Below are positions 1 through 64,000 of a DNA stretch of 64,000 nucleotides, one piece after another. The stretch's first letter is position 1. Each line of letters opens with the position of its first letter. The DNA comes from Enterococcus hirae ATCC 9790 (GTDB taxonomy: Bacteria > Bacillota > Bacilli > Lactobacillales > Enterococcaceae). A program made the translations under genes and the position numbers. The notes beneath the pieces were generated by a model. That model was not told the DNA's origin and ran no database searches. It worked only from the letters and a program-made list of their open reading frames with translations. The stretch spans positions 1,453,501 through 1,517,500 of the forward strand of contig NC_018081.1 of the NCBI RefSeq assembly GCF_000271405.2. Direction: 5' to 3'.

Positions 1-2
1 CC

Positions 3-1190
3 TTATTGGCATGGCTATTAGGAGGATTTTTAACGATCTGTGCTGGTCTAACGGTAGCTGAGTTGGCAACTGCGATCCCAGAAACGGGTGGTGCAGTCAA
101 ATATATTGAAGCCGCTTATGGAAAATTACCGAGCTTTTTACTGGGTTGGTCCCAAAGCTTGATTTATTTTCCAGCGAATATTGCGGCGCTTTCGATTATT
201 TTTGCGACACAAATGACGAACTTATTACAAATATCTACGGATTATCTTCTATTAATTGCGATTATTACTGCTATTTCTGTTACTGGTTTGAATTTACTAG
301 GAACAAAAGTGGGTACGACTGTCCAGTCTGCGACACTGATTATCAAATTGATTCCATTAGCTGTCATCGTTATTTGGGGACTGTTGACACCAGGTAGTGG
401 AACGATCCAACTATTCCCATTCGAAGCAGGGAAAGATGTCTCTTTTGCAGAAGGCTTGAGTAGTGCTTTGTTAGCGACTTTATTCGCTTATGATGGCTGG
501 CTTGGTGTCGGTGCAATGGCGGGGGAAATGAAACGTCCCGAAAAAGATTTACCTAAAGCAATTATTTTAGGGTTAAGTTTTGTAACAGTGGTTTACTTAT
601 TGATCAACTTTGTTTTCTTAAAAACTCTGCCAATTGATCAGATTGCAGGTAACCTTAATGCAGCATCTGATGCATCAGCGGTTATTTTTGGAAATATCGG
701 TGGAAAGATCGTGACGATCGGTATCTTGATTTCTGTTTATGGGGCACTGAATGGGTACACGTTGACCGGAATCCGTATTCCTTATGCGATGGCTTTGGAA
801 GGTGAGTTACCTTTTAGTAAACAGTTAACGAAATTATCAAAAAAATTCACAGTGCCATATGTTCCAGCACTTTTTCAATTAGTGATTGCGTGCATTATGA
901 TGAGTTTAGGTTCATTCGACTTTTTAACTGATATGCTAATTTTTGTTATGTGGCTGTTTAGCTTATTGATATTTATCGGTGTATTTGTTTTAAGAAAAAA
1001 ACAACCAGACTTACCAAGACCATACAAAGTACCTTTGTATCCCGTGATTCCATTGATTGCAATCTTTGGCGCTGTCTTTATTTTAGGGATGACTTTATTT
1101 ACTCAAACAGCTTTGGCAATGATCGGGATCGTTGTCACATTACTAGGTATCCCAGTGTATTATTACAAGAAAAAACAAGACGAGCGTTAA
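3..1190 (+). CDS. APC-family amino acid permease, 5' end missing
   Basis: This is a polytopic membrane protein of the amino acid-polyamine-organocation (APC) superfamily, probably a proton symporter or exchanger for amino acids (SteT/LAT-like). The reading frame is open to the window edge, and the TTG at position 6 reads as an internal Leu, so the N-terminal helix lies outside the window. About 395 residues are visible; whole family members have about 440. Near the start, GFLTICAGLTVAELATAIPE followed by TGGAVKYIEAAYG matches the conserved helix 2 - loop region of APC carriers. Roughly ten hydrophobic segments follow, and the tail KKKQDER is charged and cytosolic. Nothing in the sequence fixes the substrate. 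Confidence 0.85.
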   Translation, partial: LLAWLLGGFLTICAGLTVAELATAIPETGGAVKYIEAAYGKLPSFLLGWSQSLIYFPANIAALSIIFATQMTNLLQISTDYLLLIAIITAISVTGLNLLGTKVGTTVQSATLIIKLIPLAVIVIWGLLTPGSGTIQLFPFEAGKDVSFAEGLSSALLATLFAYDGWLGVGAMAGEMKRPEKDLPKAIILGLSFVTVVYLLINFVFLKTLPIDQIAGNLNAASDASAVIFGNIGGKIVTIGILISVYGALNGYTLTGIRIPYAMALEGELPFSKQLTKLSKKFTVPYVPALFQLVIACIMMSLGSFDFLTDMLIFVMWLFSLLIFIGVFVLRKKQPDLPRPYKVPLYPVIPLIAIFGAVFILGMTLFTQTALAMIGIVVTLLGIPVYYYKKKQDER

Positions 1191-1204
1191 TTTAATAGTC
1201 ATGT

Positions 1205-1246
1205 AAAAGGACTTAAGAGAGGAAACTTGCTTAAGTCCTTTTATTT
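1205..1246 (+). terminator. Rho-independent terminator after the permease
   Basis: A perfect 13-bp stem (AAAAGGACTTAAG / CTTAAGTCCTTTT) with a 12-nt loop lies just behind the permease stop and runs into a T-rich tail. Confidence 0.85.
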
Positions 1247-1352
1247 ACAACTAGAAATTTGCATTTCAATAAATTTGACCTGATTTTCGTCTTTCCTACT
1301 TCTGCCATAGCCACTTATATGCTAAAGTAATGAAGAAAAGGAGCGATAAAAA

Positions 1353-2121
1353 ATGATATTTGATTCTCATACCCATTTGAATGCGGAACAATTTAATGAT
1401 GATATTCCTGAAACTATTGAACGGGCCAAAGAGTTGGGCGTGACAAAAATGGCGGTAGTAGGTTTCGATACCCCAACGATCGAAAAATCATTACAGCTTA
1501 GTCACGATTATTCAAACATATATAGTATTATTGGTTGGCATCCTACTGAAGCAGGAAGTTATACTAAAGACATTGAGAAAAAATTACAAGAGCAATTAAC
1601 GATGCCGAAAGTGGTAGCGTTAGGTGAAATCGGCTTAGATTATTACTGGATGGAAGATCCGAAAGAAGTGCAAGCTGAAGTTTTTCGTAGACAAATTGCG
1701 ATTGCGAAAGAAATGAATCTGCCGATCAGTATCCATACCAGAGAAGCGTTAGCAGATACTTATCAAATTTTAAAAGAAGAAGATATTCGTGATATTGGTG
1801 GAATCATGCACAGTTTTAGTGGCGATTTTGAATGGGCCAAACGATTTCTTGATTTAGGGATGCACATTTCATTTAGTGGGGTCGTGACTTTCAAAAAAGC
1901 GCAAGATGTTCAAGAAGCAGCCACTCATGTTCCACTCGATCGATTGCTAGTAGAAACGGATGCGCCTTACTTAGCTCCAGTACCTTATCGTGGGAAACGA
2001 AACGAGCCAGGTTATACCCGTTATACAGTTGAAAAAATTGCCGAATTACGTAATCTTCCGATAGAAGAAGTGGCGCTCCAAACTTGGAAAAATGCTCATC
2101 GTCTATTTAGGATCGCTGAAA

Positions 2122-2129
<8 letters not shown>
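1353..2129 (+). CDS. TatD family metal-dependent DNase
   Basis: This is a TatD/YcfH-type hydrolase (amidohydrolase superfamily, TIM barrel), a family of Mg-dependent 3'-5' DNases. The 258 residues are full length. The metal-binding signature DSHTHLN is at residues 4-10, followed by [20 protein letters not shown] and ETDAPYLAP, which carry the other metal ligands. An AAAAGGAG ribosome site precedes the ATG. The stop overlaps the RNase M5 start by 8 nt, and TatD - RnmV - RsmA is a widely conserved Firmicute cluster linked to rRNA maturation, so co-transcription is very likely. The exact biological substrate is unknown for this family member. Confidence 0.93.
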
Positions 2130-3571
<1,442 letters not shown>

Positions 3572-3597
3572 GTTCTAATCTAATTCAATAAAGAAAG

Positions 3598-3645
3598 CAA
3601 AACGCCTAAAAGTCTAGCATGCTAGCTTTTAGGCGTTTTGTTTAT
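3598..3645 (+). terminator. Rho-independent terminator after rsmA
   Basis: Perfect 15-bp arms (CAAAACGCCTAAAAG / CTTTTAGGCGTTTTG) flank a short loop that itself contains the palindrome TAGCATGCTA, and the hairpin ends in a T-rich run. Confidence 0.9.
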
Positions 3646-3899
3646 CTAAGTCCAATAAAATGAGTTGGATGGTCATCACTAATTGAAAAATAAGTAAATG
3701 ACTACTGTAACCCGATTCCTGTAATCTCAGTTTAAGATCATAATCGTTCATGTATTTAAGAATGGCTAACGGTTTAGACCGAAAAATAGTTTCTTATGAA
3801 AATAAATTTTTTTAGAATAAAACGATACTATAATCATAAATGAACACGATGAATTTTTAGAACTTATTTTGATTACTAAGGAGAAAGAAGGGTGAGTTA

Positions 3900-4364
3900 A
3901 TGAACAAAATGAACCAATCGATTGTTTTGGGGTTAACATTGATTACCGTTGGCGGATCAATTGTCCCTGTTACCAATGTATTTGCTTCAGAAAAAGCTAC
4001 GAACTTTACCGCCACAAACGAATTTGATAAATACTACAACGATTTATCAAATGAAAAGAAAGCAGAATTTGAACGATTAGTATCCGGTGCTCACTTATCC
4101 CAAGTGGAGCAATTACAAATATTAAAAGAAAAATACGAGTCCGATAGACAACCAACTCCTCGCTGGAAAATTGCCGTCATTAAAAAGATAGCCAAATGGT
4201 TAGTAGCTAAAACAGGTGAAAAAACGGTAAGTGATGTTACTAATTACTTATTCGAATGGCAAGATAATTTAGAACAAGGTGCAGAAAATTGGTTAGTGAA
4301 TCATGGGTGGAATAGAACCGCAGCTCATTGGATTGTTAAGACTGCTAGCTTCATTTTCTTATAG
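3900..4364 (+). CDS. Small secreted protein of unknown function, possible antimicrobial precursor
   Basis: I do not recognise a named family. The 154-residue product has a clear Sec signal peptide (residues 1-29, ending VFA), then an acidic helical stretch (about 30-85). Its last 65 residues are basic and amphipathic, rich in Trp, starting RWKIAVIKKIAKWLVAK and ending in the hydrophobic FIFL. That charge change between the two halves resembles pro-regions of secreted toxins or bacteriocins, but this is inference. A TATAAT -10 box is at 3829-3834 with a poor -35. The ribosome site AAGGAGAAAGAAGG sits about ten bases ahead of the ATG. A 71-residue membrane protein follows after 15 nt and could be its immunity or partner protein. 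Confidence 0.7.
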   Translation: MNKMNQSIVLGLTLITVGGSIVPVTNVFASEKATNFTATNEFDKYYNDLSNEKKAEFERLVSGAHLSQVEQLQILKEKYESDRQPTPRWKIAVIKKIAKWLVAKTGEKTVSDVTNYLFEWQDNLEQGAENWLVNHGWNRTAAHWIVKTASFIFL

Positions 4365-4379
4365 GATGAGTGTAAGAAA

Positions 4380-4595
4380 ATGAAAGGAACAAAGAGACTG
4401 ATTTTTTGGGGACTGACACTATTTTTTTGTGTATCTAATTTCATTAGATTATTCATTCATGATGATTTTGGAAAAACAATAAGAGTTTATTTCAGGGATG
4501 TTCCTGTCTATTTAAAAGTAATTTTTTTTATCGTGTTCATACTGTTGTTTTGGTGGAGCTATCCTTATAAAAAAGAAAAAAATTTTTTTGATTGA
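4380..4595 (+). CDS. Small two-helix membrane protein, possible immunity partner
   Basis: The 71-residue product has two predicted transmembrane segments (about residues 7-25 and 46-62) and lysine-rich ends. It starts 15 nt behind the stop of the secreted 154-residue protein and precedes a terminator, so the two form a bicistronic unit. The ribosome site is weak (GGATGAGTGTAAG), consistent with coupling. Bacteriocin immunity proteins are often small membrane proteins placed exactly like this, but no homology is visible to me. Confidence 0.6.
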   Translation: MKGTKRLIFWGLTLFFCVSNFIRLFIHDDFGKTIRVYFRDVPVYLKVIFFIVFILLFWWSYPYKKEKNFFD

Positions 4596-4607
4596 AGTAA
4601 AACAACC

Positions 4608-4656
4608 AAAAATAAACCTGTCATAAACTTCAGTGAGGGTGGACGGGTTTATTTTT
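4608..4656 (+). terminator. Rho-independent terminator
   Basis: Arms AAAAATAAACCTGTC and GACGGGTTTATTTTT (one mismatch/wobble) enclose a 19-nt loop behind the small membrane protein gene. Confidence 0.8.
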
Positions 4657-4990
4657 GTATTAAAATCAGCAACCATTAAAATGGACTATACTTCAAGAGG
4701 GTGAGCCCAGTGTATCTCGTTGTTTTAGTGTGTATACCTTAGGGTAGGGAATTAGAATGATACTGGGGCTAAATAGGGTTCCAGGAAATATTGTTGTTGA
4801 TATGTACATAGGGCGTACTTCTTTTTTGTATTTATCTTTCATCTATATAGACAAAAATTGAAGGAGAGGATGTAGCTAGCAGAGACTGTAGTTTAAAACA
4901 TATTTCTTGTATAAGCTTCATTCAAAATTTACTTTATCTGGTGTCGGATAATTGAATACATGAAAAAGGCTCATTCAACATTTTTCTGAT
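4657..4990. other. Intergenic stretch without a recognisable gene
   Basis: About 330 bases with stop codons in all frames and no credible ribosome site. I see no repeat or clear promoter until the NiaR-type operators begin at 4992. Confidence 0.5.
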
Positions 4991-4991
4991 T

Positions 4992-5009
4992 GATGTGTCT
5001 TGACACATC
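4992..5009. promoter_or_regulatory. NiaR-type operator, distal copy
   Basis: This is a perfect 18-base palindrome, GATGTGTC-TT-GACACATC. The core GTGTCTTGACAC fits the NiaR (YrxA) niacin-repressor box known in Firmicutes. It overlaps the -35 hexamer of the niaX promoter, so a bound repressor would block RNA polymerase. Confidence 0.8.
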
Positions 5010-5028
5010 TTGTTGTTAAAGTTAAAAT
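5000..5028 (+). promoter_or_regulatory. Sigma-A promoter of niaX
   Basis: TTGACA (5000-5005) and TAAAAT (5023-5028) are separated by 17 bases. The -35 hexamer is contained in the distal NiaR-type palindrome. Confidence 0.8.
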
Positions 5029-5041
5029 AAGACATCATAAA

Positions 5042-5057
5042 GGTGTCAAGACACATT
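5042..5057. promoter_or_regulatory. NiaR-type operator, proximal copy
   Basis: The 12-base palindrome GTGTCAAGACAC (5043-5054) has the same half-sites as the distal box. It lies just after the expected transcription start and directly before the AGGAG ribosome site. Confidence 0.75.
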
Positions 5058-5070
5058 AGGAGAGAAAAAA

Positions 5071-5697
5071 ATGAAAAAAAAATCAGTACGATCCCTGACT
5101 ATTTCTGCCTTGTTGATAGCTATGGGGGTTATTATTCCAATGGTTATGCCAAAAATCATGATTCCACCTGCTTCTTTTACTTTGGCTTCTCATGTACCAA
5201 TATTTATTGCGATGTTTTTTTCACCAGGAATTGCGATTACCGTTGCTTTGGGTACAACATTTGGCTTCTTTTTGACCACACCAGTAATTATTGCGCTGCG
5301 TGCATTATCTCATTTGATTTTTGCTGTGATTGGTTCTTGGTATTTGCAAAAGAAACCAGAAATCGTTTTAAAAAATGGCCAATTTACTTTAGCCAACTGG
5401 CGCTTCCAAAGTTTCAATTTTGTGATAGGTATCATTCATTCGATTGCGGAAATGTTAGTGGTTAGTGTCTTTTTCTTTGTAGGGAACATGCCAGAAACTT
5501 ATTATTCTGAAGGCTATTTTTATACAGTCTTTATCCTAATGGGAATTGGTGGATTGATCCATAGTTTAGTCGATTACAATATTGCTTATTTTGTAGCCGG
5601 AACATTGAGCAAATACTTTGATATTCCAGTTTTCACTAAAGCTAAGCAAGTAAGTCAGAAGACACCTTCAACGAAATCAATCAAGAAAATGGCTTGA
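5071..5697 (+). CDS. niaX: Niacin ECF transporter substrate-binding component NiaX
   Basis: NiaX is the integral membrane S-component of an energy-coupling factor importer and captures niacin for NAD synthesis; the shared EcfAA'T module is not in this window. The 208-residue protein has about six hydrophobic helices, with a basic N-terminus (MKKKSVRSLTISALLIAMG) typical of S-components. A basic C-terminal extension (KSIKKMA) is unusual but harmless looking. Identification rests on fold and length plus the two NiaR-type operators directly upstream, which are diagnostic of niacin genes. The gene stands alone between terminators. Confidence 0.85.
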   Translation: MKKKSVRSLTISALLIAMGVIIPMVMPKIMIPPASFTLASHVPIFIAMFFSPGIAITVALGTTFGFFLTTPVIIALRALSHLIFAVIGSWYLQKKPEIVLKNGQFTLANWRFQSFNFVIGIIHSIAEMLVVSVFFFVGNMPETYYSEGYFYTVFILMGIGGLIHSLVDYNIAYFVAGTLSKYFDIPVFTKAKQVSQKTPSTKSIKKMA

Positions 5698-5756
5698 AAA
5701 AAGTACCATTATCAATCAGTTTTTCCTCTTTAACTAGAGATAACTCCTTTAAAATG

Positions 5757-5803
5757 AATAAGCCGAAAGTGCTGTGTATGAACACAGCATTTTCGGCTTA
5801 TTT
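5757..5803. terminator. Bidirectional terminator between niaX and the ABC ATPase gene
   Basis: A long hairpin, AATAAGCCGAAAGTGCTGTG pairing with CACAGCATTTTCGGCTTATT, lies between two convergent genes with A/T-rich flanks on both sides. Confidence 0.85.
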
Positions 5804-5868
5804 GTTATAGTTCTAGCTTTTGGCATAGTTTCTGCCAAAATTTACATCAAAAGCTGATTTTTTAATTT

Positions 5869-6978
5869 TTATGGCAATCCGATCACTTCTTCAGTTGATT
5901 TGTCAAAGAAATGTCCTTTGCTGATATTGAATGCTAAGTCGACCATTTCCCCTGGTTTATGGAAGTCACGTGCATCGACTTTTGAAATAAATTCAGTTGT
6001 ACCTGTTCGGGTATAAAGCATGGTTTCTGCACCTAACAATTCTGATACAACAACTTCTGAATGAACAACTGCTTCGGGTTGTGCTTCTAACACCACTTGT
6101 TCACTGTGGATATCTTCTGGGCGAATACCAAAAACAACTTCTTTTCCTTCATAGCCTTTTTCAACTAAGACTTTGTTTTTTCCTTCAGGGATTTTTAATT
6201 TTAAGCCATGACCGTCACTGATTACCCCATTGTTTAAAGTGACATTGAAGAAGTTCATTGCGGGTGAACCGATAAAGCCTGCGACGAACATATTGACTGG
6301 TGTGTCATACACTTCTTTTGGCGTACCGATCTGTTGGATAAAGCCATCTTTCATGATAACGATACGATCTGCCATCGTCATTGCTTCTGTTTGGTCATGG
6401 GTTACATAGATGGTTGTCGTTTCTAAACGTTGATGGAGTTTGGCAATCTCAGCACGCATCGCTACCCGTAATTTTGCATCTAAGTTTGATAATGGTTCAT
6501 CCATCAAGAAAACTTTTGCATCACGAACGATGGCACGTCCTAAAGCAACCCGTTGACGTTGGCCACCTGAGAGAGCAGCAGGTTTACGTTTCAAATATTC
6601 AGTAAGCCCTAAAATTTCAGCAGCATTTTCTACCCGTTTTTTGATATCTGCTTTGTCATACTTTCTCAACTTCAACCCAAAAGCCATATTGTCAAATACA
6701 GTCATGTGTGGGTATAACGCATAGTTCTGGAATACCATAGCGATATCACGATCTTTTGGTGCTACATCGTTCATTACTTTACCGCCGATGCTTAATTCTC
6801 CTTCCGAGATATCTTCTAGCCCAGCAATCATTCTTAATGTAGTTGATTTTCCACAACCAGAAGGTCCAACAAAGACAATAAATTCACGATCATCGATTGC
6901 TAAGTTAAAATCCGTTACGGAATAATTTTCTGCGTTGTCATATTGTTTGTATACATGTTTCAGTGCCATTTCTACCAT
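5869..6978 (-). CDS. msmK: Multi-sugar ABC transporter ATP-binding protein (MsmK/MsmX/UgpC type)
   Basis: This is the 369-residue ATPase that energises several carbohydrate ABC importers in Firmicutes, often encoded apart from them. The nucleotide-binding domain has Walker [10 protein letters not shown] (around residue 38), Q-loop [10 protein letters not shown], signature [14 protein letters not shown], Walker [17 protein letters not shown] and switch His in [11 protein letters not shown]. The C-terminal third is the regulatory OB-fold (TOBE) region with [11 protein letters not shown]. No permease or binding protein is nearby, which fits a shared ATPase. I kept the start at MVEMAL, because the family begins MVEL/MVEM. 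A cre-like box lies about 50 bases upstream, implying CcpA control. Confidence 0.93.
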
Positions 6979-7027
6979 GATTCATTCCACGCTTTCTGTT
7001 TAGTTTTAATGTTGAATTAAGTATAAA

Positions 7028-7041
7028 TGAAAGCGTTATCT
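7028..7041. promoter_or_regulatory. cre-like site for CcpA
   Basis: TGAAAGCGTTATCT differs from the cre consensus TGWAANCGNTNWCA only in the last base. It lies between the divergent msmK and mgsA genes, closer to msmK. Confidence 0.6.
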
Positions 7042-7151
7042 ATGATCAATGGCAACTTGAACAAGAATTGATTGTCTTTTTGGGCAATATGCTACACCTT
7101 GAGGTAGAATAGAGTAGGAACAAGATGTTGAGAGAGGAAAGGATGATCAAT

Positions 7152-7577
7152 ATGAAAATTGCTTTAATTGCTCATGACCGCAAAAAGCCCTTGATGATCA
7201 AGTTGACAACCGCCTATAAGGCAATCCTGGAAAAACATGAATTATTCGCAACTGGGACAACAGGTGGTAAAATCACCGAAGCAACTGGCTTAAAAGTCCA
7301 TCGCTTTAAATCCGGTCCTTTAGGTGGTGACCAACAAATTGGTGCAATGATCTCAGAAGATCAATTAGACCTCGTGATTTTTCTGCGAGATCCGTTGGCT
7401 GCACAGCCTCATGAACCGGATGTGACTGCACTGATCCGCTTATCGGATGTTTACGAAATTCCTTTAGCGACCAATATTGGAACAGCAGAAGTACTGTTGC
7501 GAGGACTAGAAGCTGGCTTTCTGGATTTCCGTACTGTAGTTCATGAGTTAGAAAATCGACCGTTGTCTCTGGAATAA
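7152..7577 (+). CDS. mgsA: Methylglyoxal synthase
   Basis: MgsA converts dihydroxyacetone phosphate to methylglyoxal and phosphate, a bypass that relieves sugar-phosphate stress. The 141-residue protein starts [12 protein letters not shown] like its family. It shows ATGTTGGKI (phosphate loop), [16 protein letters not shown] with the catalytic Asp region, and [15 protein letters not shown] with the substrate-binding His. Two earlier starts (7125 and 7143) are in frame; I chose 7152 on family alignment and on the spacing from AGAGGAAAGG. The gene lies between the divergent msmK gene and folT. Confidence 0.95.
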
Positions 7578-7675
7578 AATTCGTTATTTGCTATTGATCG
7601 TCCATTTATGTTCGTTGAATGTGTGATTTTTCACGAACATGAATTACTTTTTATTCGGGAATGTATGTTTTTTTA

Positions 7676-7705
7676 TTTACAGTCGTGTGTGATCTATGCT
7701 ATAGT
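7676..7705 (+). promoter_or_regulatory. Promoter of the folT leader
   Basis: TTTACA (7676-7681) and an extended -10, TGC-TATAGT (hexamer 7700-7705), are spaced by 18 bases. The predicted start lies about 20-25 bases ahead of the riboswitch. Confidence 0.7.
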
Positions 7706-7734
7706 TTTGCTGGGAATGACTTCCCAAAAATAAA

Positions 7735-7829
7735 CAGAGTAGAAAATAAAGCGTTAAGTGCTGAGAGGATGGGATGTTGCCTCTTTGACGAAGGACAAGT
7801 TGTTCGCGGTTTTATTTTCGCATTCGCTG
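7735..7829 (+). promoter_or_regulatory. Tetrahydrofolate riboswitch (THF-I) upstream of folT
   Basis: The conserved THF aptamer segments appear in order: CAGAGTAGA, GCGTTAAGTGC, GAGGATGGGATGTTGCCTC and GACGAAGG, closed by the 3' strand TTTTATTTTCGCATTCGCTG, whose TTTTATTTTC pairs with GAAAATAAA. This layout matches the known Firmicute folT riboswitch. A small hairpin (GCTGC / GCAGC) and a CTCTTAAAGGAG dyad overlapping the ribosome site follow, so translation control by hiding the Shine-Dalgarno is plausible. Folate sufficiency would lower folate uptake. Confidence 0.9.
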
Positions 7830-7868
7830 CATGTAGGATGTAGCAGCTCTTAAAGGAGATGCTAAGAA

Positions 7869-8405
7869 ATGAAGAAAAATCGGTTAGACGCACGCATGAT
7901 CGCTATCATGGGATTGTTGATTGCTTTGATGGTCACTTTATCCCGTTTGGTATCGATCGAAACCCCTTTTGTGAAGATCAGTGTCACATTTATTCCACAA
8001 ATGATCATGGGGATTTTATTTGGCCCGTTTTGGTCTGGAATTGGGGGTGTATTAGCTGACTTAGTAGGAATGGCGTTATTTTCAAAAACAGCTTTCTTCA
8101 TTGGTTTTACTTTGAATGCCTTTATTGAAGGAGCAATTTATGGTTTCTTTTTTTATCGAAAAGAGATTACTTGGAAAAATTCGCTATTAGCTACACTTTC
8201 GGTCACGCTGATCATTAATTTGCTATTGACTCCTTTGTGGCTAGCGATGATGTATCACGTTCCATTATTTAGTTGGATCGTCTGGGCACCAAGGTTATTA
8301 AAAACAGTCGTTTGGATTCCTATTCAAACCATTGCGATGTATTACGTCGGACGTAGTATTCCATACAAAAAGATTTTAAGAAGTATGACTCTTTACGCAA
8401 AATAG
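7869..8405 (+). CDS. folT: Folate ECF transporter substrate-binding component FolT
   Basis: This membrane S-component of an ECF importer binds folates. The product is 178 residues with about five to six helices. It starts MKKNRLDARMIAIMGLLIAL and contains VSIETPFVKISVTFIP and FGPFWSGIGGVLADLVG, typical of FolT. The ribosome site AAAGGAG precedes the ATG. The folate specificity follows from the THF riboswitch in its leader. Like niaX it is a single-gene unit that must use an ATPase module encoded elsewhere. Confidence 0.92.
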   Translation: MKKNRLDARMIAIMGLLIALMVTLSRLVSIETPFVKISVTFIPQMIMGILFGPFWSGIGGVLADLVGMALFSKTAFFIGFTLNAFIEGAIYGFFFYRKEITWKNSLLATLSVTLIINLLLTPLWLAMMYHVPLFSWIVWAPRLLKTVVWIPIQTIAMYYVGRSIPYKKILRSMTLYAK

Positions 8406-8420
8406 TCAACTCAGAAACCA

Positions 8421-8460
8421 AAGAAGCAACCTTCCCATCCCAGAAGGTTGCTTCTTTTGC
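8421..8460. terminator. Terminator between folT and the convergent operon
   Basis: Arms AAGAAGCAACCTTC / GAAGGTTGCTTCTT with an 8-nt loop, followed by TTGC TTATTT on the plus strand. It probably also serves the convergent minus-strand operon. Confidence 0.85.
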
Positions 8461-8491
8461 TTATTTATTGTAAAAAAGGAGACGTTTATTT

Positions 8492-8743
8492 CTATAAAAT
8501 AGTGAACAACGATTGAAAGAGATGATATATGGCCATACCACCTAGAATACTACTGATGATGGTCAAAAGGATTGTGACACTTTTAGAGGGCTTTGTTAAT
8601 GAAAGATAGTAATAGGCAAGCCCAATTTGAAGATTGAAGTAGAAAATAGCACTTCCAGATCTAAAATTAGGGAAAAGTGTCATAATAATATTTATACACA
8701 GTGATATCTTTAACAATTCTTTGTACCAATTCTTTTTAGCCAT
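8492..8743 (-). CDS. Small membrane protein, candidate bacteriocin immunity protein
   Basis: The 83-residue product has three predicted membrane helices (about residues 10-25, 33-50 and 57-80) and a basic start (MAKKNWYKELLK). It is the last gene of a three-gene minus-strand operon. Its ATG lies inside the end of the thioredoxin-like gene, giving an 8-nt overlap (ATGGCTAA), so the two are translationally coupled. A small hydrophobic protein at the end of a bacteriocin-like operon is typical of dedicated immunity, but I recognise no family. Confidence 0.7.
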   Translation of the reverse strand: MAKKNWYKELLKISLCINIIMTLFPNFRSGSAIFYFNLQIGLAYYYLSLTKPSKSVTILLTIISSILGGMAIYHLFQSLFTIL

Positions 8744-9173
8744 TTAGGATAAACTCCTCGATTGCTTTTTCATTTTTTAGGCCAATTATTCGATCAATAA
8801 CTTTTCCATCCACAATTTTTATTATGGCCGGGATAGAATTAATTCCTAAGCTGTCAGCCATTATTTCCAACTTATCCTCATTCTCTTTACGAGCGTGATC
8901 TGTATTATAATATCCCATAGATTGGTGCTGGTTGTTTAGTACTTTTCGCAAAATAGGCTCAAATTCTTTACATTGGGGGCATGTAGGTCTCCCTACATAA
9001 ACAAATAAAGTATCCTTTCCATTCATTATTTTTTCTAAAGAAATACTATCCACTTCATATAAACCCTCTTTAGATGTTGCCATTTGAGTATAGACATATA
9101 AAATAGTAGGTAAACTACAAATAATTAAAATGAAACACATCAATTTTTTTGGATTAATATTTATCATAAACAC
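8736..9173 (-). CDS. Membrane-anchored thioredoxin-like protein (bacteriocin accessory type)
   Basis: The 145-residue product has an N-terminal membrane anchor (about residues 10-30) and an extracellular thioredoxin fold with the redox motif CPQC at 65-68 in FVYVGRPTCPQCKEF. A cis-proline-like segment, INSIPAIIKI, follows. The context YVGRPTCPxCxxFEP closely resembles the PedC/BrcD "bacteriocin transport accessory" family, small thioredoxin-like proteins that help form disulfides in class IIa bacteriocins. The gene lies between a Cys-rich secreted precursor and a putative immunity gene, so its client is probably that precursor. The start is either the GTG at 9173 or the ATG at 9167; neither has a good ribosome site, which suggests coupling to the gene before it. 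Confidence 0.85.
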   Translation of the reverse strand: MFMININPKKLMCFILIICSLPTILYVYTQMATSKEGLYEVDSISLEKIMNGKDTLFVYVGRPTCPQCKEFEPILRKVLNNQHQSMGYYNTDHARKENEDKLEIMADSLGINSIPAIIKIVDGKVIDRIIGLKNEKAIEEFILNG

Positions 9174-9180
9174 AACCAGT

Positions 9181-10023
9181 TTATAATTTAAAACATGCGA
9201 CTACTCCACCGATGGCACCACCAGCAAGAGCGACAAAACCTGTTATACAAGCAGCACATACTAATGGAACTGCAAGACAAGCAGCAGCACATGTAGGGGC
9301 AATGATGTTAGCAACTGCACGGCTTATTCCTAAAACAATTGCTAGACAGGCTGCTTTTTCAGCCATTCCACGGGCTTGCTTCAAATGAAGAAACTCCCTT
9401 TGAACTTCTTGTAACTGTTTTTTCAATTCATTATTTGGTATAAATTTATCTTCAAGAATTTGGTGAGTCATTTCTTCGCCATTGGAAAATGTTCTAATCT
9501 CGAAAGTATCTTTTTCTGATTGAGTGATCAAAGATTCTTGGACTCCCTTAATGTTGTACATCATATCAAAGATTACCGTAACACTGCTGAATAGATTATA
9601 GTGTTCATTTGTGATTGGTACAGTCAATGAATAATAATCTTTATTTTCTCCATTTTCACTTATAATTTGTAACGCTGTAGCATTGTCCAATGTTAAATAT
9701 TTTTCTGAAACATGTAATTGAATAGTAGAGTCAAGTTTAGATGAAAATACGTCCATTAGTTTGTTTTTTTCTTTCGAGCTAATTTCTTTTGCTGTTTCAG
9801 ACAAAATGACCATATTTTTAACGATTGATGTAGCTTCTTTCGAATTTATACCAGGAACCGTCACTGGATTACTTTCAAAATAGGTACTAATCGTTTGTGT
9901 CATTGGCACATAGTCAGTCTCTTGAATCATCTCTGCATTGACAATCATAGAAAAGTTAGGAATGATAAAGGAAGCTAGAGTTATAACAGCAATAAGACTT
10001 ATAATGAATTTGTTTTTTAACAT
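9181..10023 (-). CDS. Secreted precursor with cysteine-rich hydrophobic C-terminus, candidate novel bacteriocin
   Basis: No named family is certain. The 280-residue product has a signal peptide (1-30, cut after VNA), a polar domain (about 31-215) and a last 65 residues that change completely: Ala/Gly/Val-rich, hydrophobic, with all six cysteines of the protein (226, 245, 249, 256, 259, 277). The segment CAAACLAVPLVCAACITGF, then a GGAIGG glycine patch, looks like a cysteine-rich hydrophobic peptide of the halocin C8-like or circular/sactipeptide-like kind carried at the end of a large propeptide. The next genes encode a CPQC redox protein and a small membrane protein, and a divergent Rgg regulator faces it. 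Together this suggests a Sec-exported, disulfide-stabilised antimicrobial peptide released by proteolysis. The function is inferred. Confidence 0.8.
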   Translation of the reverse strand: MLKNKFIISLIAVITLASFIIPNFSMIVNAEMIQETDYVPMTQTISTYFESNPVTVPGINSKEATSIVKNMVILSETAKEISSKEKNKLMDVFSSKLDSTIQLHVSEKYLTLDNATALQIISENGENKDYYSLTVPITNEHYNLFSSVTVIFDMMYNIKGVQESLITQSEKDTFEIRTFSNGEEMTHQILEDKFIPNNELKKQLQEVQREFLHLKQARGMAEKAACLAIVLGISRAVANIIAPTCAAACLAVPLVCAACITGFVALAGGAIGGVVACFKL

Positions 10024-10147
10024 ATTTTTTTAATTCCTTTCGATGATCCAGTTTAAGTAAAAAATAGTTACTCTTAGTCGTGTGAATTCTTACATAACAT
10101 TTCTTTTTTGTACTTTGCAGTAAAAATAAGCACTTTATAACAATTTA

Positions 10148-10183
10148 GTGAATAAAACATAATCACCAAATAACTATATTCAC
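10148..10183. promoter_or_regulatory. Dyad in the divergent promoter region, possible Rgg operator
   Basis: GTGAATA (10148-10154) and TATTCAC (10177-10183) form a spaced inverted repeat in the 299-base gap between the bacteriocin-like operon and its Rgg regulator. The rest of the gap is AT-rich with no gene. Assignment to Rgg is inference. Confidence 0.35.
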
Positions 10184-10322
10184 AAATCTCCTGATATTTT
10201 CTCCTTTACTATTATTTAAAGCGCTTTTATTACTTGTATCCATAGTATAGAATGAAAACGAGTAAATTATTTTATATGGTATCAATAGTCACATTGAATT
10301 TAAAAAAGGAAGTGAACGACGA

Positions 10323-11213
10323 ATGGAAATTCATGAATTACTACGTAAATTTCGAAAGGAAAGGGGGTTATCTCAAAAAGAGTTAGCACATAAAATAACT
10401 TCTAGAGAATCTTTAGTAAAATACGAAAGTGGTAAAAATCAGATTCCATTGATTCCTTTATTAGCTTTTTTAAAAAAGATGAACATTGAGTTAGACGAAT
10501 GTTTATTTTATTTAAATAAAATAAACGGAAATCATCCAAGACAAAAGTTAAATCAGCTACTTAGTCAATTGGAAGATGTCCAGTTACCAATTGACGACCG
10601 ATTAAGAAATTTAGAATTAGATATCAAAAAAACAAAAAGCATTGTTGATAAGCGGAATTATCTAATAGCTAAAGGCTATCAATGGCATTTACTACCGAAT
10701 GATGAAAGAAAGTTTACCCTACATGATAAGGTTTATATCAAAGCGATCATGAACCATCTAGAAAAAGTAGCAGAATATGGTCGTTTTGAAATAGTCACAT
10801 TTACTTCACTGGCTTTTCTTTTTACAACAGAATTTATTCAAATGCAAGCTTCGAAAGTAGAAAGAATGGGTGATAACGAAAATTTTCTCTCTTCACTTTG
10901 CACGTTGTATCATGTTCTCTTTCTTTTAATGCTAGAAAGAAAAGAAAGCGGCTATTCAAAAGAATATCTAGAAAAATTAAAGATGGTTCGAGGTAGACTA
11001 GTGACACCACAAAAAACAGAGGTACACGAAAGGTTTGACGATTTGCTACTGAATAGCTTGGTCGAGCGTACAGCTAATCCTAAGCAATTAACAGATTTTT
11101 TTATGGGGATTAGGTTAATTGGTGCAACTCAACTTGAAGAGGAGTTTCTTTTAGCTTTAAAAAAATATGAGAGACTTTATGGTCTTTCTCTTTTACCTTC
11201 AATTATAGAATAA
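10323..11213 (+). CDS. Rgg/GadR/MutR-type transcriptional regulator
   Basis: The 296-residue product has an N-terminal XRE helix-turn-helix (residues 5-60, with SQKELAHKITSRESLVKYES) followed by a long helical C-terminal domain. This is the size and layout of Rgg regulators, whose C-terminal repeat domain often binds short peptide pheromones. It is divergent from the Cys-rich bacteriocin-like operon with 299 bases between, so it probably controls that operon. I found no convincing SHP-type peptide gene next to it. The ribosome site AAAGGAAG stands ahead of the ATG. A second, distinct Rgg homologue is at 24737-25609. Confidence 0.88.
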   Translation: MEIHELLRKFRKERGLSQKELAHKITSRESLVKYESGKNQIPLIPLLAFLKKMNIELDECLFYLNKINGNHPRQKLNQLLSQLEDVQLPIDDRLRNLELDIKKTKSIVDKRNYLIAKGYQWHLLPNDERKFTLHDKVYIKAIMNHLEKVAEYGRFEIVTFTSLAFLFTTEFIQMQASKVERMGDNENFLSSLCTLYHVLFLLMLERKESGYSKEYLEKLKMVRGRLVTPQKTEVHERFDDLLLNSLVERTANPKQLTDFFMGIRLIGATQLEEEFLLALKKYERLYGLSLLPSIIE

Positions 11214-11415
11214 AAACCGTTGGTAGTAAGGAAGTTTTGGGCAGCTAAGCTATTTAAAGATGAGCTAGGGATGAAATGTTTTGCTTTTGTTTTTTTATGA
11301 AGAAGTATAGTTTTGATAACCATTTACATATAAAGTGAGTCATGTCGCAAAGACGTTGTTCATGTTTTAGGAGTGAATGAATAGGTTCTTTTAATGCTTT
11401 TCTCTAATAAAATAA

Positions 11416-11464
11416 TAACTGTCCCACAAAAGTTAGTGAAAAACTAGCTCTTGAGGGACAGTTA
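11416..11464 (-). terminator. Terminator of the ABC exporter operon
   Basis: TAACTGTCCC (11416-11425) pairs with GGGACAGTTA (11455-11464), and the loop holds an inner stem AGTTAGT / ACTAGCT. On the minus strand a T-rich tract (TATTATTTTATT) follows. Confidence 0.75.
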
Positions 11465-11496
11465 CACTGATTTATTACAACTACTTTTTGATTGAG

Positions 11497-13263
11497 TTAA
11501 CTATTTTTAGTAAACTGCGCTTGATATAGTTGATGATAGTACCCGTCTTTTTGTAGTAATTCATCGTGGGTACCCATCTCAACGATGGCGCCTTGCTCCA
11601 TGACTAAGATTTGATCGGCATTTTTGATTGTCGATAAACGGTGGGCAATCACAAAGCTCGTTTTGCCTTCCATCATTGTTAAAAAGGCATCTTGAATTTT
11701 CTTTTCCGTCAAAGTATCGACTGAACTAGTTGCTTCATCTAGGATCAACATGGGAGGGTTGCTGATCATTGTACGGGCGATCGTTAACAATTGTCTTTGT
11801 CCGTCAGAGATTTTCAGACCTTGTCCGCCGATTTTTGTTGCTAACTTTTCAGGCAAGCGTTCCACAAATTCATACATATACGAAGCTTTGAGTGCTTGAT
11901 TGATTTCTTCATCACTAGCATCTGGATTGCCATACTGTAGATTTTCTTTTAACGTACTGTCAAAGAGCCAAGTATCTTGTAAAACCATACCAAAGCTTTT
12001 TCGCAAGCTATCTCTTTGGATATCTCGAATATCATACCCGTCGATCGTAATGGTTCCACCTGTCGCATCATAAAAACGCATCAACAGGTTAACTAACGTG
12101 GATTTACCAGCACCAGTCTTACCTACAATCGCAATCGTTTGCCCTGGTTTAGCAACAAAACTGAAATTTTCGATCAATCGTTGACTTGGTTCATAAGAAA
12201 AGGATACATGATTGAACGCTACTTCACCTTTGATTGTTGCTGGATTCAACGCATAAGCATTAGGTTCATCTGGCGTTTCTTCGGGTTGATCGATGAGTTC
12301 AAAGGCACGTTCTAATCCAGAAAAAGCGGTTTGGATCTGTGTCGTGATTCCAGAAAGTTCAATAAACGGTTTAGAAAACTGACTAGAATAGATCGTGAAA
12401 CTAGAGATCACACCGACTGTAATGGCTGAGCCACTTCTTAATGCTAGTAAACCACCAACTAATCCAATCGAAAGATAAGCTAAGTGATCCACAAAACGAG
12501 AAGACGGATTCGTCAAAGAAGAAGAAAATTGGGCACGTTGTCCTTTTTGATAAAGATCAGTGTTCAATGCTTGGAATTGTCGTTGATTCATTTCTTCTTG
12601 TTGAAAGGCTTTGACGATTTTTTGATTCCCAATCCGTTCGGTAACAAAGCCAGAGATATTCCCGATAATCTTTTGTTGATTGTCAAAGTCGTTTTGTGAT
12701 GCACGGGCAACGATCCAACTCACAAGAAAAATGATCGGTGTGGAGCAAATCACGACGAGTGTCAATAACGGGCTAAGGCGTAACATAAATATAAAAGACA
12801 AGACGATGATAGCCACGCCGGCAAACATTTGGTTAAACGCCGCAGAGATCGCAATGGAAATATTATCCATATCGTTGGTAAAACGACTAACGATATTCCC
12901 GTGTGAATTTTGATCATAGTAACGAAGCGGTAATTTATTCAAACGTGCAAAGGCATCTTTTCTTAATTTTGCTACGGAAAGATAAGCCAAGCGATTACTT
13001 AAGACTTGGATTAGCCATTGACTGATCACGTTGATCAATACGATCCCGCCAAATAATAATAAGAGGTGGAACAATTGAGCAAATCGAACTTGACCTGCGC
13101 CGATCATTTGGTCAATACTTTGACCAATCTGTAAAGTCATTACCACAGTAGCGATCCCGTTGATGATCCCTAAAAGGATCGCAAACCAGATATCTTTTGA
13201 ATAGGCTGTAAGGTAAGGAACGAATCGTTTGAGGGTTTTCCAGGATAATTTTTTTGTTTTCAT
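11497..13263 (-). CDS. Heterodimeric ABC multidrug-type exporter subunit, catalytic half
   Basis: This 588-residue half-transporter has six membrane helices (about 15-310) and a C-terminal ATPase. Walker A is GKTGAGKSTLVN and the Walker B Glu is canonical (MLILDEATSSVD), but the signature is degenerate (KISDGQRQLL rather than SGGQ). It pairs with the upstream gene, whose defects are complementary, giving one intact and one degenerate ATP site as in LmrCD/BmrCD/EfrAB/EfrCD pumps. I chose the ATG at 13263 (MKTKKLSWKTL) because GAGGAAGAATAAG sits just ahead of it; the longer frame would run into the neighbour. One base separates it from the previous stop. The substrate cannot be read from the sequence. 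Confidence 0.92.
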   Translation of the reverse strand: MKTKKLSWKTLKRFVPYLTAYSKDIWFAILLGIINGIATVVMTLQIGQSIDQMIGAGQVRFAQLFHLLLLFGGIVLINVISQWLIQVLSNRLAYLSVAKLRKDAFARLNKLPLRYYDQNSHGNIVSRFTNDMDNISIAISAAFNQMFAGVAIIVLSFIFMLRLSPLLTLVVICSTPIIFLVSWIVARASQNDFDNQQKIIGNISGFVTERIGNQKIVKAFQQEEMNQRQFQALNTDLYQKGQRAQFSSSLTNPSSRFVDHLAYLSIGLVGGLLALRSGSAITVGVISSFTIYSSQFSKPFIELSGITTQIQTAFSGLERAFELIDQPEETPDEPNAYALNPATIKGEVAFNHVSFSYEPSQRLIENFSFVAKPGQTIAIVGKTGAGKSTLVNLLMRFYDATGGTITIDGYDIRDIQRDSLRKSFGMVLQDTWLFDSTLKENLQYGNPDASDEEINQALKASYMYEFVERLPEKLATKIGGQGLKISDGQRQLLTIARTMISNPPMLILDEATSSVDTLTEKKIQDAFLTMMEGKTSFVIAHRLSTIKNADQILVMEQGAIVEMGTHDELLQKDGYYHQLYQAQFTKNS

Positions 13264-13264
13264 C

Positions 13265-14980
13265 TTATTCTTCCTCCTGTGATGCGACGATTTCGCGATA
13301 CTCAACGGAATCCTTCAATAAATCTTCATGTTTCCCTTGCGCAACGATCTTTCCTTGATCCATCACGAGGATCTTATGTGCTTCTTGAATCGAGCGGATT
13401 CGTTGAGAAATAATAATGACTGTCGTATCTAATGAGGTTTGTAATGCTTTTCTTAAGTTAAGATCGGTTTGATAATCTAACGCGCTTAAAGAATCATCTA
13501 AAATCAATAATTCAGGTTTGGCAATTAACGCACGTGCAATCGTTAGCCGTTGTTTTTGACCGCCAGAAAAGTTTTTTCCGTTTTCCATTACCTTTGTTTC
13601 TAATCCTTTAGGAAGTTGTCGAACAAAATCTTCTGCTTGAGCAATTCTAAGAGCTTCCCAACATTCTTCATCTGTGGCATCTTCTTTTCCCCATTGAAGG
13701 TTTTCACGGATGGTTCCAGTGAATAGAACAGCGGTTTGAGGAACTTGTGAGATTTGGCTTCTTAAAGGATCAAGTTTCCATGAGCGAACATCCACGTCAT
13801 CAAAAGCGACGGAACCTGCGCTGACGTCATAGAAACGTGGAATCAATTGAGTTAAAGTTGTTTTTCCGCTACCGGTTGGTCCAATGATCCCCAAAACCGT
13901 GTTTCGTTTCAAAGCAAAAGTAATGTCTTGTAAAGATAATCCTGATTTTTCAGTATAACGAAAGTCGACATGTTCAAATTGAACGATATTTTCGGATTGG
14001 AAATTCGGTGTCAAGGCATCTTCTGCATCTGTCAGTGTAATGTCAGTTTCTAGGACTTCTTTGACCCGATTACCTGAAGCTTCGGCCCGGGTAAAGATAA
14101 CGACCAGGTTAGATACGACGATCAATGCCAGTAACATTTGATTCATGTAATTGATCAACGCAAGGACTTGACCTTGTTGCAAATGTCCGATATTGACTTT
14201 GATCCCACCAACAGTCAATAAACAAATAATACCGATATTCATGATCAATGTGGTAGCCGGTGATAAGAGAGCTGAGATGTTTGAAACACGTAAATAGTTT
14301 TTAGCTAATTCATCGGTGTCCTCATCAAAAGTATCAATTTCTGTTTTTGTGCGGGAGAATGCCCGAATTACACGAACACCGCTTAGATTTTGACTAACCG
14401 TTTCATTTAAACGATCCAGTTTTTCTTGGACTTTTTGGTACAGTGGAATTGTTTTTTTGATGATAAAGTATAAAATGATTGAAAAAATCGGTAGGATAGC
14501 TAAGAAAAACAAGCCGATTTCCCAGTCAATCACAAAGGCCATGACGACTGAACCGATACTTAGAAATGGCGCACGGATCAATAAACGGATTACCATGGCT
14601 AATGCTAATTGGAGTTGGTTGATGTCGTTCGTCATTCGAGTGATCAATGTATCTGTACCAAAATGATTTAATTCACTATGTGAAAAGGAATTGATTTTCT
14701 TGATTAGTTGATTTCTAAGCTCAGTACCAAATCCTTGTGAAGCTATTGAAGCATAATATTGACAAATGATCGCACAAATCAATCCAACAACTGACATCAC
14801 GACCATCCAGATCCCCATTTGGATGATCACACCACGATCATTCATCTTTAGACCGTTATCAATCAATGAGGCCATCAATAATGGCAAAATCAATTCAAAG
14901 ACAGCTTCTAAGAATTTAAAAACGGGACCCAGAATGATTTGTTTACGGTAATCTTTTGCATAACGCAATAACTGAATCAT
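13265..14980 (-). CDS. Heterodimeric ABC multidrug-type exporter subunit, degenerate half
   Basis: This 571-residue partner of the following gene has six membrane helices (MIQLLRYAKDYRKQIILGP start) and an ATPase domain with Walker A GPTGSGKTTLTQ and a canonical signature (NFSGGQKQRL). The residue after Walker B is Asp instead of Glu (LLILDDSLSALDY), the mark of the non-hydrolysing site in heterodimeric exporters. The pair therefore forms one active and one degenerate ATP site. Family members in enterococci (EfrAB, EfrCD) export drugs and dyes; which of these is the orthologue I cannot say. An AGGAGGA ribosome site precedes the ATG. Confidence 0.92.
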   Translation of the reverse strand: MIQLLRYAKDYRKQIILGPVFKFLEAVFELILPLLMASLIDNGLKMNDRGVIIQMGIWMVVMSVVGLICAIICQYYASIASQGFGTELRNQLIKKINSFSHSELNHFGTDTLITRMTNDINQLQLALAMVIRLLIRAPFLSIGSVVMAFVIDWEIGLFFLAILPIFSIILYFIIKKTIPLYQKVQEKLDRLNETVSQNLSGVRVIRAFSRTKTEIDTFDEDTDELAKNYLRVSNISALLSPATTLIMNIGIICLLTVGGIKVNIGHLQQGQVLALINYMNQMLLALIVVSNLVVIFTRAEASGNRVKEVLETDITLTDAEDALTPNFQSENIVQFEHVDFRYTEKSGLSLQDITFALKRNTVLGIIGPTGSGKTTLTQLIPRFYDVSAGSVAFDDVDVRSWKLDPLRSQISQVPQTAVLFTGTIRENLQWGKEDATDEECWEALRIAQAEDFVRQLPKGLETKVMENGKNFSGGQKQRLTIARALIAKPELLILDDSLSALDYQTDLNLRKALQTSLDTTVIIISQRIRSIQEAHKILVMDQGKIVAQGKHEDLLKDSVEYREIVASQEEE

Positions 14981-15321
14981 ATGATTCCTCCTAAAATATA
15001 TTTACCATTAGCTAAGAGAATTTTTAAGAAAAAGCCAAATAAATTTTCTCGAATTTCTTTCTTAGCTACTTAAACGGTAGGCACGGATTTAAGAGAAAGG
15101 GGAGTCAGTTGAAAGAAATTTCTGTCTATTTTACATTGATGACCCTTTTTCTTAAACGAGTACTTTCCTATGTATAAGTAGGTACTCTCACATTGTATCT
15201 TATGAAATTTAGAATGAAAAGTGAATAAGCCTTTTCATAAATGAAACTTTGAAGTGAATTAGCAAAAAAAGTCATTGACGAATCTCGTTTGTTTCTCCTT
15301 CTTTTTAGATAAAAATAGCTA
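14981..15321. other. Divergent intergenic region upstream of the ABC exporter
   Basis: This gap of about 340 bases holds no gene. Near the exporter start it has several overlapping dyads, including AGCTAAG (15010-15016) / CTTAGCT (15061-15067), that could form alternative leader hairpins. A second dyad, GAGTAC / GTACTC, lies near 15160-15195. Confidence 0.5.
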
Positions 15322-15349
15322 TTGACAAAATGAATGCGTTTCCTATGAT
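15322..15349 (+). promoter_or_regulatory. Promoter of the LevR-type activator gene with embedded cre-like box
   Basis: TTGACA (15322-15327), a 16-base spacer and TATGAT (15344-15349). The spacer contains TGAATGCGTTTCCT (15331-15344), close to the CcpA cre consensus, so glucose would repress the activator. The predicted start leaves a leader of only about ten bases ahead of the ATG. Confidence 0.7.
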
Positions 15350-15366
15350 GGAGAAGAGGTGAGAGA

Positions 15367-18135
15367 ATGTTAAAAGAAGAAATCCAAGATTATTTAGAAA
15401 ATCAAACGGCATTTATCGATTTAGCACAATTAAGTGATGTTTTTACAGCGAAATATTTAGCAGCATACTTTAAAGTGAAACGTAATACGGTCAGTCATTA
15501 TCTTAATCAATTAAATGAAGCTGGCATTTTGGTTAAGATCAATTCTCGTCCGGTCTATTACTTTCATAAAATGGCTTTTGAACAGCAATTTTTTGCTTTA
15601 AGTAAAACGTATTATGCCTCAACTGAAGAAATTAGGGCTGAACAGCCTATTTTTTCAAGAAGTAAAGATCTTTTTTCTTTAGTGATCGGTCACGAAGCAA
15701 GCCTGAAAGAAAGCATTGAACAAATCAAAACAGCTCTTTTTTATCCAGATGGTGGGCTACCTGTGTTATTAACTGGAGAAAGTGGTACAGGGAAAAGCTT
15801 CTTAGTCAATATCGTTTATCAATACTGTTTAGAACATGATCTCTTACCAGAAAATGCGCCTTTCGTGACGTTGAATTGTGCTCAATATGCCGACAATCCA
15901 GAATTGTTGACGAGTAATTTATTTGGATATGTCAGTGGAGCATACACCGGTGCGACACAAGATAAGGTTGGCGCTTTTGAGGCAGCCGATGGGGGATTAT
16001 TATTTTTAGATGAAGTTCATCGACTTAGCCCTGAAGGACAAGAAAAATTGTTTACGTATCTGGATCAAGGGATTATTTATCGAATGGGAGAAACGAATCA
16101 GGGGAAAAAAGTCGATGTTCGGCTCTTCTTTGCTACGACTGAAGAAGTCACCAAACATTTTCTGCCCACTTTTATGCGTCGGATTCCTTTTAAGATTGAT
16201 CTGCCTTCTTTACGTGCTCGTGGAAAAGAAGAACGATTGGAGCTGATTTATTCTTTTTTCTTAAATGAACAAAGAAAAATCGAGCGTCCAATGAAAGTGA
16301 GTGGTCAAGTGCTGTCATTATTGACGAACCAAAGTTTTTCAGGCAACATCGGTGAATTGAAAAATAGCGTAAAAGTAGCTGTAGCCAAAGCATTCGCTGA
16401 ACAAAAAGAGGAAGAGAGCCTATCGATCAAACTCCAACATTTACAAAGATATCTTTTGAAGGTTCCCCATCAAGACAGCCCAGCCCAATCAGCTGTGTGG
16501 ATCACTGAGAAAAAAGAATTAGCTCATTTGGTTGAAAAAAGACAACCAGAACAGGAGCGAATGATCCGCTGCTTTGAACAACTATTATTGACCTTTAAGA
16601 AAAATGGCGCAACAGTAAGTAACTGTGAGGAAAAATTAAAAGAAGAAGTCGTTTATTTATTTGATTTTTTACTCTTTGAAACGAGTCGCCAAGAAAAACA
16701 TGAACTACTAGTCTACTGGTTGCACTCCATTCGAGAAACGCTAAAACAAATGGAAAGTGCCTATCAGATCAAGTTTGATGGTAACAGCGTATATGCGCTA
16801 AGTTATTATCTCTATCAAAGAAGCACAGTAAAGTGGTTACCAGAAGATGGAGAAATCGAACAATTGATCAAGGAACTAGACCGCCAGTTAGAACTAATGT
16901 ATCCAGCAAACTATCACTACGCCCATCGGATCTTGGAATTGACACAAGCTAAGTTAGATTTAGAAGTTACTTTATTAGATCATATTTTATTAACGATCTA
17001 TTTGAGACGGACGAAATGGACAAAAGAACAAAGTGTGCCTAAAGCAATCATTGCTGCTCATGGTTATGCTACCGCTAGTAGTATGGCAAACGTCGCTAAT
17101 CGACTGTTGGGAAATGATCTGTTTGAATCCTTTGATATGCCCTTAGATGTGACACCCCAACAAATTGCGGATGAAATGATCGATTACAGTAATCGTCATG
17201 ATATCTCTAATGGACTGATCATTTTAGTTGATATGGGCTCGCTAAAAGAAATCCATCAACTATTCAAAGATCAGGTCTTTGCCCCAATCGTTATTTTGAA
17301 TAATGTGACAACACCATTAGTTATCAGTATTGGAGAAAAAATGCAAAAAATGACTGATCTGGAAGAAATCGTCAAGGAAGCGGTGGCCTCCTTGGAAGCA
17401 GAGTGGACGATCATTTACCCTCAAAAAAATAAACAAAAAGCATTACTGATCACTTGCATGACGGGGATCGGAACGGCTGTCCATATGAGTGAACTACTTG
17501 AAAAAAGTTTACCAGCAAACAGCGCACTTAAAATCATCCCTTATGAATACCAAGTATTAACACAAAGAAAATTAACGGAATCGGTTTTTTCGATGTACGA
17601 TGTGATTGGCATCATTGGGACAACGAATCCTCAAATCGACACGATGCCATATCTTTCGTTAGAGTCATTGATTTCAGGAGAGAAAATGGATGAACTTGTT
17701 CAATGGCTGGCTCCTATTTTTTCATTGAAAGAACAAGCTAACTTTGATCAGCAATTTGTCCGAAATTTTTCATTAGAAAAAGTACTGGAGTCGGTGACGA
17801 TCCTTGATACAGAAAAAGTGATGACAGAAATCGAGTTGTTTATGCGTGAATTGGAGATGCGTTTTGATAAGAACATCACGACGCCACAAAAGATCGCCCT
17901 TTTTGTCCATGTCAGTTGTTTGATCGAGCGATTGATCAGGCAGATCCCGATTGAAAGTTACCATGGTCAAGAACAGTTGTTACAGTGTCAAAAAGAAACC
18001 TTGGATCGAATCAAAGAAGCATTTAGTGTCATCGAAGAACATTATAGTGTCACGATCCCACCATCAGAAGTCGCTTATATTTATGATATTCTCGAAAATG
18101 TAGAGGATAAAATAGGCTCAGAAGAAGAATTTTAA
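15367..18135 (+). CDS. gfrR: LevR/GfrR-type sigma-54-dependent PTS operon activator
   Basis: This 922-residue regulator activates sigma-54 promoters of Man-family PTS operons. Visible domains: an N-terminal winged helix (about 1-75); an AAA+ ATPase (about 110-340) with Walker A GESGTGKS (136-143), the sigma-54-contact loop GAYTGA (191-196) and Walker B LLFLDEVHR; a first PRD (about 440-550); an EIIA-Man-like module with AAHGYATASSMANVANRLLG; an EIIB-like module with TCMTGIGTAVH; and a C-terminal PRD (about 815-915) with conserved His in FVHVSCLIERL. PTS components probably phosphorylate the PRDs and signal substrate supply. A -24/-12 promoter and the gfr operon lie directly downstream, so the target is clear. 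The name GfrR is inferred from context. Confidence 0.93.
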   Translation: MLKEEIQDYLENQTAFIDLAQLSDVFTAKYLAAYFKVKRNTVSHYLNQLNEAGILVKINSRPVYYFHKMAFEQQFFALSKTYYASTEEIRAEQPIFSRSKDLFSLVIGHEASLKESIEQIKTALFYPDGGLPVLLTGESGTGKSFLVNIVYQYCLEHDLLPENAPFVTLNCAQYADNPELLTSNLFGYVSGAYTGATQDKVGAFEAADGGLLFLDEVHRLSPEGQEKLFTYLDQGIIYRMGETNQGKKVDVRLFFATTEEVTKHFLPTFMRRIPFKIDLPSLRARGKEERLELIYSFFLNEQRKIERPMKVSGQVLSLLTNQSFSGNIGELKNSVKVAVAKAFAEQKEEESLSIKLQHLQRYLLKVPHQDSPAQSAVWITEKKELAHLVEKRQPEQERMIRCFEQLLLTFKKNGATVSNCEEKLKEEVVYLFDFLLFETSRQEKHELLVYWLHSIRETLKQMESAYQIKFDGNSVYALSYYLYQRSTVKWLPEDGEIEQLIKELDRQLELMYPANYHYAHRILELTQAKLDLEVTLLDHILLTIYLRRTKWTKEQSVPKAIIAAHGYATASSMANVANRLLGNDLFESFDMPLDVTPQQIADEMIDYSNRHDISNGLIILVDMGSLKEIHQLFKDQVFAPIVILNNVTTPLVISIGEKMQKMTDLEEIVKEAVASLEAEWTIIYPQKNKQKALLITCMTGIGTAVHMSELLEKSLPANSALKIIPYEYQVLTQRKLTESVFSMYDVIGIIGTTNPQIDTMPYLSLESLISGEKMDELVQWLAPIFSLKEQANFDQQFVRNFSLEKVLESVTILDTEKVMTEIELFMRELEMRFDKNITTPQKIALFVHVSCLIERLIRQIPIESYHGQEQLLQCQKETLDRIKEAFSVIEEHYSVTIPPSEVAYIYDILENVEDKIGSEEEF

Positions 18136-18140
18136 TCGTA

Positions 18141-18181
18141 AGCAAGATACCGCCACTATGTTGGCACGTATCTTGCTTTAT
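18141..18181 (+). terminator. Inverted repeat behind gfrR, likely terminator
   Basis: AGCAAGATAC (18141-18150) and GTATCTTGCT (18168-18177) are perfect arms separated by 17 bases, with TTTATTTG after. The right arm contains the -12 element of the sigma-54 promoter. Confidence 0.65.
18162..18176 (+). promoter_or_regulatory. Sigma-54 (-24/-12) promoter of the gfr operon
   Basis: TGGCAC (18162-18167), five bases and TTGC (18173-18176) reproduce the -24/-12 consensus, 36 bases ahead of the first PTS gene and directly behind its sigma-54 activator gene. The enhancer site for the activator was not identified. Confidence 0.9.
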
Positions 18182-18211
18182 TTGTAGTGAGAGTAAGAAA
18201 GAGGTGGAAAC

Positions 18212-18646
18212 ATGGAAAGAACAATTATTCTAGCCTCCCATGGACGTTTTGCTTCAGGGATTTTAGATTCTTTGGAACTTATTTTTGGTAAAACGCATTC
18301 GATCCTAGCGTTAGATTGCTATGGAACTGAAACGTTTGATTTAGCAAAATCAGTGCAGCAATTGATCAACGATCATCAAGGGCAAGAGTTGATCATCATC
18401 ACTGACTTATTTGGTGGCAGTGTAAACAATGAATTTTTGCAGTACATTAACCGACCGAATATCTACTTGATTGCTGGTTTGAATCTGCCATTGTTGATCG
18501 AGATTGCCACAAAAATTGAGACAGCTGATTCAATCGTTGAATTGATCCATCAGGTATTGAATGATTCAAAAGAAATGATCCAATTTTGTAATGAAAGTAT
18601 CGAAAAAAAATGGAAGAAGAAGAATTTTAGGAGGGATTGGAAATGA
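18212..18646 (+). CDS. gfrA: PTS EIIA component, Man family (GfrA-like)
   Basis: This 144-residue cytosolic phosphocarrier accepts phosphate from HPr on the conserved His10 in ILASHGRFASG and passes it to the EIIB of the same operon. The motifs TDLFGGSVNN and IAGLNLPLLIE are typical of EIIA-Man. It is the first gene after the -24/-12 promoter, has a GAGGTGG ribosome site, and its stop overlaps the gfrB start in ATGA. The basic tail (KKWKKKNFRRDWK) is a little longer than usual. The assignment as GfrA rests on the whole operon. Confidence 0.9.
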   Translation: MERTIILASHGRFASGILDSLELIFGKTHSILALDCYGTETFDLAKSVQQLINDHQGQELIIITDLFGGSVNNEFLQYINRPNIYLIAGLNLPLLIEIATKIETADSIVELIHQVLNDSKEMIQFCNESIEKKWKKKNFRRDWK

Positions 18647-19113
18647 TTATTTTAACAAGAGTCGATCATCGTTTATTGCATGGTCAAGTCGCTTTTTCTT
18701 GGACACAATCAATTGGGGCAGATTGTATTTTGATCGCAAATGATGATGTGCCAAACAATGAAATACGCAAAACAACCATTAAGTTGGCAAAGCCACAAGG
18801 AGTGAAACTAGTGATCAAATCGATTGAAGATTCGATCGCTGCATTACAAAGTGGCGTAACGGATAAATATAAACTATTTATCGTAGTAGAGTCTGTGAGA
18901 GATGCGTATCAATTAGCAAAAGCTTGTCCACAGATCAAGCAAATCAATTTAGGTGGGATTAAAGCAAAGGAAGGAACGCGGAGTCTAGGTAAAGCGGTCA
19001 ACGTATTACCTGAAGAAGAAAAATTGTTGGAACAAATGATCGCTGATGGGATAGAAGTAGAAATTCGTCAAGTACCAGCAGATAAAAAAATAGCAGCAAA
19101 GGAAGTCTTATGA
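18643..19113 (+). CDS. gfrB: PTS EIIB component, Man family (GfrB-like)
   Basis: EIIB takes phosphate from EIIA and donates it to the incoming sugar. The 156-residue protein has the active His in RVDHRLLHGQVAFSW (HGQ, around residue 13), then NDDVPNNEIRK and NLGGIKAKEG, all standard for the mannose family. The ATG at 18643 is chosen because AGGAGGG lies seven bases upstream and the start overlaps the previous stop (ATGA); the TTG at 18637 would be too close to the ribosome site. It is followed closely by gfrC. Confidence 0.92.
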   Translation: MIILTRVDHRLLHGQVAFSWTQSIGADCILIANDDVPNNEIRKTTIKLAKPQGVKLVIKSIEDSIAALQSGVTDKYKLFIVVESVRDAYQLAKACPQIKQINLGGIKAKEGTRSLGKAVNVLPEEEKLLEQMIADGIEVEIRQVPADKKIAAKEVL

Positions 19114-19130
19114 GAAAGGAAGAATAAAAG

Positions 19131-19910
19131 ATGATCCTACAAGCAATTCTTTTAGGTCTGGTTGCCTTTATTGCGCAATCAGAGTATGCGTTAGGAACTT
19201 CCCTGCTTTCTCGTCCGATCGTAACGGGATTATTTACAGGGATTGTTTTGGGAGATGTAAAAACAGGTATTATTATGGGAGCAACTTTGGAATTAGCTTT
19301 TATTGGTTCATTTTCAGTTGGAGCATCGATTCCACCAGACGTTGTGACCGGTGGAATCTTAGGAACTGCATTTGCCATTACTGCAGGAGCAGGAACAGAA
19401 ACAGCATTACTATTAGGTTTACCAATTGCGACACTTACCCTTATTTTAAAAAATGTTTATTTAGGACTATTGATTCCGATCATGAACCACAGAGCAGATC
19501 GTTATGCGGAGGATGGGAATTATAAAGGGGTCGAACACATGCACTTATTAGCTGGTTTCGGCTTGTCATTGATGCTTGGTCTGGTAGTCATGATTTCTTA
19601 TTTAGTCGGAAGTCAAACGATCGGGAATCTCTTAGCGAAAATACCAGATTTTGTGCAAAACGGCTTGACCGTTGCAACTGGGTTGATTCCAGCACTTGGA
19701 TTTGCCATGCTGGCACGTTTATTGATCAATAAAAAAGTAGCACCTTATTTCTTTTTAGGCTTTGCTGTAGCAGCTTACTTAGAGATTCCAGTAACAGGTA
19801 TTGCCATCTTTGGGGCGATCTTAGCCGTCATTGTCGTCAATATCATGAACGTACGTCAAGTATCCGTTCAAACTTCAGCAGGGGAGGTAGAAGAGGATGA
19901 AGACTTCTAA
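19131..19910 (+). CDS. gfrC: PTS EIIC component, Man family (GfrC-like)
   Basis: This 259-residue membrane channel subunit of a Man/sorbose-type permease has about seven hydrophobic segments. The start AILLGLVAFIAQSEYALGT and the segment GATLELAFIGSFSVGASIPP carry the family's conserved patch that faces the sugar path. The charged tail GEVEEDEDF overlaps the next gene: gfrD begins 14 nt before this stop. With EIID it forms the membrane part of the importer. Confidence 0.92.
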   Translation: MILQAILLGLVAFIAQSEYALGTSLLSRPIVTGLFTGIVLGDVKTGIIMGATLELAFIGSFSVGASIPPDVVTGGILGTAFAITAGAGTETALLLGLPIATLTLILKNVYLGLLIPIMNHRADRYAEDGNYKGVEHMHLLAGFGLSLMLGLVVMISYLVGSQTIGNLLAKIPDFVQNGLTVATGLIPALGFAMLARLLINKKVAPYFFLGFAVAAYLEIPVTGIAIFGAILAVIVVNIMNVRQVSVQTSAGEVEEDEDF

Positions 19911-20718
19911 TCAAGAAGAACACAAAGTGACCAAAAAAGAATTGAATCAGGTCTTTTGGCGCTCATTTCAAATGGAATTTTCATGGAACTATGAAAGACA
20001 GATGAATATGGCCTATGTCTTTGCCATTATTCCCATCTTGAAAAAGCTCTATCATACCAAAGAAGAAATGTCAGCGGCGCTTAAACGCCATTTAGAGTTT
20101 TTTAACACGACACCACATATCGTGACCCTGATCTTAGGGATCAATGCAGCGATGGAAGAAGAAAATAAAAATGACCCAGAATTTGATGTAACAGCTATCG
20201 ATAGTATCAAGACCTCACTGATGGGACCTTTAGCAGGGTTAGGCGATTCATTCTTTTGGGGAACGTTGCGTTTGATCGCGACGGGTGTTGGGACTTCACT
20301 AGCACTACAAGGAAATATTTTAGGACCAATTTTATTCCTTTTGATTTTCAATATCCCTCATGTTTTGTTTCGTTACTTGGCAACAAGTTGGGGCTATCGA
20401 CTAGGTACTGGATTTTTAAAGAAAATCCAAGCAAACGGAATGATGGAAAGTTTAACGTTAGGTGCTTCAATCATTGGATTGATGGTAGTTGGCGGGATGA
20501 CTGCGACGATGATCGATATCAATATTCCTTTGAAAATCGGAACAGGTGAAAATGCTGTCACGGTTCAAAGTATTTTTGATGATATCGTTCCTCATATTTT
20601 AAGTTTAGGTGCCTTTGGAGCAGTCTTTTATTTATTGAAAAAAGAAGTCAAACCATTGATGATTTTGATTGGATTAGCTATTTTTGGGATTGCTGGTTCA
20701 TGGATTGGTATCTTTTAG
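19897..20718 (+). CDS. gfrD: PTS EIID component, Man family (GfrD-like)
   Basis: EIID is unique to mannose-type PTS permeases and works with EIIC in the membrane. The 273-residue product has the typical amphipathic start (LNQVFWRSFQMEFSWNYERQ), the segment HLEFFNTTPHIVTLILG, the signature SLMGPLAGLGDSFFWGTLR, and hydrophobic helices at the C-terminus. It overlaps gfrC and is followed after 16 nt by the first deglycase gene, so the unit is a single operon. Confidence 0.93.
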   Translation: MKTSNQEEHKVTKKELNQVFWRSFQMEFSWNYERQMNMAYVFAIIPILKKLYHTKEEMSAALKRHLEFFNTTPHIVTLILGINAAMEEENKNDPEFDVTAIDSIKTSLMGPLAGLGDSFFWGTLRLIATGVGTSLALQGNILGPILFLLIFNIPHVLFRYLATSWGYRLGTGFLKKIQANGMMESLTLGASIIGLMVVGGMTATMIDINIPLKIGTGENAVTVQSIFDDIVPHILSLGAFGAVFYLLKKEVKPLMILIGLAIFGIAGSWIGIF

Positions 20719-20734
20719 AAAAGGAGAGAACAAG

Positions 20735-21784
20735 ATGGTCACAATGCTTGATTATATTCATGAAGAAAAAACAGCTTTATCAGCGATTCTTGAAAAGAAT
20801 GATTCGTCACTTCATGTGTCTTATCAAAACATGCAACACGTTCTGATTCTGGCGACAGGTTCTTCGTATAATGCTTGTCTTGCTGCAAAGCCGGCACTAG
20901 AAAGCTATGGAGACATCACTGTGGATATCCAAGAACCTTATCATTTTAATCATTATGGGAAATTGTCAGAAGAAGTTGATACAGTCATCGCTGTTTCTCA
21001 AAGTGGGAAAAGTGCTTCGACAGTCGATGCCATTCGAAAGATCCGATCATCAAAACGACGGACGATCGCTTTAACTGGAGATGATCAAAGTCCGATCACC
21101 AAAGAAGTGGATCAAGTGATTGACTTGAATATGGGCGTGGAAAAAGTGGGGTTTGTTACCAAGGGCTATTCAGCAACCGTTCTTCAGTTGATTCTCTTAG
21201 GTCTAGCGATTGGAACCAGTAAAGACAGAATAACAGCAGCGCAAAAAGAAGAAAAACTAGTTCAACTAAGAGAAATCGTGATGAAAATTCCTCAGATCAT
21301 TGCGCAAACAGAACAATTTTTTGAAAAAAATGAAGCACTCTTTCGTGTAGCAAAACGATTTATTGCGATCGGGTATGGACCGAATTGGGGAACAGCAAAA
21401 GAGTTTGAAACCAAGTTTACAGAAACTGTTCGGGAACCTTCCCAAGGCTTTGAATTAGAAGCATACATGCACGGTCCGTATTTAGAAGCCAATCCTGGTC
21501 ACATCCTATTCTTCCTGGAAACCGATAGTGATAGTCAAAAACGTTCCCAGCGATTAGCACAATACATGAAACAATATGTTGGACAGGTCATTGTTGTAAC
21601 GACTGAAGGAGAAACGACTGAGAATCAGCTTAGTCTGGGAATCACTAGCGAAGAAGATCTTTCTGTTTTAGCTTTAGTTGTACCGATCCAAGTTTTGGCT
21701 TATAAAATTGCGACTGCCAAAGGGATCGATTTAGGACAAAGAATTTTTGATGATTTTGATGAAGTATTAAAAAGTAAAATTTAA
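20735..21784 (+). CDS. gfrE: SIS-domain glucoselysine-6-phosphate deglycase (GfrE-like)
   Basis: The 349-residue protein has two SIS domains like the isomerase half of GlmS, but no glutaminase domain. Phosphosugar-binding motifs are ILATGSSYNACLAAKPALE and AVSQSGKSASTVDAIRK, with FELEAYMHGPYLEANPGH in the second SIS domain. In the E. faecium operon of the same layout, the homologue closer to GlmS (GfrE) splits glucoselysine 6-phosphate; that is the reason for this name. I placed the start at ATG 20735, nine bases behind AAAGGAGA, rather than at the longer frame overlapping gfrD. Confidence 0.85.
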   Translation: MVTMLDYIHEEKTALSAILEKNDSSLHVSYQNMQHVLILATGSSYNACLAAKPALESYGDITVDIQEPYHFNHYGKLSEEVDTVIAVSQSGKSASTVDAIRKIRSSKRRTIALTGDDQSPITKEVDQVIDLNMGVEKVGFVTKGYSATVLQLILLGLAIGTSKDRITAAQKEEKLVQLREIVMKIPQIIAQTEQFFEKNEALFRVAKRFIAIGYGPNWGTAKEFETKFTETVREPSQGFELEAYMHGPYLEANPGHILFFLETDSDSQKRSQRLAQYMKQYVGQVIVVTTEGETTENQLSLGITSEEDLSVLALVVPIQVLAYKIATAKGIDLGQRIFDDFDEVLKSKI

Positions 21785-21796
21785 GAGGTGGAGACT

Positions 21797-22798
21797 ATGT
21801 TAAAATTCAATGAACAAAAACAAATCGAGGATATCAATGGGGCGCTAGCTTTACGTCCGCAAGTGGAACAAATCATTGACGGATTGGGAGAGGGATTCGA
21901 TGCAATTTATTATTTAGGAATCGGCGGAACCTACGCGTCAGCGATGCAAGCTGTGACTTATATGAATGGTAAAAGTAACCTACCTGTTTATGTCCAACAT
22001 GCAGCAGAATATTACACAACTGGCAACAAACGCCTAACAGAAAAATCAATTGTTGTCTTGTCTTCAGTTACTGGTACCACGCAAGAAGTCGTGCAAGCGG
22101 TCAAAGAAATCAAAACAGTGGGTGCGACACTGATCGGGTTTATTGATACAAAAGAGAGTATTCTCGCTGAACTTTGTGACCATACGATCACTTATCCTGC
22201 ACCTGGAACCGAACAAATCAAATTCTTTATGGTCGCAGATCGTTTGATGTATAATCATGGCGAATTTGAAGACTACGAAACCTATTATCAACAATTAGAA
22301 GAGCACTTAGCAGTTGGCTTAGTCGAAGCCGAAAAACAAGCAGATGCTTTTGGATTAGCGTTTGCTGAAAAACATCGTCACGATTCGATGCACTATTTTA
22401 TCGGTGCTGGGAACCAATGGGGCGCTGTCTATTCTTATGCGATGTGTTATTGGGAAGAGCAAAGTTGGTTGCCTTCTAAATCGATCCACGCTGCTGAATT
22501 TTTACATGGTACGCTAGAAGTGATTGAAGAAACGACACCAGTGACGTTGTTCTTAGGAGAAGATGAACAACGTGTACTTGCAGAAAGAGTCGCAAACCTA
22601 TTACCAAAAATCTGTGCAAATTATACATTGATTGATACAAAAGACTATCCAATTGAAGGAATTGACGAAAGTTATCGTGGACGTGTCCTTTCTTATTTGC
22701 TGATGCATGCGGTGACGCAACGAATCGATGCGCATATCGAGCAATTAAATTGTCACCCCTTAGAAATCAGAAGATATTACCGTCAATTTGAGTATTAA
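21797..22798 (+). CDS. gfrF: SIS-domain fructoselysine-6-phosphate deglycase (GfrF/FrlB-like)
   Basis: This 333-residue second SIS protein is closer to FrlB, which splits fructoselysine 6-phosphate into glucose 6-phosphate and lysine. Key segments are YLGIGGTYASAMQAVTYM, SSVTGTTQEVVQAVKEI and AAEFLHGTLEVIEE. In a known E. faecium operon this partner (GfrF) is the fructoselysine enzyme. The ATG at 21797 is taken as start; a GTG at 21788 lies inside the ribosome site AGAGGTGGAG. It is the last gene of the gfr operon; a terminator follows at 22847. Confidence 0.87.
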   Translation: MLKFNEQKQIEDINGALALRPQVEQIIDGLGEGFDAIYYLGIGGTYASAMQAVTYMNGKSNLPVYVQHAAEYYTTGNKRLTEKSIVVLSSVTGTTQEVVQAVKEIKTVGATLIGFIDTKESILAELCDHTITYPAPGTEQIKFFMVADRLMYNHGEFEDYETYYQQLEEHLAVGLVEAEKQADAFGLAFAEKHRHDSMHYFIGAGNQWGAVYSYAMCYWEEQSWLPSKSIHAAEFLHGTLEVIEETTPVTLFLGEDEQRVLAERVANLLPKICANYTLIDTKDYPIEGIDESYRGRVLSYLLMHAVTQRIDAHIEQLNCHPLEIRRYYRQFEY

Positions 22799-22846
22799 GC
22801 GACACAATCAGTTCTAAGAGGAACGATTTCGTAAAATAATAAAATA

Positions 22847-22916
22847 AAACATACCAATATGAATCGTCTGTCAGTGAAATAAACGGTTCATGCTGGTATG
22901 TTTTTTGGTTATGACA
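22847..22916 (+). terminator. Terminator of the gfr operon
   Basis: AAAACATACCAATATGAATCGT pairs imperfectly with ACGGTTCATGCTGGTATG and TTTT, giving a long stem followed by T6. A second small palindrome, GGATCAA / TTGATCC, lies at about 22918-22940 towards the convergent LPMO gene. Confidence 0.85.
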
Positions 22917-22968
22917 TGGATCAAGTGAGCGATTTGATCCGTGTGTTGATATGTTGATAGAAGAATTT

Positions 22969-23613
22969 TTATGAATTGTTTGATAAGTCAGTTAAGAGAT
23001 TACGAGGTTGGATATTCGCATCAATCACATTGTAAAAGGCATTTGAAGTATCATTCACATCCCAAACGGCTAAGATGACATGATAACCGAGATGATCACT
23101 TGGAATAGTGATCGTGTGTGTTAGATTTGTGTCAGCATCTTTCCCGTGACCGTCTACCTCACCTATAAATTGAAATTCATCGCGGGATAATGGTTTGTTT
23201 GGATTCCAATTATTTTTCGTGATATAGTAATGCCATTTAGCTGTTTTATGCGCGGCAGTATAAGACCAAGTGAATTTCGTTGGACCAGTTGAAAGGTTTT
23301 GTTTTGTCCAAATAGTAGCAGTTTGTTTGTCTAATTCAAATCCTTTGGCACCATTTGCGGAAGCAATTTTTCCATCTGCAGGTCCACCATTTGGGAATCC
23401 TTTAGGTGCTTCTAGTGATTGTGGCTCAGTAATTATTTCACCGTATTTTTCAAGAGCTGCATGCCAATTCTTCCTACTGTCTAATTCTCCTTGATAGGCA
23501 CGACTGATAGGTTTCTCCACATAACCGTGAGCATCCACATTAACTGTCGATAAGGCAGTTAAACCAGTTGTTGCTAAAACGAGTCCTAATCCTACGACTA
23601 AACTTTTTTTCAT
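22969..23613 (-). CDS. Chitin-active lytic polysaccharide monooxygenase, AA10 (copy 1)
   Basis: This secreted copper enzyme cleaves crystalline chitin oxidatively. The 214-residue precursor has a signal peptide (1-28) cut just before His29 (DA|HGYV), which becomes the N-terminal copper-brace histidine. The second copper ligand is probably His122 in YTAAHKTAKWHYY. It is a single catalytic domain without a carbohydrate-binding module, like the enterococcal CBP33 enzymes. The start at 23613 follows GGAGGG by eight bases; the longer frame adds an unlikely N-terminus. It shares an upstream element with the second LPMO and the chitinase. Confidence 0.94.
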   Translation of the reverse strand: MKKSLVVGLGLVLATTGLTALSTVNVDAHGYVEKPISRAYQGELDSRKNWHAALEKYGEIITEPQSLEAPKGFPNGGPADGKIASANGAKGFELDKQTATIWTKQNLSTGPTKFTWSYTAAHKTAKWHYYITKNNWNPNKPLSRDEFQFIGEVDGHGKDADTNLTHTITIPSDHLGYHVILAVWDVNDTSNAFYNVIDANIQPRNLLTDLSNNS

Positions 23614-23698
23614 CTTGATTCCCTCCATCAATTGCTTATTACGTGAAATAAATTTTTTCACAAAAATAGTATAAAACGATAGGAGAAGAGGGTTAAAT

Positions 23699-23716
23699 AT
23701 TGTTTGTTATTGCAAC
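23699..23716 (-). promoter_or_regulatory. Shared chitin-gene element upstream of LPMO copy 1
   Basis: Read on the minus strand, GTTGCAATAACAAACAAT. It lies 25 bases ahead of a TATACT -10 (23668-23673). It matches the elements at 24687 and 25744, except for a 4-base shorter middle. Confidence 0.6.
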
Positions 23717-23841
23717 AAAAAAAGTATGGTTCCTAAAAAAGTTCGCTCAGTTCGCTATCATGAAAAAGCGTTCGATAAAAGATAACTTCTTTCTGATACG
23801 CTCTTATTATTGATGAGTGGCAAAAGTGAAACGAAAAAGAT

Positions 23842-23885
23842 CCCACGATGTTGAGCCTAGCAATACTAGAACTACCCATCGTGGG
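23842..23885 (-). terminator. Terminator of LPMO copy 2
   Basis: CCCACGATG and CATCGTGGG are perfect arms; on the minus strand the hairpin is followed by ATCTTTTTCG. The rest of the 343-base gap between the two LPMO genes holds the promoter and shared element of copy 1 and no further gene. Confidence 0.8.
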
Positions 23886-23956
23886 AAAGATTGAGCAAAT
23901 GTTTTCAATAAACAGTAAAGAAAATGAAGAATGATTGATTGTTCAGTTAAAGAGAA

Positions 23957-24604
23957 TCACATGGATTCATTTAAATCATTTAAGATACTACGAGGTTGAA
24001 TATTCGCATCAATGACATTGTAGAAGGCATTTGATGTATCACTTACATCCCAAACTGCTAAAATCACATGATAACCTATCCGGTCATTTGGGATCGTAAT
24101 GGTGTGAGTTGGACTCGTGCTAGCTTGCGCACCTTTTCCTTGGACTTCGCCGATCAATTGAAGTTCATTGCGAGAAAGTGGTTTATTCTGGTTCCAACCT
24201 GGTTTAGTGATATAGTAATGCCATTTACTAGTTGGGTGTGATTGCGTATACTTCCAAGTGAATTTTGTCGCTCCCCCTGTTAAATTTTGTTTCGTCCATA
24301 GACTAGAAGTTTGCTTATCTAATTCAAATCCTCTTGCACCATTTGCAGAAGCGATTTTTCCATCTGCTGGTCCACCTTTAGGGAATCCCTGAGGAGCTTC
24401 TAGTGATTGTGGTTCATTAATGATCGGACCATATTTTTGAACTGCGAAATCATAGCCAATGTTTTCTTTATCCAATTGACCTTGATAGGCACGGCTAATT
24501 GGCGAGATAACATAACCATGTGCTGAAACATTGACGGAAGATAATGTTGTCAATCCTGTCGTTGCTAAAACCAAACCTAACCCTAATAAAGAACTTTTTT
24601 TCAT
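23957..24604 (-). CDS. Chitin-active lytic polysaccharide monooxygenase, AA10 (copy 2)
   Basis: This is a paralogue of the neighbouring LPMO: 215 residues, same layout, signal peptide cut before HGYV (SA|HGYV), second copper histidine in YTQSHPTSKWHYY. The two mature proteins are clearly related along their whole length but differ at many surface positions, so this is an older duplication rather than a recent copy. The start at 24604 follows GGAGGAAAG. Having two AA10 enzymes side by side with a GH18 chitinase may broaden the chitin forms attacked. The Rgg gene lies just upstream in the same orientation. Confidence 0.94.
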   Translation of the reverse strand: MKKSSLLGLGLVLATTGLTTLSSVNVSAHGYVISPISRAYQGQLDKENIGYDFAVQKYGPIINEPQSLEAPQGFPKGGPADGKIASANGARGFELDKQTSSLWTKQNLTGGATKFTWKYTQSHPTSKWHYYITKPGWNQNKPLSRNELQLIGEVQGKGAQASTSPTHTITIPNDRIGYHVILAVWDVSDTSNAFYNVIDANIQPRSILNDLNESM

Positions 24605-24686
24605 ATTATAACTTTCCTCCAAATAATTTTTATGAAAAGGTTTTCTTTTCATGGATTTAGTATAACGGGGAGAACAATAAGCTTAG

Positions 24687-24708
24687 ATTGTTTGTCTAGC
24701 ATTACAAC
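24687..24708 (-). promoter_or_regulatory. Shared chitin-gene element upstream of LPMO copy 2
   Basis: Minus-strand GTTGTAATGCTAGACAAACAAT (dyad TTGT...ACAA), 22 bases ahead of a TATACT -10 (24659-24664). It aligns without gaps to the chitinase element at 25744, with 17 of 22 bases identical. Confidence 0.65.
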
Positions 24709-24736
24709 AAAAATAACATCTTCCGGTTCGTAATTG

Positions 24737-25609
24737 TTAATTAGCTTTGTTTTGTAAACTGCTTTCAATCAATGAATTTTTGAGATTGCTAAAATATTCT
24801 TTAGCATTAGTCAAATCTAACCACTCAAAAAAACGAAGACCCTTTTCGATTTCCGAGATGGCTGAATGATCGCCATCTGCTAATCGATCCAAAGCCGCAA
24901 ATAATTTATACTGGGCAAGATCAACTGACTGTTTGTGGTTTTGCGTTAATCTTTTCAGTTCGCATAGAAAAAGTTTTCTAAGAATCGCAGAATGACGGTT
25001 AAATGAGAGGCGTAAACCATTAAGAATAAAATTAGAGAAAAGTTCTGAATAGTAGGTAGCGTCTATGTACGTTTTCATTTTTGATACACTGGTTTGAAAG
25101 AGATGGATGATGTATTGATCATCAAAAATAAACAAACAGTTTGAAAAAATCGTTAGTTCAAAATGTCCCCAGGTTTCAATTTTTTCAAGATAATTTTTGA
25201 TCACAAAAATTTCTTCTTCTATTTTCAAATTGGTATCAGTATGGTTGTAGAGGTAGTTCATAATCAATTTTCGTTGGGCATAAATCAAACGATAGTAGAT
25301 GCTGCCTGTTTTTTCGTATTCGTTTAGTAGTTCTAATTCTTGTTCGTGAGTGATTTTTTTGGATGAGATGAGATAGTTGGTCAATTTTTGTTTATTCGTA
25401 AGTGAATTGCTATTAAGAAGAAATTGATACTCTTCTAAAGTAATGTTCATTCGTTCAAGGTAGTTAACTAATAGTTCAAAACTGATCTTTGTTCCTCTTG
25501 ATTCAAACGCAGCAAGGGTTCCTCGTTGTGAGATACCTCGTGTCAACTGTTCTTGTGTTAAGCCACGTTCTTTTCTTAACTTACGAATCAGAGACGAATG
25601 GTTAGTCAT
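24737..25609 (-). CDS. Rgg/MutR-type regulator of the chitin cluster
   Basis: This 290-residue regulator has an N-terminal XRE helix-turn-helix (residues 7-60, TQEQLTRGISQRGTLAAFES) and a long helical peptide-sensing-type C-terminal domain. It lies between two LPMO genes and a divergent chitinase gene. All three enzyme genes carry the same element just upstream of the -35 region, so this protein is the natural candidate activator; that is inference from position. AGGAGGA precedes the ATG at 25609. No pheromone gene is evident in the 217-base gap to the chitinase. Confidence 0.87.
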   Translation of the reverse strand: MTNHSSLIRKLRKERGLTQEQLTRGISQRGTLAAFESRGTKISFELLVNYLERMNITLEEYQFLLNSNSLTNKQKLTNYLISSKKITHEQELELLNEYEKTGSIYYRLIYAQRKLIMNYLYNHTDTNLKIEEEIFVIKNYLEKIETWGHFELTIFSNCLFIFDDQYIIHLFQTSVSKMKTYIDATYYSELFSNFILNGLRLSFNRHSAILRKLFLCELKRLTQNHKQSVDLAQYKLFAALDRLADGDHSAISEIEKGLRFFEWLDLTNAKEYFSNLKNSLIESSLQNKAN

Positions 25610-25743
25610 ATTTTTATCCTCCTAGTGTTTTTTTATATATATTGTAGATGTTTTTTTAAATATATCACAAATGTAATAAAATTTAAATAAAGCGTCATTT
25701 TTGCGCGCTTTTAAAGAAAAAGTGCGTAATTGATTATTTGGGT

Positions 25744-25765
25744 GTTGCAATACTATGCAAATAAT
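25744..25765 (+). promoter_or_regulatory. Shared chitin-gene element upstream of the chitinase
   Basis: GTTGCAATACTATGCAAATAAT with the dyad TTGCA / TGCAA, 23 bases ahead of a TAATAT -10 (25789-25794). The same element precedes both LPMO genes. Confidence 0.65.
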
Positions 25766-25779
25766 TGTAATCGTTTTAA
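25766..25779. promoter_or_regulatory. cre-like site upstream of the chitinase
   Basis: TGTAATCGTTTTAA resembles the CcpA box TGWAANCGNTNWCA and sits over the expected -35 position, directly after the shared element. It would allow catabolite repression. Confidence 0.45.
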
Positions 25780-25826
25780 TTGATGGTGTAATATGTTATG
25801 TAATAAAGAATAATGGAGGCGGTTTG

Positions 25827-27560
25827 ATGAAGAAAAAACTAGTATTATTTTCTGTAGGTGTGTTTAGTGCAATAGTAAGTGGAGGTACGACGGTTTTTGC
25901 AGCTGATGCAGCAGACACGATGCCTGACCTCGCGAATAAACAAATTGCAGTCGGATACTATCATAACTGGCAAGCGGAACAAGGCGCAGGCTATCAAGGA
26001 GGTCGTCCAGCCGACATTGATTTGGCCAAAATAAATCCTTTTTACAATGTAGTGACGGTTTCGTTTATGAAAGGAGAAGGGATTCCTACTTTTAAACCTT
26101 ATAATATGACGGATCAGGCCTTTCGTGAAAAAGTAGCAACATTGAATGCGCAAGGGCGAGCAGTCATTATTTCTCTAGGAGGAGCAGATTCACATATTGA
26201 ATTACATCGTGGCCAGGAACAAGCTTTTGCGAATGAAATCATTCGGTTAGTAGAAGTATATGGCTTTGATGGATTAGATATTGATTTGGAACAAACTGCG
26301 GTGGCTGCTGGGGATAATCAAACAGTCATTCCGGCGGCATTAAAAATCGTTCGTGAGCATTACAAGAAAGAAAACAAACATTTTATTATCTCAATGGCGC
26401 CTGAATTTCCATACTTAAGAACAAATGGAGCATATGTACCATATATTACAGCTTTACAAAATGAATATGACTTTATTGCCCCTAAATTGTATAATCAAGC
26501 AGGCGATGGGATCAGTGTTGGGACGGAATGGATTGCCCAAAACAATGACAATAAAAAGTATGAATTTTTGTACGGGATTTCAAAATCATTTAATGAAGGA
26601 AGCGGTGGCTTTATCCAAATTCCGGCAAGTAAACTAGCTCTAGGGATCCCAGCTAACGAAGATGCCGCAGCGAATGGCTATGTTAAAGATCCTTCAAAGG
26701 TCTACCAAGTATTTGAACAAATGACAAAAGATCAAACGCCATTAAAAGGAATCATGACATGGAGTGTCAATTGGGACGAGGGCAGAAATAAAGCTGGGAT
26801 TGCCTATAATCAGTCGTTTGCGAATGCTTATCAAGGATTGTTCAAAGAGCAAGTACCAGATACTGAGAAACCTTCTAAACCAGAAAATTTAAAAGGAACT
26901 GCAACGCAATCAAGCATTTCATTAAGCTGGTCAGCTTCTACTGATAATGTGCGTGTTTCTCATTATAATATTTATCAAAACAAACAACTCATTGGCACTA
27001 GTAACACAACCAATTATACGGTGAGCAACTTATCCCCTGACACAACCTATTCATTTACGGTTGAAGCAGTCGATACATCAGGAAATCGCTCAACATCGTC
27101 TGACGTATTAACGATCAGAATACAAGCTGGTTCACAATTACCAGCCCCTTCGATGCCAACTGGTTTAGTAGTAAAAGGTGTATCGCAAAACTCTGTGACA
27201 CTCGGTTGGTCTGCAAATGATCCGAAAGAAGAGGTCATCGGCTATGAAATCTATCGAAATGGAACGCTAGTGACAATAACGAAGTCACCAACTTTCGTAG
27301 ATACTGGTTTAACTCCTGACACAACGTATACTTATCAAATAGCAGCTGTTAACATTTCTGGTATTTCTAAGAAAAGTCAACAAGTGACAGCGAAAACGAC
27401 AGCAGATAATCAAGCAGAAGAATGGAAAATTGGGAAATTATATAATATCGGTGATATTGTGACCTATAAAGGAAATCTTTACCGTTGTCGTAACATCCAC
27501 ATGGGACAAATCGGTTGGGAACCTGATGTAGCTTTAGCATTATGGCTGAAGATCAGTTAA
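25827..27560 (+). CDS. Secreted modular GH18 chitinase with two FnIII domains and a CBM5/12
   Basis: The 577-residue precursor hydrolyses chitin outside the cell. The signal peptide covers residues 1-25 (VFA|A). The GH18 barrel (about 38-345) contains the catalytic motif DGLDIDLE with the acid/base Glu155. Two fibronectin type III linkers follow (about 352-435 and 440-525), then a C-terminal chitin-binding CBM5/12 (about 531-577) with the aromatic residues W533, Y539 and W571. I start at ATG 25827 behind GGAGGCGG; the longer frame would fuse a non-signal extension. It works with the two AA10 LPMOs next door, which open crystalline chitin. Confidence 0.95.
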   Translation: MKKKLVLFSVGVFSAIVSGGTTVFAADAADTMPDLANKQIAVGYYHNWQAEQGAGYQGGRPADIDLAKINPFYNVVTVSFMKGEGIPTFKPYNMTDQAFREKVATLNAQGRAVIISLGGADSHIELHRGQEQAFANEIIRLVEVYGFDGLDIDLEQTAVAAGDNQTVIPAALKIVREHYKKENKHFIISMAPEFPYLRTNGAYVPYITALQNEYDFIAPKLYNQAGDGISVGTEWIAQNNDNKKYEFLYGISKSFNEGSGGFIQIPASKLALGIPANEDAAANGYVKDPSKVYQVFEQMTKDQTPLKGIMTWSVNWDEGRNKAGIAYNQSFANAYQGLFKEQVPDTEKPSKPENLKGTATQSSISLSWSASTDNVRVSHYNIYQNKQLIGTSNTTNYTVSNLSPDTTYSFTVEAVDTSGNRSTSSDVLTIRIQAGSQLPAPSMPTGLVVKGVSQNSVTLGWSANDPKEEVIGYEIYRNGTLVTITKSPTFVDTGLTPDTTYTYQIAAVNISGISKKSQQVTAKTTADNQAEEWKIGKLYNIGDIVTYKGNLYRCRNIHMGQIGWEPDVALALWLKIS

Positions 27561-27583
27561 TAAAGTTAACAAAATAAAAAAGA

Positions 27584-27664
27584 GTCAGAGTGCAGTATGT
27601 CAGGGCTATTACAATGAGGATGTAATGAGGACATAGACATATAAGGCGCACTCTGATTTTTTTA
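27584..27664 (+). terminator. Long structured terminator after the chitinase
   Basis: Three nested stems are visible: GTCAGAGTGC / GCACTCTGAT, ATGTC / GACAT and ATTACA / TGTAAT, followed by T8. It is longer than most intrinsic terminators. Confidence 0.8.
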
Positions 27665-27765
27665 CATAAAATTGTCAGAATCAAAATATAAGATAAGCCA
27701 CGCAACCATTTTACATGCTCTGATCTAAATAGTTATTTTCAGTTGTTCAGGATGAGAGAATAAAC

Positions 27766-27815
27766 AAAAGAAGAAAACACACAGTTCAATCTGAATTCTG
27801 GTGTTTTCTTCTTTT
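27766..27815. terminator. Bidirectional terminator next to the tiny peptide gene
   Basis: Perfect 15-bp arms AAAAGAAGAAAACAC / GTGTTTTCTTCTTTT with a 20-nt loop. On the minus strand it lies 5 bases behind the stop of the 33-codon reading frame. Confidence 0.85.
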
Positions 27816-27820
27816 ATCAT

Positions 27821-27922
27821 TTAGTAACGATCGTACAAAAGTGATGGGACAAACGATGCAACCCATATCGCTGGAATAAAAATAACTGAAACATTAATTA
27901 AAATGGCGGTGTAACAGACCAC
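27821..27922 (-). CDS. Tiny hydrophobic peptide, possible type I (Fst/Par-like) toxin
   Basis: This 33-codon frame starts with GTG behind a very strong ribosome site, AAAGGGGGG, nine bases upstream. The peptide is one membrane helix (ILINVSVIFIPAIWVASFV) with a short polar end, LLYDRY. A bidirectional terminator follows at once. Near-direct repeats AGTTGTTCAGGATGA (27741-27755) and AGTTGATTCAATGA (27943-27956) flank the unit, which resembles the layout of enterococcal par/fst loci where an antisense RNA shares the terminator and repeats with the toxin mRNA. Sequence similarity to Fst itself is weak, and an ATG frame two bases away stops after eight codons. Confidence 0.45.
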   Translation of the reverse strand: MVCYTAILINVSVIFIPAIWVASFVPSLLYDRY

Positions 27923-28120
27923 ATATTCTAGCCCCCCTTTCTAGTTGATTCAATGATTATTTATATGATAATTATAACGCTTTGAATGACATAAAATTAA
28001 AATGTATCTTAATACAACAATGTCAAGTGTTAAACAAACTGTTAAAACGGGAAAAATAGTTTTCAACATTTAGAGTATCTATACTATAATAGTTACTATC
28101 AACTATTTGGAGGAATATCA

Positions 28121-29140
28121 ATGAAACAAAAAATTGCAGTTTTAGGCCCAGGCTCTTGGGGGACTGCTTTAGCGCAAACCTTAGCAGAAAACGGACATGA
28201 TGTTCGTATTTGGGGAAATGTTCCTGAACAAATCGATGAAATGAATCAGTATCATACAAATAAACAATTTTTACCTAACCTAAAAATTTCCGAAACGATT
28301 ATCGGTTATAAAGAATTAGCAGAAGCAGTGAAGGATGTCGATGCGGTTTTATTCGTTGTACCAACGAAAGCCATTCGTTCAGTTGCTCAAGAATTGATTG
28401 AGAAAATGAATACTAAACCAATCATCATTCATGCAAGTAAAGGGTTAGAGCAAGGAACACATAAACGCATTTCTGAAGTTATTGCTGAAGAGATTCCAGA
28501 GGAAAAAAGAAAGGCAATCGTCGTGCTTTCTGGACCAAGCCACGCGGAAGAAGTTGCTGTTCATGATATTACGACCATTACTGCTGCAAGCATTGATCAG
28601 CAAGCGGCAATCTATGTGCAAGATCTGTTCATGAATGATTATTTTAGAATTTATACGAATAATGATGTCATCGGAGTTGAAACGGGTGCGGCTTTAAAAA
28701 ATATCATTGCTATCGGTGCTGGTGCCATCCATGGATTAGGTTTTGGTGATGATGCAAAAGCGGCGATCATGACTCGAGGATTAGCGGAGATTAGCCGTCT
28801 AGGAGTGGCAATGGGTGCCAATCCATTGACATTTATTGGCTTGAGTGGTGTAGGTGACTTAATCGTGACTTGTACAAGTGTCCATTCTCGTAACTGGCGA
28901 GCAGGAAATTTGCTTGGTCAAGGACATAAATTAGAAGAAGTACTTGAGAATATGGGAATGGTGGTTGAAGGAGTCTCTACTACTAAAGCTGCGGTTGAAT
29001 TAGCGGAACAACTAGGGGTAGAGATGCCGATCACACAGACAATCTACAATGTATTATATAATGGAGAAGACATCAAACAAGCAGCCAAAGAAATCATGTT
29101 GCGAGATGGTAAAATAGAGAATGAATTTTCATTAAGCTAA
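28121..29140 (+). CDS. gpsA: NAD(P)H-dependent glycerol-3-phosphate dehydrogenase
   Basis: GpsA reduces dihydroxyacetone phosphate to sn-glycerol 3-phosphate, the backbone of membrane lipids. The 339-residue protein has the N-terminal dinucleotide fold motif [18 protein letters not shown] (around 9-26), [19 protein letters not shown] and the catalytic region [34 protein letters not shown] lies ahead of the ATG. galU follows after 31 bases in the same direction, an arrangement common in lactic acid bacteria. Confidence 0.97.
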
Positions 29141-29171
29141 GGGCTTATATTGAAATGAGAGGACGGGGTGT

Positions 29172-30041
29172 ATGAAAGTTAAGAAAGCAATCATACCTGC
29201 AGGTGGTTTAGGCACGCGTTTTTTACCTGCGACAAAAGCAATGGCTAAAGAAATGCTTCCTATTGTTGACAAACCAACGATCCAATTCATTGTTGAAGAA
29301 GCATTAAAATCTGGGATTGAAGATATTTTAATTGTTACTGGGAAAGAAAAACGTCCGATCGAAGATCATTTTGATGCTAACCTTGAATTGGAATTAAATC
29401 TGCGTGAGAAGGGAAAACTCGATTTATTAAGTACCATCAAGGAAACAGAAGCTGTTAATCTTCATTTTATCCGACAATCTTACCCCAAAGGATTAGGGCA
29501 TGCAGTTCTTCAGGCCAAAGCATTTGTAGGAGATGAACCATTTGTTGTCATGTTAGGGGACGACTTGATGGTGGATCAAGTCCCTTTGACAAAACAGCTA
29601 ATGATGGACTTCGAGGAAACTCATTCATCAACGATTGCAGTGATGGAAGTTTTGCCAGAAGATACAGGAAAATATGGAATCATTGATCCTGGAGAGGAAG
29701 AAAAAACTGGGTTATATCGAGTAAGAAAAATGGTAGAAAAACCTACTCCTCAAGAGGCGCCTAGTAACCTTGCCATTATTGGACGCTATTTATTAACACC
29801 AGACATTTTTCCAATACTCGAAACGCAAACACCAGGTGCGGGCAATGAAATCCAATTAACGGATGCGATTGATACATTAAATCGCCATCAAAAAGTCTAT
29901 GCAAGAAATTTTAAAGGGAGACGATATGATGTTGGTGATAAATATGGTTACATGCGAACCAATATTGATTATGGGTTACAACATCCAGAAATCGGCGCTA
30001 CCCTTAAAGAGTATCTGATACAACTTAGTAAAGAGTTATAA
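29172..30041 (+). CDS. galU: UTP-glucose-1-phosphate uridylyltransferase
   Basis: GalU makes UDP-glucose for glycolipids, teichoic acid decoration and cell-wall polysaccharides. The 289-residue protein begins [20 protein letters not shown], with the nucleotide-binding motif GGLGTRFLP and the base-binding lysine in [10 protein letters not shown]. Further motifs are [14 protein letters not shown] and GRRYDVGDK. It follows gpsA and the two are probably one transcript. Confidence 0.97.
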
Positions 30042-30210
30042 TTTCTAAACTAAGGTACTTTTACTTGGTCTTATCTAGTTCGTTGCTTAAATTTTAGTAA
30101 AATACTTTTTGTTAGCTATTAAAATAAACGTCATTTTGCTTATTATGTAGTAATATAAAAGAGTTATGGCAAAATTGACTTTTAAATACAGAAAAGGTGT
30201 GTAGCTTTGT

Positions 30211-30567
30211 ATGGGAAAATTGATTACAATCGGTCAAACACTTCTTGATGGATTGAAATGGCTGATGGAAGGAAATAACTGGTTGTTTTTGACTCCATTG
30301 GTGCTAATTTGTGGATATGTTTTCATTCAAATGGCTAGAAAAAAAGAGAAATTATTGATTTTTATCTGGTATTTAGCAACAATTTCTATTTTAAGTGTTA
30401 TGCTTGAACTTGCTTTAGGTGCGTGGGAAGCTATGATTTTTGCTTTGATATTTATCATAGGTTATTTCATCATCTTTATCCCTTATTTCTTTAGAGGCGT
30501 TCATATCGGCAAAAAAGGCAGACACACGGCTTCTCATCGCAGAACAAAACGATCAGATAAACGCTAA
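30211..30567 (+). CDS. Small membrane protein of unknown function
   Basis: I do not recognise this 118-residue protein. It has three predicted helices (about 24-43, 48-67 and 73-93) and a strongly basic cytoplasmic tail with HIGKKGRHTASHRRTKRSDKR-like composition. The ribosome site AAAGGTG is 11 bases from the ATG. It stands alone between galU and a long intergenic region, with a terminator about 75 bases downstream. Confidence 0.7.
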   Translation: MGKLITIGQTLLDGLKWLMEGNNWLFLTPLVLICGYVFIQMARKKEKLLIFIWYLATISILSVMLELALGAWEAMIFALIFIIGYFIIFIPYFFRGVHIGKKGRHTASHRRTKRSDKR

Positions 30568-30642
30568 AAGCAGTGAGTTAAGAAAGTTGATCTATGTAGC
30601 TTGCAACTACGGTTATTGCTCGCTTGAGTTTTTCGTTAGAAC

Positions 30643-30694
30643 AAAGCAATCGCTGGTTAAATCCATTTTATTTGGATGAGCGGTTGCTTTTTTG
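30643..30694 (+). terminator. Rho-independent terminator
   Basis: AAAGCAATCGCT (30643-30654) pairs with AGCGGTTGCTTT (30679-30690); an inner AATCC / GGAT stem shortens the loop, and T5 follows. Confidence 0.85.
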
Positions 30695-30871
30695 TCTGGT
30701 TTTAGGGTCTGAGTATACCATTTAAGGAATGGGAGTTAGCAAAAAGCAGTAGGGGAGAGTCATCCTGGTAGGCTAAGCAAAAAAATGATCATGACATGTC
30801 TAATTGTGGACGGCAAATTTATTTATTTAAGTAGATATTGGCTGTTATCATTGATAAAAAATAAATCTAAA

Positions 30872-30903
30872 AACAAGAATCCTATCACGATAGGATTCTT
30901 GTT
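30872..30903. repeat. Perfect 15-bp hairpin in the intergenic region
   Basis: AACAAGAATCCTATC / GATAGGATTCTTGTT with almost no loop. On the minus strand it runs into TTTTTAG, so it may be a minus-strand terminator, although no minus-strand gene is seen. Otherwise the 781-base stretch 30568-31348 carries no protein gene. Confidence 0.6.
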
Positions 30904-30966
30904 CAGTTAAAAAAAGTTGATTTATATGTCAAGAAAACAGACCATGGTTTTTTTATTTTTTCGGAC

Positions 30967-30995
30967 TTGCACTTGTCTGATAGATTACTTAAAAT
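30967..30995 (+). promoter_or_regulatory. Promoter ahead of the structured RNA
   Basis: TTGCAC (30967-30972), 17-base spacer, TAAAAT (30990-30995). The predicted start is near 31002. Confidence 0.6.
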
Positions 30996-31001
30996 GATTG
31001 A

Positions 31002-31246
31002 AGATAGAAACAGCAGAATAAAAAAAGGCTCCCTAATAGTTAGCGGCAACTAACTATCAGGGAATGACCAGTCACACGTATACACCCTGACCGATCATTT
31101 GCCATAGTCAATGCAAGGCATCGACCGTATTTATTGTACCTAATTTCTGGGGAGATTTTTACCCTTGTGTCGGTTTTTCGATGGTCGGTAGCTCGTTTAT
31201 TTACTATGTCAAGGTATTGGGCAGTATGCTCAATGCCTTTTTTTAT
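31002..31246 (+). ncRNA. Candidate structured RNA or 5' leader, about 245 nt
   Basis: It begins behind a good promoter and ends at a terminator, AGGTATTG / CAATGCCT plus T7 (31212-31244). Near the 5' end a strong stem, CCCTAATAGTTAG / CTAACTATCAGGG (31031-31062), would read as a perfect terminator on the opposite strand. No credible reading frame lies inside. It does not show T-box, SRP, tmRNA or common riboswitch motifs known to me. It could be a free small RNA or an attenuating leader of the SIS gene at 31349. Identity unknown. Confidence 0.45.
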
Positions 31247-31348
31247 CTTTCATTTTCAAGCAAAAGGTTGATACGTCTTAACTGATTTCTTTTTTTATGT
31301 TTTAGCACACTTGCTGTTTTTGTTGTGAAATTAAAGGTGGAGAAATAA

Positions 31349-31948
31349 ATGAGTTTACGCTATTTTGATTATTATCAGCAACTAGAAAAGAAATTAAGAA
31401 TCGAAGAACCCTTGATGGTTCAAGCTGCTTCTTTAATTGCTCGTCAAGTTTCATTAGGTGGACGTTTACAAATCTTTGCTAGTCGTACACTAAGCGGGAT
31501 AGCATTTGAGTTTTGGGAGCATTTACCTGAAATGATACCGGGCAAGTTAATTGAAAATCCGGCAAATGGGATATATGAAACTTTGGAAGGAACAGGAAAA
31601 GCGATCATTGATCAGCTCTCTGTCAAACAAGCAGATATTTTTCTACTTCTTTCCAATGAAGGTAGGGATCCAAGTATTGTGGAGTTAGCTCAATGGATCA
31701 AGTCAAATGGTCATTTACTGATTATTGTTACTGGATTTGATCTCTCGCGAAGTATCAAATCACAACACAGTAATGGGTTGCGATTGTTTGAATTTGCTGA
31801 CCTAGTATTGGATAACCATGCACAAATGAATGATACCGCTTTATCATTGTCAGAAGTTGAGCTTGCTCTTTGTGATAGTTCCTCTATCGCTACCATATTA
31901 CTATTGCAGCAAACCCTATATTTTACAGTCTGCCAGCTGATTCGTTAG
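31349..31948 (+). CDS. SIS-domain-like protein, possible phosphosugar-binding
   Basis: The 199-residue product resembles a single SIS (sugar isomerase) fold: GGRLQIFASRTLSGIAFEFW near the start and QADIFLLLSNEGRDPSIVEL in the position of the phosphosugar loop, then HLLIIVTGFDLSRSI. The loop is S-N-E-G rather than the usual S-x-S-G-x-T, so activity is uncertain. AAAGGTGGAG precedes the ATG. A structured RNA candidate lies in its leader, and a terminator follows at 32113. Confidence 0.65.
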   Translation: MSLRYFDYYQQLEKKLRIEEPLMVQAASLIARQVSLGGRLQIFASRTLSGIAFEFWEHLPEMIPGKLIENPANGIYETLEGTGKAIIDQLSVKQADIFLLLSNEGRDPSIVELAQWIKSNGHLLIIVTGFDLSRSIKSQHSNGLRLFEFADLVLDNHAQMNDTALSLSEVELALCDSSSIATILLLQQTLYFTVCQLIR

Positions 31949-32112
31949 GGAACGTAAAAATAGAATGAATGGAAACATTGCCTTGAAGTAGATGAAAAAG
32001 GGACACCTTTGAATAAAACTAGGAACATTCGGCGATTTCTAAGTGTTAGTGTAAAAATTAGAGCAAGGTAACATCTTTTTTCAATAGTTAAAACAAGCAA
32101 AATATCACAAAG

Positions 32113-32154
32113 AAGAGACAAAAAAGAATTCACTTGAATTCTTTTTTGTCTCTT
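32113..32154. terminator. Perfect 19-bp stem terminator
   Basis: AAGAGACAAAAAAGAATTC and GAATTCTTTTTTGTCTCTT are perfect arms around a 4-nt loop; poly-A/T runs within the stem let it work in either direction. Confidence 0.75.
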
Positions 32155-32628
32155 AATACACGTTGATGAAAGAGTCTTCCCCAAAACTCTTTACATTGCA
32201 ATTATAGTACATTAGTTATGATTATTGCAATGAAGATTGTTTATAGATTAAAAAAAGTCTGAAGCAGCTATTTTTTCTAATACACTATCTGTTTTTTTAT
32301 TCGTTTTTTTTCGGATAAATAATGAATAAAAAATTCTATTTATATCGAATGTTGAAAAAATATACATATTTAAAAAATGATAAAATGTAATTGGTTTTTC
32401 TTCATAAATAATAAAACAAGTAAAGATATCATATGAAACTAATTGATTATATGCTTGCGTCACAAAATACAAGAGAGTTATTTAACTTTTTTTGGTTGTT
32501 TTTAACAAAAATAAAAAAGATTGCTTTAATAGATAATTAATGTGTTTAGCGTTTTTTTGCTGTATAATCTAATCTGATATTGATTGTTTTATTCATAAAA
32601 ATTTAAAGATAGAAAGGAAGACTTCATA
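32155..32628. other. AT-rich intergenic region
   Basis: About 470 bases with very high A/T content. A 74-codon minus-strand frame (32248-32472) has no ribosome site and biased composition, so I do not call it. A TATAAT box at 32563-32568 probably belongs to the transporter promoter. Confidence 0.5.
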
Positions 32629-34368
32629 GTGAAGAAGCAAGTGTCTTCGGGGAAATCCAAACGGGATCTCACAAAAATGACGACACCTCATACTTATGTC
32701 ATCATTTTTGGAGTGGTCATCCTTGCTTGGTTGCTGACATTTATTGTACCAGCAGGAAAATTTAGTACACAAGATATCGAATACCAAGATGCAAATGGAG
32801 AAACAAGTACGCGAACTGTATTACGCCAAGATTCATTTCGTTATGCTTATGCCTTGGATCGCTCCTATGTATTTGATCAATTAGAGAAGTTACAAAATGA
32901 TCCGACGGAAAGAGAGAAATTAAAAGTCCCTGAAAAAGGGTTAGAAGAAGTGATTTCTGAAGGTGAAAAGAAATTAACGCAAGAAAAGTTAGATGAAATC
33001 TCTTTAACAGATGATGTACTTTATGACCAATTTGGCGAACGCATTTATGATACTTCAAAAAAACTCCATAAAACGGCTCGAGTATGGGGGACCGATGATT
33101 TTGGTGGTTTCGGATTTTTGAATTTTGTCTTTGAAGGGTTAGTTTCAGGAGACAAGTATGGATCGGCTGTCGGAATCGCTGCGCTTATTTTAGTTGTTGG
33201 TGGTGCTTTTGGAATTATCATGCGCACCGGGGCAATTGATGCAGGGATCTATGCTTTCATCAGTAAGACAAGGGGACTGGAGCGTTTAGCCTTACCGCTA
33301 TTATTTTTTGCTTTTTCATTCGGTGGCGCGACATTCGGCATGGCAGAGGAAGTCATTCCTTTTTCTATGGTGATGGTCCCATTTGTGATAGCTCTTGGTT
33401 ATGACTCGATCGTTGCAGTAACAGTCACGTATGTCGCCTCTCAAGTCGGAAATGCGACTTCCTGGATGAGTCCGTTTAGTGTAGCAGTTGCTCAAGGGAT
33501 CGCTGGCATTCCAGTGTTATCGGGTGCGACGTTCCGATTGATCATGTGGGTCGTTATCACAGCGTTATCTGCTGGCTATTTGATGATTTATGGGGAGAAA
33601 ATCCGTAAAAACCCTGAAAGCTCATTGACGTATAAATCAGATGATTATTTCAGAAGTCATTTGAAAAAAACAACCGACGAGAAAAAAGCGTTTATGTTGG
33701 GACACAAATTGATTTTACTTGAAATGCTCATCGTATTGGTTTGGATCGTTTGGGGTGTTACGCAAGAAGGGTATTATATCCCAGAAATTGCTTCACAATT
33801 TTTTGTTATGGGATTAGTCGCAGGGATCATTGCAGTAATCTTCAAATTGGATGGCATGCGGATCAATGATATTGCCTCTTCTTTCCAATCGGGTGCTGCT
33901 GATTTAGCTGGAACAGCAATCGTTGTAGGGATGGCAAAAGGGATCTTATTAGTATTAGGTGGCTCAGATGCTTCTGTTCCTTCTGCTTTAAACACCATTC
34001 TACATGGTATCGGTACAGCTTTAGCAGGAGTACCAGCGGCTATCGGAGCGTGGGCAATGTATATTTTCCAAAGCCTGTTTAATTTAGTCGTGACATCCAA
34101 TTCTGGTCAAGCGGCGTTAACGATGCCAATCATGGCACCACTTGCTGACTTAGTAGGGGTCTCTCGTCAAGTAGCTGTATTAGCTTATCAATTAGGCGCT
34201 GGATTTATGGATGCCTTTACCCCTGTATCAGCTAGTTTGATTGGTGTCTTAGGTGTTGCACGTATCGAGTGGGCAAAATGGGCAAGATTCCAAATCAAAA
34301 TGCAAGGATTCTTTTTTGTCCTAGGTACTATCTTTATCATGATTGCGATAGCAATCGGCTTACAATAG
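32629..34368 (+). CDS. YfcC-family membrane transporter (basic amino acid/C4-dicarboxylate type)
   Basis: The 579-residue protein begins with a short basic tail and a first helix (TYVIIFGVVILAWLLTFIVPAG). It then has an unusually long, charged external loop (about residues 45-160) and 11 or so further helices. Typical YfcC/DcuC-superfamily segments are FAFSFGGATFGMAEEVIPF and GNATSWMSPFSVAVAQGIAG, and the C-terminal SNSGQAALTMPIMAPL. Family members exchange arginine/ornithine or take up dicarboxylates or peptides. The start is a GTG behind AGAAAGGAAG. The next gene, isoaspartyl dipeptidase, suggests the pump may import aspartyl peptides or amino acids for it. Confidence 0.85.
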   Translation: MKKQVSSGKSKRDLTKMTTPHTYVIIFGVVILAWLLTFIVPAGKFSTQDIEYQDANGETSTRTVLRQDSFRYAYALDRSYVFDQLEKLQNDPTEREKLKVPEKGLEEVISEGEKKLTQEKLDEISLTDDVLYDQFGERIYDTSKKLHKTARVWGTDDFGGFGFLNFVFEGLVSGDKYGSAVGIAALILVVGGAFGIIMRTGAIDAGIYAFISKTRGLERLALPLLFFAFSFGGATFGMAEEVIPFSMVMVPFVIALGYDSIVAVTVTYVASQVGNATSWMSPFSVAVAQGIAGIPVLSGATFRLIMWVVITALSAGYLMIYGEKIRKNPESSLTYKSDDYFRSHLKKTTDEKKAFMLGHKLILLEMLIVLVWIVWGVTQEGYYIPEIASQFFVMGLVAGIIAVIFKLDGMRINDIASSFQSGAADLAGTAIVVGMAKGILLVLGGSDASVPSALNTILHGIGTALAGVPAAIGAWAMYIFQSLFNLVVTSNSGQAALTMPIMAPLADLVGVSRQVAVLAYQLGAGFMDAFTPVSASLIGVLGVARIEWAKWARFQIKMQGFFFVLGTIFIMIAIAIGLQ

Positions 34369-34490
34369 CGAAGTAAGAATACTATTTATTAAGGTCAGGG
34401 TTAGTGAAGTATGCACGGTGTTTTTTCTGATGACAGAGGAACTCGATGCTTTTTCAAACTTACTAGCCAAAAAGTTGACTTATAGAAAGC

Positions 34491-34546
34491 AAGCCGAAGA
34501 GACTGAAAATAGTTTGTCTTATTTTCATTATTCTTCGGCTTTTTTA
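34491..34546 (+). terminator. Terminator after the YfcC-type gene
   Basis: AAGCCGAAGA / TCTTCGGCTT with an inner GAAAAT / ATTTTC stem, followed by T6. Confidence 0.85.
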
Positions 34547-34612
34547 TACTAAAAATAGTTACTTTTGAAACAAAGAAAACCAAAATATCGGTATCAGAAA
34601 GGATGAAGTCAA

Positions 34613-35797
34613 ATGAAAATCATTCGTCAAATTGAGGTCTATGCACCAGATTATTTAGGGGTCATGGATGTATTGATTGCTGGGGATAAAATTATTGCGC
34701 TTGAAGAAGCGTTGACCGGTGGCTATGCTGAGTTAGAAGTGGAAGAAATTTCCGATAGTGGGAAAGTGTTGACACCGGGCTTTATTGATTGCCATTTTCA
34801 CCTTTTAGGTGGAGGTGGAGAGGGCGGTTTTCAAAATCGTACGCCAGAAGTAACTTTAAGTCAATTGACGACAGCGGGTGTAACAACAGTTGTTGGGTGT
34901 TTGGGAACAGATGGTGAAGGTCGTGACATGACTGCGCTTATCAGTAAGGGAAAAGGCTTAGAAGCAGAAGGGATCTCAACTTACGTCTATGAAGGTTCTT
35001 ATCGGTTACCACTCAAAACGGTTACGGATTCAATCATCAAAGATTTTTTGACAATTGATAAAATCATCGGAATTGGCGAAATTGCTGTTTCTGACCATCG
35101 ATCATCTCAGCCCACATTTGAAGAATTTTCTCGAGCAACTGCTGATGCCCGAGTAGGAGGCATGTTGTCTGGTAAAGCTGGTATCGTCAATGTCCATTTA
35201 GGTGGAGGAAAACGTAAACTAGAGTTATTAACAAGGGTAGTTGAGGAAACCGAGATTCCGATTACGCAATTTTTACCTACCCATGCCAACCGCACGCCAG
35301 AACTTTTAACAGCTTGTATCGAGTTTGCGAAAAAAGGTGGGACAATTGACTTCACAGCGAGCGAAGATCCTGATTTTTGGGAACGAACAGATGGGGAAGT
35401 CCGCTTTAGTAAAGCTTTAAAACAGTTGATCGAAGCTGGCGTTTCCCTTGATCATTTTACAATGTCATCTGATGGACAAGGAAGTTTACCTTATTTTGAT
35501 GAAAAAAATCACTTTCTTGGTATGGGTGTCGGAAGCGCAAAATCACTACTGGTAGGTATCAAAGAAGCGGTAGAAAAAGAAGAGATTCCACTTGAAGTAG
35601 CCTTGCGAGCAATCACAGTCAATCCCGCTCGTGTGTTAAAGCTGGAGCGAAAAGGAACAATCAAAGTAGGGAACGATGCTGATCTATGTATACTTGACAA
35701 AGAAACCTTAGCCATCGAAACAGTGATCGCCAAAGGACAAGTAATGGTTGAAAACAAAGAAGTTAAAGTGTGGGGAACCTTTGAAAAAACGATCTAA
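34613..35797 (+). CDS. iadA: Isoaspartyl (beta-aspartyl) dipeptidase
   Basis: IadA cleaves beta-aspartyl dipeptides left by damaged proteins or released from asparagine-derived cross-links. The 394-residue protein has the two-zinc amidohydrolase fold: GFIDCHFHLLGGGGEGG (metal HxH), a Lys/Glu centre in GIGEIAVSDHRSSQ, NVHLGGGKRKL, LPTHANR, and the catalytic Asp in FTMSSDGQGSLP. The C-terminal GNDADLCILD segment closes the beta-sandwich. AAAGGATG lies ahead of the ATG. It is paired with the YfcC-type transporter upstream, although a terminator separates them. Confidence 0.94.
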   Translation: MKIIRQIEVYAPDYLGVMDVLIAGDKIIALEEALTGGYAELEVEEISDSGKVLTPGFIDCHFHLLGGGGEGGFQNRTPEVTLSQLTTAGVTTVVGCLGTDGEGRDMTALISKGKGLEAEGISTYVYEGSYRLPLKTVTDSIIKDFLTIDKIIGIGEIAVSDHRSSQPTFEEFSRATADARVGGMLSGKAGIVNVHLGGGKRKLELLTRVVEETEIPITQFLPTHANRTPELLTACIEFAKKGGTIDFTASEDPDFWERTDGEVRFSKALKQLIEAGVSLDHFTMSSDGQGSLPYFDEKNHFLGMGVGSAKSLLVGIKEAVEKEEIPLEVALRAITVNPARVLKLERKGTIKVGNDADLCILDKETLAIETVIAKGQVMVENKEVKVWGTFEKTI

Positions 35798-35885
35798 GAG
35801 CATACTGTTTGTCTGTTTTTCAAGTTGATGATACCCTGATAATAGTTAGATAGTTAGAAATGAGAAATTTAAGGGAGGAATTAAG

Positions 35886-36110
35886 ATGGCAGATTTAAAA
35901 GGACGTTCTGAAGATGCAAAAGACAAAGTAGTTGGTAAAGGAAAAGAAGCTTACGGTAAAGCAACAGATGATAAAAGCAAAGAAGCTGAAGGAAAAGCAC
36001 AATCACTTGGTGCTGATATCAAAGAAAAAGCTCGTAATTTAGGCGATGATATCAAAGAAGGCTTTGAAGATGTCAAAGAAAAATTCTCCAAAAAAGATGA
36101 TAAAAAATAG
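35886..36110 (+). CDS. CsbD-family general stress protein
   Basis: This 74-residue, very hydrophilic, Lys/Glu-rich protein has the repeated pattern [20 protein letters not shown] typical of CsbD-like stress proteins, which are abundant in stationary phase and have no known enzyme activity. AAGGGAGGAA gives a very strong ribosome site. It is monocistronic; a large hairpin lies 90 bases downstream. Confidence 0.9.
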
Positions 36111-36197
36111 TTTCTCCAAAAGAGAAGTTTGGTTAAAACTTTGAGAATGATCCTCTGGTTTTGTCCAAAGCGAGTTCTTAAGGAAGATTGATTGTAA

Positions 36198-36293
36198 AAG
36201 ACGATAGATTTGGTTTATTGTGTTTTGCACCTCTTATAGTTAGTAAACGAACTTTTGAGGTGCGCCACGATACCGATTCTACCGTCTTTTTTT
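36198..36293 (+). terminator. Large three-tier hairpin behind the CsbD gene
   Basis: The outer arms AAGACGATAGATTTGGT (36198-36214) and ACCGATTCTACCGTCTT (36272-36288) pair with wobbles. Inside lie ATTGTG / CACGAT and GCACCTC / GAGGTGC. A T-run follows. It could be a terminator or a small palindromic element. Confidence 0.65.
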
Positions 36294-36868
36294 AGTATGC
36301 GTTCCAGCAAATCTGTTGATGTACTCTCTCGAATTATAATAAGTATAATTATAAGTCAATGAACTTAATAGAGCTTTGAAGTGATTGGTAGTAAGAAAGC
36401 CTTTATTGAGATCGAAAATCCTACTATAGTTATTCCTAAAAATATGGTAAAATAGACGGAGTATGTTTGTAACAGAAGAACGGATAAAAGTAGACAGTTT
36501 GTTAAATTGAGACTGTTTTAATCAATGATTTGAGGCAAGATTGGTTGTGCTTTATAAAACCAGGCTTTTTTTCTTGAGAATAGCAGATGCTAGCGATTTA
36601 TCTAATTTGTTGTATAATGATGGGGAGTAGTCGAATCCATTGTTTTCGACTTTTGTGTTAAAAATAATCGATTCATCGCTTTAATGAAACTTATTCAAAA
36701 ATGGCAGAAGATAAACAAGAGGACTGTCAATCAGCTGCTTTTTCTTGCTAAGCAATAGAAGAAGTCAGCTAAAATTTTGTGAGTTGCTCATTGAGATGAA
36801 TCATCTATTTAGTTAAAGAAGAGAATCGATGTCTTTAAACTTGGACATCATAAGAAGAGGTGAAATTT
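36294..36868. other. Intergenic region upstream of rnjB
   Basis: About 570 AT-rich bases with no supportable gene on either strand. A TATAAT box is near 36613. The small rpoY gene that often precedes RNase J1 in Firmicutes is absent here. Confidence 0.5.
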
Positions 36869-38548
36869 GTGAGTACCATTAAAATTATCCCTTTAGGCGG
36901 CGTACGTGAAAATGGAAAAAATATGTACATCGCTGAAGTGGGAGAAGATATTTTTGTTTTAGACTGTGGTTTAAAATATCCTGAAAACGAATTGTTAGGT
37001 ATTGATGTAGTCATTCCTGACTTTACGTATCTGGAAGAAAACATTGATCGGGTAGCGGGAGTCTTTTTGACACATGGACATGCAGATGCGATCGGAGCGT
37101 TACCTTATTTACTTTCTAAGCTCTCTGTACCAGTATTTGGAACCGAGTTAACGATCGAGCTTGCTAAATTGAGTGTGGGACGAAATGATGCAGCAAAAGG
37201 TTTCAAAGATTTCCATGTAGTCGATGAACACACGGAGATTGATTTTGGCGAGACGATCGTCAGCTTTTTCCGAACCACCCACACGATTCCAGACTCAGTC
37301 GGGATCAACTTGAAAACCAAAGAGGGCAGTATCGTTTACACAGGCGATTTTAAATTCGATCAGACAGCTATTCCAATGTATCAAACTGATTATGCTCGTT
37401 TGGCAGAAATCGGTAAAGAAGGCGTATTGGCATTACTTAGTGAATCAGCGAACGCTGAAAACTCAGTTCCTGTAGCATCAGAGCTGCAGATTGCGGATGA
37501 AGTCTTCGATACGATCAAGTATTGGGAAGGTAGAATCATCGTTGCTTGTGTGGCAAGTAATCTACAGCGGGTTCAACAAGTCTTGGATGCAGCCGAAAAG
37601 GCACAAAGAAAAGTAGTATTGACAGGGCAAGATTTTGAACGGATTATTCGAACAGCAATGCGTCTGGAAAAACTACAACTTCCGAGTGAAGATTTGCTTG
37701 TGACCTTGAAGGACATGAAGAAATACAAACCAGAAGAAATCATCATTTTAGAAACTGGACGGATGGGTGAACCAATTAAGTCATTGCAAAAAATGGCCAA
37801 TAAAACCCACCGTAATATCAAAATCGAAGAAGGCGACTTAGTCTATATCACAACTACTCCAAGTATTGCGATGGAAACGATGGTAGCTAAAACAGAAGAT
37901 ATCATTTATCGTGCAGGTGGTACGGTCAAATTGATCTCTGAAAACATGCGAGTGTCTGGACATGCGAACCCTAACGATCTTCAGTTGATGCTTAATTTGA
38001 TGAGACCAACTTATTTTATTCCTGTTCAAGGTGAATATCGTGAATTAGCTGCTCATGCTGATTTAGCTCATGCCGTCGGGATCCCTTACAAAAACATTTA
38101 CATCACAGGACGTGGTGATGTGTTGGAATATAAAAATAAACGGATGAGTGTCGCTGGAACGATCAGTGCTGAAAATGTGATGATCGATGGTTTAGGAATT
38201 GGTGATATTGGTAATATTGTGTTACGTGACCGTAAAATCTTGTCAGAAGATGGTATTTTTGTAGCTGTAGTTACTATTAGTCGCCGTGAAAAGAAAATCG
38301 TCTCAAAACCACAAATCACATCTCGCGGTTTCGTTTATGTCAAAGCTAGTCGTGACTTGATGAAAGAAAGTGGGACGATGATCGAAGAAATCGTGGAAAA
38401 ACACTTGGAAAGTAACGACTTTGAGTGGAGTAAATTAAAACAAGACATTCGAGATCAATTAGGACGCTACCTATTTGAACAAACAAAACGTCGTCCAGTG
38501 ATTTTACCAGTGATCATGGAAGCAACACAACGTAGAGGCAAAAAATAA
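36869..38548 (+). CDS. rnjB: Ribonuclease J2
   Basis: RNase J2 partners RNase J1 in mRNA turnover and rRNA processing. The 559-residue protein has the metallo-beta-lactamase/beta-CASP fold and aligns with J2 rather than J1: the metal motif reads HGHADAIGALPYLL (the final His of HxHxDH is Ala), followed by TGDFKFDQ and LLSESANAE. The C-terminal part has the J2-like VMIDGLGIGDIGNIVLRDR and the ending RRPVILPVIMEA. Poor catalytic residues suggest a mainly structural role in a J1/J2 complex. Start GTG 36869, eight bases behind AGAGG; a GTG at 36860 lies within the ribosome site. Confidence 0.92.
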   Translation: MSTIKIIPLGGVRENGKNMYIAEVGEDIFVLDCGLKYPENELLGIDVVIPDFTYLEENIDRVAGVFLTHGHADAIGALPYLLSKLSVPVFGTELTIELAKLSVGRNDAAKGFKDFHVVDEHTEIDFGETIVSFFRTTHTIPDSVGINLKTKEGSIVYTGDFKFDQTAIPMYQTDYARLAEIGKEGVLALLSESANAENSVPVASELQIADEVFDTIKYWEGRIIVACVASNLQRVQQVLDAAEKAQRKVVLTGQDFERIIRTAMRLEKLQLPSEDLLVTLKDMKKYKPEEIIILETGRMGEPIKSLQKMANKTHRNIKIEEGDLVYITTTPSIAMETMVAKTEDIIYRAGGTVKLISENMRVSGHANPNDLQLMLNLMRPTYFIPVQGEYRELAAHADLAHAVGIPYKNIYITGRGDVLEYKNKRMSVAGTISAENVMIDGLGIGDIGNIVLRDRKILSEDGIFVAVVTISRREKKIVSKPQITSRGFVYVKASRDLMKESGTMIEEIVEKHLESNDFEWSKLKQDIRDQLGRYLFEQTKRRPVILPVIMEATQRRGKK

Positions 38549-38559
38549 TTGAAACAATA

Positions 38560-38616
38560 ATGGTGTGGAAAAGGTCGTAATCTTTTAAAGAGGTGACTTT
38601 TCCATACCATTTTTTG
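38560..38616 (+). terminator. Terminator after rnjB
   Basis: ATGGTGTGGAAAAGGTC pairs with GACTTTTCCATACCAT; T6 follows. Confidence 0.85.
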
Positions 38617-38702
38617 TATCAGTTGAACCAAAGTTCTTGCTCGTTCTTTTTTTTCTATTTTTTTGTAAAATAAAAGAGAAGGAAATGGAAGGAAGATAGT
38701 AG

Positions 38703-39176
38703 ATGAAAACAAAAGTAGAAGAATATTTAGAAAAAGAAAGAATTTCTTACGAAGCTCTGACATTTAATCAGACAGAATTGAATGATTTTCAAAAAATACT
38801 CAAGCAAAAACAGATTGATCAAAACAGTGTTTGTAAAACATTAGTTTTGAAAGGGGATAAAACAGGTGTAATCATTGCCGTTGTTCCATTGTCGGAACAT
38901 TTAGATTACAAAAAAACCAGGAAAATTTCTGGTGATCACAAAGTCGGTTTTCCCGGAATGGATTTTGTGATGGCATCTACTGGTTATCCACATGGTGCAA
39001 ATACACCGATCGGCATTTATCTTAAACACCCAGATTATCTTTTTTTAGTTGATGCGTCTTTCAAAGAAAAGCAAGTGTTGGTCATGTCAAGTGGCGAAAT
39101 TGGCAGAAGCATTAAGATCGCTAGAACAGACTTCGAAAAAATAGTTCCTTTTACGTATGCAGAGTTAGTGGAGTAG
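38703..39176 (+). CDS. ebsC: YbaK/EbsC-type aminoacyl-tRNA deacylase
   Basis: The 157-residue protein belongs to the YbaK/ProX editing domain family, which removes wrongly attached amino acids (typically Cys-tRNAPro) in trans. Visible features are VCKTLVLKGDKTGVIIAVVP with the conserved Lys, DYKKTRKISGDHKV and the glycine loop TGYPHGANTPIG. In enterococci the homologue EbsC was named after aggregation-substance binding experiments; the molecular activity is better explained by tRNA editing. GGAAGGAAG precedes the ATG. Confidence 0.88.
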   Translation: MKTKVEEYLEKERISYEALTFNQTELNDFQKILKQKQIDQNSVCKTLVLKGDKTGVIIAVVPLSEHLDYKKTRKISGDHKVGFPGMDFVMASTGYPHGANTPIGIYLKHPDYLFLVDASFKEKQVLVMSSGEIGRSIKIARTDFEKIVPFTYAELVE

Positions 39177-39329
39177 CGTACTTAGAGTGGTTTGAGCTGA
39201 TTTGCCACTTGGTACAAACTGTATTATCTGTTACAATGATTACGTATGTACTGTACTATTATTTAGGATTATTCTCTAAATGAAATCGGTTTATTTAATG
39301 TATGAAAGAAAGTAAAAGGAGTGAGAAAA

Positions 39330-40010
39330 GTGAAATTTACTTATCACGGACATTCATGTGTGTCGATCGAAATGAAAAATGGTGAACGCTTGATTATCGA
39401 CCCGTTTATTACAGGCAATCCGTTAACAGATTTAACAGTGGATAAGGTAGAAGTAGACTGGGTTTTAGTTACTCATGGGCACAACGATCATGTAGGAGAC
39501 ATGGTGCCGATTGCTAAACAAAATGATGCAACGATTATCAGCATTGTTGAGATTACCAATTATGCGGAACAGTTAGGTGCCAAAGGACATGGGATGAATA
39601 TTGGTGGAAAATATGAATTTCCATTTGGGATCGTAAAATTTGTTCCTGCTCAGCACAGCTCAAGTTATGAGGTAGCTGGCACACCGCTTTATATGGGCGA
39701 ACCTAGTGGGATTGTGATCCAAGCGGAAGGAAAAACGATCTATCACGCAGGAGATACCGCTGATTTTAGTGATTTGGCTTTACTTGCCGAACAATTTACC
39801 ATTGACGTTGCCTTTTTACCAATTGGTGATAATTTTACAATGGGACCAGAAGATGCAGCGAGAGCAGCAAAACGGATTGGCGCTAAGCTAGTCGTTCCTA
39901 TCCATTACAATACATTTCCTGTTATCCAACAAGATCCTCAACTATTTATTGAGAAGTTGGCAGGGAACGAAGGAAAAATAATGAGCGTTTCTGAAACGCT
40001 AGAAGTGTAG
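39330..40010 (+). CDS. UPF0173-type metal-dependent hydrolase (beta-lactamase fold)
   Basis: The 226-residue protein has a compact metallo-beta-lactamase fold: [14 protein letters not shown] start, [10 protein letters not shown], metal motif [10 protein letters not shown] (HxHxDH), [10 protein letters not shown] and [12 protein letters not shown]. The family (YtkL) is widespread and its substrate is unknown. I chose the GTG at 39330, nine bases behind AAAAGGAG, because the upstream GTG at 39321 touches the ribosome site. The CBS-domain gene starts ten bases after its stop, so the two share a transcript. Confidence 0.88.
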
Positions 40011-40019
40011 GTTAAAGAT

Positions 40020-41351
40020 ATGGCGACGAAACATGACTTGATTTTAGAATATATCGAAAGCTTACCGGTTGGAAATCGTATTTCAGTCAGAAGTATAGCA
40101 AAAGAATTAAACGTAAGTGAAGGAACGGCCTATCGTGCCATCAAGGATGCTGAAAATATCGGATTAGTTTCAACGATCCAACGTGTCGGAACAATCCGGA
40201 TTGAGCGGAAATTGAAAAAACATATTGAACGACTGACGTTTGGGGAAGTCGTCAGGATCATTGAAGGAGATGTATTGGGAGGTGCAACAGGATTAGACAA
40301 AGTATTGAATAAATTTGTGATCGGTGCGATGACGAAACATGCGATGGAACGCTATATCACACCAGGATCACTGATGATCGTCGGTAACCGCTCGGAAGTT
40401 CAAAAATTAGCTTTAGAAGATGGAGCCGCCGTGCTGATTACTGGTGGATTTGACACTACCCCCGAGATTGCTCGCTTAGCAGACGAATTAGCGATGCCGA
40501 TTCTTCGTACGACTTATGATACCTTTACCGTAGCAACGATGATCAACCGTGCTTTGAGTGATCAATTGATTAAAAAAGACATTATGCTTGTCAGTGATAT
40601 CTATATGTCAGCAGAAAAGACACACTACCTGCTACAAACAGATACGATCGCCGATTATCAAAAACTATCAGAGGAAACGCACCATTCACGATTTCCAGTA
40701 GTGAACCGTCACATGCGCTTGATGGGAATTATTACTGCTAAAGATGTACTTGGTAAAGCAGATACACAAGTAATTGAGCGGGTCATGACAAAAGACCCGA
40801 TCAGTGTGAAAAAAACCATGAGTGTTGCTTCTGTCAGCCATCAAATGATCTGGGATGGTTTAGAAGTCATGCCAGTCGTTTCGGATGATTTGACACTTGA
40901 AGGGCTGATTACTCGGCAAGATGTGATGAAAGCCATGCAGTTAGTTCAGCGACAACCGCAAATTGCAGATACGATCTCTGACCAAATCTCAGGAGGAATC
41001 CAAACGATCGATCGAGACCGAGACGGGAATCTTTTGGCAAATCCAAAGTTTAAATTTATGGTTACCCCTCAAATGGTCAATGGGGTCGGTACGATTTCAT
41101 TTGGTGTATTAAGTGAGATCCTTTCTGATGTTGCACAAAAAACCATGGTATTAAATCAACGCAGAAATATCATGATCGAACAGATGAGTCTCCATTATCT
41201 ACGTTTAATCCAACTTGAAAGCGAATTGGATATTCGTCCAAGAGTGCTTGAAATTGGTCGGAGATCAGCCAAACTAGACATTGAAGTATATATCGAAAAT
41301 ACGATCGTTTCCAAGGCAATCGTTGTTTGCCAAGTAATGGAACGTTCATAG
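40020..41351 (+). CDS. CBS/DRTGG-domain regulatory protein (YtoI-like)
   Basis: The 443-residue protein has an N-terminal winged helix (about 1-65, RSIAKELNVSEGTAYRAIKD), a DRTGG domain (about 70-190), two CBS repeats (about 195-310, GIITAKDVLGKA and GLITRQDVMKA) and a C-terminal hotdog-fold thioesterase-like domain (about 335-443). CBS pairs usually bind adenine nucleotides, so this is probably an energy- or nucleotide-sensing DNA-binding protein. In Firmicutes it sits next to the NrnA-like phosphoesterase gene, as it does here, 14 bases apart. Confidence 0.85.
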   Translation: MATKHDLILEYIESLPVGNRISVRSIAKELNVSEGTAYRAIKDAENIGLVSTIQRVGTIRIERKLKKHIERLTFGEVVRIIEGDVLGGATGLDKVLNKFVIGAMTKHAMERYITPGSLMIVGNRSEVQKLALEDGAAVLITGGFDTTPEIARLADELAMPILRTTYDTFTVATMINRALSDQLIKKDIMLVSDIYMSAEKTHYLLQTDTIADYQKLSEETHHSRFPVVNRHMRLMGIITAKDVLGKADTQVIERVMTKDPISVKKTMSVASVSHQMIWDGLEVMPVVSDDLTLEGLITRQDVMKAMQLVQRQPQIADTISDQISGGIQTIDRDRDGNLLANPKFKFMVTPQMVNGVGTISFGVLSEILSDVAQKTMVLNQRRNIMIEQMSLHYLRLIQLESELDIRPRVLEIGRRSAKLDIEVYIENTIVSKAIVVCQVMERS

Positions 41352-41365
41352 AAAGCAGGGAAATA

Positions 41366-42316
41366 ATGACTGTCCAATCTGAAATTTTAGCAGAAATAAA
41401 AACATATGATCGAATCATCATCCATCGACATCAACGTCCTGACCCAGATGCTTTAGGTTCTCAAGTAGGTTTAGCAGAGATTTTAAGAGCAACGTTTCCT
41501 CAAAAAGAAATTTACCAAGTCGGGGAAACTGTGGAGGGCTTGCGCTTTTTAGCAGAAATGCAAATAGTTGATGATCAAGTGTATGAAGGAGCTTTGGTCA
41601 TCGTCACTGATACAGCAAATGCACCTAGAATCAGTGATGATCGTTTTAAGTTAGGTGAGAAATTAATAAAAATTGATCATCATCCAAATGATGAACCGTA
41701 TGGTGATCTGGTCTGGGTCGATACGAAAGCCAGCAGTTGTAGTGAGATGATTACGGAGTTTGCCCTCATGTTTCCAAATGAGTTAACGTTGAATACTAGT
41801 GCAGCGCGTTTGCTTTATGCTGGGATTGTAGGAGATACAGGACGCTTCCTATATCCAGCTACAACCGCCAGGACGTTGGAAATTGCAGCAGATTTAAGAC
41901 GTTATCCTTTTGATGCCAGTGCATTGAATCGTGAAATTGAACAAATGCCGATGAAAGTTGCTAAACTTTCAGGTTATTTATACCAAAATATCCAGGTTGA
42001 TGAAAATGGCGCAGGAAAAGTGATTTTATCACAAGAACTCCTTTCGCAATACGGAATTGATGATTCTGAAACAGCAGCTGTTGTTTCCTTGCCTGGTGTC
42101 ATTGATGAGGTATTAGCTTGGGGAATCTTTGTGCAACAACCTGAAGGATATTACCGTGTACGGTTACGTTCGAAAGGCCCGATCATTAATGAATTAGCGA
42201 AAAAGCATCATGGTGGTGGCCACCCGCTCGCAAGTGGCGCAAGTGCGAAAGATTTAGCGGAAGTGGCAGAAATTTATGACGAAATCAAAGAGATTTGTCA
42301 TGCGTATCAAAGATAG
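41366..42316 (+). CDS. DHH/DHHA1 phosphoesterase, NrnA-like
   Basis: NrnA-type enzymes degrade very short RNA (nanoRNA) and dephosphorylate pAp. The 316-residue protein has the DHH core: IIHRHQRPDPDALGSQ (metal site), VTDTANAPRISD, KIDHHPND (the DHH motif) and GDTGRFLYP. It ends in the DHHA1 domain with KHHGGGHPLASGAS. I start at ATG 41366 behind GCAGGGA. c-di-AMP phosphodiesterases share this fold, but the absence of GGDEF and membrane segments argues for the NrnA/PDE2-like stand-alone type. Confidence 0.92.
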   Translation: MTVQSEILAEIKTYDRIIIHRHQRPDPDALGSQVGLAEILRATFPQKEIYQVGETVEGLRFLAEMQIVDDQVYEGALVIVTDTANAPRISDDRFKLGEKLIKIDHHPNDEPYGDLVWVDTKASSCSEMITEFALMFPNELTLNTSAARLLYAGIVGDTGRFLYPATTARTLEIAADLRRYPFDASALNREIEQMPMKVAKLSGYLYQNIQVDENGAGKVILSQELLSQYGIDDSETAAVVSLPGVIDEVLAWGIFVQQPEGYYRVRLRSKGPIINELAKKHHGGGHPLASGASAKDLAEVAEIYDEIKEICHAYQR

Positions 42317-42456
42317 TAACTATTTTAGAAGAGAGAGTTGTTCGTTGTAAAAAGGATTTTTACTAAACTTTGTTTTAAAAATCACAAGTCTCTCTTTTCA
42401 AAAGACACGTTATCCGTTACAATAATGCTCAACGCTATTTTTAAAGGAGAAAGAAG

Positions 42457-42789
42457 ATGACATTACCAAACTGCCCACAATGTGGCTCTGAATACACTTA
42501 CGAAGATCGAGGATTATTTATTTGTCCTGAATGTGCAAATGAATGGACAAATGAAGAACAGGACCAAGTAGATGGCTTGATCGTTCTTGATGCTAATGGT
42601 AATCCTTTGGCAGAAGGCGATAGTGTGACAGTGATCAAAGATTTAAAAGTGAAAGGTGCATCTGGTGCCATCAAACAAGGAACAAAAGTGAAAAATATTC
42701 GTCTAGTGGAAGGCGACCATAACATTGATTGTAAAGTCGATGGATTTGGACCGATGAAATTAAAATCAGAATTTGTTAAAAAACTCTAA
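42457..42789 (+). CDS. yjdM: YjdM (PhnA-like) zinc-ribbon protein
   Basis: This 110-residue protein has an N-terminal zinc ribbon with two CPxC pairs (CPQC and CPEC, residues 5-28) and a small beta-rich domain ([25 protein letters not shown]). It was once called alkylphosphonate uptake protein PhnA, but its role is unknown. AAAGGAGAAAG precedes the ATG. It is a single-gene unit. Confidence 0.92.
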
Positions 42790-42866
42790 TACACTCAAGG
42801 TATTTTCACCTTCTTTTTAGATCACTCATGGTAAAATAAGTTAAAATAAAAAGGAGTGGATTTATC

Positions 42867-43574
42867 ATGTATGGATATGGCATGTATGGCTTTTTTGATC
42901 CTACATTTTTGTTAGTGATCATCGGATTAGTTATTTCCGGTATTGCCTCAGCTTATGTGAACAGTACTTTTCGTAAATATGACAAAATCAGAAGTAAGAA
43001 TAACGTGACGGGTACTCAAGCAGCGCAATACATTTTACAAAGTCAACAAATTAATGATGTCGGTGTCCAACAAATTGCAGGAGATTTGACCGATAATTAT
43101 AATTCAGGAAATAAAATGTTGAGCTTATCACAAGCAACGGCACAGTCTACTTCGGTAGCTGCAATTGGTGTTGCTGCCCATGAATGTGGGCATGCGGTAC
43201 AAGATGCTGTTGGTTATGCGCCACTAAAGATTCGTGCCGCACTGGTTCCAGTGGCTAATTTTGGTTCGATGATTTCATTTCCATTGATTTTGATTGGTGT
43301 TTTACTGAGCTGGAATGATACATTGATCAACATCGGTATTTTTGCTTTTTCACTTGCGCTTTTGTTTCAGCTAGTTACATTACCAGTCGAATTTAATGCA
43401 TCCAGACGAGCCATTCAAATTCTAAGCGAAGGTGGTCTTCTGACAGCAGAAGAAGTACCAATGGCTAGACACGTACTCTTTGCCGCAGCATTGACATACG
43501 TAGCTGCAGCACTTGCCACTTTCTTACAATTGCTTCGTTTGATCTTATTATTCGGTGGTAATCGTAGAGACTAG
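42867..43574 (+). CDS. Membrane zinc metallopeptidase, YugP-like
   Basis: The 235-residue protein has a membrane segment at each side of a zinc peptidase core with the HExxH motif HECGH in AAIGVAAHECGHAVQDAVGY (around residues 103-107) and a Glu ligand in PVEFNASRRA. After it come two further helices. The family (DUF/peptidase M-like YugP) is conserved in Firmicutes with no known substrate. AAAAAGGAGTGG precedes the ATG. Confidence 0.88.
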   Translation: MYGYGMYGFFDPTFLLVIIGLVISGIASAYVNSTFRKYDKIRSKNNVTGTQAAQYILQSQQINDVGVQQIAGDLTDNYNSGNKMLSLSQATAQSTSVAAIGVAAHECGHAVQDAVGYAPLKIRAALVPVANFGSMISFPLILIGVLLSWNDTLINIGIFAFSLALLFQLVTLPVEFNASRRAIQILSEGGLLTAEEVPMARHVLFAAALTYVAAALATFLQLLRLILLFGGNRRD

Positions 43575-43700
43575 TACATGGGACATTATTAAGGTCCTTA
43601 CTAGCAATGAAAAATCGTAAGTAATCATCGTTAAACCGCTTTGACCTGGTTCAAACGCAAAGAGTTGAATAAGATAGGGCTATCTATCAAGATAATAGTT

Positions 43701-43736
43701 AAGTATAGGACAACAGGTTGTCCTATACTTTTTTGG
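43701..43736 (+). terminator. Rho-independent terminator
   Basis: AAGTATAGGACAAC and GTTGTCCTATACTT form a tight 14-bp hairpin followed by T6. It lies between the metallopeptidase gene and the convergent Mga relic. Confidence 0.85.
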
Positions 43737-43775
43737 CTTGTTTCAGCTATTTTCCAGCTTAAGGAAACAAAAGGA

Positions 43776-45237
43776 TTATTTTTGGTGGAGTCTTTGTATC
43801 AGATGGAATAAATGGAGCCAAAGTTCATCTTCACGTTCAGGGTCAAGATAAAAGATATCTGCCGTTTGTTGTTGGGTATCGAACCAATCAGTGACGATTA
43901 AATCAGCTTCTTCAGGGTTTTCGGTGATTTGTAAAAACTGATGATTAAAAATATTTTTTAATAATTTTTCGATGTGGTAGTTTCCCGAAAAGACCTTGCT
44001 TATTTGTAGATGTATCGCTAATTTTTTATTTTCTTCCGATTTTAAAAGTGTATAGATCAGGCGACTAAGATGTTCGTGCAGTAAATTTTGGCTTGGTTGA
44101 GAAGTAAACGTGTCAGCGATGATCATTTGTATTTTTTTTAATCGTTGATCCGAGGCATCGATTTTCATATTTTCAGAAGGATAATAAAGTGCATGGAAGT
44201 AATCGATTTTTTCTTGGAATAAAAAAATAAACGTCGTCAGCATCATAATCAAATAATGGTAATAATATTTCTTTTCACCAGCAGATATCGAAGGGAATGA
44301 CTCAGCTATTTTTTTGATCAGAAAAGAAACTTGTCGACAAAGCGAATGATTACTTTTAGAAAACTCATAGCCAAAGAGTGTTTTTTGTTGTTCGGGAATG
44401 AGGTTAGGAAAAAATAGCAAAGTAAAAATTAAAGTATAGTACTTCATTTTGGACAAGACTTTCAGGCAAGGATTGGGACAATTGTTTTTTCAATTCGCCG
44501 CTAAAATCTTTTGTAGAAGTTAAAATTTTCATTGTTTCATAGCTTTCTAAGAGGCTAGCATCTGGTAATTGATGATGAGCAGATCGCATTAAAAAGATTG
44601 CCACTAATAAGTAAACTTTTTCTTGTATCTTTGATGTTTTCTTGGTCATCAAAAGCTCATTGGATAAATGAGTATGCTTTACTTGGGAAAGTTTCATATT
44701 TGTCAAAGGCCAATCAATCCCCTGAAAAGCATCAGAAAAAAAGAAATACATATAAATTCTAATCGATAATTCATCGCCTTTCAAAATGTAACAATTTTGG
44801 CGAGAGATGATTTGCAGATGGAACTTTTTAAGTGATTTGTTTAATTGATTAGTTAGTTTTTCTAAATAAGAAGGAGATATGTACAACTTTTCCAGTAATA
44901 TTTTTTTTGAAACACGGCTGTGTGGCGAATCAAAAAGTAACAATAAAAAATTAAAACGATTTGATTCGCGTAGGAAAAACAATTTTATATAATGAAAGAT
45001 CGCCATTTTTTCATCTTTATGTTGTGAATCTAATTTCAATTCGCCTTTGGCAGTTGAGTAAATGAATCTAGGGATACTTAGTTGTTGAAAAATAGTCCCG
45101 TTTAATTTGCGGATGATTTCTTTGATCGTTCTCTTAGGGATTGATAGAACCTGAGATAATTCACGTAAGGAACATTTATTGGTTTGAACAATGGTATAGA
45201 ATACTAACAATTCTTTCTTTTTTGCGTCCGTTAACAT
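43776..45237 (-). pseudogene. Mga-type transcriptional regulator, frameshifted
   Basis: Two overlapping minus-strand frames together make one Mga-like regulator of about 490 residues. The first (44404-45237) has the N-terminal helix-turn-helix (CSLRELSQVLSIPKRTIKEI) and the second DNA-binding region (SRVSKKILLEKLYISPSYLEKL). The second (43776-44456) carries the helical PRD-like part and an EIIB-like end (EADLIVTDWF). The break lies near 44410-44455, where a +1 shift moves from ...EVLYF into TLIFTLLFFPN. Cause: insertion of one base or loss of two in a T-rich run, or a sequencing error. Without repair the first frame would give a truncated 277-residue DNA-binding protein. A TetR gene diverges upstream. 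Confidence 0.75.
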
Positions 45238-45440
45238 AAGTTGCTCCTTTTCCTTTTATTTTTTGTCCATGGGAGGACATAAACTGTGAGTGGAAAGAGT
45301 TTTTAATGTATGTTATTCTCACATAGTAGTAGTTGTTGTATGTACATGTTGTTATTTAAATGGTATATAACAATCGTTTATTCTATTGTTGTTTTTTCGC
45401 TCATTTTGTCAAGTTATAACAGATTAAATAATCAATTTAT

Positions 45441-45459
45441 ATAACAAAAACATTGTTAT
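45441..45459. promoter_or_regulatory. Palindromic operator candidate between Mga relic and TetR gene
   Basis: ATAACAA-AAACA-TTGTTAT is a perfect 7-5-7 dyad. The 443-base gap 45238-45680 contains many more TGTTAT / ATAACA half-sites (for example near 45355, 45365, 45410, 45470 and 45560), otherwise only AT-rich sequence and no gene. Confidence 0.5.
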
Positions 45460-45680
45460 TTAGCTGATTTTGTTATGTTGGGTTTTGAGTGCTGAAGAAA
45501 GTTATTAATAAAATAAGCTTCTTGTTGAAATTGTACCTAAATATATTTTTTTGATGTTATGTTGTTATTTTTAATGGGGGATTAGTACTGTTCTCTAAAT
45601 AATAATGCCTTTAATTTAGAGATGACTAAAAATAATGTCTTTTTAAAAAAAATGATCAAAAGTGAGAAAGGAAGAATTGT

Positions 45681-46223
45681 ATGAGTAGAGTAACAAATTT
45701 TAGCAAAGAGTATTTACTCTTTAAAAGTATGGTATATGCTGAAGAAAATGGCTTATCAAAGATAACAGCTAGGAGTTTAGCTTCTTTTTGTGGCTGTTCC
45801 ACTTATCCGATTTATGCCCACTTTAAATCAATACGTATATTAAAAGAAAAAATACTTGAAGAAATAACGATCTGTTTTGATCGCTATTTATCAGAATATG
45901 TCATTGATGATTTCTTCAGTATCGTCCATCTACTAAAAGAGTTCTTTTCAATCCATGAAAGCATTCGTGGAGTAGTGATTAAGTCTGAGTTAGATATGGC
46001 TTCCTTATTTAAACGTGCGTTTTCAGAATATGTCAAAGAACATACTGGGATCAAAGAGCCTTACTTATTAGAATTACTTTGGCTCAATGCATTAGGCAGT
46101 TTGAACTCAGATCGATCTTCTCATGAATTTTTTGAAACAATGACATTGATTTGGAATAAATTGGCTGAGTTGGAAGAGAACTTGCCTGAAGTATTAACAA
46201 ATATTGAATATTCCCCTAAGTAA
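45681..46223 (+). CDS. TetR-family regulator
   Basis: The 180-residue protein has an N-terminal TetR helix-turn-helix (about 10-55: ITARSLASFCGCSTYPIYAHFKS) and a helical ligand/dimer domain with no recognisable subtype. GAAAGGAAG precedes the ATG. Cysteines at positions near 38 and 40, inside the DNA-binding helices, are unusual. It diverges from the broken Mga gene across a region full of TGTTAT-type half-sites, which could be its operators. No clear target gene is adjacent. Confidence 0.83.
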   Translation: MSRVTNFSKEYLLFKSMVYAEENGLSKITARSLASFCGCSTYPIYAHFKSIRILKEKILEEITICFDRYLSEYVIDDFFSIVHLLKEFFSIHESIRGVVIKSELDMASLFKRAFSEYVKEHTGIKEPYLLELLWLNALGSLNSDRSSHEFFETMTLIWNKLAELEENLPEVLTNIEYSPK

Positions 46224-46379
46224 ATGGATGAAACGATGCTGAAGCGTCCTTTCATATAGATGATCAGAAAAATTGGTGGTAGCGTTTTATCTTTCGGCGA
46301 TTTTGAAAGTGAAAAAGGGTAAATAGTTCGTTTATCTTTTTATCTATGCTATGATTAATATAGATAAAAGGAGCTGATA

Positions 46380-46718
46380 ATGATGAAAACATCAACAAAA
46401 GTAACAATTGGATTAGGTGTCGCAGCAGCAGCAAGCGTAGCGACAGCAGTAGTTGTTTCGGGAAAAGTCATTGAAAAAATCCATCATTTGACGAACCGGG
46501 CAAAAGTAAAAAAGTTCGTTAATGAGACATTTGATGGAAACGAAAAACTACTAGATATCGTTGAACATTTATCGGATAGTGATTTAGATTCTTTGATGGG
46601 AATCCTGGCGAAGATCAAGTCAGGCAAAAAGAAAATTTCTGTCTACGGAGATTCTCTAAAAGGATCAACGGAAGATGTGAAAGACCGTTTACTCCATTAC
46701 GTTGATAAAATCATGTGA
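46380..46718 (+). CDS. Small membrane-anchored protein, YtxH-like
   Basis: The 112-residue product has one N-terminal hydrophobic helix (VTIGLGVAAAASVATAVVV) and a charged cytosolic or external tail with predicted helices. This is the layout of YtxH-type stress-associated proteins, though similarity is only general. AAAGGAG lies ahead of two possible in-frame ATGs (46380 and 46383). Monocistronic, with a bidirectional terminator at 46748. Confidence 0.75.
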   Translation: MMKTSTKVTIGLGVAAAASVATAVVVSGKVIEKIHHLTNRAKVKKFVNETFDGNEKLLDIVEHLSDSDLDSLMGILAKIKSGKKKISVYGDSLKGSTEDVKDRLLHYVDKIM

Positions 46719-46747
46719 TGCAACAAAAAAAGTAAAGTTAAAAGTAC

Positions 46748-46820
46748 AAAAAGAGCGAAAGTATTAGAAAATGGGACAAACATTATTGGTTTGTCTCATG
46801 AACGAATACTTTCGCTTTTT
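46748..46820. terminator. Bidirectional two-tier terminator
   Basis: AAAAAGAGCGAAAGTATT pairs with AATACTTTCGCTTTTT, with an inner GGGACAAAC / GTTTGTCTC stem. It lies between convergent genes. Confidence 0.85.
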
Positions 46821-46824
46821 GTGT

Positions 46825-47685
46825 TCAATGTGTTTGTTCTTGCAGTAAGAGCAAATGACAAAACAGTAAATCATTTGCTTCTTTTAAGTTGAACCCAGTT
46901 TGTTCTTGGAATTTTTCGATTTTGTATTTCAATGTATTTCGATGAAGAAAGAGTGATTTAGCTGTCGAACTAATATTACCTAAATTTTTCCATAACACTG
47001 AAATGATCTCTTCCATTTCTGTCCGTTTGACCATCTCCTGATAACTTGCAATTAACTGATTGTTGTTCATTGTTCCTTTTGTATAATGATGTAAAGCCAC
47101 CTCCGATAATGAGATTGCGCCACCATGTAAAGCAAAGTGCTTTTTTTCTTCAAAAAATATTTTCCGCTCTTCAAAAAACAGTTCTGAAAAATTGGGAGAA
47201 GGCAAATGAAATGAGCCAATAAATACTTGGGTAGTAATTTCAAAGTCTGCATCTAATGAAAGAAAAATACCTCTTAGCTCAGAAATTTCTAGATAACTAG
47301 GATATTTTTTTTCAATCAGTACAGCATCGGTTTCTGTATAAAAGAAAAAATCTTCTAAGTGGAAAAACATTTCACCGATTGTTTCTTGCCATTGGCGCTT
47401 AAGAAATTCTCCTCTTGGATCAATGTGAAATTGAATCATGCGAAAGCTTTCTTCTGCTACTAGCGGTTTATTTTCAAATAGATAATGATACCACGGATGA
47501 TTATCTTCGACAGTAGCTACAGGGAATAACGCTTTCAAAATATTTGTTTCTTGTGTCGAAATCGTCGATTGATCGATCCATAAAAAATAATCATCAATTG
47601 CTAAAGAGAGAATTCCTTTATCGGAAGCAGGAGAATTTTTTTTCTGTGCATTAGGATAAAGTGTTATCAGTTTTGTCAAGTCCAT
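46825..47685 (-). CDS. PucR-type C-terminal helix-turn-helix regulator
   Basis: The 286-residue protein ends in a PucR/CdaR-like helix-turn-helix (about 225-280: NISSTAKSLFLHRNTLKYKIEKF). The rest is a poorly conserved sensor part with several aromatic-rich segments and no named domain. Proteins of this layout occur next to tadA in enterococci and related genera; the role is unknown. I chose the ATG at 47685 behind GAGGTGAC rather than the longer frame from 47721. Confidence 0.8.
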   Translation of the reverse strand: MDLTKLITLYPNAQKKNSPASDKGILSLAIDDYFLWIDQSTISTQETNILKALFPVATVEDNHPWYHYLFENKPLVAEESFRMIQFHIDPRGEFLKRQWQETIGEMFFHLEDFFFYTETDAVLIEKKYPSYLEISELRGIFLSLDADFEITTQVFIGSFHLPSPNFSELFFEERKIFFEEKKHFALHGGAISLSEVALHHYTKGTMNNNQLIASYQEMVKRTEMEEIISVLWKNLGNISSTAKSLFLHRNTLKYKIEKFQEQTGFNLKEANDLLFCHLLLLQEQTH

Positions 47686-47793
47686 CAAAGTCACCTCAAG
47701 TTTTATTTTACCATAAGACAAAAAGCTAGTTACAACCTTTTTGTCTTATGCTAAAGTTAAGCAAGAAAATGAAAAGTAGGGGATCGATTGGAA

Positions 47794-48285
47794 ATGAAGG
47801 AAATCGATAATGAAAAACATGAAAAATGGATGCGGTTAGCCATTGAAGAAGCTCAGAAAGCCCAACAATTAGCGGAAGTACCAATTGGAGCGATTGTTGT
47901 TTTAAATGATGAAATCATTGGAAGAGGCTACAATTTAAGAGAAACCACGCAAGATGCAACCACGCATGCGGAAATGATTGCGATCCGTGAAGCTTGTCAA
48001 AATGTTGGAAGTTGGCGTTTAGAAGAATCCCAATTATATGTGACACTCGAGCCTTGTCCTATGTGTAGCGGTGCGATGATTTTATCTCGAGTCAAAGAAG
48101 TATACTTCGGTGCGTATGATCCAAAGGGCGGAACAGCGGGAACATTAATGAACTTGTTGACAGATGAACGCTTTAACCATCAAGCCCATGTAGTAGGAGG
48201 CGTTTTGGAAACGGAATGTGGCCAACTTTTAACGGATTTTTTTAGAGAGTTGCGCTTAAGAAAAAAGAAATTAAAAAAAGGCTAG
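47794..48285 (+). CDS. tadA: tRNA-specific adenosine deaminase
   Basis: TadA converts adenine 34 of tRNA-Arg(ACG) to inosine. The 163-residue enzyme has the zinc/catalytic motif THAEM (HAE) and the PCPMCSGA zinc-cysteine pair, in the usual spacing. The ATG at 47794 is ten bases behind AGGGGA; a TTG at 47788 with a 4-base spacing is an alternative start that adds two residues. The small SRP RNA gene follows at once, a conserved Firmicute arrangement. Confidence 0.95.
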   Translation: MKEIDNEKHEKWMRLAIEEAQKAQQLAEVPIGAIVVLNDEIIGRGYNLRETTQDATTHAEMIAIREACQNVGSWRLEESQLYVTLEPCPMCSGAMILSRVKEVYFGAYDPKGGTAGTLMNLLTDERFNHQAHVVGGVLETECGQLLTDFFRELRLRKKKLKKG

Positions 48286-48317
48286 CCAAATAAAAAAAAT
48301 CAGGTATACTATTATTT

Positions 48318-48405
48318 GCCGAAAGGCTAGGACAATGGCGGGCTTGTGAAGCGTGTCAGATCTGGAAGGAAGCAGCACTAAGCAGGATCCGCCATGTGTC
48401 TGATT
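48318..48405 (+). ncRNA. ffs: Signal recognition particle RNA, small bacterial (4.5S-like) type
   Basis: The universally conserved Ffh-binding loop is present: GTCAGATCTGGAAGGAAGCA followed by GCACTAAGCAGGAT. It is closed by the stem AGGACAATGGCGG / CCGCCATGTGTCT, giving the single-hairpin form. A TATACT -10 box lies at 48305-48310. It directly follows tadA, as in many Firmicutes. Exact ends are estimated. Confidence 0.93.
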
Positions 48406-48422
48406 AAAACGAATCTTAAAAG

Positions 48423-48460
48423 CGTGATAGGTAGTACTTTACTACTTGTTACGTTTTTTT
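48423..48460 (+). terminator. Terminator of the SRP RNA
   Basis: CGTGATAGGTAGTA and TACTACTTGTTACG form an imperfect 14-bp stem followed by T8. Confidence 0.85.
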
Positions 48461-48609
48461 TGTATAATGAACCAGTGTCTCTTTAGTTTTTTAGGTACTT
48501 TATTTGTATTTTATAGAGAAGTAAATAGATAGAGTATAATTGTTATTGGTAAAAAGACAGCATTCCATACCAATGACCTAAAAATAAATAATCGAAAGAG
48601 GTACATATT

Positions 48610-48963
48610 GATGGGAACGGAACACAAGCAAATGATATAAACGACGGTATACAGATGGCTAGTGACTATCTTGGGCTACAATTGTCTTATTATATTGAGG
48701 AAGAAAATAAATTGCCGTCTAGCTCAAGTATAAATAATATTAATGTAGAAAACTCTTTTCCTTTTGAGTAGACAAATACATACAATAAAGAGTATTTATT
48801 TGTCACGCTTGTTTCAGTTAATATAAAAGAGTATCTGGACATGGAAAAGAGAGAACGTAAAAATGTGTCTATTCCTAAATGGGCAGATAAATTAGGCAAA
48901 GAATTGAAGATCAATTTTTCTGAAACATTGACACATGCGATTTTAAGAAATCAGAAGAAGTAA
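48610..48963 (+). pseudogene. HicB-family antitoxin relic
   Basis: One frame, broken by a TAG near 48769, reads as the type II antitoxin HicB without its N-terminal third: DGNGTQANDINDGIQMASDY, LGLQLSYYIEEENKLP, then after the stop KEYLFVTLVSVNIKEYLD and the C-terminal DNA-binding part SIPKWADKLGKELKINFSET. There is no methionine start and a stop closes the frame shortly upstream. No HicA toxin gene is seen. It is a decayed remnant between the SRP RNA and a holin-lysin pair. Confidence 0.8.
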
Positions 48964-49157
48964 AAAATAATTAAAATAAATGACAAGAAAAAAGCCTAGA
49001 ATAAAATTTAACTTTAAGCTGAAATATGGATTTTACAAATATTCACAACGAATATTTTGTGAAATTCTTTTTTTGAATATGCAGAGAACTTGATAAAATG
49101 ACAGCTCTAAATTTAATAGTGAACGAATAAGTTGACTTAAGAACAGTGAAAAGTTGA

Positions 49158-49200
49158 AAGAATCATTTGAGTGATTTTGCTCAAATGATTCTTTTTTTTG
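49158..49200 (+). terminator. Strong terminator without an upstream gene
   Basis: AAGAATCATTTGAG and CTCAAATGATTCTT are perfect 14-bp arms followed by T7. A possible promoter (TTGATA near 49091, TAATAG 18 bases later) lies ahead, so a short RNA of about 75 nt could end here. The gap 48964-49407 has no protein gene. Confidence 0.75.
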
Positions 49201-49407
49201 TCACAAATTTTATTATTTTCCAACATATCTAAATGGAAACAAAAATCTTTAGCAAAGTAGTGAAAGGAAGGTCTGACAATGTAAAAAGAAGAATAGTGTA
49301 TCAAACAAATGATGAAAGCTAAAAGCAAGGGACTCAAAACTGCAAACTAATGTCTGTTATTGAGGGCATTTCTTTCGCAGTCATTACGTTTAAAAGGAGG
49401 TGTTAGT

Positions 49408-49779
49408 ATGACGGCATTAACGAAAGTCTTTGCTAATGATCAAGCATTAATTCACAGTTTTTTTCTAGTGGTTCTATTAGATCTCATAACAGGTTGGCTT
49501 AAAGCAAAAGTCAATCATGTTTGGTATTCAACGCTAAGTTGGCGAGGACTTTGGAAAAAACTCAGTCATTTTGTGTTATTGATCCTGACGGGAGTCGTTG
49601 ATTTTGTGTTGATCCAAAACGGCGTTCATTTTGAATTTACGTTAGTAAAGGTTTTTACGACTTGCCTGATTTTCACTGAGATTGGGAGCATTTTGACCAA
49701 TATTGCTGAGTCAGAAGTAACGACTTATTTTGAGGGGATTTTAAAATCAATTCAAGACAAAATGAAACCAAAACAATAA
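49408..49779 (+). CDS. Phage-type holin (holin 4_1/toxin-secretion family)
   Basis: The 123-residue membrane protein has three to four helices and the typical segment LVVLLDLITGWLKAKVN, then LSWRGLWKKLSHFVLLIL. This family makes membrane lesions that let cell-wall hydrolases out of phage-infected cells, and also exports some toxins without lysis. The start is ATG 49408 behind AAAGGAGG. It lies just upstream of a large peptidoglycan hydrolase, but no other phage genes are near, so the pair is a stand-alone lysis or secretion cassette. Confidence 0.88.
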   Translation: MTALTKVFANDQALIHSFFLVVLLDLITGWLKAKVNHVWYSTLSWRGLWKKLSHFVLLILTGVVDFVLIQNGVHFEFTLVKVFTTCLIFTEIGSILTNIAESEVTTYFEGILKSIQDKMKPKQ

Positions 49780-49809
49780 CGAAACAGAGAACGATTAGGA
49801 AGGATCAAA

Positions 49810-49869
49810 GTGAATTTACTGAGATACTACGTGATAATGACTTTTTTATTTACTAACAAAGCAACCTAG
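49810..49869 (+). CDS. Possible 19-codon hydrophobic peptide between holin and lysin
   Basis: A GTG-started frame with a good ribosome site (AGGAAGGA, six bases upstream) encodes a 19-residue peptide with the hydrophobic stretch LLRYYVIMTFLF. It may be the remnant of a second holin-like gene or chance. Confidence 0.25.
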   Translation: MNLLRYYVIMTFLFTNKAT

Positions 49870-50072
49870 GCACAGCTTTTTAGAAAAAAGTGAAAGATTT
49901 TATTTTTTCTGTCACAAATCACTAAAATAGCTCACATATCTATGTGATTCGAATCAAATGATCAAAATAATTTTTTAGGAGGATGAAAGATAACAGTAAG
50001 TAATAAGCTGTGTACATTTAAAGGCGCAACTAATATGAAAAAATGATTGAAAGTAAGGAGCGAACAATTATT

Positions 50073-52004
50073 ATGGGACAATTTGAAACAGCAAAAACAA
50101 TTTGGGATTACTTGGTCAGTCAAGGTTGGTCAAAAACCGCAGTTGCTGGATTATTAGGGAACATGCAATCAGAAAGTGGCATTATTGCCGACCGATGGGA
50201 GAGCGACATTGTCGGAAATATGTCTGGTGGATACGGACTAGTGCAATGGACACCAGCATCTAAATATATCAATTGGGCAAATGCGAATGGATTAAATTAC
50301 AAAGACGTCATTTCTCAATGCAAACGTATTGAGTGGGAGGTAGCAAACAATCAACAATTTTATAATATATCTATGACGTTTCAACAATTTAAGACAAGTA
50401 ACAAATCTCCAGAAGAACTGGCGAATATTTTCATTCAATATTATGAAAGACCGGCAAATGCAAACCAACCAGCAAGAGCGCAACAAGCTAGATACTGGTA
50501 CCAACAATTAAACCGAACAAAAGTCGTGGATTGGTTCAATAAACATCGTGGACAGATAACCTATTCCATGACTGGCTCAAGAAACGGTACAGATGGAACG
50601 GCAGATTGTTCTGGAAGTATTACTCAAGCAGTCAAAGACAGCTCTGGAATTCCTTATAGCTATTTATATAATACGGTTACCCTTGGTGGTTATCTCCAGA
50701 GATGTGGTTATGTATTAGTTTTAGTCGGAAATTCAAACGCTTCCAATCTCTCTCAGCTGAAAGATGAGGATATTGTTTTACTTTCTGGTGGGTCCTCGAT
50801 GGCTGATTCAGGTGGTGCGATTGGACATACAGGTGTGATTACTGGTGGTGGTAAAAACATCACTTCAACTTGTTACTATACGCAAGGAGAAAAAAATACT
50901 GCGATTCAAGAATTACGTTTTGATAAAAATTATATCGTTGCAAATGGGTTTCATTATTATGAAGTTTGGCGTTTTTCTGGCGGTTTTAATCAATCAAGTT
51001 CAACAGGAATGACTAATGACCCAACGCCACCTTCATTTTCGACAAATGTTCATTATAGTTTACGAGTGTTGGGGGGAGCTTGGTTAGGAGAAATCACTAA
51101 CTTTAACAATTCAGATTCTAATGGTTTTTCAGGATTACCGAATCATCAACACGATATGCTATATATCAAGGTTGATAAAGGAACATTACGTTATCGAGTA
51201 CACACGATGACAAGCGGTTGGTTAGATTGGGTTAGTAAAGGTGATCCAAATGACATGGTCAATGGATGTGCAGGGAATCCTGGAGAAGCGATTGATGGTG
51301 TACAAATTTATTACACAACACCTGCTGGAGAAACTTATTCACAAGCATATTACCGTTCACAAACGACCGCTCGTGCTGACTGGTTACAAACTTGTTGCGA
51401 TGATGGAACATCGATCGTCGGTTATGATGGTTGGGCGGGGATGTTTGGCGAACCGCTAGACCGTCTGCAAATCGGGATTGCGAAATCCAATCCTTTATTT
51501 ACTTATTCACCAGGGGTAAATAATGGGGGAAGTTTTTCTACCAATGTTCACTATGGGTTACGTGTGTTGGGCGGAAGTTGGTTAGGAGAAATTACCAATT
51601 TCAATGATGTCGATTCCAACGGTTTTTCAGGATTGCCAAATAATCAACATGACATGCTTTATATCAAAGTAGATGCGGGAACGATTCGTTATCGAGTCCA
51701 TACGGTAAAAAGTGGTTGGTTAGATTGGGTCAGCAAAGGTGATCCAAATGATATGGTCAATGGATGTGCAGGAAATCCTGGTGAAGCCATCGATGGTGTG
51801 CAACTTTACTATACAACACCTACAGGTAAGACATTATCGCAAGCCTACTACCGTTCACAAACGACCGCCCGAGCTGGTTGGCTAGGAGTATGTTGTGATG
51901 ATGGCACCTCTATTGCTGGCTACGATGGCTGGGCAGGGATGTTTGGCGAACCATTGGATCGTCTACAAATCGGGATAGCTGCATCTAATCAATTTTTTGA
52001 TTAA
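50073..52004 (+). CDS. Enterolysin-like modular peptidoglycan hydrolase
   Basis: The 643-residue protein joins a phage-tail-lysozyme domain (about 1-150; IWDYLVSQGWSKTAVAGLLG, NMQSESG with the catalytic Glu) to an NlpC/P60-like Amidase_5 peptidase (about 160-305; TADCSGSITQAVKDSSG with active Cys, GHTGVITGG with active His). Then come two tandem repeats of about 145 residues (about 325-483 and 496-643), each containing NVHYxLRVLGGxWLGEITNF and DGWAGMFGEPLDRLQIGI. Repeats like these bind cell walls in enterolysin A and lactobacillus phage lysins. There is no signal peptide, so release needs the holin upstream or cell lysis. The ribosome site AAGGAG is 12 bases from ATG 50073. Confidence 0.9.
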   Translation: MGQFETAKTIWDYLVSQGWSKTAVAGLLGNMQSESGIIADRWESDIVGNMSGGYGLVQWTPASKYINWANANGLNYKDVISQCKRIEWEVANNQQFYNISMTFQQFKTSNKSPEELANIFIQYYERPANANQPARAQQARYWYQQLNRTKVVDWFNKHRGQITYSMTGSRNGTDGTADCSGSITQAVKDSSGIPYSYLYNTVTLGGYLQRCGYVLVLVGNSNASNLSQLKDEDIVLLSGGSSMADSGGAIGHTGVITGGGKNITSTCYYTQGEKNTAIQELRFDKNYIVANGFHYYEVWRFSGGFNQSSSTGMTNDPTPPSFSTNVHYSLRVLGGAWLGEITNFNNSDSNGFSGLPNHQHDMLYIKVDKGTLRYRVHTMTSGWLDWVSKGDPNDMVNGCAGNPGEAIDGVQIYYTTPAGETYSQAYYRSQTTARADWLQTCCDDGTSIVGYDGWAGMFGEPLDRLQIGIAKSNPLFTYSPGVNNGGSFSTNVHYGLRVLGGSWLGEITNFNDVDSNGFSGLPNNQHDMLYIKVDAGTIRYRVHTVKSGWLDWVSKGDPNDMVNGCAGNPGEAIDGVQLYYTTPTGKTLSQAYYRSQTTARAGWLGVCCDDGTSIAGYDGWAGMFGEPLDRLQIGIAASNQFFD

Positions 52005-52100
52005 AAAAACTTTAATTAGTTGTCTGAAAAGAGAAAAATGAGAAACTGATTACTACTTGATTATTACTGAAGAAGTAGTGATAGAAGAGTTAGTTTTAAG

Positions 52101-52160
52101 AAATAAGCCGAAGAATTCCGACATTCGTCCTGCGTATATTGGAAATTCTACGGCTTATTT
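52101..52160 (+). terminator. Terminator after the lysin gene
   Basis: AAATAAGCCG / CGGCTTATTT with an inner AGAATTCC / GGAAATTCT stem. The remaining bases to 52443 hold no gene. Confidence 0.8.
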
Positions 52161-52443
52161 CTGTCGATTTGATTGAAAGTTAGCTGACGAATGAATGGGC
52201 AATGCCAATAGAATTATGTCTATTAATCATGTTTTGCTGTAACGTATTTTTTCATCACTTTTCTACCCTAAATCGCTAGCTAGGGATAGACTGATTATTA
52301 GCTTGATCCGATATTATCCACAAGGCTAACGTTTAGAATGGGGTCTATTCACAGCGGAGGAATTTGATTTTCTTTAAAATCTTTCAAAGTGAACAAAGAA
52401 AAAGCCTATGGTATGATAAAGAAAAGTGAGGCGAAAGAATAAG

Positions 52444-53828
52444 ATGGAAAAAATAGTTCTATTACATACGAATGATTTACACTCGCATCTAGAAAACTGG
52501 CCTAAAATCAGAAGGTTTATTGAGCAAAAAAAGCGTGAAAACGAAAAAAAGAAAATACCACGACCATCACTGTTGATTTAGGTGACTTTGTTGATCGCTG
52601 GCACCCGCTATCAGAAGCAACCGATGGACAAGCAAATGTTGAACTAATGAATAACGTAGGTTATGATGCTGTGACGATAGGTAATAATGAAGGCGTGGGA
52701 AATGCCAAGGATCAATTGAATCATCTTTATGATCAGGCAAACTTTGATATTTTATTGGATAATTTGTTTGATAAACATCTGTTGCAACCGCCGAAATGGG
52801 CAAAAAAGTACAAGATCATTGAAACTCCTCAACAGACTAAAATCGGCTTACTGGCTTTGACGGCTCCTTTTCCCTTAACTTATAGTCCAAATGGTTGGGA
52901 TATCAGAAACCCTTATGATATTTTGCCTGAATTAGTGGAAGAACTAAGACCAAAAGTAGACATCTTGGTATTGATGAGCCATCTAGGTATCCAAGACGAT
53001 CGTCAAATTGCCCAAGAACTTCCATCAATCGATGTAATCTTAGGATCACATACGCATCATTTGCTGATTGATGGTCAAATCGTTAATGGTGTTCAGCTTG
53101 CAGCAGCGGGAAAATATGGACAATACGTTGGAGAGGTTCATCTCACCGTTGATGAGCATAAAAACATCATCCAAAAATCAGCTCGGGCTATCCCAACAGA
53201 AACGATGATGACGTTTATTGAAGATGAGCAGGAAAGCCAAGATTATTTAACTAAAGGGCACGAACTATTAGCGGCAAAAAAAGTAGCCAAGTTACCTTAT
53301 GATTTATCAGTAGATATTTTTGCGGAACATTCTTTTATCTATGAGGCGTTAGAAGCAGTCAAGTATCGTGGGCAAACACAAGGCGCAATGCTAAATAGTG
53401 GGTTGTTTTTAACTGGATTACCAGCAGGGCTGATCAATCAGGATCAACTGCATACGGCATTGCCTCATCCAATGCATTTACTGAATGTCACACTTAAAGG
53501 AAGTGATTTGATTCGATTGGTATTAGAAATCGAAAAAAATCGTGCCTTTTTACGCAATTACCCAATCAGAGGTATGGGATTTCGGGGAAAAATTTTTGGA
53601 CAAGTGGTTTATAGTGGGATCTCTTATGATGCAGTGAATCATCAAGTTCACTGGCTGAATCAGCCGATAGATAACGAGCGTCGATATACATTTACAACAG
53701 TGGATCATTTTATGTTTGTACCTTTCTTTCCAACGATTGAGATTGCTGGTGAAAATGAATTTTTATTTCCGGAATTTATTCGTAGCGTAGTAGGGGAATA
53801 CTTAAATGCTCACTATCCAATAAAATAA
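52444..53828 (+). pseudogene. YunD-like metallophosphoesterase/5'-nucleotidase, split by a -1 frameshift
   Basis: An N-terminal frame from ATG 52444 gives MEKIVLLHTNDLHSHLENW, the first metal motif of the 5'-nucleotidase family, then stops at about 52579. The rest continues in the -1 frame: VDLGDFVDRWHP, TIGNNEGV, LMSHLG and GSHTHHL complete the two-metal phosphoesterase, followed by the C-terminal nucleotidase domain, about 460 residues in all. The switch point is A AAA AAG at 52544-52550 in the zero frame. A -1 slip there restores the family reading frame exactly. It could be a programmed or slippage-tolerated shift, a real mutation, or a sequencing error in the A-run. It heads the yunD-yutD-yutF-like cluster. 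Confidence 0.75.
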
Positions 53829-53864
53829 AAACAAGGTATAATAGGAATGATAGGTGGTGAAAGC

Positions 53865-54524
53865 ATGTCGGCAAAACAAAAAGAGCAACACGCCGTTGAA
53901 GCTAAAACAAAAGAAAAACAGACAGCGAAAAATGTCGAGGACCATACGGTGACAGAAGAAATCACCGCCGTGTTAGAAGAAATTATCGAAGAACCCAAAC
54001 CGGAGAAAGTAAAGGGAGAAATCATTACTTTCATCGATGAGAAGAATTTTTTGATTGGCGAACAGCACTATCGCCTAGTAAAGGATCATCGAGAGGGGTT
54101 CAATCCAGAAAAACTTGGCGAAAGATATAGTGAAGTCTTGTCGCGTTATGACTATATCGTTGGTGATTGGGGCTATGAACAACTAAGATTAAAAGGATTT
54201 TTCCGTGTAGATAACAGACGTGCTCATCCCGACCAACGAATTGATGCTTTGGAAGATTATTTGTATGAGTATTGTAATTTTGGTTGCGCTTATTTTGTGA
54301 TTGAACAAATCGGAGGTAAGAAGGAAAAAAATACTCCTCGCCGAAGAAAAAAGAAAAATCAAAACCAACATCGTGCGTACATTGATGAGAAAAAAGGACC
54401 CGTTTCTTCAAATCACAAAAAACCGGTCATCAAAAAAAGAAAAACAGAACAAAAAAAGACTGAAAAAACATCAACTAAACCAAAAGCCAACACTAATTTT
54501 ACGATAAGACAAAGGGAAGGGTAA
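53865..54524 (+). CDS. YutD-family protein
   Basis: The 219-residue protein has a conserved YutD core (about 45-145): FLIGEQHYRLVKDHREGF, LSRYDYIVGDWGYEQLRLKG and YLYEYCNFGCAYFVIEQ. An acidic N-terminal extension and a long basic Lys-rich tail (about 150-219) follow, probably unstructured or nucleic-acid binding. YutD is of unknown function. Start at ATG 53865 behind AGGTGGTGAAAGC. It lies between the YunD-like and YutF-like genes, only 3 bases ahead of the latter, so the group is an operon. Confidence 0.85.
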   Translation: MSAKQKEQHAVEAKTKEKQTAKNVEDHTVTEEITAVLEEIIEEPKPEKVKGEIITFIDEKNFLIGEQHYRLVKDHREGFNPEKLGERYSEVLSRYDYIVGDWGYEQLRLKGFFRVDNRRAHPDQRIDALEDYLYEYCNFGCAYFVIEQIGGKKEKNTPRRRKKKNQNQHRAYIDEKKGPVSSNHKKPVIKKRKTEQKKTEKTSTKPKANTNFTIRQREG

Positions 54525-54526
54525 AG

Positions 54527-55291
54527 ATGGATTATAAAGGATATTTGATTGATTTAGATGGAACGATTTATCGGGGGACTGAACCTATACCTGCTGGGAA
54601 ACGTTTTGTGGAGGCTCTTCAGGCAAAAAAACAGCCTTTTCTGTTTGTTACGAATAACACCACAAAAAGTCCACAAGCAGTAGCAAATCGCTTGGCAGAT
54701 GAATTTGATATACACGTTAGCCCTGAAACTGTTTATACAGCTTCTTTAGCAACGATCGATTTTATGCACGCTGCCGGGAAAGGAAACACGTTTTATGCCA
54801 TAGGTGAAGCTGGTTTGATCGATTTGATTTTAGAAGCAGGATTTGTCTGGGACGAAGAAAATCCCGATTATGTAGTAGTCGGTCTAGATAATTATCTGAC
54901 GTATGAAAAAGTAGTCAAAGCGACTCTTGCAATCCAAAAAGGGGCAACATTTATTGGAACAAATCCAGATAAAAATATTCCAACTGAGCGTGGGTTGCTG
55001 CCGGGTGCAGGATCGGTAATTTCGTTTGTGGAGACAGCTACGCAGACGCCACCGATTTATATTGGCAAACCAGAAGCGATCATTATGGATAAGGCGGTAG
55101 AAAAATTAGGTTTAACGAAAGCAGATGTCATCATGGTTGGAGACAACTATGAAACAGACATCCAAGCAGGGATTCGAAATGGGATTGATACGTTGTTGGT
55201 GCTCTCAGGATTTACGAAAGCTGAGGATGTACCTTTATTACCGGTACCTGCTACACACGTTCTCCGTTCGTTAGATGAGTGGAGTTTCTAG
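54527..55291 (+). CDS. HAD-family sugar/nucleotide phosphatase (YutF/NagD-like)
   Basis: The 254-residue protein has HAD motifs LIDLDGTIYRG (nucleophile Asp10), FVTNNTTKS, Lys in IGKPEAIIMDKAV and acidic VGDNYETDIQAG. This places it in the NagD/4-nitrophenylphosphatase class (type IIA cap). Its substrate is unknown here; related enzymes dephosphorylate nucleotides or sugar phosphates. It starts 3 bases after the YutD stop and is followed by a membrane protein gene one base after its own stop. Confidence 0.9.
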   Translation: MDYKGYLIDLDGTIYRGTEPIPAGKRFVEALQAKKQPFLFVTNNTTKSPQAVANRLADEFDIHVSPETVYTASLATIDFMHAAGKGNTFYAIGEAGLIDLILEAGFVWDEENPDYVVVGLDNYLTYEKVVKATLAIQKGATFIGTNPDKNIPTERGLLPGAGSVISFVETATQTPPIYIGKPEAIIMDKAVEKLGLTKADVIMVGDNYETDIQAGIRNGIDTLLVLSGFTKAEDVPLLPVPATHVLRSLDEWSF

Positions 55292-55292
55292 A

Positions 55293-55934
55293 ATGAGAAA
55301 AACAAAATGGGTGTGGGGAGAATATGCTGGTTTGGTTTGTCTATTCTTCATGCTGATCAGTCTGGCGATCGCGATAACAATCAATTTTCGCTTTCTCTAT
55401 GAACTAGACATCAAATATCTGAACATATTGGATCATACTACGCTTGATCAAGAAACTTTATTGAAAAATTTTGATCAATTAATGGCTTATTTAAATAATC
55501 CTTTTCAGAAGGAATTAAGTCTGCAAAATTTTCCTATTTCTACAAGTGGGGCACATCATTTTTATGAAGTCAAAAAACTTTTTTTACTTAACTATTTTGT
55601 GCTGCTGCTGACGTTGATACCTAGTATCTACTATCTTTTTTATCTGAAACGTCATAAGCGTTTTTGGCGTTTAGTTCAACCGTTTAAGATTGGAATGCTC
55701 GTACCGATTGTTTTTGGCTTTTTTATGTTGGTAGGATTTGATCGCTTTTTTATCTTGTTCCATGAAACATTTTTTAACAACGACGATTGGTTGTTTGATC
55801 CGACAACCGATCCAATCATTAACGTCTTACCAGAACAATTTTTTATGCATAGTTTTATTTTATTTTTTATTTTAATTGAACTCTTTTTTGCTTTTTTTGT
55901 GATCATTGGAAAAAGAGAGCTAAAAAGAAGTTAA
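55293..55934 (+). CDS. Integral membrane protein, TIGR01906-like
   Basis: The 213-residue protein has four predicted helices (about 10-30, 95-115, 130-150 and 180-205). The external part carries LDQETLLKNFDQLMAYLN and SGAHHFYEVKKL, segments seen in a lactic-acid-bacterial membrane protein family that usually follows the yutF gene. Function unknown. I start at ATG 55293 behind GGAG; a longer frame begins at 55275 within the previous gene. Confidence 0.8.
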   Translation: MRKTKWVWGEYAGLVCLFFMLISLAIAITINFRFLYELDIKYLNILDHTTLDQETLLKNFDQLMAYLNNPFQKELSLQNFPISTSGAHHFYEVKKLFLLNYFVLLLTLIPSIYYLFYLKRHKRFWRLVQPFKIGMLVPIVFGFFMLVGFDRFFILFHETFFNNDDWLFDPTTDPIINVLPEQFFMHSFILFFILIELFFAFFVIIGKRELKRS

Positions 55935-55992
55935 AATCAAACATAGAATAGAACAAATCATAATGCCTATTTTGTTTCAACAGAATAAAAAA

Positions 55993-56025
55993 AGCCCGAG
56001 ACAAGGAGATTGTCTCGGGTTTTTG
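55993..56025 (+). terminator. Terminator of the yutD-yutF operon
   Basis: CCCGAGACAA and TTGTCTCGGG form a perfect 10-bp stem with a 5-nt loop and T5. Confidence 0.9.
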
Positions 56026-56033
56026 CTTTAAAC

Positions 56034-56512
56034 GGTGTTCAAAGAGCTGTCCTTCGGTATTAAGTCAAAAAATCTCAAAACATGAAAAGCTGTTTCGAGA
56101 TTTTCGTCCTTAATACTCAGGACAAAACGCTCTTTTCACAACCTCTTTCTCTAAACGGTGTTCAAACATCAGCTCCTTGAAATAAGCCTGAATTTTTCAA
56201 AATATGAGAAGCTATTTTAAAAAATTCTTTCTTATTGTCATCGGAGCTATACGATGTTTTCACAACCTCTGATTCATGGTGTTCAAAGAGCTGTCCTTCG
56301 GTATTAAGTCAAAAAATCTCAAAACATGAAAAGCTGTTTCGAGATTTTCATCCTTAATACTCAGGACAAAACGCTCTTTTCACAACCTCTTTCTCTAAAC
56401 GGTGTTCAAACATCGGCTCCTTGAAATAAGCCTGAATTTTTCAAAATATGAGAAGCTATTTTAAAAAATCCTCTCTTATTCGCTCGGAGCTGATCGCTTC
56501 TTTCACAACCTC
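56034..56512. repeat. Array of four palindromic repeat units (two 244-bp tandem pairs)
   Basis: Four units of 112-113 bp lie in the order A1 (56034-56145), B1 (56157-56269), A2 (56278-56389), B2 (56401-56512); the pair repeats at exactly 244 bp. All begin GGTGTTCAAA and end TTCACAACCTC. Each folds into a long imperfect hairpin: in A, GTATTAAG / CTTAATAC, AAAATCTC / GAGATTTT and TCCT / AGGA; in B, AGCTCC / GGAGCT, AATAAG / CTTATT and GAATTTTT / AAAAAATTC. A1 and A2 differ at one base; B2 differs from B1 mainly in its 3' half. No coding frame. The array lies between convergent genes. Confidence 0.92.
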
Positions 56513-57022
56513 TTATTGAGTCAAACGACTGCGTTTTTCTGGCTCTTGGTGAGCAAGACGACTGGCAGCAGAGGCAGCGATTGCACCCACGATGTCATCC
56601 AAGAAAGTATGCACATTTTTTCCGTCATGGCTATTTAATTTTTGTAAAATACCAGGCTTTATTTTATCGATATAGCCATAATTAGTGAAACCGATTGTCC
56701 CATAGACATTTACAATTGATAAGGCTAGTATTTCATCGATCCCATACAGTCCTTCATCATCTTCAATGATATGTTGGAGCGGTGACATCAACTTATTTTC
56801 TTCTGCTAAAATATCTAATTGAACCCCAGTTATGATCGCGTTATGGACTTCACGTTTGGTTAAGACAGCGTGAACACTTTGGATACAATCTGCTAAAGTA
56901 AGATCAGTAATGTAATCTTTTTGTAAAAACATCACTAGCTCAGCAATGTCTTCAAGGGTTACTCCACGCTCATTGAGCAATTCACGTGCTTTTTCTTCTA
57001 GCGTTTCAGTTTTGATAACCAT
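56513..57022 (-). CDS. Phosphatidylglycerophosphatase A-like protein (YutG family)
   Basis: The 169-residue protein is a PgpA/YutG homologue. The N-terminal half (ARELLNERGVTLEDIAELV) precedes the PgpA-like core with GIDEILALSIVNVYGTIG and the acidic segment FLDDIVGAIAASAASRLAHQ. It lacks clear membrane helices, as in the soluble Gram-positive version, so the phosphatase activity is not assured. The start at ATG 57022 follows AAAGGAGGAAG; the longer frame from 57052 is unlikely. The repeat array ends directly at its stop codon. Confidence 0.85.
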   Translation of the reverse strand: MVIKTETLEEKARELLNERGVTLEDIAELVMFLQKDYITDLTLADCIQSVHAVLTKREVHNAIITGVQLDILAEENKLMSPLQHIIEDDEGLYGIDEILALSIVNVYGTIGFTNYGYIDKIKPGILQKLNSHDGKNVHTFLDDIVGAIAASAASRLAHQEPEKRSRLTQ

Positions 57023-57142
57023 TTTCTTCCTCCTTTTGCTTCTGTGAATCAACTATATTGTTAGCCTACCAAATAAAAAAGCAAGAAACAAATGTTGTCT
57101 CCTCTGCTTTGGACAAAATGGTCAAAAATCACACAAGCTATC

Positions 57143-58141
57143 CTATTTCGGAGGAACTTTTTTATCATATAAACTGGTACTATGTCCAGGTTGTGTGCGT
57201 TCTTTAGGGTTAATAAAGTGTAACGCATTATTGACAGCTGTAGGTGCTTCGCCAAATCCAGTAGCGATCAATTTTACTTTTCCTTTGTAAGAACAGATAT
57301 CGCCAGCAGCATAAACGCCTGGTATCGAGGTTGACATATCTGAGTTTACTGAAATTGCATTTCTGGTACTTTCAAGTCCCCATGTTGAAAGATGTTCTAG
57401 ATTTGAGGTGAACCCATAATTAACAATCAATGAATCAATCAGTAACTCAATTGTTTCCTCGCTTTTTACCCGTTTTAAGCGAACAGCAGTCAATTCCCCA
57501 TTTTTTCCAGATAATTCATCAATGAGATAGGGAGTTAAAAGATTGACTGATGAAGCTTTCAATAAGTTTACACTATGCTCATGAGCTCTAAATTCTGGCC
57601 GGCGATGGATAAGATAAACTTCACTCGCAATCGGTTCTAGCATCAACGCCCAATCAATTGCTGAATCACCACCACCTGCAATTGCTACTTTTTTACCAGC
57701 ATATTTCATTAAATCGTTCACAAAATAATCGAGACCGTGATGCTCATAAGTTGTTGCTTCTGGTACATTTAATTTTCTAGGTTGAAAAGAACCGCTTCCT
57801 AAAGTCAAAATGACTGCTTTTGAATAGTGGATTCCTTTAGTAGTTGTGATTTCAATTATTTCATCTTCTTTAGTAATAGAAAGAACTTCCTCATTCAAAT
57901 GAAAAGAGTGATTGAATGTGGTTAACTGTTTTTCCAGATTTGCTACTAAGTCACTGGCTTTCACGGCGGGATAGCCGGGAATATCATAAATATATTTTTC
58001 TGGGTAAAGCGTTGCTAATTGCCCACCTAGTTGAGGTAAACTGTCAATGATCTTAGTTTTTGCTTGACGCATACCTGCGTAAAACGCTGCAAACATCCCT
58101 ACTGGTCCTGCACCGATAATTGTAATATCATAGATTTCCAT
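57143..58141 (-). CDS. Ferredoxin/flavodoxin--NADP+ reductase, YumC (thioredoxin-reductase-like) type
   Basis: The 332-residue flavoprotein has the FAD motif IIGAGPVGMFAAFYAG (7-22), LGGQLATLYPEKYIYD, the NADPH motif VAIAGGGDSAIDWALML and the final FAD motif GVYAAGDICSYKGKVKLIA. It lacks the CxxC redox pair of thioredoxin reductase, which is the mark of the YumC-type ferredoxin reductase. It would supply electrons to ferredoxin or flavodoxin. Start at ATG 58141 behind GAGGAGG. A palindrome lies over its promoter (58193-58209). Confidence 0.92.
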   Translation of the reverse strand: MEIYDITIIGAGPVGMFAAFYAGMRQAKTKIIDSLPQLGGQLATLYPEKYIYDIPGYPAVKASDLVANLEKQLTTFNHSFHLNEEVLSITKEDEIIEITTTKGIHYSKAVILTLGSGSFQPRKLNVPEATTYEHHGLDYFVNDLMKYAGKKVAIAGGGDSAIDWALMLEPIASEVYLIHRRPEFRAHEHSVNLLKASSVNLLTPYLIDELSGKNGELTAVRLKRVKSEETIELLIDSLIVNYGFTSNLEHLSTWGLESTRNAISVNSDMSTSIPGVYAAGDICSYKGKVKLIATGFGEAPTAVNNALHFINPKERTQPGHSTSLYDKKVPPK

Positions 58142-58192
58142 AGAAAACTTCCTCCTCATACCCACACTATAGCAGAATTTAATTGAGAATAC

Positions 58193-58209
58193 TTCTCAAA
58201 AAAATGATT
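58193..58209. promoter_or_regulatory. Perfect palindrome over the YumC promoter
   Basis: TTGAGAA-TAC-TTCTCAA lies about 50-70 bases ahead of the reductase ATG. A TATAGT -10 on the minus strand follows within about 20 bases, so the dyad covers the -35 region. It differs from the PerR and Fur boxes known to me. The rest of the gap 58142-58468 has no gene. Confidence 0.6.
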
Positions 58210-58468
58210 TATTTCTAATTCTTAAGGAGATTGGGGCAGAAGCGAAAACGATCTCTCGTGAAATCTACTGGTTCACATATTTAAAAATACTCGTGGATTA
58301 TTTTTTAAGTCAGAGAAACGCAGAAAAGTATCTATCATTTGATAAAAAGTATATAATCATTTTTACATAAGGATGAGTCTTTTTGTTTTCTTAGGTTTCA
58401 TGTAACAGCGAATAGAGAGAATATGTTATTATTACCAATGAAGGAATAATTTTTAGGAGGAAAAAGAT

Positions 58469-59053
58469 ATGGTATTCCCACAATTAAGCTTAGAAAATGA
58501 AAAAGGACCAAAGGCAGTAATAAAAACAAACCGTGGTGATATTACGGTCCAATTATTCCCAGAATTAGCGCCTAAAACAGTTAAAAATTTTATTGAACTT
58601 GCTAAAAAAGGATATTACGACGGAGTAATTTTCCACCGTGTCATCCCTGATTTTATGATTCAAGGTGGCGATCCAACTGGTACAGGTATGGGTGGCGAAA
58701 GTATCTATGGTGAAAGTTTTGAAGATGAATTTAGTCGTGAGTTGTTCAACTTACGTGGGGCGTTATCGATGGCTAACTCTGGACCAAATACAAACGGTAG
58801 CCAGTTCTTTATCGTGAATAATGAAAATGTACCAGCGAATATGCTAGATCAATTAGAAGGTGCAGGCTTCCCGGCTGAAATCATCGAAGCATACAAAGGT
58901 GGTGGGACACCTTGGCTAGATTTCCGTCATACTGTATTTGGTCATGTGATTGATGGCATGACTACCGTAGACGAAATTGCTAACGTACAACGTGGTCCAC
59001 AAGATCGTCCAGTACATGATGTAGTGATCGAGAAAGTTGAAGTATCAGAATAA
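58469..59053 (+). CDS. Cyclophilin-type peptidyl-prolyl cis-trans isomerase
   Basis: The 194-residue cytosolic cyclophilin catalyses proline isomerisation in protein folding. Core motifs are [20 protein letters not shown] (catalytic Arg in FHR), [33 protein letters not shown] and FGHVIDGM. No signal peptide or lipobox. TAGGAGGAAAAAG precedes the ATG. A terminator ends the unit. Confidence 0.95.
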
Positions 59054-59095
59054 TCACTCGCAATAGTAAGACATTTTAATTATTAACTAATCACA

Positions 59096-59143
59096 AAATA
59101 AACCAACTGGTTTCAATCATTGACCCAGTTGGTTTATTTTATT
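59096..59143 (+). terminator. Terminator after the cyclophilin gene
   Basis: AAATAAACCAACTGG and CCAGTTGGTTTATTT are perfect 15-bp arms with a 14-nt loop, followed by a T-run; it can also serve the convergent aminotransferase gene. Confidence 0.9.
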
Positions 59144-59194
59144 TCTAATTAGAATAGAACCTCGTTTAAAAGTCGTCAAAAATGCTTTTGTTTT

Positions 59195-60361
59195 TTATGT
59201 GAAGGCTTTTTTTATCCGCATCAATCCATCTAGTAGTGTTTCTTCCGGACAAGCTAAATTCAATCGCATATGAGCATGACCGGCAGGACCAAATGAGATG
59301 CCAGGATTTAAAACAACTTTTCCTTTGGTAATCAATGTTTGTTCTAGCAACTCGTCATTCGCTTCATAAGCAGAAAAATCTAACCACATCAAATACGTTC
59401 CTTCAATCGTCATCACACCTAGTTGAGGTAAATGTTTTTCAAAAAAAGAAGTGGCAGTGGCCGCGTTTTTTTCTATATAAGGAAGCAGTTGACTAAGCCA
59501 TTCTCTACCCGTTTCGTAAGCAGCTTGTGTACCGATTAGACCAAAAGTATTTATATCTTGTTGCTGATTCATTAGTAACCGCTGTTCAAATTGTTCTTTT
59601 AATTTAGGATTTTTTATAAACACCATTGAGTTTTTAATCGCTGCTAAATTAAAGGTCTTGGTTGCCGAAGTAAACGTGATTAAAGACTGACTTAGTGTTT
59701 CATCAATCGTTAACATCGAGTTAAAATGGTTCGTTGAAAAAACTAAGTCTTGATGAATTTCATCACTAAAAAGCAGCACTTTGTGTTTCAAACATAGTTC
59801 GCTTAGTTGTGATAATTCTTCTTTAGTCCAAACACGCCCCCCTGGATTGTGGGGATTACAAAGGATTACCACTTTTACTTGTTGTTCAACGATCTTTTTT
59901 TCCATATCTTGAAAGTCCATCATGAATTTATTGTTTTGTTCAATTAATTGACTCCGTATAAGCTGACGGTGATTACTCTCGACGATTGCAGAAAAAGGTG
60001 GGTAAACGGGGTCATGGATCAGCACACTGTCACCTGGTTCAGTAAAAGTTTGAATTGCAACAGCTAAACTAGATAAAACACCGCTAGTAAAGACAATGTG
60101 TTCTTTTGTTAAAGATACCTGATGCTGTTGTTTTTCCCAATTGATGACTGCGTGATATAATTTTTCTGAAACGGTAGAGTAACCAAAAAGACCTTGAGAA
60201 ACATAATTTTCAAAAGCTTTTTTTACTCCAACAGGTGATAAAAAATCCATGTCTGCAACCCATAAAGGCAATAAGTCGTCTCTTTGATAGGTTTCTTTAA
60301 TTGAATCCCATTTTACGCTATCGGTATGTCTTCTTGAAACTTTCTTGTCAAATTCACTCAT
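59195..60361 (-). CDS. PatB/MalY-type PLP-dependent C-S lyase (aminotransferase fold I)
   Basis: The 388-residue PLP enzyme belongs to the MalY/PatB group, which cleaves cystathionine and related thioethers, releasing volatile sulfur and pyruvate. Motifs are LPLWVADMDFLSPVGVKKA near the start, FGYSTVSEKLYHAVINW, CNPHNPGGRVW, FSDEIHQDLVF and the PLP lysine in TSATKTFNLAAIK. The C-terminal RLNLACPEETL contacts the carboxylate. It stands alone between a cyclophilin and an S1-domain gene. Confidence 0.92.
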   Translation of the reverse strand: MSEFDKKVSRRHTDSVKWDSIKETYQRDDLLPLWVADMDFLSPVGVKKAFENYVSQGLFGYSTVSEKLYHAVINWEKQQHQVSLTKEHIVFTSGVLSSLAVAIQTFTEPGDSVLIHDPVYPPFSAIVESNHRQLIRSQLIEQNNKFMMDFQDMEKKIVEQQVKVVILCNPHNPGGRVWTKEELSQLSELCLKHKVLLFSDEIHQDLVFSTNHFNSMLTIDETLSQSLITFTSATKTFNLAAIKNSMVFIKNPKLKEQFEQRLLMNQQQDINTFGLIGTQAAYETGREWLSQLLPYIEKNAATATSFFEKHLPQLGVMTIEGTYLMWLDFSAYEANDELLEQTLITKGKVVLNPGISFGPAGHAHMRLNLACPEETLLDGLMRIKKAFT

Positions 60362-60452
60362 CTAAAGGACCCCTTTTTCTATTGAGTATTTTCAAAACTT
60401 CTTTTTTTAAATCATTTACAGTATAATGATAAATGCAAAGAGAGGGAAGTAC

Positions 60453-60833
60453 ATGACATATAAAATTGGACAAATAATTAAAGGAAAAATAACTGGAATA
60501 CAGCCTTATGGTGCATTTGTGTCTTTAGACGAGGAAACACAAGGCTTGATTCACGTATCAGAAGTACAATCAGGTTACACGAAAAGTATTCACACATTGT
60601 TAAAAGTTGGTCAACCAGTAACTGTTCAAATCATTGATATTGATGAATATTCAAAAAAAATTAGTTTGTCGTTACGTACGTTGGAGAAGAAGAGCCCTGT
60701 TATTCCTTATCGAAGGAAAAGATACTTTACGAATAAAAATAAAAAGATCGGGTTTGCCACGATTGCGGAACAACTACCAAAATGGGTGGACGAAGCACTA
60801 GAAGAACTAGAACAGAAAGAAAATAAGAAATAA
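60453..60833 (+). CDS. S1-domain RNA-binding protein (YugI/CvfD-like)
   Basis: The 126-residue protein has one N-terminal S1 domain (about 1-75: GQIIKGKITGIQPYGAFVSL, GLIHVSEVQ, VQIIDIDEYSKKISLSLR) and a basic linker ending in a short acidic helix. Similar proteins (YugI, CvfD, GSP13) bind ribosomes or RNA under stress. Start at ATG 60453 behind AGAGGGAAG; the longer frame from 60426 has no ribosome site. A second small gene follows after 73 bases. Confidence 0.9.
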   Translation: MTYKIGQIIKGKITGIQPYGAFVSLDEETQGLIHVSEVQSGYTKSIHTLLKVGQPVTVQIIDIDEYSKKISLSLRTLEKKSPVIPYRRKRYFTNKNKKIGFATIAEQLPKWVDEALEELEQKENKK

Positions 60834-60906
60834 AAAGTGTATTTTTTCTGAAAATGTGCTAGAATTTTTATGTAAACCACAGAACAAGTTGATCGAGGTG
60901 GAAATT

Positions 60907-61269
60907 TTGGCAAGCAAAAAAGTAGCTGGTACAATCATGTTGCATTTGGAGGATGGATCAAAAAAATTTTTAGTCCATTCAATTGATGACAAGCTGGAGT
61001 TTGCATTAGCAGAGCTTTCAGAAGAAAAGACGGGGTTAGCAAACATACTTAGCTTTTTAAAAGAAATCGTTCATATTGATGTTAGCAAAATTAATTTGAT
61101 GGAGTTGACCAATACACATATTAATCACGAAAATGTTCCATTGTTTGTTTTTGAAACTGAGCAAAAAAGTCAAAGTGAAGACTTAGGTAAAGGCTATCTT
61201 TGGGAAGACCCAGATCAAATGCGCTCTGTCCTTGGCACTTACGAAGTGGAAGGAGTTCCTTTCTTTTAA
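60907..61269 (+). CDS. Conserved hypothetical protein
   Basis: I do not recognise this 120-residue cytosolic protein. It looks beta-rich at the N-terminus (GTIMLHLEDGSKKFLV) and helical in the middle (EFALAELSEEKTGLANIL), and ends YEVEGVPFF. The start is a TTG seven bases behind GAGGTGG, better supported than the upstream frame at 60856. It sits in the short stretch between the S1 protein and the rRNA operon and ends before a terminator. Confidence 0.75.
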   Translation: MASKKVAGTIMLHLEDGSKKFLVHSIDDKLEFALAELSEEKTGLANILSFLKEIVHIDVSKINLMELTNTHINHENVPLFVFETEQKSQSEDLGKGYLWEDPDQMRSVLGTYEVEGVPFF

Positions 61270-61287
61270 TGTAGAATTAGACACCAA

Positions 61288-61322
61288 AAGAAACTTGAAA
61301 AAAATTCAAGTTTCTTTTTTAT
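61288..61322 (+). terminator. Terminator ahead of the rRNA operon
   Basis: AAGAAACTTGAA and TTCAAGTTTCTT form a 12-bp stem followed by T7. Confidence 0.9.
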
Positions 61323-61470
61323 GGTAACCGGTCCTCTTTAAAGGATGAAACGTTCAGTTTATCATGGATTATATTCGATAATGCAAACTTTTTTATGCTT
61401 CTTTTGAAGTAAAAGCGAATGATGATCTTTTGCTTGAATATTCTTTTGAAAAATTAAGTGAAAATGTTTG

Positions 61471-61499
61471 TTGACGTACCTTGGTTTACGTGATAAATT
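61471..61499 (+). promoter_or_regulatory. rRNA operon promoter, most distal
   Basis: TTGACG (61471-61476), 17 bases, TAAATT (61494-61499). Confidence 0.6.
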
Positions 61500-61560
61500 T
61501 ATTAACGTTGATTTAAGAAACAGCGTAATGAAACTTTCTAAAAAAATAGCAGAAAAGTTC

Positions 61561-61589
61561 TTGACGTTTCCAAAAACACATGATAAGAT
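61561..61589 (+). promoter_or_regulatory. rRNA operon promoter P1
   Basis: TTGACG (61561-61566), 17 bases, TAAGAT (61584-61589). Confidence 0.75.
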
Positions 61590-61656
61590 AACTAAGTCGT
61601 TAAAAAACGACAGCTTACGAAGCTTGATTCTATCGAAAAAAACTTCAAAAAAGTTG

Positions 61657-61685
61657 TTGACAAACAAACGTCGCTCTGATATGAT
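61657..61685 (+). promoter_or_regulatory. rRNA operon promoter P2
   Basis: TTGACA (61657-61662), 17 bases, TATGAT (61680-61685). The 180-base leader to the 16S gene contains the antitermination-like segment ACCTTTGAAAACTGAAC and the processing-stem sequence AACAATCGTAAGATTGTT. Confidence 0.8.
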
Positions 61686-61866
61686 ATAAAAGTTGCTACG
61701 GCAATCTCAACTGATTAGCTTTTAATCAAGTAGACCTTTGAAAACTGAACAAAGCAAAGACAAACCAAATGTGTAGGGCGTCTTGATTGATTCAAGACAA
61801 CAAACATTTTTAACAAGCAATATGCTAGCAAACAATTGAGCTTAACAATCGTAAGATTGTTCGAAC

Positions 61867-63775
<1,909 letters not shown>

Positions 63776-64000
63776 GGTTAAGTGAATAAGGGCGCACGGT
63801 GGATGCCTTGGCACTAGGAGCCGATGAAGGACGGGACTAACACCGATATGCTTTGGGGAGCTGTACGTAAGCTATGATCCAGAGATTTCCGAATGGGGGA
63901 ACCCAGCATCTTTTATAGGATGTTACGTTTGCGTGAATACATAGCGCATTCGAGGTAGACGCAGAGAACTGAAACATCTAAGTACCTGCAGGAAGAGAAA
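63776..64000 (+). rRNA. 23S ribosomal RNA, 5' part
   Basis: The 23S gene starts GGTTAAGTGAATAAGGGCGC followed by ACGGTGGATGCCTTGGC, the conserved 5' end, and runs off the window. Confidence 0.97.

What the first reader, a model, noticed from the sequence alone, without database searches (positions are those of the whole stretch)
8492..11213. Candidate undescribed Rgg-controlled, disulfide-bonded bacteriocin system
Seen: a 280-residue secreted precursor has all six cysteines in its last 55 residues, in an Ala/Gly/Val-rich hydrophobic segment. The next gene encodes a membrane-anchored thioredoxin-like protein with CPQC in a PedC/BrcD-like context, then comes a coupled three-helix protein, and an Rgg-type regulator faces the operon. 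Known: PedC-like proteins form bacteriocin disulfides, small membrane proteins give immunity, and Rgg proteins often answer to peptide pheromones. Inference: the C-terminal segment is cut from a large propeptide to give a halocin C8-like hydrophobic antimicrobial with up to three disulfides. No ABC peptidase exporter is present, so export would be Sec-dependent.
Basis: partly seen in the sequence, partly recalled or inferred. Interest (0 to 1): 0.82.

Follow-up and report, generated by a model that had tools for sequence, protein, structure and literature searches.

The report
Sec-exported six-cysteine bacteriocin precursor operon
An Enterococcus-type operon encodes a large secreted protein whose oily, six-cysteine tail is probably cut off and disulfide-bonded to act as an antibacterial peptide; it belongs to an unannotated family found in many Gram-positive bacteria, distantly related to predicted bacteriocins and so far untested.

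Summary
In detail: a 280-residue Sec-type precursor with all six Cys in its last 55 residues, a membrane-anchored CPQC thioredoxin-like protein, an overlapping 83-residue membrane protein and a divergent Rgg-like regulator. The precursor has no significant match in Pfam, NCBIfam, PHROGs or PADLOC, but relatives in Enterococcaceae, other Bacillota and Actinomycetota. The tail is its best-conserved part; 37 of 38 aligned members keep all six Cys. Profile comparison links it to a Bacillus/Streptomyces family (E 7e-20) and to NCBI's 'putative immunity/bacteriocin fusion' family TIGR04450 (E 7e-8), far above shuffled controls; no halocin C8 link was detected. Outside enterococcal-type loci a small two-segment membrane gene follows the precursor in 9 of 10 loci; enterococcal-type loci carry the thioredoxin-like gene (12 of 12). 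Six of eight Rgg-linked loci have a short Trp-containing ORF with a perfect ribosome-binding match, a candidate pheromone; the window's is weak. Best reading: a proteolytically released, disulfide-bonded hydrophobic bacteriocin, a new variant of the predicted Gpos_C8-like kind. Activity, cleavage and disulfides are untested.

The parts
9181..10023 (-). Precursor (280 aa): signal peptide ~1-30, pro-region ~31-218, Cys-rich hydrophobic tail ~219-280
9181..9369 (-). Predicted mature peptide G219-L280 (62 aa, six Cys, 5861 Da reduced / 5855 Da with three disulfides) plus stop codon; the cleavage site is inferred
   Evidence: R218 in 25 and G219 in 26 of 38 aligned members; mass
8736..9173 (-). Membrane-anchored thioredoxin-like protein with CPQC (145 aa)
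   Evidence: Pfam Thioredoxin passes its cut-off; TIGR01295 PedC_BrcD E 1.6e-12, below cut-off
8492..8743 (-). 83-aa hydrophobic protein, candidate immunity protein, overlaps the thioredoxin-like gene by 8 bp
   Evidence: homologues in L011, L024, L025, L026
10323..11213 (+). Divergent Rgg-like regulator (296 aa)
   Evidence: HTH_3 passes; Rgg_C 23.1 bits, below the 27-bit cut-off; counterparts in L011 and L027 pass Rgg_C
10163..10183 (-). Weak candidate pheromone ORF (GTG start, MNIVIW, 5 of 6 Shine-Dalgarno match) at the place where other loci carry a clearer short Trp-containing ORF
8420..8457 (.). Terminator-like stem-loop (found on the + strand) between the operon and the convergent gene
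   Evidence: 2 terminator-like sites in the stretch against 1.1 in shuffles

Best explanation
The operon makes a Sec-exported bacteriocin. The 280-aa precursor leaves through Sec (signal peptide to about residue 30). Its soluble pro-region keeps the hydrophobic tail inert and may chaperone it. The membrane-anchored CPQC protein forms or reshuffles disulfides among the six tail Cys outside the membrane. A protease, probably cutting near R218-G219, releases a ~62-residue hydrophobic peptide that damages the membrane of related cells. The 83-aa membrane protein and/or the pro-region protects the producer. The divergent Rgg-like protein switches the operon on at high density, probably with a short peptide encoded between the two genes. 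Shown: gene content, signal-like N-terminus, conservation, homology to a predicted bacteriocin family, co-occurrence with a redox protein or a small membrane protein. Inferred: cleavage, disulfides, killing, immunity, pheromone.
For: Homology of pro-region and tail to a Bacillus/Streptomyces family (hhalign prob 99.2, E 6.8e-20) and to TIGR04450-type 'putative immunity/bacteriocin fusion' proteins (prob 94.5, E 7.4e-8); scores 136.3 and 57.7 against maxima of 25.6 and 25.7 in 60 column shuffles each. Tail best conserved (0.66 versus 0.49 for the pro-core); tail identity exceeds pro-region identity in 7 of 8 gene pairs, tail dN/dS 0.07-0.42 with dS near saturation in most pairs. Six Cys in 37 of 38 rows. 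Thioredoxin-like gene in 12 of 12 enterococcal-type loci, two of them with broken precursors; plasmid relatives of it lie beside a Blp-family bacteriocin (L069), a leucocin A-type bacteriocin (L071) and a family-B precursor (L054). In L051 a family-B precursor is followed by a 65-aa protein with two hydrophobic segments and a four-segment CPTC/CWLC protein. Small gene with two hydrophobic segments right after the precursor in 8 of 10 loci L014-L023 by script, 9 with L018 read directly, versus 5 of 274 background ORFs. Proteases beside the operon in L015 (trypsin-like) and L030 (C47). No C39 exporter in the genome. GC 28-34% over precursor and regulator versus 35-40% around.
Against: TIGR04450 itself is a prediction, and I found no experiment on it. 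None of 27 scanned members matches TIGR04450 or TIGR04449 at E <= 1, and the tail Cys spacing differs from TIGR04450. The second family does not itself align well with the four TIGR04450-type sequences (prob 7.6). No halocin C8 homology. The 83-aa family is absent or unrecognised in 5 of 10 enterococcal-type loci with unbroken precursors. The RG pair is absent in 5 of 5 actinobacterial rows. The thioredoxin-like protein is also about 40% identical over 61% of its length to a Listeria thioredoxin-family protein lying among housekeeping genes. No thioredoxin-like gene in 10 of 10 loci L014-L023, so it is not essential to the family. A strongly conserved tail is unusual for a diversifying toxin.
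Confidence: 0.7

Rival explanations
1. The secreted protein is a surface or biofilm component or a self-assembling hydrophobic peptide (chaplin/SapB-like in behaviour, recalled): the tail inserts into the envelope or an interface and is not toxic.
For: Strong tail conservation under purifying selection; homologous family in many Streptomyces; no constant immunity partner in enterococcal-type loci.
Against: Profile link to predicted bacteriocin fusions; two loci with a broken precursor but an open thioredoxin-like gene; redox and small membrane partners; pheromone-type regulators.
Confidence: 0.13
2. The tail acts as a sibling-killing (cannibalism) or signalling factor under Rgg control, like the SDP toxin of Bacillus (recalled), not as an interspecies bacteriocin.
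For: Large Sec precursor with a hydrophobic C-terminal region and a small membrane partner, the general SDP plan (recalled); Rgg-type regulation.
Against: No match named for SdpC in Pfam or NCBIfam; six Cys and a redox partner.
Confidence: 0.12
3. True member of the halocin C8 family carried over into bacteria.
For: Similar layout: ~300-aa precursor, Cys-rich hydrophobic C-terminus, and in two of three loci read a 68-aa hydrophobic gene next (L047, L048). Halocin C8 and TIGR04450-type pro-regions show a weak, uncontrolled hint of similarity (prob 40.6, E 2.9e-4).
Against: TIGR04449 finds nothing in the genome or in 27 members; hhalign score 17.2 equals the shuffled median 18.0, with only three halocin sequences in that profile; the second family does not align with halocin either (prob 0.2).
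Confidence: 0.05

Closest known systems
TIGR04450 Gpos_C8_like, 'putative immunity/bacteriocin fusion bifunctional protein' (L066 and L067 on Staphylococcus aureus plasmids, L068 Rossellomorea)
   Same: Signal-like N-terminus, pro-region, hydrophobic six-Cys C-terminus, a 64-aa (two hydrophobic segments) or 68-aa small hydrophobic gene beside it; detectable profile homology
   Different: Tail spacing C-x7-C-x3-C-x13-C-x3-C-x7-C against C-x18-C-x3-C-x6-C-x2-C-x17-C here; no thioredoxin-like gene in L066 or L068; our family does not reach the model at E <= 1
Halocin C8 (TIGR04449)
   Same: Precursor of about 300 aa with Cys-rich hydrophobic C-terminal part; in L047 and L048 a 68-aa hydrophobic gene next, of which my scan passes one segment. 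PMC12893001 (passages) states that HalC8 releases an active C-terminal fragment and that its protease is unidentified
   Different: No sequence homology detected; ten Cys in the mature peptide as I recalled it; archaeal, with an RR-bearing N-terminus in P0041 and P0043; in L046 the next gene is a 230-aa protein
PedC/BrcD bacteriocin disulfide proteins (TIGR01295)
   Same: Thioredoxin-like, CxxC, beside a secreted Cys-containing peptide gene
   Different: 47.5 bits against a cut-off of 120; sits beside a Sec precursor, not a double-glycine class II peptide
Rgg with short peptide pheromones (SHP/ComS) of streptococci (recalled; search listing)
   Same: HTH plus Rgg_C in L011 and L027; short ORF between the regulator and its presumed target operon
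   Different: The short ORFs differ between lineages and share only Trp; no activity tested; L026 has a GHKL kinase and a LytTR regulator instead of Rgg

Membership tests
TIGR04450 Gpos_C8_like | Score over the curated cut-off of 27 bits | tested here: not met
   0 of 27 family members matched at E <= 1; no match in the own genome
TIGR04450 Gpos_C8_like | Homology detectable by profile comparison | tested here: met
   hhalign prob 94.5, E 7.4e-8, score 57.7 versus shuffled maximum 25.7; only 4 sequences of that type, one of them a fragment (L061) and one (L063, 24.6 bits) below the family cut-off
TIGR04450 Gpos_C8_like | Cys spacing of the tail | tested here: not met
   Different spacing
TIGR04450 Gpos_C8_like | Bacteriocin activity | not testable with these tools
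   No experiment seen; paper searches 48 and 102 each listed one paper, on a halocin name only (neither read), and search 64 none
Halocin C8 (TIGR04449) | Match to the halocin C8 domain model | tested here: not met
Halocin C8 (TIGR04449) | Large precursor with C-terminal Cys-rich peptide and a small membrane gene in the operon | tested here: met
   in the window the thioredoxin-like gene lies between the two
PedC/BrcD (TIGR01295) | Score over the cut-off of 120 bits | tested here: not met
   47.5 bits
PedC/BrcD (TIGR01295) | CxxC thioredoxin-like protein encoded beside a secreted peptide with several Cys | tested here: met
Rgg regulators | N-terminal HTH and Rgg_C domain over Pfam cut-offs | tested here: inconclusive
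   HTH_3 met; Rgg_C 23.1 of 27 bits in the window; met in L011 and L027, not in L024
Double-glycine class II bacteriocins | C39 peptidase exporter in the genome | tested here: not met
   No PF03412 match in the own genome; the control rings in 8 of 14 genomes
SDP (SdpC) cannibalism toxin | Match to an SdpC-type family model | tested here: inconclusive
   No match named for SdpC in Pfam or NCBIfam; whether such a model is in these libraries was not checked

The most novel reading that the evidence does not exclude
A pan-Gram-positive superfamily of proteolytically activated, disulfide-bonded hydrophobic toxins, spanning Enterococcus, Clostridia, Bacillales, Actinomycetota and the Staphylococcus Gpos_C8 proteins, in which the pro-region is both chaperone and part of the immunity. 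Different lineages recruited different redox partners (a membrane thioredoxin in enterococci, a four-segment CxxC membrane protein in L051) and proteases, and enterococci added an Rgg circuit whose pheromone is a Trp-containing short peptide encoded between regulator and toxin.
Probability: 0.35. Interest if true: 0.8.

Novelty: new variant of a known kind. Interest (0 to 1): 0.62.

Why it matters
If right, it gives a testable, unannotated antimicrobial family in genera of animal, human and soil habitats (habitats recalled), with a predicted mature peptide, a redox partner and a candidate pheromone switch. It would also bring NCBI's prediction of 'immunity/bacteriocin fusion' proteins, matched in 475 plasmid records of which 470 are Staphylococcus, within reach of a test, and ask whether halocin C8-type maturation exists in bacteria.

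Tried and rejected
Halocin C8 homology: sought with TIGR04449, hhalign and shuffles and not found. Location on plasmids or phages: tblastn of the precursor gave no match in either collection, and a viral contig scan gave 13 pattern hits but no relative. TIGR04450 in 398 genomes of the phylum: none, with no control ringing; in 348 of the class: 5 with E <= 0.001, 2 over the cut-off. Of those five loci I used L061 and L063 in an alignment and looked at L062; L064 and L065 lie among cell-division, ribosomal and other housekeeping genes and look like chance. A tblastn of L063 in plasmids found nothing. A scan for shared upstream words found mainly words within close pairs; the longest set, shared by L011, L027, L028 and L030, lies next to the start of rgg. 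E20c, a 6.5 kDa bacteriocin of E. hirae 20c (PMC7197179, passages), is near the predicted mass, but its fingerprint was matched to an E. faecalis hypothetical protein; a lead only.

Caveats: the short-ORF criterion was defined after seeing the sequences. hhalign E-values are for single comparisons, hence the shuffles. The 38-row alignment holds 22 of the 40 proteins and 16 locus translations; fragments and near duplicates were left out before that count (the Cys pattern in all 40 is). The second-family alignment holds 18 of the 26 proteins plus L051 and L055; in all 26, 24 meet the six-Cys pattern. Protein searches scored only the ~8000 candidates sharing most words. Several loci are duplicates or close pairs (L012=L024, L013=L025, L015 and L016; L027/L030; L029/L031).
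Full report
WHAT IS THERE. On the minus strand lie a 280-aa precursor (9181-10023), a 145-aa thioredoxin-like protein with CPQC (8736-9173) and an 83-aa hydrophobic protein (8492-8743) that overlaps it by 8 bp; a 296-aa HTH/Rgg-like gene faces them (10323-11213). All six precursor Cys lie in the last 55 residues (chance 4.6e-5). The N-terminus reads as a Sec signal ending near VNA30-E31 (by eye). GC in 1-kb windows is 28-34% over precursor, thioredoxin-like gene and regulator against 35-40% around them, which suggests an acquired islet. A terminator-like stem-loop follows the operon.

FAMILY. The precursor has no significant match in Pfam, NCBIfam, PHROGs or PADLOC (the best is GvpU at E 0.076, 13.3 of 70 bits). 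Protein searches found 10 and, with a profile, 40 proteins; those with names are labelled Enterococcus, Streptococcaceae, Streptococcus suis, Hathewaya and Amygdalobacter. Genome searches found it in 9 of 15 genomes of the genus (two broken), 11 of 105 of the family and 3 of 398 of the phylum, of which one is the own genome, one a remnant (G258) and one marginal (G178, the start of the second family). A contig scan gave 13 loci of 39 pattern hits, among them Caldalkalibacillus, Corynebacterium, Oribacterium, Serinibacter, Nocardiopsis, Baia, Nanchangia, Thermoactinomyces and Cutibacterium. In the 38-row alignment 37 rows keep all six Cys (P0010 lacks one), and the mean majority-residue frequency is 0.66 in the tail, 0.49 in the pro-core, 0.35 in the linker, 0.27 in the pro-N part and 0.37 in the signal. 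Of all 40 proteins, 37 meet the spacing pattern; P0010 misses one Cys, and P0029 and P0040 end before the tail. In 7 of 8 gene pairs the tail is more identical than the pro-region; the exception is the closest pair (0.92 versus 0.94). Tail dN/dS ranges from 0.07 to 0.42, with dS near saturation in most pairs. An R at 218 (25 of 38) and a G at 219 (26 of 38) just before the tail mark a likely cut, giving 62 residues, 5861 Da reduced; the RG pair is absent in the five actinobacterial rows.

RELATION TO KNOWN KINDS. A marginal hit (L051) led to a second family in Bacillus and Streptomyces (26 proteins) with the same Cys order and close spacing (24 of 26 fit). hhalign of the two gives probability 99.2 and E 6.8e-20 over 198 columns covering pro-region and tail. 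Seven of 20 members of that family weakly match TIGR04450, best E 0.045. Against four TIGR04450-type sequences our family scores probability 94.5, E 7.4e-8, though the second family itself does not align well with them (prob 7.6). Controls: real scores 136.3 and 57.7 against maxima of 25.6 and 25.7 in 60 column shuffles each; reversed alignments 22.2 and 23.6. Halocin C8: 17.2 against a shuffled median of 18.0 and no TIGR04449 match; only three halocin sequences were in that profile, so power is low. Halocin against TIGR04450-type gives a weak hint in the pro-region (prob 40.6, E 2.9e-4, no shuffles run), halocin against the second family nothing. Two of the three halocin loci read have a 68-aa hydrophobic gene right after the precursor; my scan passes one hydrophobic segment in it; the third, L046, has a 230-aa gene there.

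OPERON PARTNERS. The thioredoxin-like gene is present in 12 of 12 enterococcal-type loci (window, L011, L024-L031, L049, L050), including L030 and L031 where the precursor is broken, and in 0 of 10 loci L014-L023; in L050 it lies about 0.8 kb further on, beyond a partly masked frame. Searching it in plasmids gave 8 records. Of the six in lactic acid bacteria or Brevibacillus, L. reuteri has it beside a Blp bacteriocin, L. carnosum beside a leucocin A-type bacteriocin (one of its two records read), L. brevis beside a family-B precursor annotated in two pieces, W. hellenica beside an ABC transporter; the Brevibacillus stretch shows no annotated bacteriocin. The other two are Listeria records; the one read (L073) has it among housekeeping genes. 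L051 carries a family-B precursor, a 65-aa gene with two hydrophobic segments and a four-segment protein with CPTC and CWLC, read by eye as DsbB/VKOR-like; Pfam gives no name. Directly after the precursor, a 45-115-aa gene with two hydrophobic segments occurs in 8 of 10 loci L014-L023 by script; L018 was added by direct reading, and L017 has a 54-aa candidate one base beyond my limit. Background: 5 of 274. In enterococcal-type loci the 83-aa family is seen in 5 of 10 loci with an unbroken precursor, a different 53-54-aa single-segment protein in 2, and none was recognised in 3, one of them partly masked. Proteases adjoin the operon in Corynebacterium (trypsin-like, tested in L015; L016 is near-identical) and in L030 (C47).

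REGULATION. Rgg-like frames face the operon in 6 of 10 enterococcal-type loci with an unbroken precursor (window, L011, L024, L027, L028, L029; the frame in L028 is interrupted near its start) and in both broken ones (short in L031). L026 has a GHKL kinase and a LytTR regulator instead; L049 has another HTH gene (by eye). Between regulator and precursor, a short ORF (5-30 codons) with a perfect 6-base Shine-Dalgarno match and at least one Trp occurs in 6 of 11 regions (L011, L024, L026, L027, L029, L031; a 31-codon one in L030, outside the limit); with a 5-of-6 match also in L028 and the window (MNIVIW, very short). L025 has one without Trp and L049 none. Dinucleotide shuffles give 0-4% per region (ten regions, 5 of 10 real hits there). 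Of 74 other intergenic upstream regions, 4 have a perfect-match short ORF and none of these has Trp; at the looser setting 38 have one and 5 with Trp. Seven further regions scanned later added only L012, a duplicate of L024, and a looser one in L017. The criterion was chosen after seeing the sequences, and the six hits come from five lineages.

MECHANISM. Best reading: Sec export, extracellular disulfide formation helped by the CPQC protein, proteolytic release near R218-G219, membrane attack by the hydrophobic peptide, self-protection by the small membrane protein and/or pro-region, and density control by the Rgg-like protein. Everything after gene content, conservation and homology is inference.

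LITERATURE. Searches in the held open-access library (listings seen only) showed no title or abstract describing this family or TIGR04450 proteins; most subscription journals are not held. One search listed one paper that holds 'halocin_C8_dom' (PMC8651086, on PAAR proteins) and search 48 one that holds 'halocin C8-like' (PMC10694973); neither was read. [quoted passage not shown] PMC7197179 was seen in passages. The roles of PedC, SHP/ComS and SDP systems are recalled.

VERDICT. A real, conserved, unannotated bacteriocin-like operon; a new variant of a predicted kind. Interest 0.62 because the kind was foreseen by NCBI's models and nothing is proven, yet its breadth, redox partner and candidate pheromone make it directly testable.

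Noticed in passing
L011, L024, L026, L027, L028, L029, L030, L031; window 10163-10183(-): Short Trp-containing ORF with a strong or fair ribosome-binding match between regulator and precursor, candidate pheromone.
   Followed up: partly
L025 4307-6534(+): Beside the six-Cys locus of Enterococcus sp. 10A9_DIV0425: a second secreted-looking 276-aa protein with a Cys-free hydrophobic, lysine-bearing C-terminal part, a duplicated 137-aa membrane protein and a 111-aa paralogue of the 83-aa protein; no NCBIfam or Pfam match for the 276-aa protein.
   Followed up: no
L066, L067 and the records: TIGR04450-type proteins match 475 plasmid records, 470 of them Staphylococcus; in both stretches read a divergent 64-aa ORF lies beside the gene, two hydrophobic segments by scan.
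   Followed up: partly
L051 6606-7985(-): Family-B precursor, 65-aa two-segment gene and four-segment CPTC/CWLC protein in a row, a different possible disulfide partner for the same kind of precursor.
   Followed up: partly
L015 1071-2062(+); L030 7236-7949(-): A trypsin-like and a staphopain-like (C47) protease beside the operon, candidate maturation proteases.
   Followed up: no
L030, L031, L052, L054, L061; L028 regulator: Broken or remnant copies: internal stops in the precursors of L030 and L031 with an open thioredoxin-like gene; a pro-region remnant in L052; precursors in two separate reading pieces in L054 and L061; an interrupted regulator frame in L028.
   Followed up: partly
L026 9496-11524(-): GHKL histidine kinase and LytTR response regulator upstream of the operon where other loci have Rgg.
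   Followed up: no
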